From: Bryobacterales bacterium
GTDB lineage: Bacteria > Acidobacteriota > Terriglobia > Bryobacterales > Bryobacteraceae
DNA length: 32,319 nucleotides
NCBI GenBank assembly: GCA_003142185.1
Contig: PLOR01000060.1
Coordinates: 1-32,319 of the forward strand
Direction: 5' to 3'
Below are positions 1 to 32,319 of this stretch, piece by piece (the first letter of the stretch is position 1; each line of letters starts with the position of its first letter). The position numbers were made by a program, and so were the translations under genes. Under the pieces are notes generated by a model. The model was given only the letters and a program-made list of their open reading frames with translations. It searched no databases and was not told where the DNA came from.

Positions 1-78
1 GCCACTATTCCGAAACTGCTGAGCGCAAGGGTGCGGCACAGCGATCTTCGCGCGCAGATAAATTCATTCAGAATTTAC

Positions 79-107
79 TTGACTGGTGGCGAAGAAAACG
101 CGAATAT
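79..107 (+). promoter_or_regulatory. Possible sigma-70 promoter for the DinB-family gene
   Basis: TTGACT at 79-84 is a good -35 element. It is followed 17 bases later by GAATAT (102-107), a poor -10 that keeps only the important second A and the last T. TATAAA at 105-110 is a better -10 by sequence but lies 20 bases away. The transcript would start shortly before the ribosome binding site of the downstream gene. Confidence 0.35.
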
Positions 108-132
108 AAACCGGAAAGGAACTTCATCACCT

Positions 133-636
133 ATGTTGATTCGTGACGCGCTACTGCCGGAGTTCGATCGGGAAACAGCCATCACTCGCCGCTTGCTGGA
201 GCGGATCCCCGACGGCAAATTGAGCTTCAAGCCCCACCCGAAGTCCATGGACATGGCCTCACTGGCCACTCATATTTGCGAGCTGATTGACTGGACGCCG
301 GAAACCATCGGCAAGGACTCCATCGATCTGGCCAGCTTTGACCCATCGCAACGCAAAATCGTCGCCTCGCGCGCAGAGCTGTTGGAGAAGTTCGACAAGT
401 CCGTCGCCAAAGCGCGCGCCGCGCTGGCCACGGCGGAGGACGCCCAGCTCATGCAGCCGTGGTCGCTCAAGTCGGGCGAGAAAGTGTTCTTCACGATGCC
501 GAAGGTGGCCGTGCTACGCACCTTTGTGTTCAATCACTCGGTGCACCACCGCGGCCAGCTTTCGGTTTACCTGCGCCTCAACGACATCCCCGTGCCGGCC
601 ATGTACGGACCTTCGGCGGACGAGCAAAACTTCTAG
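133..636 (+). CDS. DinB-family putative metal-dependent protein
   Basis: A 167-residue protein of the DinB/YfiT-like four-helix bundle superfamily. These proteins bind a divalent metal through three histidines, and some members are thiol-dependent transferases; the substrate here is unknown. His47 (in LATHICEL) and the C-terminal HSVHHRGQ stretch (His135, His138, His139) supply the expected triad. The sequence after it (LSVYLRLNDIPVPAMYG) is typical of the family's end. The reading frame is open from position 31, but the ATG at 133 is preferred: it has AAGGA about 12 bases upstream and gives the usual family length of about 165 residues. It converges on purH across a 65-bp gap holding a palindrome. 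Confidence 0.85.
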   Translation: MLIRDALLPEFDRETAITRRLLERIPDGKLSFKPHPKSMDMASLATHICELIDWTPETIGKDSIDLASFDPSQRKIVASRAELLEKFDKSVAKARAALATAEDAQLMQPWSLKSGEKVFFTMPKVAVLRTFVFNHSVHHRGQLSVYLRLNDIPVPAMYGPSADEQNF

Positions 637-672
637 CGTTGGCATCGCGGCGCGGGCCGGGCATGCCCTCGG

Positions 673-697
673 TTGGCAGGTCGGGGACCTGCCTCAC
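673..697. repeat. Palindromic repeat, family 1 (single copy), likely bidirectional terminator
   Basis: GGCAGGTC (675-682) and GACCTGCC (686-693) form a perfect 8-bp stem around a GGG loop, with flanking TT and TCAC. The same 25-base unit occurs twice more, in opposite orientations, at 30600-30659. It sits between the convergent ends of the DinB gene and purH. There is no T run, so any terminator role is an inference from position. Confidence 0.75.
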
Positions 698-701
698 TTA
701 G

Positions 702-2231
702 TTAGTGGCGGAAATGGCGCACGCCGGTGAACACCATCGCGGCACCCAGGCGGTCGGCGGCGTCGATCACTTCCTGGTCGCGCACGCTCCCGCCGGGCTG
801 AATGAACGCGGTCGCGCCGTTCTTCACGGCCTCTTCCAAGCCATCGGCGAAAGGAAAGAACGCGTCGGATGCAACCACCGTTCCGGCCAGCGGCAGCACC
901 GCTTTCATGGCGCCAATTTTGACCGAGTCGACGCGGCTCATTTGCCCCGCGCCCACTCCCGCGGTTTGCCCGGCGCGGGTGTACACAATCGCGTTCGACT
1001 TGACGTGCTTGGCCACCACCCAGCCGAACGCTAACGCGCGCCATTCCTCTTCGGTCGGCGCGCGCTTGGTCTTCACCACCGCCGCCGCGCGGTCCATCGT
1101 GACGCGGTCCGCCCGCTGCACCAGAAAACCGCCTGTGATCGACTTCACGACGAAGCGGTCCAGCCCGGGCGCGATCTTCATCAGCCGCAGGTTTTTCTTG
1201 GCCGCCAGCACCGCCAGCGCTTCCGGCTCGTAATCCGGCGCGGCCACGGCCTCTACAAACAGCTTCGCGATCTCGCGCGCGGTCTCGACATCCACTATCC
1301 GGTTGATGCCAACCACGCCGCCGTACGCCGAAACCGGATCGCATTCGAGCGCCTTGCGCCACGCCTCCACCAGCGTCGCCTGCTCGGCGCAGCCGCACGG
1401 ATTGGTGTGTTTGATGATGGCCACGGCGGGGTCCGCGAATTCGAGCGCCAACTGCCACGCCGCATCCAGATCCACCAGGTTGTTGTAAGACAGCTCCTTG
1501 CCCTGCAACTGCTGCGCGCCGGCAATTCCCTGCCCCGCTCGACCGTAGAGCGCCGCCGGCTGGTGCGGGTTCTCGCCGTAGCGCAGGTCCATCACCTTGG
1601 GCGCGCGCAGCGCCAGGTCTTCCGGCAACTCGCCCGCCGCATCTTCCTGCTCGAGGCGCGCGCTGATGGCGGCGTCGTAATCGGCCGTGGTGCGAAACGC
1701 TTTCTTGGCGAGCCGCCAATGCGTGGCCGGCTTGAGCTCGCCGCCATTCGCGCGCAGCTCGGCCGCAATCGCTTCATAATCGTCCGGCGAAACCACCACG
1801 GCCACGTCGTGATAATTCTTCGCCGCCGCGCGGATCATGCTGGGACCGCCGATATCGATGTTCTCGATCAGCTCCGCGCGCGCCACGCCGGCTTTGCGCG
1901 CCGCGTCTTCAAACCGATACAGATTCACCACCACCATATCGATCGGCAGGATGCCGTGTTCGGCGATCGCGCGCATGTGCGCCGGGTTGCCGCGAATGGC
2001 CAGGATGCCGCCCGCCACATGCGGGTCGAGCGTCTTCACACGCCCGTCGAGCATCTCGGGAAATCCGGTCACTTCCGCCACGTCCTTCACCGGCACGCCG
2101 CCCTCGCGAATCAGCCGGGCCGTTCCCCCGGTGGAAATGATCTCCGCTCCAATGGCATGGAGCGCCGCGGCGAATTCCAGGACGCCGGACTTGTCGGTCA
2201 CGCTCATCAAAACGCGCTGAATTCTAGCCAT
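702..2231 (-). CDS. purH: Bifunctional AICAR transformylase / IMP cyclohydrolase
   Basis: Catalyses the last two steps of purine synthesis: formylation of AICAR using 10-formyl-THF, then ring closure to IMP. The N-terminal IMP cyclohydrolase domain (about 1-195) shows SVTDKSG, STGGTARL and GFPEMLDGRVKTL. The C-terminal transformylase domain has the catalytic Lys-His in IIKHTNPCG, plus KSNAIVY and DAFFPFADG, and ends in the usual VFTGVRHF. At 509 residues the length is normal. The ATG at 2231 is chosen over an upstream GTG at 2240 because it aligns with the start of other PurH proteins; neither has a convincing ribosome binding site. One oddity is position 69, in the usually conserved KTLHP motif: it reads Asp instead of His, while Lys66 is kept. 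Confidence 0.97.
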   Translation of the reverse strand: MARIQRVLMSVTDKSGVLEFAAALHAIGAEIISTGGTARLIREGGVPVKDVAEVTGFPEMLDGRVKTLDPHVAGGILAIRGNPAHMRAIAEHGILPIDMVVVNLYRFEDAARKAGVARAELIENIDIGGPSMIRAAAKNYHDVAVVVSPDDYEAIAAELRANGGELKPATHWRLAKKAFRTTADYDAAISARLEQEDAAGELPEDLALRAPKVMDLRYGENPHQPAALYGRAGQGIAGAQQLQGKELSYNNLVDLDAAWQLALEFADPAVAIIKHTNPCGCAEQATLVEAWRKALECDPVSAYGGVVGINRIVDVETAREIAKLFVEAVAAPDYEPEALAVLAAKKNLRLMKIAPGLDRFVVKSITGGFLVQRADRVTMDRAAAVVKTKRAPTEEEWRALAFGWVVAKHVKSNAIVYTRAGQTAGVGAGQMSRVDSVKIGAMKAVLPLAGTVVASDAFFPFADGLEEAVKNGATAFIQPGGSVRDQEVIDAADRLGAAMVFTGVRHFRH

Positions 2232-2342
2232 CCCTGCCACGATAACAGACTTGCACCGCGGCCTCGTGGACCGCAGTAGATCCGATGCGTTGCGGAGCCG
2301 CGGCGGTCTCGTTGGTCTTTTGGGCCCGGGTCCGCATGTCGG

Positions 2343-2360
2343 CCAGTTGTGGCAAACTGG
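2343..2360. promoter_or_regulatory. Small inverted repeat upstream of the first nucleotidyltransferase/HEPN pair
   Basis: CCAGTT (2343-2348) and AACTGG (2355-2360) are perfect inverted arms around a 6-base loop. The site lies just before the GAGGG ribosome binding site of the nucleotidyltransferase gene. Toxin-antitoxin operons often carry an operator here, so autoregulation is a reasonable guess. The rest of the 143-bp divergent gap with purH shows no clear promoter. Confidence 0.3.
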
Positions 2361-2374
2361 GTGAGGGACGAACC

Positions 2375-2728
2375 ATGGCTCTCGATCACGCCGCTGTTTT
2401 CAAGACTCCCACGGCCGGCGATGCCGCTTTGTCCGAGGTGGTGCGCCGTCTGGTGGAAGCGTACCGTCCGGAGCGCATCTACCTGTTCGGTTCCGTTGCC
2501 AGGGGAGACGCCGGGCCGGACAGCGACTACGACATTATGGTCGTCGTGCCTGACGACGCGCCACCCGAACTCCGCCGCAGCCGCGCTGCCTATGTTGCGC
2601 TCTGGGGCACCGGGGTTGCCTCCGACGTGTTGGTTTGGACCGCCAGCCAGTTCGATAGCCGCTTGCATTTGGCCGCGTCCCTGCCGGCCACTGTCATTCG
2701 CGAGGGAAGACTCCTCCATGCGGCATGA
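2375..2728 (+). CDS. MNT-type minimal nucleotidyltransferase (putative antitoxin)
   Basis: A 117-residue minimal nucleotidyltransferase. LFGSVARGDAGPDSDYD fits the GSX10DXD signature: Gly39-Ser40 and metal-binding Asp51 and Asp53. A third acidic residue is probably Asp84 in VASDVLV. Proteins of this type paired with HEPN partners can act as antitoxins that nucleotidylate the HEPN toxin, as shown for MntA/HepT; activity here is inferred from motifs and pairing. The ATG at 2375 has GAGGGA 8 bases upstream and is preferred to the longer open frame from 2285. Its last 11 bases overlap the HEPN gene that follows. Confidence 0.85.
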   Translation: MALDHAAVFKTPTAGDAALSEVVRRLVEAYRPERIYLFGSVARGDAGPDSDYDIMVVVPDDAPPELRRSRAAYVALWGTGVASDVLVWTASQFDSRLHLAASLPATVIREGRLLHAA

Positions 2729-3155
2729 TCCCGCCCTCGTCGCCGAGGTGCGCGCCTGGCTTTCGAAGGGGGGCAAGGATCTGGCGGCCGCCCAATATGA
2801 ATTGCAGGCAGACCCGCCGTTCACCGATGACATTGTCTTTCACGCTCAGCAGGCTGCGGAGAAATCTCTGAAAGCGTTCCTGTCGTGGCATCGCGTTCCG
2901 TTCCGCAAAACGCACAACCTGATCGAATTGGGAGAAGCGTGTTGCCAGATCGATCGCAGCTTGGACCCGTTGCTTCGCCGGGCGGCGCCGCTCACCGAGT
3001 ATGCCTGGAAGTTCCGCTATCCGGGTGATCCCGATGAGGCAACCGCAGAAGAGGCCACAGAGGCCCTGGCGACGGCGCGCGAGGTCTTTGACATGGTGCT
3101 GCGGTGTTTGCCACCCGATGTTCCGCTCGATAACGGAGTCACGCCACAGCCTTGA
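2718..3155 (+). CDS. HEPN-domain protein, partner of the upstream nucleotidyltransferase
   Basis: A 145-residue all-alpha HEPN protein of the PF05168/COG2250 type. The family core is visible as FHAQQAAEKSLKAFL (41-55) followed by KTHNLIELG (64-72), and later YAWKFRYPGD. It lacks the RX4HXY ribonuclease motif of HepT toxins, so whether it is an active RNase or has another role is uncertain. The start ATG lies inside the end of the nucleotidyltransferase gene (11-base overlap), with GAGGGA about 10 bases upstream, so the two are probably translationally coupled. The pair is a likely toxin-antitoxin or nucleotide-sensing module. Confidence 0.83.
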   Translation: MRHDPALVAEVRAWLSKGGKDLAAAQYELQADPPFTDDIVFHAQQAAEKSLKAFLSWHRVPFRKTHNLIELGEACCQIDRSLDPLLRRAAPLTEYAWKFRYPGDPDEATAEEATEALATAREVFDMVLRCLPPDVPLDNGVTPQP

Positions 3156-3176
3156 GCGGCCGCAACAGCTCTTTTT
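3154..3176 (+). terminator. Weak terminator-like hairpin after the HEPN gene
   Basis: GAGC (3154-3157) can pair with GCTC (3168-3171), followed by a run of T to 3176. The stem is only 4 bp and overlaps the stop codon of the HEPN gene, so efficiency is doubtful. Confidence 0.25.
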
Positions 3177-3257
3177 CGGGGACGAAACTCCCGATTGAAA
3201 GCGGGCGGAGCGCGTCACAAATCGAGAGCATGGAAGCCGGAAGGACCACTCAAAATA

Positions 3258-3295
3258 CTTCTCCATGATATTATACTAAAATATAACTAGAGAAG
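3258..3295 (+). promoter_or_regulatory. AT-rich promoter/operator candidate before mazE
   Basis: An AT-rich island in GC-rich surroundings. It contains TATTAT (3269-3274) and TATACT (3272-3277) as -10 candidates and a near-palindromic core at 3268-3285. CTTCTC (3258-3263) and GAGAAG (3290-3295) form matching outer arms. MazE-type antitoxins bind such palindromes to repress their own operon, so a combined promoter and operator is likely. No good -35 is visible. Confidence 0.45.
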
Positions 3296-3301
3296 AGCGT
3301 C

Positions 3302-3559
3302 ATGCACACCACCCATCTGCGGAAGGTCGGCGGCTCGGTCATGCTGGCGGTGCCGCCGGCGCTGCTCGATATCTTGAACTTGCAAGCGGGTGCCACGGTC
3401 GGCATCGCGGTTGAACGCGGGCGTATCGTTGTCGAGCCACAGCGGCGGCGCCGCTATAGCTTGAAGGAGTTGCTCGCCCAATGCGATCCCAAGGCGCGGC
3501 GCGGCAAGGAACAGCGGGATTGGCTCGATAGCAAGCCCTTGGGCGGCGAGCTTCTCTGA
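3302..3559 (+). CDS. mazE: MazE/ChpS-type antitoxin (AbrB-like DNA-binding)
   Basis: An 85-residue antitoxin. Residues 6-45 are a SpoVT/AbrB swapped-hairpin DNA-binding domain (LRKVGGSVMLAVPPALL, then LNLQAGATV and IVVEP). The C-terminal part carries RRYSLKELLAQCD, which closely resembles the toxin-binding tail of E. coli ChpS. It should bind and neutralise the toxin encoded next and repress the operon. It is translated from the ATG at 3302 with a purine-rich AGAGAAGAG upstream. The stop codon overlaps the start of mazF by one base (TGATG), indicating coupling. Confidence 0.88.
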   Translation: MHTTHLRKVGGSVMLAVPPALLDILNLQAGATVGIAVERGRIVVEPQRRRRYSLKELLAQCDPKARRGKEQRDWLDSKPLGGELL

Positions 3560-3891
3560 TGAAGCGCGGCGAAATCTGGCTCGTCAGTCTCGATCCTACG
3601 TCGGGACACGAGCAAAAAGGCCGCCGTCCGGTGCTGATCGTATCGCCGGAGGCCTTCAACCGGATCACGAAAGTTCCCGTAGTTCTTCCGATCACGAGCG
3701 GTGGTAATTTCGCGCGGATAGCGGGCTTCGCCGTACCGCTGACGGACGCCGGGACCAAAACGACGGGAGTTGTCCGGTGCGACCAGCCGCGCGCTCTCGA
3801 TCTCGCCGCGCGCCGGGGCAGGAAGCTGGAGATCATTCCCGGCGCCGTCATGGACGAGGTGCTGGCGAGGGTGTCGCCGATATTTGAGTGA
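3559..3891 (+). CDS. mazF: MazF/ChpB-type mRNA interferase toxin
   Basis: A 110-residue toxin of the PemK/MazF family, which cleaves single-stranded mRNA at short sequence motifs. The N-terminus MKRGEIWLVSLDP, the following GHEQKGRRPVLIVSP, and TSGGNFARIAGFAVPL match the E. coli ChpB subgroup better than MazF itself. VVRCDQPRALDL holds the region carrying conserved core residues. The length is normal and the gene looks intact. It overlaps mazE by one base. Cleavage specificity cannot be read from sequence. Confidence 0.9.
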   Translation: MKRGEIWLVSLDPTSGHEQKGRRPVLIVSPEAFNRITKVPVVLPITSGGNFARIAGFAVPLTDAGTKTTGVVRCDQPRALDLAARRGRKLEIIPGAVMDEVLARVSPIFE

Positions 3892-3900
3892 AGGTGCGGG

Positions 3901-3927
3901 GTTGGCAGGCGAAAGCGCCTGCCCCAC
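3901..3927. repeat. Palindromic repeat, family 2
   Basis: GGCAGGCG (3904-3911) and CGCCTGCC (3916-3923) form a perfect 8-bp stem with an AAAG tetraloop, flanked by GTT and CCAC. It lies 9 bases after mazF. Degenerate relatives appear at 5074-5101 and 31714-31737. Confidence 0.65.
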
Positions 3928-4001
3928 TATGACGGCCCGGCACGCGCCGGCACTGAACCGTTAGTCCGTGTCAAGAAACACCCATGACATATTACGTCCG
4001 C

Positions 4002-4123
4002 CGACGTGGCGCGCGCACTCGTGCGTGCCGCGTCGGCACTCGTGCCGACGCTGGGGGCCGTAGAAGCGAAGACGCGTCGAGATAAGTCTCGACGCTGCAC
4101 GCACGAGTGCGTGCGCCACGTCG
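4002..4123. repeat. Nested palindromic repeat element, family 3
   Basis: A 122-bp structure of palindromes within a palindrome. The outer arms 4002-4027 and 4098-4123 match at 25 of 26 positions in inverted orientation. Inside are GTCGGCAC/GTGCCGAC (4033-4050) with a 2-base loop and GCGTCGAGA/TCTCGACGC (4074-4095) with a TAAG loop. The left half (4004-4051) recurs with about 5 differences at 26594-26640, so this is a dispersed element and not a local accident. The gap between mazF and hepT (3892-4317) contains no supported gene. Confidence 0.7.
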
Positions 4124-4182
4124 TAACAGCGAGTTATCCTGACGAGCCGACGAGCCGACAGGCCAGCCCACCCAAACGCACG

Positions 4183-4227
4183 AAAGCCGCCGGCGGCTCC
4201 GGGATTTCCAGCGCCGCCCGCGGCTTT
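4183..4227. terminator. Bidirectional terminator-like hairpin between mazF and hepT
   Basis: AAAGCCGC...GGCGGC (4183-4197) pairs with 4213-4227 as a 15-bp stem with a single mismatch and a 15-base loop. On the plus strand it ends in CTTTT, on the minus strand in CTTTC. The stem base resembles that of the ribosomal operon terminator at 5102-5150. It probably separates the convergent mazEF and mntA-hepT operons. Confidence 0.5.
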
Positions 4228-4317
4228 TCACAAGCAGGAAAACTGGGGACGGGACGTTGACGTCGGCTGGTCCTGGCGCCGTCAAACGCGGGGCGGCGCA
4301 GGGTCCACACCGATTTG

Positions 4318-4671
4318 TCAGGCGGGCGGAGAATCGAACTCGGCATCGAGAACGGCGGCGACCTGGCAGCGCAGCACGGGAACCTGTTTGACGGCTGCCA
4401 GCCATACCACGCCCCAATCGATGCCGAAGTACGCGTGGACCAGAATATTGCGGAAAGCGATGATCTCCGGCCAAGGGATTTCAGGATGCCGCGACCGCAG
4501 GTCCGCGGAGACGCGTGCGGCTGCCTCGCCAATCACGGCCAACTTCTGTACGACGGCGCTGCCGACGAGGTCGGACTCGCGGAATTCCGCCGGGGTCAGG
4601 CCGAGGATGAACCGGGCAATCGAATCGGAGGCTTCACAGATGTCGCGCAGGTACAGTTCTTCACGCCGCAT
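4318..4671 (-). CDS. hepT: HepT-like HEPN ribonuclease toxin (DUF86)
   Basis: A 117-residue HEPN protein of the DUF86/HepT family. FRNILVHAY gives a complete RX4HXY motif (Arg74, His79, Tyr81). Arg and His are the RNase residues, and the Tyr is the residue nucleotidylated by MntA in characterised HepT/MntA pairs. The N-terminal YLRDICEASDSI helix and VVQKLAVIGEAA are also typical. The ATG at 4671 is chosen because it lies at the family start and overlaps the mntA end by 11 bases; the frame stays open to 4701. The toxin appears intact. Confidence 0.9.
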   Translation of the reverse strand: MRREELYLRDICEASDSIARFILGLTPAEFRESDLVGSAVVQKLAVIGEAAARVSADLRSRHPEIPWPEIIAFRNILVHAYFGIDWGVVWLAAVKQVPVLRCQVAAVLDAEFDSPPA

Positions 4672-4966
4672 ACAGCGGGAGAGCCTCGCTGAGAATGGCA
4701 TCCCGCAGGAGCGGCCTAAGGGCTGGCTTAGAAACCAGATCCACCTTGCGGCCCAGCAGCTCGGAGAGCGCCAGCATCAAGCCGGCGTATTCGATGAAGC
4801 CGATTTCCGCTTCCGGGCGGAATTCCACCAGCAGGTCCACGTCGCTGTCGGGCCGCAACTCGCCCCGCGCGGCCGAACCAAACATCGCCAACCGCTCGAC
4901 CTGGAAGCGGCGGCAGACGGCGGCCAGTTGCACCGCGTCGATGTCGATGTTTGGTGTGCCTGGCAT
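4661..4966 (-). CDS. mntA: MntA-like nucleotidyltransferase antitoxin
   Basis: A 101-residue minimal nucleotidyltransferase. MFGSAARGELRPDSDVDLL matches GSX10DXD exactly (Gly30-Ser31, Asp42, Asp44), and Asp76 in GRKVDLVSK is the likely third metal ligand. In the studied HepT/MntA system the antitoxin transfers AMP to the toxin tyrosine and silences it. It is the first gene of a two-gene minus-strand operon with hepT. A TAGGG sits just before the ATG at 4966. Sequence identity to the plus-strand nucleotidyltransferase at 2375 is low outside the motif, so this is not a recent duplication. Confidence 0.9.
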   Translation of the reverse strand: MPGTPNIDIDAVQLAAVCRRFQVERLAMFGSAARGELRPDSDVDLLVEFRPEAEIGFIEYAGLMLALSELLGRKVDLVSKPALRPLLRDAILSEALPLYAA

Positions 4967-5073
4967 AGCGCCCTACAGAACCCATTATGGCGCAAGCGGG
5001 CCAGTCACGGCTCAGGGCGAAGCATCGCCGCTATTTGAGTGAGCGGTCCAAAGAAAAGCCGAGACGAATCCCG

Positions 5074-5101
5074 GTTCGGCAGGCAAGACTGCCCGCGCCA
5101 C
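5074..5101. repeat. Degenerate palindromic repeat, family 2-like
   Basis: GGCAG (5078-5082) and CTGCC (5089-5093) form a short stem within a GTT...CCAC frame, like the element at 3901-3927. It lies between mntA and the ribosomal operon terminator. The 4967-5171 gap holds this, the terminator and no supported gene. Confidence 0.35.
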
Positions 5102-5150
5102 AAAAAAAGCCGCGGGTGGCGCCGGAGTGACCGGCGCGAGTCCGCGGCTT
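5102..5150 (-). terminator. Rho-independent terminator of the ribosomal protein operon
   Basis: Read on the minus strand, AAGCCGCGG pairs with CCGCGGCTT and an inner GCGCCGG pairs with CCGGCGC, giving a long two-part stem. It is followed by seven T. It lies 22 bases after the rplQ stop codon and is the clearest intrinsic terminator in the window. Confidence 0.9.
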
Positions 5151-5171
5151 CAGAGCAAAGCTTGCGACGAA

Positions 5172-5633
5172 CTATTCCTTCTCGCCCTTCTTGCCTTCTT
5201 CCGAATCGAGGCCTTGCTGGCGGGCTTTTAGACGGTCTTCCTTGCGCTTGGCGCGGTCGGCGGCGCGCTTGACGAGTTCGGAGCCTACCAGCTCGATCAT
5301 CGCGACCTCGGCGCCATCGCCCTTGCGCGGGCCCAGGCGCGTGATGCGGGTGTAGCCGCCGCTGCGCTGGCCGAAGCGCGTGCCCAGCGTATCGAACAAC
5401 TTCTTCACCGAAGCCGGCGTGCGCAGCGTCATCGCCGCCTGGCGGCGGGAAGCCAGCGTGTCCTTCTTAGCCAGCGTGATCATCTTCTCGACCAGCGGTC
5501 TGACTGCCTTGGCCTTGGTTACGGTGGTGACCATGCGCTCGGTTTCGATCATGCTGGTGCAGAGATTGCGCAACAGCGAATTGCGGCTATCCACCGGCCG
5601 CTTGAGTTTGAATCCGCCAACCCTGTGTCTCAT
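5172..5633 (-). CDS. rplQ: 50S ribosomal protein bL17
   Basis: bL17 sits near the peptide exit tunnel of the large subunit. MRHRVGGFKLKRPVDSR at the N-terminus, the internal ITLAKKDTLASRRQA and GGYTRITRLGPRKGD are diagnostic. At 153 residues it is longer than the 120-130 usual because of a charged C-terminal tail (about residues 119-153, rich in Lys, Arg and Glu). It is the last gene of the long operon, 3 bases after rpoA, and is followed by the terminator at 5102-5150. Confidence 0.97.
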   Translation of the reverse strand: MRHRVGGFKLKRPVDSRNSLLRNLCTSMIETERMVTTVTKAKAVRPLVEKMITLAKKDTLASRRQAAMTLRTPASVKKLFDTLGTRFGQRSGGYTRITRLGPRKGDGAEVAMIELVGSELVKRAADRAKRKEDRLKARQQGLDSEEGKKGEKE

Positions 5634-5636
5634 GTG

Positions 5637-6683
5637 CTATTCCCCAACCTGGTCCTGAAGATCGTCCTCGGGGCCGTAATCGGCCGCCAGCGGGACCGCC
5701 GACTGCGGCGGCGTCACCAGCCGGCCATGGGCGTCAATCCGCATGCCGAGCGATAACCCCATGTTGGCCAGGATTTCCTTGATTTCGTTCAGCGACTTGC
5801 GGCCGAAGTTCTTGGTCCGCAACATTTCCGCTTCGGTCTTCTGCACCAGTTCGCCGATGGTCTGAATGTTGGCGTTCTTGAGGCAGTTGTAGGAGCGCAC
5901 GCTCAGCTCGAGTTCCTCGACCGAACGGTTGAGCACTTCGCCCATCTTGTCGAGGCCGCGCTCGGCGATCTCTTCGGCCTGCTCCGGCGTCTCCTCGAAG
6001 TTGATGAAGATCGTCATGTGGTCTTTGAGCAGCTTGGCGGCGTAGCCGACGGAATCCTGTGGCGAAACGGCGCCGTTGGTCCACACTTCGAGCGTCAGCT
6101 TGTCGTAATCGGTCATCTGGCCGAGCCGCGCGGCCTCCACCTGGAAGGTCACTTTGCGCACGGGAGAATGCACCGAATCGATGGGGATGTAACCGAGCGC
6201 CAGGTCTTCGTCGAAATTCTTATCCGCGCTGACGTAGCCGCGGCCGGTTTTGAGGCGCATTTCGATGTTCAGCTTGCCGCCCTCGCTCACGGTGGCGATG
6301 TGAACGTCGCGATCGAGCACTTCCACGTCGGCGTCGGCTTCGATCTGGCCGCTGCGCACGGGGCCTGGAGTTTCCACGTTCAGGCGCACGGTCTTGACGC
6401 TATCCCCGCTGAGCTTGAAGGGAATCTGTTTGAGGTTGAGGATGATGTCGGTGGCGTCTTCAACGACGCCCGGTATCGGGCTGAATTCATGCTCGACGCC
6501 TTCGATGCGCACGGCGGTAATGGCCGCGCCTTCAATGGAGCTCAGCAGCACGCGCCGCAAGCCGTTGCCGATGGTGGTGCCGAAGCCGCGCTGGAACGGC
6601 TGGGCGGTGAACATGCCATACCGCTCGGTGAGAGTATCGGTATTGGCGACCAAACGTTTCGGTTTCTGAAAGCCCTTGAACAT
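5637..6683 (-). CDS. rpoA: RNA polymerase alpha subunit
   Basis: The 348-residue alpha subunit that dimerises to start RNA polymerase assembly. The N-terminal domain carries [19 protein letters not shown], the dimerisation and beta-contact region. A flexible linker leads to the C-terminal domain ([19 protein letters not shown], then [14 protein letters not shown]), which contacts UP elements and activators. A short acidic tail follows. AGGAG lies 6 bases before the ATG, directly next to a heptad repeat array that fills the gap to rpsD. A separate promoter for rpoA is not evident. Confidence 0.98.
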
Positions 6684-6693
6684 AGAATCTCCT

Positions 6694-6754
6694 GGAAGTC
6701 AGAAGTCAGGAGTCAGAATCGAGCACCACGCCCGTCTTCTGGCTCCTGACTCCT
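6694..6754. repeat. Heptad inverted repeat array, copy A (rpsD/rpoA gap)
   Basis: The left arm (6694-6719) is a run of 7-bp units GGAAGTC, AGAAGTC, AGGAGTC. The right arm (6737-6754) is TTCTGGCTCCTGACTCC, their inverted counterpart, matching at 16 of 18 positions. About 17 unrelated bases lie between. In the transcript this would fold into a long hairpin just upstream of the rpoA ribosome binding site. Two more copies interrupt the same operon. Confidence 0.8.
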
Positions 6755-6772
6755 TTCTTATTCCTTCTTCCC

Positions 6773-7405
6773 TTACTTCGAGTAAAGCTCCACGATGAGC
6801 TGCTCGTTCATTTGTATCTGCACCAGGTCGCTGCGCTGCGGGAGCGCGGTAATGCGGCCGGTCAAACCTTCGCGATCCACATCGATCCAATTCGGCGCCG
6901 GGGCGTGGGCCGTGGCGTCGCGCGCGGCGAGGATGGTCGGGTTCTTCTTGCTCGCTTCGCGAACGGAAACCACATCGTTGGGCTTGACTACGGCCGAGGG
7001 GATATCGCACTTGCGGCCATTCACGTTGATGTGCCCATGACGAACGATCTGGCGGGCCTGGGCGCGGCTGGTGCCGAAGCCCATGCGGTAAATCACGCTG
7101 TCCAGGCGGCGTTCGAGCGCGCTCAACAGGTTTTCGCCCGTGATGCCCTTGGCCGCGGCGGCCTTCTCGTAAGCATTGCGGAACTGGCGTTCCAGCACGC
7201 CGTAAATGCGGCGCACCTTTTGTTTTTCGCGCAACTGGAGGCCGTAGCCGACGATCTTGGGCTTGCGGTCCTTGCCATGCTGCCCGGGGATGAAGTTGCG
7301 CTTTTCGATGGCGCACTTTTCGCTGTGGCAGCGCTCACCTTTGAGAAACAGTTTGGTGCCCTCGCGCCGGCATTGCCGGCAAACCGGGCCAATGTATCTT
7401 GCCAA
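6773..7405 (-). CDS. rpsD: 30S ribosomal protein uS4
   Basis: uS4 is a primary 16S rRNA binder that nucleates 30S assembly and in many bacteria represses its own operon. The 210-residue protein has an N-terminal zinc ribbon (Cys9, Cys12, Cys26, Cys31) and an S4 RNA-binding domain from about residue 98 ([29 protein letters not shown]). The C-terminal VELYSK is typical. Gene order rpsM-rpsK-rpsD-rpoA-rplQ is the classical alpha operon. Confidence 0.98.
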
Positions 7406-7503
7406 GTTCTTCTCCTTACCTTTCTTCTAACCAGGTGCGGTTTACAGCCATGGCAGGCTTTCTTCCCGCTTACATCACCGGCATTCGTTGCCGGCCGAAC
7501 ACA

Positions 7504-7521
7504 GGCCGGGCGTGCCCGGCC
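7504..7521. repeat. Short perfect palindrome in the rpsK/rpsD gap
   Basis: GGCCGGGC (7504-7511) and GCCCGGCC (7514-7521) form an 8-bp stem with a 2-base loop. A smaller stem, CCGGCA/TGCCGG, lies just beside it at about 7478-7494. The 149-bp gap between rpsK and rpsD otherwise shows nothing recognisable. The palindrome could be a dispersed repeat or part of a translational control leader for rpsD. Confidence 0.45.
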
Positions 7522-7554
7522 GCTACGGCGTAATATCGATCCGCCGCCACCGAA

Positions 7555-7962
7555 TCACACCCTGCGTTTCTTGGGCGGGCGGCAGCCGTTATGCGGAATC
7601 GGCGTCACATCCCGGATGGTGCGGACGTCGATGCCAGCGGTGGACAAAGCGCGCACGGCGGATTCGCGGCCGGAACCGGGACCGCTCACCCGCACTTCCA
7701 CGGTTCTGAGACCGCTTTCGGAAGCCTTGTTGGCCGCCGTCATGGCCGCCTGCTGCGCGGCGAACGGAGTGCCCTTGCGCGAGCCGCGGAAGCCCAGCGA
7801 ACCGGCGCTGGACCAGGAGATGGTGTTGCCTTCCAGGTCGGCGATAGTGACGATGGTGTTGTTGAAGGTCGCCTGGATATGCACGATCCCATTGTGGACG
7901 ACGCGCTTTTCCTTCTTTTTGAAGCTTTTCTTCTTGCCCGCTTTTGCTGGTGCTTTCGCCAT
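7555..7962 (-). CDS. rpsK: 30S ribosomal protein uS11
   Basis: uS11 lines the mRNA exit side of the small-subunit platform. The 135-residue sequence has [16 protein letters not shown], then [14 protein letters not shown] and [15 protein letters not shown], and ends in the standard [14 protein letters not shown] Lys-rich N-terminal extension of about 20 residues precedes the core. It starts 2 bases after rpsM ends. Confidence 0.98.
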
Positions 7963-7964
7963 AA

Positions 7965-8351
7965 CTATGTTTTCGCCGCCGCTTTCTTCTTATTCGCCAC
8001 CGTTCCGCGGCGTGGTCCTTTGCGCGTGCGCGCGTTGGTATGGGTGCGCTGGCCCCGCACCGGCAGGCCGCGGCGGTGCCGCAATCCGCGGTAAGAGCCC
8101 ATCTCGATGTGACGCTTGATGTTCATCGAGACTTCCTTGCGCAGGTCGCCTTCCACGGCGCCCTCTTCTTCCAGAATGGTGCGGACTTTGTTGATCTCGT
8201 CCTCGGACAAGTCGCGCACCTTTTTATCGAAACTGATTCCCGCCCGGAACAACAGCGACTTCGCCCGGGTACGGCCGATGCCGTAAATATAAGTGAGCCC
8301 GATCTCAGCCCGCTTCGTTGGCGGCAGATCCACACCGGCAAGACGTGCCAT
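7965..8351 (-). CDS. rpsM: 30S ribosomal protein uS13
   Basis: uS13 sits in the head of the small subunit and contacts the P-site tRNA and uL5. Diagnostic stretches are [33 protein letters not shown] (helix-two-turns-helix) and the basic [18 protein letters not shown] tail. The length of 128 residues is normal. It follows rpmJ by 12 bases. Confidence 0.98.
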
Positions 8352-8363
8352 ATTCTTCTCCCG

Positions 8364-8477
8364 TTATCCCTGTCTCTGTTTGTGTTTGGGGTTGACGCAA
8401 ATGACCCGCACCACGCCTTCGCGATGGATCACCTTGCACTTGTCGCAAATTTTCTTTACCGACGCTCGTACTTTCAT
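8364..8477 (-). CDS. rpmJ: 50S ribosomal protein bL36
   Basis: A 37-residue protein beginning [16 protein letters not shown]. Cys11, Cys14, Cys27 and His32 are all present, so this is the zinc-binding (C+) form. It stabilises 23S rRNA in the large subunit. The ATG overlaps the infA stop codon by 4 bases (ATGA). Confidence 0.96.
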
Positions 8478-8716
8478 GATGTCTTTCCCGCGGGTCCATT
8501 GCCCGGCCCAATCTTTCTCGTAATCCTGCCCCGCCCCGGATCGTGAGGCGCCAACTCCACCTCGACCCGGTCGCCCGGCACCAGCCGGACGAAATTCCTT
8601 TTCACCGTACCCACCAGGTGGGCCAAAACCGGCTGCCCGGAGTCCAGCTTCACGGCGTAAATTGCCGCGGGCCGCTCTTCCACCACGGTCGCCGAAACCA
8701 CGGACCTTCCGCTCAC
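8474..8716 (-). CDS. infA: Translation initiation factor IF-1
   Basis: A small OB-fold protein that occupies the A site during initiation. The core is recognisable from [17 protein letters not shown], then [17 protein letters not shown] and GRITRKIG, but it is more divergent than most IF-1. The start is taken as GTG at 8716, which overlaps the map stop codon (GTGA) and gives 80 residues. No upstream ATG fits, and the usual MAKED...MQG N-terminus is absent. A Gly/Pro-rich tail of about 11 residues extends past the usual end. A second, more canonical infA elsewhere in the genome is possible. Confidence 0.88.
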
Positions 8717-9483
8717 GGCCGGGTCAGAACCCACGGGCCGTTCTCCGTGACGGCGATACAGTGTTCGAAGTGAGCCGAATTCGACCCATCGCTGGTCACC
8801 GCCGTCCACCGGTCCTTCAATACCTTGGCCTCCGGCCGCCCCGCGTTCACCATCGGTTCGACGGCCAGAACCATGCCTTCCTTCAGCCGCGGATTCTCGT
8901 TCTTGCGGTCCACGTAATTGGGGACCTGCGGCTCTTCATGGAGTTGGGTGCCGATGCCATGGCCCACATACTCCCGCACCACCGAAAAACCATTCGACTT
9001 GACGTGGCGCTCGACCGTGCCGCACACGTCAAACAGCCGGTTGCCGGCCCGCACCTGGTCGATAGCGAGTTCGAGCGATTCCTGCGTCACACGCAGCAGC
9101 TTTTTGGTCTGCTCGCTCACCTCGCCGATCGGCACGGTAATGGCGGAATCGCCATAGTAGCCGTCCAGCTTCACCCCGGTGTCGATGGAAACGATGTCGC
9201 CCTGTTTGAGCACCCGCTTCGCATTCGGCATCCCGTGAACGATCTCGCTGTTCACCGAGGTGCACAACACAAACTTAAACGCTTCGCCGGCCGCCGGCAC
9301 GTAATAGCCTTTGAACGCGGGCTTCGCGCCGGCATCGGAGATCATCTTCTCGGCGGCGGTTTCGAGCTCCAGGGTGGTAATCCCGGGCGCCGCCATCTCC
9401 TTCATCTTTTGCAATATCCGCCAGACCAACAATCCGGCTTGCCGCATCTTTTCGAGTTCCGAGGCTGTCTTACGCACAATCAT
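8713..9483 (-). CDS. map: Type I methionine aminopeptidase
   Basis: Removes the initiator Met from nascent proteins. The 256-residue pita-bread fold enzyme keeps all five metal ligands: Asp101 and Asp112 ([12 protein letters not shown]), His175 (VGHGIG), Glu209 (VEPM) and Glu240 (FEHC). His83 in VHGMP matches the catalytic His of E. coli MetAP. The ATG at 9483 is used because it overlaps the adk stop codon (ATGA). infA starts within its own stop codon. Confidence 0.97.
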
Positions 9484-10130
9484 CGGTTTTTCAGCGACAG
9501 GCAAATCTGTTCCGACACCCGCTCCGGCGGTTCCTGGCTGCCATCCACATCGAGCATCGCGGCCGGCGTGGTCCGGTAATACTCCAGCACCGGGCTGGTC
9601 TCGCGCTCGTAAGTATCCAGGCGCTCCTCGATCGCTTGCTCGTTATCGTCGTTGCGCGCCGTCAGCGTTTGCCCATCCAAATCACACAGATTGTCCCGCT
9701 GGGGCGGTTTGAGAACGAGGTTGTACAGAGTGCCGCACCGGGGACACTGCCGGCGTCCCGTCAAACGGGCAATAACTATATTGTAATCAACTACGAGATG
9801 AATCACCACCTCGCGAACCCCGCGGTCTTCGGACCACGCCCGCAAATGCCTGGCCTGCGGCAGCGTGCGCGGGTAACCATCCAAAATAAATCCCTCGGCC
9901 GCGTCGGGCCTAGCCAGCCGCTCTTCCACGATCCCGTTCACCAGCTCGTCGGACACCAACAGGCCCGATTGCATGGCGGTAGCCGTTTGGGCCAATTCCG
10001 CGCCCTGGAGAACCCGTTCCCGCAGCATGTCGCCGGTGGATATGTGGGGAACGCCCAGGCAACCGGTCAACAGTTTCGCTTGCGTACCCTTGCCCGAACC
10101 GGGCGAACCGAACAACACGATCGCCTTCAA
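9480..10130 (-). CDS. adk: Adenylate kinase, zinc-type LID
   Basis: Interconverts AMP, ADP and ATP. The P-loop GSPGSGKGT is at residues 8-16, DGYPRT at 84-89, and the LID carries Cys129, Cys132, Cys149 and Asp152 with CX2C-X16-CX2D spacing, the zinc-binding pattern seen in Bacillus adenylate kinase. The start is a TTG at 10130 with a strong GGAGG 7 bases upstream. This gives 216 residues beginning (M)KAIVLFGSPG; no ATG lies nearby in frame. It is the secY-adk-map arrangement of many spc operons. Confidence 0.96.
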   Translation of the reverse strand: MKAIVLFGSPGSGKGTQAKLLTGCLGVPHISTGDMLRERVLQGAELAQTATAMQSGLLVSDELVNGIVEERLARPDAAEGFILDGYPRTLPQARHLRAWSEDRGVREVVIHLVVDYNIVIARLTGRRQCPRCGTLYNLVLKPPQRDNLCDLDGQTLTARNDDNEQAIEERLDTYERETSPVLEYYRTTPAAMLDVDGSQEPPERVSEQICLSLKNR

Positions 10131-10214
10131 ACTACAGCCTCCGCGCCCGCGATCCGGCGAACGCGCCCCACCCAATTACAGGACCTAGAGGCCATGCTGA
10201 ATACATCCCATGCC

Positions 10215-10234
10215 GGCACGGCTGAAGCCGTGCC
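10215..10234. repeat. Short perfect palindrome in the secY/adk gap, family 4
   Basis: GGCACGGCT (10215-10223) and AGCCGTGCC (10226-10234) form a 9-bp stem with a 2-base loop. It is the only clear structure in the 151-bp gap between secY and adk. It may be a dispersed repeat, or an RNA element that shapes relative output of the two genes. Confidence 0.55.
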
Positions 10235-10281
10235 CCGATACGAAGCTCGGGAATCGTGTCGCGAACTTGTGAGACAGGACA

Positions 10282-11691
10282 CTAGAACGAGCTCCGGCGC
10301 CCGCGGATTCTTCCCGACCGCGGAGTAAAGCCTTCATAATGGCGCATGATCAACTGCGCCTCAATCTGATTGATGGTATCCATGGCCACGCCGACCACGA
10401 TCAGCAGCGACGTTCCGCCAAAATAAAATTGCACGTTCAGGCCTTCCAGCAGGAAGCGCAGGTGCAGGTTGGTGAACACCCGGTCGATCCAGTTGCCGAC
10501 CAGCGCCAGGTGCTGCAGCTTGATGCCGGAGATCATCAAGTCGGGAATCAGGCACAGGATCGAGAGGTACAGGCCGCCCACCACGGTGATCTTGGTGAGG
10601 ATCTGGTTCATGTAGTCGGCGGTATTGCGGCCCGGCCGGATTCCCGGAACGAAGCCGCCGTACTTGCGCATGTTGTCGGCCGCTTCATTCGGATTGAAAA
10701 TGATGGAAACGTAAAAGAAGCAGAAGAAAATGATGGCCGCTACGAACATCACGTAGTACAGCGGCTCGCCGAACCTGATAATCGCCAGCGTGCTCGAGAG
10801 CCAGACGCTGTTCTTGACGAAAGGAAACGAGCCAAGCTGCTGCGGAAAGGCCAGGATGGAGGAGGCGAAGATCACCGGGATGACGCCGCCGGCGTTGACC
10901 TTGAGCGGCATGTGCGTGGACTGGCCGCCCATTACGCGTCGCCCCACCACGCGTTTGGCGTATTGCACCGGAATGCGGCGCTCGCCGCGCTCGACGAGCA
11001 CGATGAAAGCCACCACTCCCACCATCGCCGCGATGATAACGATCATCTGCAGCGGATTCCATTCGTGGGTAACGAAGGTGTTGTAGTAAATGTTCTGTAT
11101 GGCGCGCGGCAGGCCCACCACGATGCCGGTGAAAATGATGAGCGACATGCCGTTGCCCACGCCGCGTTCCGAAATCTGCTCGCCCAGCCACATGATGAAG
11201 GCCGAGCCGGTGGTGAGCGAAAGCACGGTGAGCAGAACGAAACCCATGCCGGGGTTGATGACGACTCCCTGCCCCATGGACTGCAAGCTGAAGGCAATGG
11301 TGGTGGACTGAATGACGGAGAGAATGACCGTCAGATAGCGGGTCCACTGGGTGATCTTGCGCCGGCCCAGCTCGCCTTCCTTTTGCAGTTTTTCGAGCGT
11401 AGGGACGACCACGGTCAACAACTGCAGAATGATGGACGCCGTGATGTACGGCATGATGCCGAGGGCGAAAATCGTCAGCTTGCGAATGTTGCCGCCGGCG
11501 AACATGTCGAAGAAGCCGAAGATGGAGCCGGACTGCGAACTGAAGAATTCCTGCCAGCGCTGGATGTTGATGCCGGGAGTGGGAATCTGGCCGCCCAGCC
11601 GGTACACGGCCAGCAGCCCGAGCATAAACGCAACCCGCTTGCGAAGGTCGGGGACCCGGAAAATGTTGGCGAACGACTCGAATAACCTCAT
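10282..11691 (-). CDS. secY: Protein translocase subunit SecY
   Basis: The membrane channel of the Sec translocon. The 469-residue protein shows the expected ten hydrophobic segments. Recognisable regions are VYRLGGQIPTPGI after TM1, LGIMPYITASIILQLL, ERGVGNGMSLIIF, the cytoplasmic loop RVVGRRVMGGQSTHMPLKVN and the C-terminal QLIMRHYEGF. The C-tail ends in a basic GRIRGRRSSF. The length is slightly above the E. coli protein (443). Confidence 0.98.
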   Translation of the reverse strand: MRLFESFANIFRVPDLRKRVAFMLGLLAVYRLGGQIPTPGINIQRWQEFFSSQSGSIFGFFDMFAGGNIRKLTIFALGIMPYITASIILQLLTVVVPTLEKLQKEGELGRRKITQWTRYLTVILSVIQSTTIAFSLQSMGQGVVINPGMGFVLLTVLSLTTGSAFIMWLGEQISERGVGNGMSLIIFTGIVVGLPRAIQNIYYNTFVTHEWNPLQMIVIIAAMVGVVAFIVLVERGERRIPVQYAKRVVGRRVMGGQSTHMPLKVNAGGVIPVIFASSILAFPQQLGSFPFVKNSVWLSSTLAIIRFGEPLYYVMFVAAIIFFCFFYVSIIFNPNEAADNMRKYGGFVPGIRPGRNTADYMNQILTKITVVGGLYLSILCLIPDLMISGIKLQHLALVGNWIDRVFTNLHLRFLLEGLNVQFYFGGTSLLIVVGVAMDTINQIEAQLIMRHYEGFTPRSGRIRGRRSSF

Positions 11692-11716
11692 GGTTGTCTT
11701 CGCTTCCCGGCGCTCC

Positions 11717-12166
11717 TCAAGCCGTCGAGCCGATCACCTGCGCCTGGCCGCCGGCCTTGGCGATCTTTTCGGCCGCCGATTTGGAGAAATGATGGGCTTC
11801 GACCGTGATGGGGCGCGTCAACTGGCCGGCGCCGAGGATTTTAAGACCGGCGCCGAGCTTGTGGATCACGCCCAACTCGGTCAGCTTGTCGGCGTTGAAC
11901 ACGTCGCCTTCCAGCTTTTCCAGCCGTCCCAGGTTGACGATGGCGAATTGCTTCTTGAAGATGTTGGTGAAACCGCGCTTGGGCAGGCGGCGATGCAGCG
12001 GCATCTGACCGCCCTCGAAACCGCGTTTCTGGCCGAAGCCGCTGACTGCCTTCTGGCCCTTGTGCCCGCGCCCGGAGGTCTTGCCCGTCCCCGAGCCCAT
12101 GCCGCGGCCCACGCGTTTTTTCAAGCGCGTCTGCCCGGCCGGGGGCTTTAGTCCGCTAAGATTCAT
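11717..12166 (-). CDS. rplO: 50S ribosomal protein uL15
   Basis: A 149-residue uL15. The Gly-rich, basic N-terminal extension that threads into 23S rRNA is clear ([19 protein letters not shown]), followed by [18 protein letters not shown]. The globular part includes [16 protein letters not shown]. It lies between rpmD and secY, as in other spc operons. Confidence 0.97.
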
Positions 12167-12211
12167 TTGGTTCTCGTCTCCTCACTCGCCATCCGCTCGG
12201 CTTGTGGCAAA

Positions 12212-12391
12212 TCAATCGACCAATTCCAGTAAATGCGGCACCTTCTTCACCATGCCGCGGAAACCCGGGGTATCGGGCCGCTCCACCACCTGGTTGAGCT
12301 TCCGCAGGCCCAAGCCTTTCACCACCCGCCGGTGCTTCTCCGGGGTGCAGATGATGCTGCGCACCAATTTGATTTTGATTGTGCCGCTCAT
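12212..12391 (-). CDS. rpmD: 50S ribosomal protein uL30
   Basis: A 59-residue protein that translates from the ATG at 12391 as [17 protein letters not shown]..., with HRRVVKGLGLRKLNQVVE and TPGFRGMVKKVPHLLELVD, which match the compact ferredoxin-like uL30 fold. The initiation codon overlaps the rpsE stop codon by one base (TGATG). The gene is small but its position between rpsE and rplO leaves little doubt. Confidence 0.96.
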   Translation of the reverse strand: MSGTIKIKLVRSIICTPEKHRRVVKGLGLRKLNQVVERPDTPGFRGMVKKVPHLLELVD

Positions 12392-12900
12392 CAGAGTTTC
12401 TCCACCGCGATGCCGCGCAATTCCGCCACGGCCGCTCTATCGCGCAACGATTCCAGCGCCACGATGGTGGCCTTGACCACGTTGTGCGGGTTGCGCCGGC
12501 CGATCGACTTGGTAAGCACGTTGGGAACGCCGCAGGCGGTAATCACCGCGCGCACGGCGCCGCCGGCGATCACTCCGGTGCCCTGGGGCGCCGGCTTCAA
12601 CAGCACCTGGGAGCTGGAGAATTTGCCCAGCACCTGGTGCGCGATGGTGGTTTCGAGCACATGCACCCGGCGCAGGTTTTTCTTGGCGGCCTCGATGCCC
12701 TTACGGATGGCCGAGGGCACTTCCTTGGCTTTCCCGACGCCGTAACCGACCACTTTGGCGGCGGGGTCGCCGATCACGATCAGCGCCGAAAAGCTGAGAT
12801 TCTTGCCGCCCTTCACCACCTTGGTGACGCGGTTGATGGCAACCACCTGCTCCTTGAGGTTGAGGCTCGCCGGATCGATCCGTTTGACTATGGCTCGCAT
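12391..12900 (-). CDS. rpsE: 30S ribosomal protein uS5
   Basis: uS5 lies at the mRNA entry channel and influences decoding accuracy. The 169-residue protein has the double-stranded RNA binding domain ([20 protein letters not shown]) and the C-terminal domain with [19 protein letters not shown] and [10 protein letters not shown]. The start codon overlaps the rplR stop by one base. Confidence 0.98.
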
Positions 12901-13259
12901 TAGAACTCCAGTCCCGCTTCCCGCGCCCCGTCGGCCACCGCTTTGATGCGGCCGTGATAGGCGAAGCCGCCGCGATCGAAGACCACCCGCGCGACGCCCT
13001 TTTCCTTGGCGCGCTGCCCCACCAGTTTGCCGATGGCCTTGGCCGCGGCCACGTTACCGCCCTTGGTCTTGGCCTCTTTATCCACCGACGAAGCCGCGGC
13101 CAGCGTCCTGCCTGCCGCGTCGTCGATGATCTGCGCATAGATGTGCGCCTCACTGCGGAACACCGCCAGGCGGGGCCGTTCCGGAGTGCCCGACAGCTTG
13201 CGGCGGATGCGGTTATGAACGCGCCTGCGGATCTCTGCTTTGTTGGTTTTACGAATCAT
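12900..13259 (-). CDS. rplR: 50S ribosomal protein uL18
   Basis: uL18 binds 5S rRNA with uL5. The 119-residue sequence has the basic N-terminal [34 protein letters not shown] and the conserved end [20 protein letters not shown]. It overlaps rplF by 4 bases (ATGA) and rpsE by one. Confidence 0.98.
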
Positions 13260-13810
13260 TTCGCACTCGCGCCGGTTTTACCGACCTTCTTGCGCAACAC
13301 CTCGCCGGTGTAGCGGATGCCCTTGTTCTTATACGGGTCCGGCTTGCGCAGGCCCCGGATGTCGGCCGCCACCTGGCCGAGCAGTTGCCGGTCGTAGCCG
13401 CTCAGCGTGAGGCGGAACGGCTGGCCGCTCGACTTCGGCGGGTCGACCTTCAAATCCACGCCGGCGGGGAGCAGCACCTCGATCGGATGCGAGTACCCCA
13501 GCGTGAAGGTGGCGATCTTGCCCTTGACTTCGGCGCGGTTGCCGACGCCATGGATCTCGAGCTCCCTGGTGAAGCCGGTCGAAACGCCATTAACGGCGTT
13601 GGCGGCGAGCGCACGCGTCAAACCGTGCAGCGCGGCATGTTCGTCGCCGGCCCGATGAACCTCGAGCGTGGCGCCCTTCTGCACGATGCTGATGCCGGCC
13701 GGGATGGGCACCGTCAGTTTGCCCTTGGGGCCGGTGACTTCCAGTTGCTGGCCGATCGCAACCTTGACGCCGCTCGCGAGCGGGATCGTCTTTTTACCAA
13801 TTCTCGACAT
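13256..13810 (-). CDS. rplF: 50S ribosomal protein uL6
   Basis: uL6 lies near the sarcin-ricin loop and the factor-binding site. The 184-residue protein has [15 protein letters not shown] at the start and the conserved C-terminal signature spread over [17 protein letters not shown]. Two tandem uL6 domains are of normal length. It starts 12 bases after rpsH. Confidence 0.98.
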
Positions 13811-13822
13811 ATCGGAACTCCG

Positions 13823-14218
13823 TTACCAGACGCGGCACAAAATCTCGCCGCCGACGCGCTCCTTGTGGGCGTCGCGGCCGGTCATCACGCCGCGCGCGGT
13901 GGTCAGGATGTTGATGCCCATACCGCCCAGCACGCGCGGAATATCGGTCTGGCCGACATAGACGCGGCAGCCGGGACGCGAAACCCGCTCGATGGTGGAA
14001 ATCACCGGGGCGTTGTCGGCGCCGTACTTGAGATAGATCTTGATGGTTTTCTTAGCGCCTTCTTCCGCCACCTTGAAGTTGGCGATGAAGCCTTCTTCTT
14101 TGAGGATGCGGGCAATTTCCGCCTTCAATTTGGAAGCCGGAACATCCACCTTGGGATGGCGCGCCTGAATCGCGTTGCGCACGCGTGTCAGCATGTCGGC
14201 AATGGGATCGCTTGTCAT
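13823..14218 (-). CDS. rpsH: 30S ribosomal protein uS8
   Basis: uS8 binds the central domain of 16S rRNA and in E. coli represses the spc operon by binding its mRNA. The 131-residue protein starts MTSDPIADMLTRVRNA and has the conserved end LGGMGINILTTARGVMT. No rRNA-like uS8 target was recognised around rplE by eye. Confidence 0.98.
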   Translation of the reverse strand: MTSDPIADMLTRVRNAIQARHPKVDVPASKLKAEIARILKEEGFIANFKVAEEGAKKTIKIYLKYGADNAPVISTIERVSRPGCRVYVGQTDIPRVLGGMGINILTTARGVMTGRDAHKERVGGEILCRVW

Positions 14219-14264
14219 AAATCTCCTGATACTCGCCGGACCCGCCCGGCCTCTTCCCTATTCC

Positions 14265-14474
14265 TCACCAACTCGCCTTGATCACGCCAGGGATCTCGCC
14301 GTTGAGGGCGAGCTGGCGGAAGCACAGGCGGCACACGCCGAACTTGCGCAGGAAAGCGCGCGGCCGGCCGCAACGCCAACAGCGGTTGCGGTGCTTGCAG
14401 CGGAGCCTGGGGGTCTTGGCCTTCACGGCCTTTTCCAGCTTTCGATCCTTGGCGATTTTCGCGGTTGTAGCCAT
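14265..14474 (-). CDS. rpsN: 30S ribosomal protein uS14, zinc-binding type
   Basis: A 69-residue uS14 of the short zinc type, with Cys32, Cys35, Cys48 and Cys51 in [20 protein letters not shown], ending in the family-typical GVIKASW. It is about 8 residues longer than the usual 61, because of extra basic N-terminal residues. uS14 completes the head of the small subunit. Confidence 0.96.
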
Positions 14475-14492
14475 CGTTCCTCTTCTTTCCGG

Positions 14493-15035
14493 TTACTGCC
14501 GGAACGGCATCCCCATGTGGCGCAGCAGGGCCAGCCCTTCGGCATCGGTCTCGGCCGTGGTGGTGATCGAAATATTCATGCCCTTGGTCTTGTCCACCTT
14601 GGCGTAGTCGATCTCCGGGAAAATCAACTGGTCCTTGATGCCCAGGGTGTAGTTGCCGCGGCCGTCGAAACTCTTGCTCGAGACGCCGCGGAAATCGCGC
14701 ACGCGCGGCAGCGCCACGTTGACCAGGCGGTCGAAGAACTCGTACATGCGGTCGCCGCGCAGGGTCACCATGCAGCCGATCGCCTGGCCTTCGCGCAGCT
14801 TGAACTGCGAGATGGATTTCGTCGCCTTGGTGACGATCGGCTTCTGCCCGGCGATCTGCCCCAACTCGGCCACCGCGCCATCCATCAGCTTGCCGTTCTG
14901 GGTGGCTTCGCCGAGGCCGATGTTGATCGAAATCTTCTCGATCCTCGGCACCGCCATGGTGTTCTTGTAACTGAACTCCTTGGTCAGCGTGGGAACCACT
15001 TTTGTCTGGTACAGCTCTCTCAAACGTGCCGCCAT
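14493..15035 (-). CDS. rplE: 50S ribosomal protein uL5
   Basis: uL5 binds 5S rRNA and forms an intersubunit bridge with uS13. The 180-residue sequence shows the N-terminal [17 protein letters not shown], then [14 protein letters not shown] and the C-terminal [17 protein letters not shown]. It follows rplX by 26 bases. Confidence 0.98.
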
Positions 15036-15061
15036 AAAATTTCTCCGCTACTTCTTGGCCA

Positions 15062-15433
15062 TTACTTTTTATCCAAGGTCTGGCCGCACTTGCGGCAGAC
15101 CCGCGAGCGCCGCGTCTTGCCGCCGGCGATTGGGTCGATGTGATGGGCGACGCGGGCGGCCTTGTTGCAGCCCGGGCAAACCACCAGGACGTTGGAGGCC
15201 GCGATGGTGCTTTCGCGCTCGGCGATGCCGCCCTTGATCTGCTTGGAGGGGTTGGGGCGGGTGTGGCGCTTGATCATCATCACGTGCTCGACCAGAATTC
15301 TGCCGGTTTCGCGATCGACGCGCAGCACGCGGCCGGTCTTGCCCTTATCGCGCCCGGTCATCACCTTGACGGTGTCTTCCTTCTTGATATCGATGCGGAC
15401 CGGCTCGGCCGGCTTCTTATGTGCTTTTGCCAT
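15062..15433 (-). CDS. rplX: 50S ribosomal protein uL24, zinc-binding type
   Basis: uL24 is an assembly initiator near the tunnel exit. The KOW motif is in VKVMTGRDKGKTGRVLRVD (residues 22-40). Four cysteines, Cys86/Cys89 in VCPGC and Cys113/Cys116 in VCRKCG, form a zinc site found only in some bacteria. The ATG at 15433 overlaps the rplN stop by one base; a TTG directly before it is unlikely to be used. It has 123 residues with a basic, disordered N-terminus. Confidence 0.97.
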   Translation of the reverse strand: MAKAHKKPAEPVRIDIKKEDTVKVMTGRDKGKTGRVLRVDRETGRILVEHVMMIKRHTRPNPSKQIKGGIAERESTIAASNVLVVCPGCNKAARVAHHIDPIAGGKTRRSRVCRKCGQTLDKK

Positions 15434-15801
15434 CAAATTACCTCGGGGGCGAGCGAGACGATCTTCATGTATTTCTTTTCGCGCAGTTCGCGGGCCACCG
15501 GACCGAATACGCGGGTGCCCACCGGCTCGCCGACATCGTTGATGAGCACGGCGGCATTCGAGTCAAACCGGATATAGGTGCCGTCCTTACGCCGCGTCTC
15601 CTTGCGCATCCGCACAATCACGCAGCGCACCACGGTGCCCTTCTTGACCGGCGAATCGGGGGTGGCCTCTTTCACCGCGGCCGTAACCACGTCGCCCAAA
15701 CCGGCGCGCAGTCCCAAGTCGCCGCCGCGCGGCAAAATACAAGAGAGCCTGCGCGCGCCGGAGTTATCGGCGACTTCGAGAATCGTTCGCATTCCAATCA
15801 T
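15433..15801 (-). CDS. rplN: 50S ribosomal protein uL14
   Basis: uL14 forms intersubunit bridges and is a highly conserved 122-residue beta-barrel. The sequence begins [19 protein letters not shown] and ends [21 protein letters not shown]. The ATG at 15801 is chosen over the in-frame codon at 15837 because it gives the exact family length and has GGAG 9 bases upstream. A heptad repeat array fills the gap to rpsQ and its edge touches this ribosome binding site. Confidence 0.98.
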
Positions 15802-15815
15802 AAGAAAAAGCTCCA

Positions 15816-15930
15816 GGAAGTCAGAAGTCGGAAGCAAGAAGTCGGAATGTAAAGCCGCGCGGCCGTCGCCATTCTGGCTCCTGACTCCTGGCTCCCGACT
15901 TCTGTCTCCCGACTCTTGTCTTCTCTCTTC
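15816..15930. repeat. Heptad inverted repeat array, copy B (rpsQ/rplN gap)
   Basis: The left arm (15816-15849) has units GGAAGTC, AGAAGTC, GGAAGCA, AGAAGTC. The longer right arm (15872-15930) has about eight inverted units such as TGGCTCC, TGACTCC, CGACTTC and TGTCTCC. A GC-rich centre of some 22 bases separates them. The right arm runs directly into the rpsQ stop codon. The units are more mixed than in the other two copies. Confidence 0.8.
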
Positions 15931-16234
15931 AAATCTTCACGTCCAGCTCGGCCGGCTGCACGGCCACCTGCGCGGCGCGGCGGATCACTTCGGCCAGCGC
16001 CCAGCGCTTCAGCTTGCTCAAGGGGCGGCATTCGACGATGCGCACCACATCGCCCACGCGGGCGGTCGACTGCTCGTCGTGCGCGTAAAACTTCTTCCGC
16101 TTGCCGATGATGCGCCGGTAAAGCGGGTGCGGCACGCGGCGGCTCACTTCCACCACGATGGTCTTGGTCATCTTGGTCGAGACCACCTGGCCGATCTTCT
16201 CGTTCTTGATACTTGCCTGCTGCTGTTCGGCCAT
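15929..16234 (-). CDS. rpsQ: 30S ribosomal protein uS17
   Basis: A 101-residue OB-fold protein that binds the 5' domain of 16S rRNA. The core is [18 protein letters not shown], then [18 protein letters not shown] and the typical [16 protein letters not shown]. The C-terminal tail of about 15 residues is longer than in E. coli. It follows rpmC by a single base. Confidence 0.97.
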
Positions 16235-16235
16235 C

Positions 16236-16466
16236 CTATTTCTTCGCTCCCGGCGCCGGTTGCGCCTGCCCGGCCCCCGCCAGTTCCCGCTCGCGCAGCA
16301 CGGTGAAAATGCGCGCGCGAACCTTCCTCATGCTGCGGACCTTCTTCAAGCCGTCCATCTGCCCCATCGACATCTGAAAGTGGAGACGAAACAGTTGCTC
16401 TTCCATTTCGGCGAGCTGGCGCCGCAATTCCAGATCGTCGAGATCGCGAACCTTTTGCGACTTCAT
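16236..16466 (-). CDS. rpmC: 50S ribosomal protein uL29
   Basis: A 76-residue two-helix protein near the tunnel exit, close to where trigger factor and SRP dock. The sequence [20 protein letters not shown] and [18 protein letters not shown] match the family. The ATG at 16466 is preceded by AAGGAT and GGAG. The frame is open further upstream inside rplP, but that part is not conserved. An Ala/Gly/Pro-rich tail extends the usual end. Confidence 0.96.
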
Positions 16467-16470
16467 ATCC

Positions 16471-16887
16471 TTACTCCACGCTATCCCGGGAAACGAACTT
16501 GGTCTTGATGGGCAGCTTGTGGGCCGCCAATCGCATGGCGTCCTGCGCCGTGCCGCGGTCCACGCCTTCCATCTCAAACAGAATCTTGCCGGGGCGAATC
16601 ACCGCTACCCACTGTTCCGGCGCGCCCTTGCCTTTACCCATGCGGGTTTCGGCGGGCTTCTTCGTGATCGGCTTGTCGGGGAACAGGCGAATCCAGACCT
16701 TGCCGCCGCGCTTGATGGAGCGCGTCATGGCGATACGCGCGGCCTCAATCTGGCGGTCGGTGATCCAGGCGCATTCCATCGCCTTCAGGCCGTATTCGCC
16801 GAAGGATATGCTGGATCCGCGCCAGGCCTTGCCGGTCATGCGCCCGCGCTGCTGCTTCCTGAATTTGACCTTCTTTGGCATCATCAT
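16471..16887 (-). CDS. rplP: 50S ribosomal protein uL16
   Basis: uL16 contacts the A-site and P-site tRNA elbows and is added late in assembly. Recognisable stretches are [35 protein letters not shown] and [16 protein letters not shown]. Three consecutive ATG codons open the frame. The first (16887) has the best spacing to a weak GAGAG site, though the third (16881) matches the family start just as well. It has 136-138 residues. Confidence 0.97.
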
Positions 16888-16906
16888 GGCGATTTGCTCT
16901 CAGTCC

Positions 16907-17935
16907 CTATTTGTTCTCGCCCTGGCCGGCCGCGGGCGTAGCATCGGGCGCCGCGGTTTCAGGCGCGGCGGCTTCCGGAACGGCGGTTTCAGCCGGTTGT
17001 GGTTCGGCCTCCTGGCGCGCTTCGGCCTTCCAGGAAGGCTGCTGCGGCGACATCAGAGGCGGCAGAATCGGCGCGGCGGCCCGTACGGCCGGACGCGGAA
17101 GATCGACCGGAGCAACCTGATGGGCCGCGCCGGCGGGTTCCGGCGCAACGGCGGCGACCGGCGGCACATAGGTGCGCTCGGGCGGACGTCCACCGCGGTC
17201 ACGATCCCGGTCACGGTCACGATCACGCCGGTCGCGGCCCCGCGGGTCGCGGCGCGGCTCCGGCTCCGGCAGCCCGCCGCCGCGGCGCTTGCTGAGATCC
17301 AGGATGTCACCCTTATAAATCCACGTCTTGATGCCGATGACGCCGTAAGTGGTGTGCGCCTCGGTGAAACCGTAGTCGATATCGGCGCGCAGCGTGTGCA
17401 GCGGAAGCTGGCCTTGCAGGTACCATTCGCTGCGCGCGATCTCGGCGCCGTTCAAGCGCCCGGAGACGCGCACCTTAATGCCCTTGCAGACGTATGGGCC
17501 GGTGGCGAACCGCATCGCCGTATCCACCGCCTTGCGCATGGCGCGGCGGAAAGCGACGCGCTTCTCGAGTTGCAGGGCGACCGATTCGGAGATGAGCTGC
17601 GCGTCGAGCTCGGCCTTCTGCACTTCCTGAATGTCGATGAAAACCTCGCGGTGGGTCTTCTTGGCCAGTTCCTGCTTGAGCTTTTCGATTTCCGCGCCTT
17701 TACGTCCGATGATGATGCCGGGCCGCGAGGTGCGGATGGTGACGCGCAGTTTGTTGCCGGGGCGGTCGACTTCAATCGAGCTGACGCCGGCAGACTGCAG
17801 CCGCTCGGTCAGGTTGCGACGCAGCTCGACGTCTTCCTGGAGCAGCTTGGCAAAGCCGTGCTTGGCGAACCAGCGCGAGCGCCATGGCTTATTGAATCCC
17901 AGCCGGAAACCGTACGGATGAACTTTCTGTCCCAT
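16907..17935 (-). CDS. rpsC: 30S ribosomal protein uS3 with a long disordered C-terminal tail
   Basis: uS3 forms part of the mRNA entry tunnel and its helicase. Residues 1-218 are a normal uS3: [18 protein letters not shown], a type II KH domain with Gly77-Arg-Lys-Gly80 (IIIGRKG), and the C-terminal domain ending [18 protein letters not shown] further 124 residues follow, making 342 in total against 210-235 usual. The tail starts with RD repeats (about 231-247), continues in Pro/Ala/Val-rich sequence and ends acidic. No frameshift or second start is apparent, and the tail stops exactly where intergenic sequence before rplP begins. It is probably surface exposed and disordered. Confidence 0.97.
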
Positions 17936-18277
17936 CTATGCTTCCTTCTCCGCCACCCTGATGACGATGTGCGCCATGCGGCGCTGAATCCGGTAGGCGC
18001 GGCCCATGGGCGCGGGCCGCACCCGCTTCATGCGCGGGCCCTCGTTGACCTTGGCTTCGGACACGTACAGGCGATCCACATCCACGTCTTCGTTCTGGTT
18101 CTGCGCATTGGCGATGGCCGATTGCAGCACCTTCTCCACCGTGGGCGCGATGCGTTTGTTGGCGGCGCGCAAGGCGCTCAACGCCGCTCCCGCCTGCATG
18201 CCGCGGATGAGGTCCACCACCAGGCGCGCTTTCTGCGGGGAGACTCGGATGTATCTGGCTTCCGCTTTGGATTCCAT
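17936..18277 (-). CDS. rplV: 50S ribosomal protein uL22
   Basis: uL22 extends a hairpin into the peptide exit tunnel constriction. The 113-residue protein shows [39 protein letters not shown] and the tunnel loop region [19 protein letters not shown] without deletions or duplications of the kind linked to macrolide resistance. Its stop codon directly abuts the rpsC start. Confidence 0.98.
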
Positions 18278-18287
18278 ACTCTTCCTC

Positions 18288-18581
18288 TTATGCCGGCTTG
18301 GCCGTCTTCTCCGTGGTCGCCGCTTTCACCGAGTGACCCCGGAAGCTGCGCGTGGGAGAAAACTCGCCCATTTTGTGCCCCACCATGTTTTCGGTGATGT
18401 AGACCGGAATGAATTTCTTGCCGTTGTGTACCGCCACGGTGTGGCCGACGAATTCCGGCAGGATGGTGGAGCGGCGCGACCAGGTGCGGACCACCTTCTT
18501 CTCGTTGGCGGCGGTGAGCACGGCCAGCTTGGCTTCCAGGTGCGTGTCGGTGAACGGTCCCTTCTTGACGGATCTGCCCAT
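18288..18581 (-). CDS. rpsS: 30S ribosomal protein uS19
   Basis: uS19 forms a complex with uS13 in the head of the small subunit. The 97-residue sequence begins [18 protein letters not shown] and contains [20 protein letters not shown] and [15 protein letters not shown]. It sits between rplB and rplV. Confidence 0.98.
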
Positions 18582-18585
18582 GTCC

Positions 18586-19416
18586 TTACCTCTTCTTGGT
18601 CTTGCGCGTGACGATCCACTTGTTGGTTCGCTTGTTGTTGCGCGTCTTGAAGCCGCGCGTGGGCTGGCCCCAGGGCGTCACCGGGTGACGGCCGCCGGAG
18701 GTTTTGCCCTCGCCACCGCCGTGCGGATGGTCGACCGGGTTCATCGAGACGCCGCGGTTATGCGGGGTCTTGCCCAGCCAGCGCGTGCGCCCCGCCTTGC
18801 CGAGCGAAACGTTCTCGTGGTCCACGTTACCCACCTGCCCGACGGTGGCCATGCAATCCAGTTGGACGCGGCGGATTTCGCCCGAGGGCAGCTTGAGCAG
18901 CGCCATGCCGCCTTCCTTCGAAACCAGTTGCGCCTGCGAGCCGGCCGAGCGCGCCATCTGCCCGCCCTTGCCCGGCCGCAACTCGATGTTGTGCACGATG
19001 GTGCCGGCCGGAACGTTCTTGAGCGGCAGCGCGTTGCCCAGCAGAATATCGGCATCCGCGCCGGACATCACCTTCTGCCCGACCTTCAGCCCGTCCGGCT
19101 GTAGGATGTACCGTTTTTCGCCGTCGGCGTAATTGAGCAGCGCCAGGCGCGCGCTCCGGTTGGGATCGTATTCGATGGACGCCACCACGGCCGGAATGCC
19201 GGCCTTGTCGCGTTTGAAATCCACCACGCGGTAGGCCTTCTTGGCGCCGCCGCCGATGAAGCGCGAAGTGACGCGCCCGGTCGAGTTGCGTCCGCCCGAG
19301 CGCGTCCTGGATTCGACCAGCGATTTTTCCGGCTTGCTCTTACTGATGCCCTCCCGCGAGACCACCGTATGGAAGCGGCGGGTCGGGGTTGTGGGTCGAA
19401 AAGTCTTGATCGGCAT
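18586..19416 (-). CDS. rplB: 50S ribosomal protein uL2
   Basis: uL2 supports subunit association and the peptidyl transferase centre. The 276-residue protein keeps the conserved [14 protein letters not shown] loop with its key His, and the usual [12 protein letters not shown] and [17 protein letters not shown]. One departure is at residues 52-59: the near-universal RHRGGGHK reads RFIGGGAK, losing two histidines and an arginine that face rRNA. The protein is otherwise full length. Confidence 0.98.
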
Positions 19417-19419
19417 GGA

Positions 19420-19707
19420 CTAAATCTCCGCGAACTCGGGAACTTTCTCCCCGGCCTTGAGCTTGACGTACGCCTTCTTCCAATCCGAGCGGTAACCGGA
19501 GAATTTGCCCCGGCGGCGCAGCTTGCCTTCCATATTGGCGGTGCGCACTTCGGCAACCTTCACCTTGAACAGCTTCTGGACAGCCGCTTTGACTTGCGTC
19601 TTGTTGGCGTCCACGGCCACTTCGAAGCACATCGTGCGTTCGTTATCTTTTTTATCCACGCCCTTTTCGGTGACCAACGGGCGGCGCAATACTTTGTGGA
19701 TGGTCAT
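19420..19707 (-). CDS. rplW: 50S ribosomal protein uL23
   Basis: uL23 is the docking site for trigger factor and SRP at the tunnel exit. The 95-residue protein begins MTIHKVLRRPLVTEKGVDKK, with FEVAVDANKTQVKAAVQKLF and RRRGKFSGYRSDWKKAYVKL. The start overlaps the rplD stop by 4 bases (ATGA). A longer frame continues upstream inside rplD but is not conserved. Confidence 0.97.
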   Translation of the reverse strand: MTIHKVLRRPLVTEKGVDKKDNERTMCFEVAVDANKTQVKAAVQKLFKVKVAEVRTANMEGKLRRRGKFSGYRSDWKKAYVKLKAGEKVPEFAEI

Positions 19708-20330
19708 TTCGACAATGCCTCCGAAAACTTCTGCGCGGCGGCCGCCGACAGCAGCACGCTCCGATGGCCCAGCAGATGGTACGCGTTGACGTCCTTGGTA
19801 GGCATCAAAGTCACGCCCTGAAGGTTGCGCAGGCCAAGCGCCAGGTTCTTGTTTTCGCCGTTGTCCACTACCAGCACGGTTCGCCTGGCTTCGAGCTTGG
19901 CCAGCGTGCTCTTGGCCAGCTTGGTCTTGTGATCGGCGAAATCGAAGGTCTCGACCACCTTCAGTTCGCCGTCGCGCACTTTGGCGGAAAGCGCCGAGCG
20001 CAGCGCACCCACCACCATCTTGTGCGGCAGTTTGTAACTGTAATCGCGCGGCCGCGGCCCGTGCGAGGTGCCGCCATGCCGCCAGATCGGAGAGCGGATG
20101 GAACCTACGCGCGCGCGGCCGGTTCCCTTCTGCTTCCACAGCTTCTTGCCGGAGCCGGCGACTTCGCGCCGCACCTTGGTCTTGTGCGTGCCGGCGCGTT
20201 CGCACGCCTGGTAGTGCCGGACCGCTTCGTACAGCAGCGCGTCGTTCACCTCGGCGCCGAATACTGCATCGGCGAGTTCCAGCTCGCCGACCTTTTCATT
20301 GTTCAAATCCACTACGTCGACTGTCGGCAT
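19704..20330 (-). CDS. rplD: 50S ribosomal protein uL4
   Basis: uL4 sends a loop into the exit tunnel and in E. coli also represses the S10 operon. The 208-residue protein shows REVAGSGKKLWKQKGTGRAR and SPIWRHGGTSHGPRPRDY, the tunnel loop, which looks unmodified. The C-terminal half is a normal globular domain. It follows rplC by 5 bases. Confidence 0.98.
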   Translation of the reverse strand: MPTVDVVDLNNEKVGELELADAVFGAEVNDALLYEAVRHYQACERAGTHKTKVRREVAGSGKKLWKQKGTGRARVGSIRSPIWRHGGTSHGPRPRDYSYKLPHKMVVGALRSALSAKVRDGELKVVETFDFADHKTKLAKSTLAKLEARRTVLVVDNGENKNLALGLRNLQGVTLMPTKDVNAYHLLGHRSVLLSAAAAQKFSEALSK

Positions 20331-20335
20331 CGGGG

Positions 20336-20968
20336 TTACCTCTTGGACCTCCGCACGACCACGTAGCCGCCATTGGGTCCGGGCACCGCGCCCTTCACCA
20401 CCAGCACGTTGTCCTCGGTGTCCACTTCCATCACCTCCAGGTTGCGCACCGTGACGCGCGCATCGCCCATGTGGCCCGCCATGCGCATCCCCGGCACCAC
20501 ACGCGAGGGGTAACTGGAAGCGCCGATGGAACCGGGAGCGCGATGGAACATCGACCCGTGCGTGCCTTCGCCGCCGCGGAAGTGGTGGCGCTTCACCAGG
20601 CCGGCGAAGCCGCGGCCCTTGCTGACGCCGATCACATCCACTTTGTCCTTCGGTTTGAACTGGTCCACCAGCACCTTGTCGCCGAGCTTGAAATCGCCGT
20701 CGCCGGTCTCCAGGTGGAACTCGCGCAGGAATTTGCTGCCTTCCGCGCCAGCCTTTTTGAGATGGCCCGTGGCGGGTTTGTTGATCCGCTGCGGCTTGAC
20801 GAACTCCACCAGCCCGAGCTGCATGGCGTCATACCCATCCGTGGTGGGCGTCTTGCGCTGCACCACCGTGCATGGACCCGCCTTGAGCAGGGTGACCGGC
20901 ACCGCCTGTCCGTCGGGCCGGAACATCTGCGTCATTCCGATTTTTTTACCGAGAATTCCTGGACTCAT
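20336..20968 (-). CDS. rplC: 50S ribosomal protein uL3
   Basis: uL3 is one of the first proteins in 50S assembly and reaches the peptidyl transferase centre. The 210-residue sequence starts [20 protein letters not shown]. It carries [20 protein letters not shown] and, in the central loop, [18 protein letters not shown]. That loop lacks the glutamine methylated by PrmB in E. coli, as in many bacteria. No good Shine-Dalgarno precedes the ATG: the sequence upstream is the edge of a heptad repeat array, read as CTCC rather than GGAG. Confidence 0.97.
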
Positions 20969-20973
20969 ATGTT

Positions 20974-21101
20974 GAAGGAGTCAGAAGTCAGAAGTCAGGA
21001 GTCAGAATCGCTCCCCGCCTCGTCGTTCGCTCCGTACTCCTTTCGGCGCCAGGCCAGCCGGAAACAGACTTCTGTCTCCTGACTCCCGACTCCTGTCTTC
21101 T
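20974..21101. repeat. Heptad inverted repeat array, copy C (rpsJ/rplC gap)
   Basis: The left arm (20974-21008) repeats GGAGTCA, GAAGTCA, GAAGTCA, GGAGTCA. The right arm (21064-21101) gives the inverted units AGACTTC, TGTCTCC, TGACTCC, CGACTCC, TGTCTTC. About 55 unrelated bases lie between. The right arm overlaps the rpsJ stop codon. This is the largest spacing of the three copies. Confidence 0.8.
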
Positions 21102-21420
21102 ACTTTCCAAACGCCTTGATCTCCACATCCACGCCCGCCGGCAGATCGAGCTTCATCAGCGCGTCCACCGTCTGCTGGGTCGGCTCCAGGATGTCCAAAA
21201 GCCGCTTGTGCGTCCGGATCTCAAACTGCTCCCGCGACTTCTTATCCACGTGCGGCGAGCGAAGGACCGTGGTGATGCTGCGCGAAGTTGGCAGCGGAAT
21301 CGGGCCCGCCACGGAAGCGCCGGTGCGTTTGGCCGTATCCACGATCTCGGACGTCGACTGGTCGAGCACCCGGTGATCGTAAGCCTTCAATCGGATGCGA
21401 ATGCGTTCTCTCAGCGCCAT
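21100..21420 (-). CDS. rpsJ: 30S ribosomal protein uS10
   Basis: uS10 sits in the head of the small subunit and, outside the ribosome, takes part in NusB/NusG antitermination. The 106-residue protein has [38 protein letters not shown] and [20 protein letters not shown]. The ATG at 21420 has GGGGA 5 bases upstream and gives the family length; an in-frame TTG at 21435 is rejected. It follows tuf by 81 bases, with no separate promoter seen. Confidence 0.97.
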
Positions 21421-21501
21421 AAATTTCCCCGACAAGCGAGTGATTCGCCCGCGCGAGGCCGGGGATTAGTCCGGCCGCCACGCGTGCGGCACACGCCTGT
21501 C

Positions 21502-22689
<1,188 letters not shown>

Positions 22690-22701
22690 AAGAACAATCT
22701 C

Positions 22702-24792
<2,091 letters not shown>

Positions 24793-24875
24793 AAAAACTT
24801 ACCTTGCTGCCAAAACTTCCGTCCCCTTAAGCCCGGTAACGCACGCAGTTACCGCACCGCCGCGGGAGCGGCACT

Positions 24876-25346
24876 TTACCACCGGTAATGCGCGAAGGCC
24901 TTGTTGGCTTCCGCCATGCGGTGTACATCGTCCCTTTTCTTAATCGCCCCGCCGCGCAGATTGGCGGCGTCGTTCAACTCATTGGCCAGCTTTTCCGGCA
25001 TGCCTTTTTCCGCGCGCGACCGCGCGTTGATCAAAATCCAGCGAATAGCGAGCGAGGTGCGCCGGTTCTGCGGCACTTCGATCGGCACCTGATAGTTGGC
25101 GCCGCCGACGCGGCGCGTCTTCACTTCGAGCAGCGGCTTGGTGTTTTCCACCGCCTTCTTGAAAGCCTTCAACGGGTCGTCCTGGGTGCGCTCGCGGAGC
25201 TTGTCCATGGCGCCATAAAAGATGCCCTGAGCGACGGTCTTCTTGCCCTGCCACATCATCGAATTCACGAATTTTTCGACGAGCGTGGAGTTGTAGACCG
25301 GATCCGGCAATACTTCACGAACAACGGCTCTTCTTCTACGTGGCAT
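24876..25346 (-). CDS. rpsG: 30S ribosomal protein uS7
   Basis: uS7 initiates assembly of the head of the small subunit and in E. coli represses the str operon. The 156-residue protein has [54 protein letters not shown] and ends in [11 protein letters not shown]. It follows rpsL by 9 bases. Confidence 0.98.
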
Positions 25347-25355
25347 AGGTACCTA

Positions 25356-25727
25356 CTATTTGGGCCTCTTCGCTCCGTACTTCGACCTGCCCTGCTTGCG
25401 ATTGGCGACGCCGGCGGTATCGAGAGCGCCGCGAATCACGTGATAGCGCACGCCGGGAAGATCCTTCACGCGGCCGCCGCGGATCAGCACGATCGAGTGC
25501 TCCTGCAGGTTGTGGCCGACGCCGGGAATGTAGGTGGTGACTTCGATTCCGTTGGTCAGCCGCACGCGGGCCACTTTGCGCAGCGCCGAATTCGGCTTCT
25601 TGGGAGTGGAGGTGTAAACGCGCGTGCACACCCCGCGCTTCTGCGGGCAGCTTTCCAGAGCCGGGCTCGAGGTCTTCCACCGAGGCGGTTTCCGCCCCAA
25701 GCGCACAAGTTGGTTAAAAGTTGGCAC
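25356..25727 (-). CDS. rpsL: 30S ribosomal protein uS12
   Basis: uS12 sits in the decoding centre. The 123-residue protein has [18 protein letters not shown] with Lys43 and Lys44, and [12 protein letters not shown] with Lys88 and Asp89 (the residue methylthiolated by RimO in E. coli). None of the classical streptomycin-resistance changes is present. It is the first gene of the str-S10-spc-alpha run and is preceded by a long leader and promoter. Confidence 0.98.
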
Positions 25728-25964
25728 GAATCTTCCTCTTTGCGTTGAAACTCATTCGGCAAGCGCAATCCGGGCAGCCGGAAACCGCACCGATTCTCCA
25801 CACAACAGGCCCTTTTTCGAGGCCACAACAAGCGAGGATTACTAGCTTTTGGACAGGCCCATGTTCCAGACGGGGTGACCGGTGGAACCTCGGGGCCTCA
25901 CTCCCAGCCGGGCTTGTCACACAACAAGCGGTAGCACAGGAGCAGAAAGCGACACTCGCGGAAC
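25728..25964 (-). promoter_or_regulatory. Long 5' leader of the rpsL operon with direct repeats
   Basis: About 237 nt lie between the predicted transcription start and rpsL. Plus-strand CACAACAAGCG occurs at 25824-25834 and 25920-25930, with a variant CACAACAGGCC at 25801-25811. GCTTGT/ACAAGC (25912-25929) forms a 6-bp hairpin, and a longer-range GTTCCA/TGGAAC pairing is possible near 25860-25890. This layout suggests an untranslated regulatory leader, but no known ribosomal protein leader was recognised. Confidence 0.4.
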
Positions 25965-25970
25965 CTTTTT

Positions 25971-25999
25971 ATAATACCCAAGTGGGCGGAAAAGTGCAA
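25971..25999 (-). promoter_or_regulatory. Sigma-70-type promoter of the str-S10-spc-alpha run
   Basis: On the minus strand TTGCAC (25999-25994) and TATTAT (25976-25971) are separated by exactly 17 bases, and the -10 is followed by AAAAAGG. It faces rpsL and is the best promoter in the window. Transcription would begin at about 25964. Confidence 0.65.
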
Positions 26000-26096
26000 G
26001 CGGGGGAAAAGAACCGTTCCGCGAAGCTTCCCAAGTCGGCATCGACGGCCCAAGCGCGGCAGTTAGTATGCCGCCGCGATTGGCTAGAATGAATCC

Positions 26097-26576
26097 ATGT
26101 GCTTCGTGCTCTACGCTGGAACGACCAAGCCGATCCCGCGAAGCGAGTTTGACGAAGACGCCCCCAACCTCTCGGTCAAGTCGCTGACCGAGCACGACGC
26201 CCCTATCAAAGCGCACTTTAGCAAGCCTGAGATCCAATACATTGGTTCGACTTCTTGTTGCGGCTGTGATTTTCCCCACTCAATACTGCAGAACGGAGGG
26301 TGGCCTCATTTCGAAGGCCCCGACCCGGACGCGGAACGCGACGCCAGTCGTCGACGCAATATGGAGTCGTTAGCAGCACTTCTGCGAACGACTGGAGAAG
26401 ATGCGGTCGAACTCTACGGCGTCTGGGACGGACACTTTGCGGCATCGCCCAAAGCCCGGGAGAGCGTGTCGTTCGAGAAACTCCTCGACCCAGGTTTCCA
26501 TTTCAAAGAACGAGGCTTCTACAGGGTCAGCCTGGAAAACAACGCCGGGCGCGGCTCGGGGCCAACACAGGAATAA
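26097..26576 (+). CDS. Uncharacterised soluble protein with a CCGC motif, divergent from rpsL
   Basis: A 159-residue protein without a recognised domain, signal peptide or membrane segment. Visible features are the start MCFVLYAGTTKPIPR, a cysteine cluster in YIGSTSCCGCDFPH (residues about 48-61), ELYGVWDGHFAASPKARE and a C-terminal KERGFYRVSL. It resembles an unnamed family of short bacterial proteins beginning MC(V/F)V and holding a CGC-type motif; metal binding is possible but unproven. No ribosome binding site precedes the ATG. TAGAAT at 26085-26090 would put transcription start at the ATG itself, so a leaderless message is plausible, although no good -35 is seen. Confidence 0.75.
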   Translation: MCFVLYAGTTKPIPRSEFDEDAPNLSVKSLTEHDAPIKAHFSKPEIQYIGSTSCCGCDFPHSILQNGGWPHFEGPDPDAERDASRRRNMESLAALLRTTGEDAVELYGVWDGHFAASPKARESVSFEKLLDPGFHFKERGFYRVSLENNAGRGSGPTQE

Positions 26577-26593
26577 CCTCACATCTTCTGCGC

Positions 26594-26640
26594 ACGTGGC
26601 GCACGCATTTTGCGTGCCGCGTCGGCACTCCTGCCGACGC
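26594..26640. repeat. Palindromic repeat, family 3, single copy
   Basis: A 47-base copy of the left half of the 4002-4123 element, differing at about 5 positions and one base shorter. It contains GTCGGCA/TGCCGAC around a short loop. It lies in the 209-bp gap before the GYD-domain gene. The rest of that gap has a TATACT (26726-26731) that could be a -10 but no matching -35. Confidence 0.65.
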
Positions 26641-26785
26641 CCGGTGCTGCGGGGGCGCGCCGGCGTTGCTCCCCCAGGAAACTGTTCCACAAAAGAAAAC
26701 CGAGCATAAGGGAAGCCTATCGGTGTATACTCGCCAGAGCCCGGGGAGTCCAGGAGAGACATCCGGGATGAGAGGGGGGCATTCC

Positions 26786-27118
26786 ATGGCCAGTTACCTG
26801 TTGCAGATATCGTACAGCGCCGAAGCTTGGGCCGCTATGATCAAGCACCCGCAGGACCGCGCACTAGCGGTAAGCCAGGCGGTCGAGAAACTCGGCGGCA
26901 AGGTCGGGGCTTTCTGGATGGCTTTCGGCGACTACGACCTGATCGGAGTTATCGAGATGCCGGACAATGTCAGCGCCGCGGCGTTCGCCGTGGCCGTCGC
27001 GGGAGGCGGAGCTTGCAAGAATGTGAAGACTACTCCGCTGCTCAGCCTCGCGGAGGGTCTGGAAGCGATGAAGAAGGCGGGAACCTCGGGCTACAAGCCG
27101 GTCACTGCCCAGAAGTAA
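26786..27118 (+). CDS. GYD-domain protein
   Basis: A 110-residue ferredoxin-like alpha/beta protein of the GYD family (PF08734). The motif GDYDLIGVIEMPDN (residues about 48-61) names the family, and VKTTPLLSLAEGLEAMKKA closes the fold. The biochemical role of the family is unknown. The ATG at 26786 has GAGGGGGG 7 bases upstream; an in-frame ATG at 26768 is less well placed. It converges on the GH3 gene across a large palindrome. Confidence 0.85.
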   Translation: MASYLLQISYSAEAWAAMIKHPQDRALAVSQAVEKLGGKVGAFWMAFGDYDLIGVIEMPDNVSAAAFAVAVAGGGACKNVKTTPLLSLAEGLEAMKKAGTSGYKPVTAQK

Positions 27119-27152
27119 CCGGGCGCCTGGGCGCAGAATCGCCGGGCAAAGC

Positions 27153-27202
27153 GGGGACAGGCACGAAGTTTCGCAAAAGCAGCGAAATTCGTGCCAGTCC
27201 CC
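27153..27202. repeat. Long palindromic repeat, family 5, likely bidirectional terminator
   Basis: The arms 27153-27174 (starting GGGGACAGGCACGAA) and 27182-27202 (TTCGTGCCAGTCCCC at its end) pair along about 20 bp with two interruptions, around an AAAAGCA loop. It lies between convergent gene ends and is followed by GTTTTG on the plus strand. It is the strongest hairpin in the 3' half of the window. Confidence 0.75.
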
Positions 27203-27230
27203 GTTTTGCAGCGCCCGCTTTGCAGCGCCG

Positions 27231-29420
27231 TCAGTGGCTGACCACGGCCGTCAGCGGCGTGCTCCGCGACGACCCGCCGACCAAGATCTTGTATTCTCCC
27301 GGCAGCAGGCTCCAATCGTCTTTTTGTTCATCGAAGATCGAAAGGAACTTCGGATCGAGCGGCAGGGTGACGGTCTTCGATGCGCCGGGAGCCAGCGCGA
27401 CTTTATCCCACGCCACCAGCCGCTTTGGCGGTTCATTGGCGGCGGCCGGCAGCCCGGCGTAGACCTCGACAATCTCAACGCCGGCGCGCTTGCCCGTGTT
27501 CCGCACCGTGAACGAGACGCTGTCAATGGCCGCCTTGAGGCCTGAGTACGCGAAGCTGGTGTAGCTGAGGCCATGGCCGAAGGCGAATAGCGGCTGCTTG
27601 TCTTCGGCATCGAACCACTTGTAGCCGACCTTCAGGCCCTCGGTGTAGTCGATATCGAAATCGGGCAGCCGGCCGCGTCCGCCGCGGCCCCCGCCGGCGG
27701 GAATCAGATCGATGCCGGGAATTTGCGGATGCGGAAGATCGGCGTCGGTTTTCGGGAACGTGACGGGCAGTTTGGCGGACGGGTTGACGTCGCCGAAGAG
27801 AATGTTGGCCGCGGCCTGCGCGCCGCATATGCCCGGGTACCAGACCTCGAGCGCGGCGCTGACCTGCCCGATCCAGGGCATGGAGACCGCGCCGCCGGTT
27901 TCGAGCACGACGATGGTATGCGGATTGGCGGCGGCCACCGCGCTCACCAGGTCGTCCTGTTTATCGGGCAGCGTCAAAGTGGGCACATCGCGGCCTTCGC
28001 TGGTGGGCTGGTTGACGAAGACGATGGCGATTTCCGCAGCCTTGGCCAGTGCCGCGGCGGCCGCGGGGTCGGCGCCATCGTTGAATTCCACCTTGGCCTT
28101 GGGCGCCTTGGCGCGAATCGCCGCGAGCGGCGACGAAGGAAACCACACGGGCACGTTCCAGCGGGCGCGGTCGGCGCCCGGCGCATCGACCTGCGCGGAA
28201 CCGCCGCCCGAGAGCACGCCCGAATCGGCATGAGCTCCGATGACGGCGATGGACTTGACCATCGCGGCATTCAGCGGAAGCTGGCCGCGGTCGTTCTTCA
28301 GCAGCACCGAAGCCTGCTCGGCGATCCGCTGCGCGAGTTCGGCGCCGGCGAAGGGATCCACCACACGGCCGCGCGGTGGGTCATCCACAATGCCGGCCGC
28401 GAATTCGGTGCGCACAATGCGGTGCACCATATCGTCGAGCCGCGCCAGGGGCACATCCCCGTTCGTCACCGCCGTCTTCAGCGGGTCCCCGAAATATCGG
28501 TAGCCCGGCTCTTCGTTATCGAGCCCGGCCAGCGCGGCCTTGGCGGTGGAATGCGTCCCACCCCAATCGGACAGCACGAAGCCCTGAAAACCCCAAGCCT
28601 TCTTCAGCACGCTATTGAGCAGGTAGCTGTTCTCGCACGCCCAATCGCCATTCACCTTGTTGTAAGAGCACATCACCATGCCGGGCTGCCCTTCGGTTAC
28701 GGCGATCTCAAATGCCAGCAGGTCGGTTTCGCGCATGGCGCGTTTGCCGAGCTTGACGTTGCCGATGCTCCGTCCCGTCTCCTGGTCGTTGAAGGCGTAA
28801 TGCTTCACGTCGCCGATGAGGTTCTGGCTCTGCAGCCCGCGAATGAGCTGAGCTACCATCTTGCCGGCCAGGACCGGGTCCTCGCCCTGATATTCGAAAT
28901 TGCGGCCGTTGCGCGGCTCGCGGGTGATGTCGACGCCGCCGCCCAGGGTGACGTTATACTGCTGGTCGCGCAGCTCGCGGCCGATCAACTTGCCGTATTC
29001 AAACGCGAGCTTCGGGTCCCAGGTGGCGGCCTCGCCAATGGTGGACGGCAGCAGCGTGGCGTAGCGCCCGCGGTCGGCGGCGCTCCGCACCCCGACCGCC
29101 GAATCGGCCAACTGCAGGTCCGGAAGTCCCAGCCTGGGTATGCCCGCGATCATCCCGGCGCCGCCGTTGGAGCGGGAGCCAGCGGCCCCGAAGCCGCCCG
29201 CGCCATGGACGAGCACAATCTTCTCGTCGAGTGTCATTTCCGCCAGAACCAGGTCGGCCCGCTTATCCGGTGACAGGCTCTTATCCATCCACGGACCATG
29301 CACTGCCGGCGTTTGCGGCTGCGGCGGCTGCGCCCAGGCCGGCAAGAAAGCCAGTGCCGCCACAGCTCCAGCCGTCGCGGCCACCAGTGCCAGTTTCCTA
29401 CCTCTTGTATAGTGATTCAC
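27231..29420 (-). CDS. Secreted glycoside hydrolase family 3 (beta-glucosidase-like)
   Basis: A 729-residue GH3 enzyme, probably releasing terminal beta-linked glucose or xylose; the exact substrate is not readable. It has a signal peptide (about residues 1-30, LALVAATAGAVAALAFLPAWA with cleavage before Gln), an N-terminal TIM-barrel with Lys206-His207 (DVKHYAFND) and the nucleophile Asp285 in GFVLSDWGGTHS, an alpha/beta sandwich domain, and a C-terminal fibronectin-III-like domain (FTVRNTGKRAG). The start is taken as the GTG at 29420, which has GGGAGGG 10 bases upstream and leaves a normal signal peptide. The frame stays open to 29513 but adds an unlikely leader. It acts in the periplasm or outside. 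Confidence 0.93.
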   Translation of the reverse strand: MNHYTRGRKLALVAATAGAVAALAFLPAWAQPPQPQTPAVHGPWMDKSLSPDKRADLVLAEMTLDEKIVLVHGAGGFGAAGSRSNGGAGMIAGIPRLGLPDLQLADSAVGVRSAADRGRYATLLPSTIGEAATWDPKLAFEYGKLIGRELRDQQYNVTLGGGVDITREPRNGRNFEYQGEDPVLAGKMVAQLIRGLQSQNLIGDVKHYAFNDQETGRSIGNVKLGKRAMRETDLLAFEIAVTEGQPGMVMCSYNKVNGDWACENSYLLNSVLKKAWGFQGFVLSDWGGTHSTAKAALAGLDNEEPGYRYFGDPLKTAVTNGDVPLARLDDMVHRIVRTEFAAGIVDDPPRGRVVDPFAGAELAQRIAEQASVLLKNDRGQLPLNAAMVKSIAVIGAHADSGVLSGGGSAQVDAPGADRARWNVPVWFPSSPLAAIRAKAPKAKVEFNDGADPAAAAALAKAAEIAIVFVNQPTSEGRDVPTLTLPDKQDDLVSAVAAANPHTIVVLETGGAVSMPWIGQVSAALEVWYPGICGAQAAANILFGDVNPSAKLPVTFPKTDADLPHPQIPGIDLIPAGGGRGGRGRLPDFDIDYTEGLKVGYKWFDAEDKQPLFAFGHGLSYTSFAYSGLKAAIDSVSFTVRNTGKRAGVEIVEVYAGLPAAANEPPKRLVAWDKVALAPGASKTVTLPLDPKFLSIFDEQKDDWSLLPGEYKILVGGSSRSTPLTAVVSH

Positions 29421-29450
29421 GACTGGTACACCCTCCCGTTGAGCGAGCGT

Positions 29451-29468
29451 GCGCCGCGCAGGCGGCGC
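29451..29468. repeat. Short palindrome in the divergent GH3 gap
   Basis: GCGCCGC (29451-29457) and GCGGCGC (29462-29468) form a 7-bp stem with a 4-base loop, upstream of the GH3 gene. The surrounding AT-richer DNA (about 29480-29560) probably holds the divergent promoters. TATTAT at 29551-29556 is a possible -10 for the plus-strand gene. Confidence 0.4.
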
Positions 29469-29597
29469 TACGAAGATTCTTCCCACGCAAAGCTTGATTT
29501 TACTCGATATCATTTTCGTTTATGAAATCGCTGCCGACTCCGCCGTGCGCTATTATTTGGAGGCCAGAGCGAATCACACTGAAGGAGTATTACAATA

Positions 29598-30596
29598 ATG
29601 AAACATTTCGCACTCGTCCTGATGGTGACCGCGGCGTTCGCCGCCGAGGGCTACCACGTTCTCAACAAGATCAAAATCGGCGGCACCGGTGGCTGGGACT
29701 ACGTCACAGCGGATGGCGCCAATCACCGGCTTTACGTCTCCCACGGCACCAGCATCGCGATCGTGGATACTGATACCGGCAGCGTGGTGGGCGGTGTCTC
29801 CGAGCTGCATGGCGTGCACGGCATCGCAATCGCGGCCGAACTCAACAAGGGCTTCATCAGCAACGGGCAATCGAGCACCGTGACGGTGTTCGATCTCTCC
29901 ACCTTCGCCAAGACCGCCGAAATCCCGGCGGGGCAAAATCCCGATGCTATTTGCTATGAGCCGAAGACCGAGCGCGTGTTCACCTTCAACGGCCGCTCCG
30001 GCGACTCCACCGCGATTGACGCCAAATCCAACGCCGTGTTGGCGACCTTCCCGCTCGGCGGGAAGCCCGAGTTCTGCGTCGCCCCTGGCGATGGGAAGCT
30101 CTACGACAACCTGGAAGACAAGTCGGAACTGGTGGAGATCGATGCCGCCAAACCCGAAGTCACCCGCACCGCCAAGCTCGACCCGTGCGATGGTCCTTCC
30201 GGCCTGGCCATCGATACCAAGGATGGCGTGCTGTTTTCCGTCTGCGGCAATAAGATGATGGCGGTGACCGATATCAAGCAGATGAAAGTGATCGCCACCC
30301 CCGCGATCGGACAGGGACCGGATGCGGCGGGGTACGATCCTGGCGCGGGCCTGGCCTTCAGCTCTAACGGCCGCGACGGCACGCTCACCCTGGTCAAACA
30401 GGTGAACGGCAAATGGCAGCCCGTCGAGACCGTCACCACCGAATCTGGCGCGCGCACCATGGCCGTGGACACCAAGACTCACAAAGTCTACCTGCTCACC
30501 GCGGAATTCGGGCCGATGCCAGAAGCTAAAGCCGGCCAGAGAGTCCGCCCGCCGGTTCTGCCGGATACATTCCACGTGCTGGTGGTCGGCAAATAA
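29598..30596 (+). CDS. Secreted YncE-like (YVTN) beta-propeller protein
   Basis: A 332-residue protein with a short signal peptide (MKHFALVLMVTAAFAAEG) followed by repeated beta-propeller blades of the YVTN/YncE type. Blade sequences include YVSHGTSIAIVDTDTGSVVG, GFISNGQSSTVTVFDLSTF and GLAFSSNGRDGTLTLVK. Each blade pairs a Gly/Asn turn with a VxD(L/T) strand. Such proteins are common in soil bacteria and usually act as extracytoplasmic binding or structural domains; no catalytic residues are evident. AAGGAG lies 10 bases before the ATG. It is transcribed away from the GH3 gene. Confidence 0.85.
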   Translation: MKHFALVLMVTAAFAAEGYHVLNKIKIGGTGGWDYVTADGANHRLYVSHGTSIAIVDTDTGSVVGGVSELHGVHGIAIAAELNKGFISNGQSSTVTVFDLSTFAKTAEIPAGQNPDAICYEPKTERVFTFNGRSGDSTAIDAKSNAVLATFPLGGKPEFCVAPGDGKLYDNLEDKSELVEIDAAKPEVTRTAKLDPCDGPSGLAIDTKDGVLFSVCGNKMMAVTDIKQMKVIATPAIGQGPDAAGYDPGAGLAFSSNGRDGTLTLVKQVNGKWQPVETVTTESGARTMAVDTKTHKVYLLTAEFGPMPEAKAGQRVRPPVLPDTFHVLVVGK

Positions 30597-30599
30597 GGG

Positions 30600-30659
30600 G
30601 TGAGGCAGGTCCCCGACCTGCCAACAGGCAAACATTGGCAGGTCGGGGACCTGCCTCAC
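30600..30659. repeat. Paired palindromic repeat, family 1 (two inverted copies)
   Basis: Two 25-base copies of the repeat seen at 673-697 stand head to head at 30600-30624 and 30635-30659, separated by 10 bases. Each is itself a hairpin, and together they are a perfect 25-bp inverted repeat. The pair fills almost the whole 66-bp gap between convergent genes, the arrangement known from BIMEs in enterobacteria. Confidence 0.85.
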
Positions 30660-30662
30660 ACA

Positions 30663-31691
30663 TCACCGCATGCGTCTTGGCGGCCGCAGCAACCTCCGCG
30701 GCAGCTTCGAAAGATACGTCAGCCGCTCCACCATCGGCAACAACCGGCGCACGGTGCGGCCGTGCAAAATCAGGCTGCCAATCACCAGCGCCGGATGCGG
30801 GATGGTGGTGCAGCAGCGCGAACAGACGTCCACTTCGCCGCCGCGGCCGGAGACGTGCAGGCGTCGCATGCGCTCCATCTCGGCCGAGTTCCAGATCTGC
30901 ACCAGCGATTGGTCCGCCAGGTTCCCCAGCGGCGCGCCATCCAGCATGTAGCTCTGGCAGCAGGGATACACGTCGCCGTTCTGTTTGACGTACATGGGGC
31001 CGCGCCACAGGTAGTGGCAGGGGTGCTTCCAATCTTCCGCGGCGTGGCCTGCGTCCGGCCGCATCAGGTTGGTCTCGTCTTCCTTGATGCGCACCTGGTC
31101 CACGCCGGGAAGTGCGCTCCAGAACGCGAGGAAATCGCCGACCTCTCCGGCGTTGCCCTCCATGCACACCATCTGCACCACCACTTGCAGCTTGGATCGC
31201 CGCTCTTGCTTCATGCGCGCGAATCGCACGAAATTATCGCGCACCTTTTCGAACTTGGCGCCCTTGCGGTAGAACTCGAAGGTCTCCTTCTTAGCGCCGT
31301 CGAAGCTGAGCGTGATCTCATCGAGCGGCGAATCGAGCACGCGGCCGGCAAGACGCTCGTCGAGAAACGTGCCGTTGGTCGAAAGCAGCGTCGCAATGCT
31401 GTGACGATGGCAGAACTCGATGCGGTCGAAGATGCGCGGGTCCATGAACGGCTCGCCGAGGCCGATCAGCATCATATGCTCGGCCGAATCGGCGGATTCG
31501 CGGACCAGCCGCTCGAAGATCGCGTCCGCCATGTCGGCTTTAGGCTGTGCGTGGGTCTCGCGTGGGCACATCGGGCAGTACAGATTGCATTTGGCGGTAG
31601 TCTCTACGATGTATTCGACCGGCAGCGCGCGTAGCGTCGTCCGCCGCCGCAGATAGCCCCACAAAAGCTTTGCCCGGTTCCAGCCCCGCAT
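30663..31691 (-). CDS. Radical SAM protein with SPASM domain
   Basis: A 342-residue radical SAM enzyme. Cys35, Cys39 and Cys42 in CNLYCPMC bind the SAM-cleaving iron-sulfur cluster. STNGT and LSFDGAKKETFEFYRKG lie in the barrel. The C-terminal SPASM-type region has cysteines in HPCHYLW, DVYPCCQSY, and VDVCSRCC, and the typical GNLADQSLVQIWNS, so one or two auxiliary clusters are likely. The substrate is unknown: no precursor peptide gene is visible nearby. The C-terminus ends in a basic stretch (LPRRLLRPPRRMR). The ATG at 31691 has a TACAAT 8 bases upstream, which may be the -10 of a nearly leaderless message. Confidence 0.9.
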   Translation of the reverse strand: MRGWNRAKLLWGYLRRRTTLRALPVEYIVETTAKCNLYCPMCPRETHAQPKADMADAIFERLVRESADSAEHMMLIGLGEPFMDPRIFDRIEFCHRHSIATLLSTNGTFLDERLAGRVLDSPLDEITLSFDGAKKETFEFYRKGAKFEKVRDNFVRFARMKQERRSKLQVVVQMVCMEGNAGEVGDFLAFWSALPGVDQVRIKEDETNLMRPDAGHAAEDWKHPCHYLWRGPMYVKQNGDVYPCCQSYMLDGAPLGNLADQSLVQIWNSAEMERMRRLHVSGRGGEVDVCSRCCTTIPHPALVIGSLILHGRTVRRLLPMVERLTYLSKLPRRLLRPPRRMR

Positions 31692-31713
31692 GAGCCTCTA
31701 TTGTATCCGGTGG

Positions 31714-31737
31714 GTGGGGCATGCTTAGCTTGCCAAC
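31714..31737. repeat. Degenerate palindromic repeat, family 2
   Basis: A 24-base unit reading GTGGGGCATGC...TTGCCAAC, an imperfect version of the element at 3901-3927 in opposite orientation. It lies in the divergent gap before the SDR gene, which shows no clear promoter otherwise. Confidence 0.4.
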
Positions 31738-31782
31738 GCCCGCTTGCGAGCGCATTTCTTCACTACACTGGAATCTGGTGCG

Positions 31783-32319
31783 ATGAAGATCGCGATTACG
31801 GGCGCTTCGGGTTTCATCGGGCGGCGACTGATGAAGCTGCTTGCCGCGCGCGGCCATCGGCTGCACGTGCTGAGCCGTCATGCAGGCACCAATCTGCCAG
31901 CGGGGGTCCAGCTCTCCGTATGGGACCCGCTTCTCGGTCCGGCGCCGGAGGACGCTCTGCTGGATGCGGACGCAGTGTTGCACCTGGCTGGAGAACCCGT
32001 GGCGCAACGCTGGACCGCCGCGGCCAAACAGCGCATACGCGACAGCCGGGTGGTCGGTACGAGCCACCTGGTCGCGGCGCTGGCCGACTGCTCGCCGCGG
32101 CCGGCGACGCTGGTGTGCGCTTCCGCCATCGGCTACTACGGCTCGCGCGGCGATGAGTTACTCAGCGAGGATTCCGCCCCCGGCACGGGCTTTCTAGCGG
32201 ACGTTTGCGTGGGCTGGGAGCGGGAAGCGGCGAAGGCCGAGGCGCTCGGCATGCGGGTCACGCGGATTCGCACCGGCGTGGTGCTCGATCCGCGGGGCGG
32301 CGCGCTGAAACCGATGCTG
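31783..32319 (+). CDS. TIGR01777-family NAD-dependent epimerase (YfcH-like), 3' end beyond the window
   Basis: The first 179 residues of an atypical short-chain dehydrogenase. MKIAITGASGFIGRRLMKLL carries the nucleotide-binding GXXGXXG. VLHLAGEPVAQRWTAAAKQ and SAIGYYGSRGDELLSEDS are signatures of the TIGR01777/SDR39U1 group, in which YYG holds the active-site tyrosine region. The natural substrate of this family is unknown; members are cytoplasmic. The frame is open to the window edge; about 120 residues should be missing. The start ATG has only a weak GGTG upstream. Confidence 0.92.
   Translation, partial: MKIAITGASGFIGRRLMKLLAARGHRLHVLSRHAGTNLPAGVQLSVWDPLLGPAPEDALLDADAVLHLAGEPVAQRWTAAAKQRIRDSRVVGTSHLVAALADCSPRPATLVCASAIGYYGSRGDELLSEDSAPGTGFLADVCVGWEREAAKAEALGMRVTRIRTGVVLDPRGGALKPML

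Follow-up and report, generated by a model that had tools for sequence, protein, structure and literature searches.

The inverted array between rpsD and rpoA is probably a single member of a class of palindromes dispersed through intergenic DNA, which we term heptad hairpins and which would be DNA-level repeats tolerated in the space from a stop codon to the following ribosome-binding site. In a heptad hairpin, a short loop is flanked by two tandem arrays of a degenerate 7-bp unit, inverted relative to each other; in the genome analyzed here it takes the form (TCAGRAG)n, loop, (CTYCTGA)n. Across related genomes the elements keep this structure, a period of 7, a placement in operon gaps and a common polarity, and they occur in several copies per genome, with units that differ by genome and by gap. 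Because they are scattered over many gaps in Acidobacteriota and spell different 7-base words, they have the look of spreading or self-expanding DNA and not of a switch made for one operon.

Three inverted heptad arrays in a ribosomal operon

The window (the whole stretch of 32,319 nt that was analyzed) is filled by the minus-strand S10/spc/alpha ribosomal operon. Pfam was used to check nine genes (fusA, tuf, rpsJ, rplC, rpsQ, rplN, rpsD, rpoA and rplQ), and the others were named on the assumption that they follow the gene order of this operon. Inverted arrays of the heptad TCAGRAG (equivalently GRAGTCA) occupy three gaps, rpsD–rpoA, rpsQ–rplN and rpsJ–rplC, all of them flanked by minus-strand genes according to Pfam (Table 1).

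Table 1 Features of the window
Feature	Coordinates	Strand	Basis
Inverted heptad element, rpsD–rpoA gap	6696..6759; plus-strand arm 6696-6718 (AAGTCAGAAGTCAGGAGTCAGAA), loop 6719-6736, second arm 6737-6759	-	arm alignment and fold
AGGAG, likely rpoA Shine-Dalgarno	6689..6693	-	direct reading; 2 nt from 3' arm, 5 nt from ATG
rpoA, RNA polymerase alpha subunit	5637..6683	-	PF01000, PF03118, PF01193
rpsD, ribosomal protein S4	6773..7405	-	PF00163, PF01479
Conserved leader directly upstream of rpsD, around GTAAACCGCACC	7406..7490	-
Second inverted heptad element, rpsQ–rplN gap	15816..15925; arms 15816-15848, 15870-15925	-	limits by eye
Third inverted heptad element, rpsJ–rplC gap	20976..21103; arms 20976-21009, 21066-21103	-	limits by eye
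14-bp unit (CCCGCTTTGCAGCG) in two copies	27200..27229

The first-pass annotation had described such an array between rpsD and rpoA and the same design in two further gaps of the operon, and both observations hold. Allowing one mismatch, GRAGTCAGRAGTC matches 14 times in the window compared to 0.04 expected from 100 shuffles, which rules out a chance repeat, and all 14 matches fall in 6695-6753, 15817-15909 and 20977-21100. The lone RGARGTC unit is weakly enriched (20 versus 12.3 expected, with 4 of 100 shuffles reaching 20); the outstanding feature is the tandem, inverted layout of the units rather than the single unit. The annotation had also remarked that the GAAGTC arm lies on the left. 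This is true, but an inverted repeat is the same on both strands, so the polarity belongs to the palindrome rather than to transcription.

At rpsD–rpoA, alignment of the arms gives two 23-nt arms around an 18-nt loop, with 13 nt between the rpsD stop codon and the element. The mRNA strand over this gap (121 nt) has a predicted fold of -44.3 kcal/mol (z = -3.1), in which the arms would pair next to the rpoA ribosome-binding site, as had been suggested; given its composition, the antisense strand of the same stretch folds just as well (z = -3.2). Read directly from the fold, the hairpin is followed by CCAGGAGAUUCUAUG without a U run or tract, which rules out an intrinsic terminator. The third array extends onto the rpsJ stop codon. 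Between this array and the rplC start (window 20966-20990) we saw no clear Shine-Dalgarno sequence by eye, unlike at rpoA and rplN, where GGAG adjoins the array.

No Rfam family matched the window at gathering score, including the conserved leader upstream of rpsD. This leader also occurs in eight other loci (L031, L032, L033, L034, L037, L101, L108 and L115), with GCGGG before GTAAACCGCACC and AAAGGTAAGGAG after it in most copies, and with possible stems GCGG/CCGC and ACCT/AGGT; as a guess, it may be an S4 autoregulation site. The two copies of the 14-bp unit lie ~2.4 kb upstream of fusA.

Copies elsewhere in the genome

Counted genome-wide, as the first-pass annotation had proposed, the unit proved to be low-copy: exact GAAGTCAGAAGTC occurs six times, three of them in the ribosomal operon, and exact GRAGTCAGRAGTC 14 times, six of them in the operon. 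With up to one mismatch, the two-unit pattern has 68 matches in the 5.8-Mb genome compared to 10 for a reversed control. We found 20 places outside the window and examined 16 of them with their flanks (leaving out C28, two in C92 and C109). At least ten further places carry the TCAGRAG unit, in co-directional, divergent and convergent gaps. According to simple-script gene calls, two-armed arrays lie between co-directional genes at L117 and L124, divergent genes at L119 and convergent genes at L121, and L127 is also two-armed, with no upstream gene called there. Other places have single-arm arrays (for example, L122, L123 and L125), and three single matches that sit within called reading frames look like chance. 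When 13 elements from this genome were aligned with three from relatives, the arms were evident and the loops appeared faintly alike by eye. A role fitted to this operon, which the annotation had suggested from repeats inside a compact essential operon (RNA processing, attenuation or differential gene output), finds no support, the same unit being present also in divergent and convergent gaps of the genome.

Period, inversion and placement across related loci

To place the element in a wider context, we used 81 loci, consisting of the window and its 80 best RpoA relatives (1.31 Mb). Among the best relatives, metagenome assemblies of Acidobacteriota predominate (Terriglobia, Bryobacterales and Solibacter-like), which suggests that the genome of the window is of this kind too. 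The titles of five loci point to other phyla (L036 Nevskia, L040 Acidimicrobiia, L096 Woeseiaceae, L109 Anaeromyxobacter and L110 Desulfuromonadales), of which L036 (83% RpoA identity) and L040 (79%) are probably mislabelled.

A lag scan of these loci revealed 199 runs scoring at least 13 at lag 7 and 131 at lag 14, compared to 2 and 1 in shuffled sequence. Other lags gave 25 runs (lag 8), 14 (lag 16) and seven or fewer (lags 4, 5, 10, 11 and 13, with 6, 4 and 7 for the last three), and the coding lags 6, 9, 12 and 15 gave 29-44. Within 5' arms, identity was 0.71 at lag 7 and 0.70 at lag 14, versus 0.17-0.25 at the other lags from 4 to 15. The lag-7 clusters number 186 and come from 47 of the 81 loci. 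No gene was mapped on one side for 29 of them; among the other 157, only three had their midpoint in a mapped operon gene. Arm pairs matched as reverse complements in 71 cases, compared to 6, 5 and 1 for the same, complement and reverse controls, and a looser caller gave a weaker contrast (90 versus 26, 24 and 6).

From the 186 clusters we extracted 137 elements in 34 loci, leaving out stretches >320 bp and stems scoring <13. These elements have a stem of ~31 nt, a median loop of 15 nt and a total length of ~80 nt. They lie a median of 3 nt from the upstream stop codon and a median of 26 nt from the next start, the latter with a wide spread (n = 101). Two very rich genomes were examined over 91 kb; their 21 clusters there span 2.3 kb, and five lie within ORFs of a crude caller.

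The rpsD–rpoA gap is not special among operon gaps. It holds a strong heptad array in 13 of 81 loci (21 of 81 at a laxer threshold, compared to one shuffled gap), and arrays are found in 23 of 77 loci at rpsK–rpsD and 18 of 78 at rpoA–rplQ. In 11 of the 68 loci without a strong array at rpsD–rpoA, the gap is just 12-18 nt long; many relatives thus do without a hairpin at this place. Gaps with an array were longer than those without one at rpsH–rplF (90.5 versus 35 nt), rpsM–rpsK (99 versus 23 nt), rpoA–rplQ (106 versus 26 nt) and rpsK–rpsD (147 versus 119 nt).

Two other kinds of sequence were seen in front of rpoA. In Terriglobales-like loci (L047, L049, L050, L054, L057, L067 and L093), a stretch between the repeat and rpoA, ~110 nt upstream of rpoA, looks conserved and structured by eye; it reads CCAGATCAGCCT or similar ... 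GACC ... GAGCC...GGCCGAAGGAG, and had no Rfam match in L047, L050, L054 and L057. Acidobacteriaceae loci have another conserved stretch before rpoA (AAGGAGAACTTGCGCGGCCGCCGCAAAATG). Rfam matched a tRNA and nothing else in seven related loci.

Turnover and inheritance

The operon of a same-genus genome (G036) aligns to that of the window in pieces with 82-98% DNA identity, mostly 86-90%. The two-unit pattern has no match there (up to one mismatch) in the 20 kb with the operon and no exact match genome-wide, and all three gaps hold other sequence: by eye, GC-rich palindrome-like sequence at rpsD–rpoA and rpsQ–rplN, and a short hairpin at rpsJ–rplC. Since this sequence is palindrome-like but of another kind, a preference for some hairpin at these gaps is possible. 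The G036 rpoA matches in two overlapping pieces in different frames (G036:C122:16059-17103), which represents a frameshift or assembly error.

Other relatives vary in both unit and place. In L032 and L034, TCAGRAG arrays lie in rpsN–rpsH or rpsK–rpsD, with none at rpsD–rpoA, where L031 and L032 carry TCAGCYN; rpsJ–rplC is absent from the mapped gaps of L031-L034 and L101. The differences at the gap in G036 and other relatives rule out a conserved rpoA-specific element. The first-pass annotation had listed random placement among relatives as evidence against its reading, and the variability seen in G036, L031, L032 and L034, together with the 13 of 81 loci above, largely supplies that evidence. 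Non-heptad palindromes were also noted by eye in L034 (rpsH–rplF), L032 (rpmD–rplO) and L115 (rpsD–rpoA, rpsQ–rplN and rpsJ–rplC). They include an CGCGGAGGCGC type, an CACGGATGAACACGGAT type and GC-rich hairpins, and their presence in near relatives indicates that operon gaps collect several kinds of palindrome.

Units were similar in 24.6% of 382 pairs of elements from the same genome, compared to 9.2% of 8433 pairs from other genomes and gaps and 12.2% of 501 pairs from other genomes at the same gap. Loops were alike (z > 3) in 5 of 34 same-genome pairs with the same unit (L059, L093 and L090, three of them within L059), in 2 of 111 same-genome pairs with other units and in 5 of 33 pairs with the same gap and unit in different genomes (including L074/L075, L059/L104 and L054/L093). 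Based on this likeness between and within genomes, elements appear to be inherited for a time and some to be copied within a genome.

Finally, we considered whether one arm is copied onto the other unit by unit. Arm-to-arm pairing at variable positions was 0.659 versus 0.493 permuted (121 of 137 elements, gapped stems left out). After shuffling and realigning whole heptads, the pairing excess was small (mean z = 0.9, or 0.67 without the loop-side heptad). As the test favours the chosen register and the realigned excess is small, we draw little from it and set unit-by-unit copying aside.

RNA-level or DNA-level upkeep

An unlikely alternative is that the array is a functional intercistronic mRNA hairpin, kept as an RNA structure that would stabilize, process or insulate messages while its sequence is free to change. 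The strong fold predicted next to the rpoA ribosome-binding site fits this idea, as does the other hairpin-like sequence seen by eye in the same gap of G036, L033, L034 and L101. Heptad gaps fold strongly, with a median z of -5.0 on the sense strand (79 gaps) compared to -1.2 for 154 other gaps of 45-220 nt, 38% of which hold a significant inverted repeat. In operon gaps, raw fold energy also leans to the sense strand, being lower in 98 and higher in 54 of 153 (mean -2.6 kcal/mol, p = 5e-5), a lean that holds in 33 of 43 loci, and the predicted folds have 77 G·U pairs in sense versus 57 in antisense (p = 0.04).

Other evidence weighs against it. The antisense strand of the heptad gaps folds nearly as well (median z = -4.3), and after normalization by shuffling the preference for sense is marginal (47 of 79 gaps, p = 0.05; the set covers 12 gap types of 45-220 nt, with rpsD–rpoA and rpsK–rpsD not among them), so much of the lean in raw energy may stem from the base composition of the mRNA strand. 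Upkeep as RNA should make stem mismatches on the mRNA strand more often G·U than A·C. The 115 operon elements have 221 G·U and 209 A·C mismatches (p = 0.60), with 17 loci leaning to G·U and 11 to A·C, and selection on RNA judged by this measure was rejected for want of a clear excess. On the other side, the remaining stem mismatches are strand-biased, with 189 purine-purine and 97 pyrimidine-pyrimidine on the mRNA strand. The many relatives with array-free and even very short rpsD–rpoA gaps, and the copies between divergent and convergent genes, likewise argue against a kept mRNA structure.

Unit words and polarity

By eye, the rpsD–rpoA gaps of relatives hold inverted arrays of unlike heptads (for example, TCAGCYN, GTCGTTR, TCAGGGR and GTCCGRA), and rough clustering separated the 15 arrays of L047 into eight unit groups. 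The polarity of the units was nonetheless shared. Using arms whose 5' member was set by pair or stem alignment, TCAG units spaced by 7 were found in the 5' arm of 40 elements (19 loci) and the reverse, CTGA in the 5' arm, in one. A tetramer count gave 199 versus 4, which overlaps the 40:1 count and is not independent of it. The 5' arm leans the same way for TTAG (11:0), TTGG (12:3) and TCGG (12:6), and less clearly for CCAG (5:2) and TTGA (6:3). In G397 and G399, TCAG comes first and CTGA second in all 16 opposite-strand pairs <200 bp apart among the places listed, as read by eye; four of these, on G397:C30, may belong to the same operon. Orienting arms by keto content instead gave no polarity (TCAG in 20 of 182, CTGA in 28 of 182), a result that we attribute to this orientation by composition, with some arms merged across loops.

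Arrays anchored on YYRG made up 76 of 137 elements, compared to 36.5 (maximum 51) after phase permutation, and the mirrored CYRR 29 compared to 24 (maximum 35). Counted by pattern, the numbers were 107 of 137 versus 42.5 (maximum 54), and 36 versus 29 (maximum 44) for the mirror. Among units of the 76 anchored arrays, 2.6% deviate at position 4 (G) and 38% at position 7. The YYRG-NNN description clearly suits about half of all arrays and not the others. Across genomes, it is the same positions of the unit that stay fixed or vary, a regularity that plain slippage is insufficient to account for. One conceivable source, which we regard as distinctly unlikely, is an Acidobacteriota-wide hairpin generator: an enzyme or replication process that would write inverted 7-nt YYRG-NNN arrays with the YYRG strand running towards the center, able to use several words within one genome and to rewrite a site in a new word. 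Such an activity, if real, would be a programmable or self-renewing writer of repeats rather than plain slippage.

Spread through Acidobacteriota and Y1 transposases

Of 297 Acidobacteriota genomes, 162 contained the TCAG triple-heptad pattern TCAGNNNTCAGNNNTCAG; in many of them it matched just once or twice, the maximum was 2518, and 63 genomes had at least 20 matches by hand count. The isolate Terracidiphilus gabretensis (L063) has 91 such triple heptads and a lag-7 array at rpoA–rplQ. A backwards control (GACTNNN x3) was raised in many genomes (1128 in G151), exceeded the pattern in some (G164 and G216) and equaled it in the window's own genome (5 each); since it also fits GACTYCT, the other strand of the window unit, it is not a clean control for the TCAG family. 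Two non-Acidobacteriota genomes, reached via loci L109 and L110, had zero triple heptads. Within family f32, two genomes of 8.3-8.4 Mb (G151 and G163) have ~2500 triple heptads each, and three of 3.7 Mb (g151: G196, G223 and G265) have 0 or 1; the number of arrays may rise as genomes expand.

Like REP/BIME sequences with RAYT transposases, heptad hairpins are small, dispersed, intergenic palindromes able to fold in mRNA, although we know of no heptad arrays in REPs. The REP/BIME palindrome of 20-40 bp bears a GTAG or CGTC tetranucleotide tag at one end, according to the available text of PMC3733652. That our elements are non-autonomous REP/MITE-like transposons, mobilized by an insertion sequence or a Y1 (HUH) transposase, is very unlikely. 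In addition to the dispersal of the palindromes, this idea draws on Y1_Tnp matches, which occur in 51 of 63 array-rich genomes (at least 20 matches) versus 138 of 234 others (p = 0.001, from hand counts that ignore lineage and genome size); the window genome has seven. This association is weak and the remaining 12 rich genomes have no match (for example, G216, G242 and G289, some being incomplete drafts), which may set the arrays apart from RAYT-linked REP/BIME and does not bear out a Y1 transposase as a required mover. Loops are mostly not common to copies, with z ≤ 3 in 29 of 34 same-genome, same-unit pairs, unlike the whole-element conservation of MITEs. Among relatives we found no clean empty site at high identity, the G036 gaps holding other sequence, and we identified no insertion boundary, target duplication or enzyme.

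Comparison with known repeats

The arrays agree with heptad repeats of the Xanthomonas and Geobacter types (Geobacter being of a phylum other than Acidobacteriota) in having exact 7-bp tandem units, convergent inverted arrays and an intergenic, multicopy distribution. In Geobacter metallireducens, 'class 3' sites with the consensus MTYCTGA are predicted global regulator binding sites; the available text lists 16 sequences in one genome, with fifteen sites of five heptads (Aklujkar 2009, PMC2700814). They resemble our arrays in their tandem, strand-switching, multicopy heptads, and the reverse complement TCAGRAK covers the window unit TCAGRAG (PMC2700814). They differ in being read as regulator sites, with no analysis of unit turnover or polarity in the portion of that paper available to us. 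That the arrays are likewise binding sites for a DNA- or RNA-binding regulator, by analogy with that proposal, is highly improbable: the degenerate motif with its near-invariant G and free position 7 and the TCAGRAG-type unit named in the accessible Geobacter text would suit it, but several unlike units coexist in one genome and relatives have different units or places.

The GGGAATC repeats of Xanthomonas are, as far as the available text of that study goes, 89% and 93% intergenic in two genomes, with 70 and 75 convergent inverted pairs; they have one G-rich unit, studied as a G-quadruplex, and the authors were unable to assign them a role (Rehm 2015, PMC4692102). They share with our arrays the period of 7, degeneracy, intergenic and inverted arrangement, proximity to stop codons and variation in length and sequence between species. 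According to the same text, 83% of GGGAATC sites are common to both species, whereas in our arrays the unit itself differs between relatives (PMC4692102). The TAACTGA repeats of Beggiatoaceae (the reverse complement of TCAGTTA, a TCAGNNN heptad) also lie inside ribosomal operons, upstream of L3, S4 and fusA. As described in the text at hand, they differ in forming 169 direct-repeat sets and one indirect set, mostly with no hairpin, and in lying mostly just upstream of start codons (MacGregor 2015, PMC4679880). Heptads have been known since 2007 to be in excess in bacteria, and polymerase slippage was put forward as their origin (Mrazek 2007, as cited in PMC4692102 and PMC4679880), a proposal left untested in what is available of these two accounts.

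By their likeness to the Geobacter, Xanthomonas and Beggiatoaceae repeats, the present arrays belong to a known kind. Among the literature matches listed, from a search in which subscription journals were largely outside the scope, no paper treated heptad repeats in Acidobacteriota. Their spread through this phylum, the use of different units by relatives at the same gaps and the shared polarity thus appear not to have been described before.

Discussion

If heptad hairpins are DNA-level repeats, arrays would arise and stay uniform by 7-nt slippage or by conversion between units, and whole hairpins would occasionally be copied to new sites. Selection would then clear copies from coding sequence and mostly spare those that lie after a stop codon and ahead of the following ribosome-binding site. 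With its strong predicted mRNA hairpin, the rpoA-proximal copy might slightly affect rpoA translation or RNA decay, which we take as a side effect rather than the cause of its presence. Some observations sit poorly with the DNA-level reading: whole-hairpin copying is seen in few pairs (5 of 34), the sense strand is favoured in raw energy and G·U pairs, and stem mismatches other than G·U and A·C are biased to purine-purine.

The case is also a caution that palindromes within ribosomal operons need not be regulators. Acidobacteriota provide a natural experiment, with many aligned sites in the same essential operon at which the unit changes while its period of 7, its inverted layout and the TCAG polarity persist, and which for this reason make the question of what writes 7-bp repeats a testable one.
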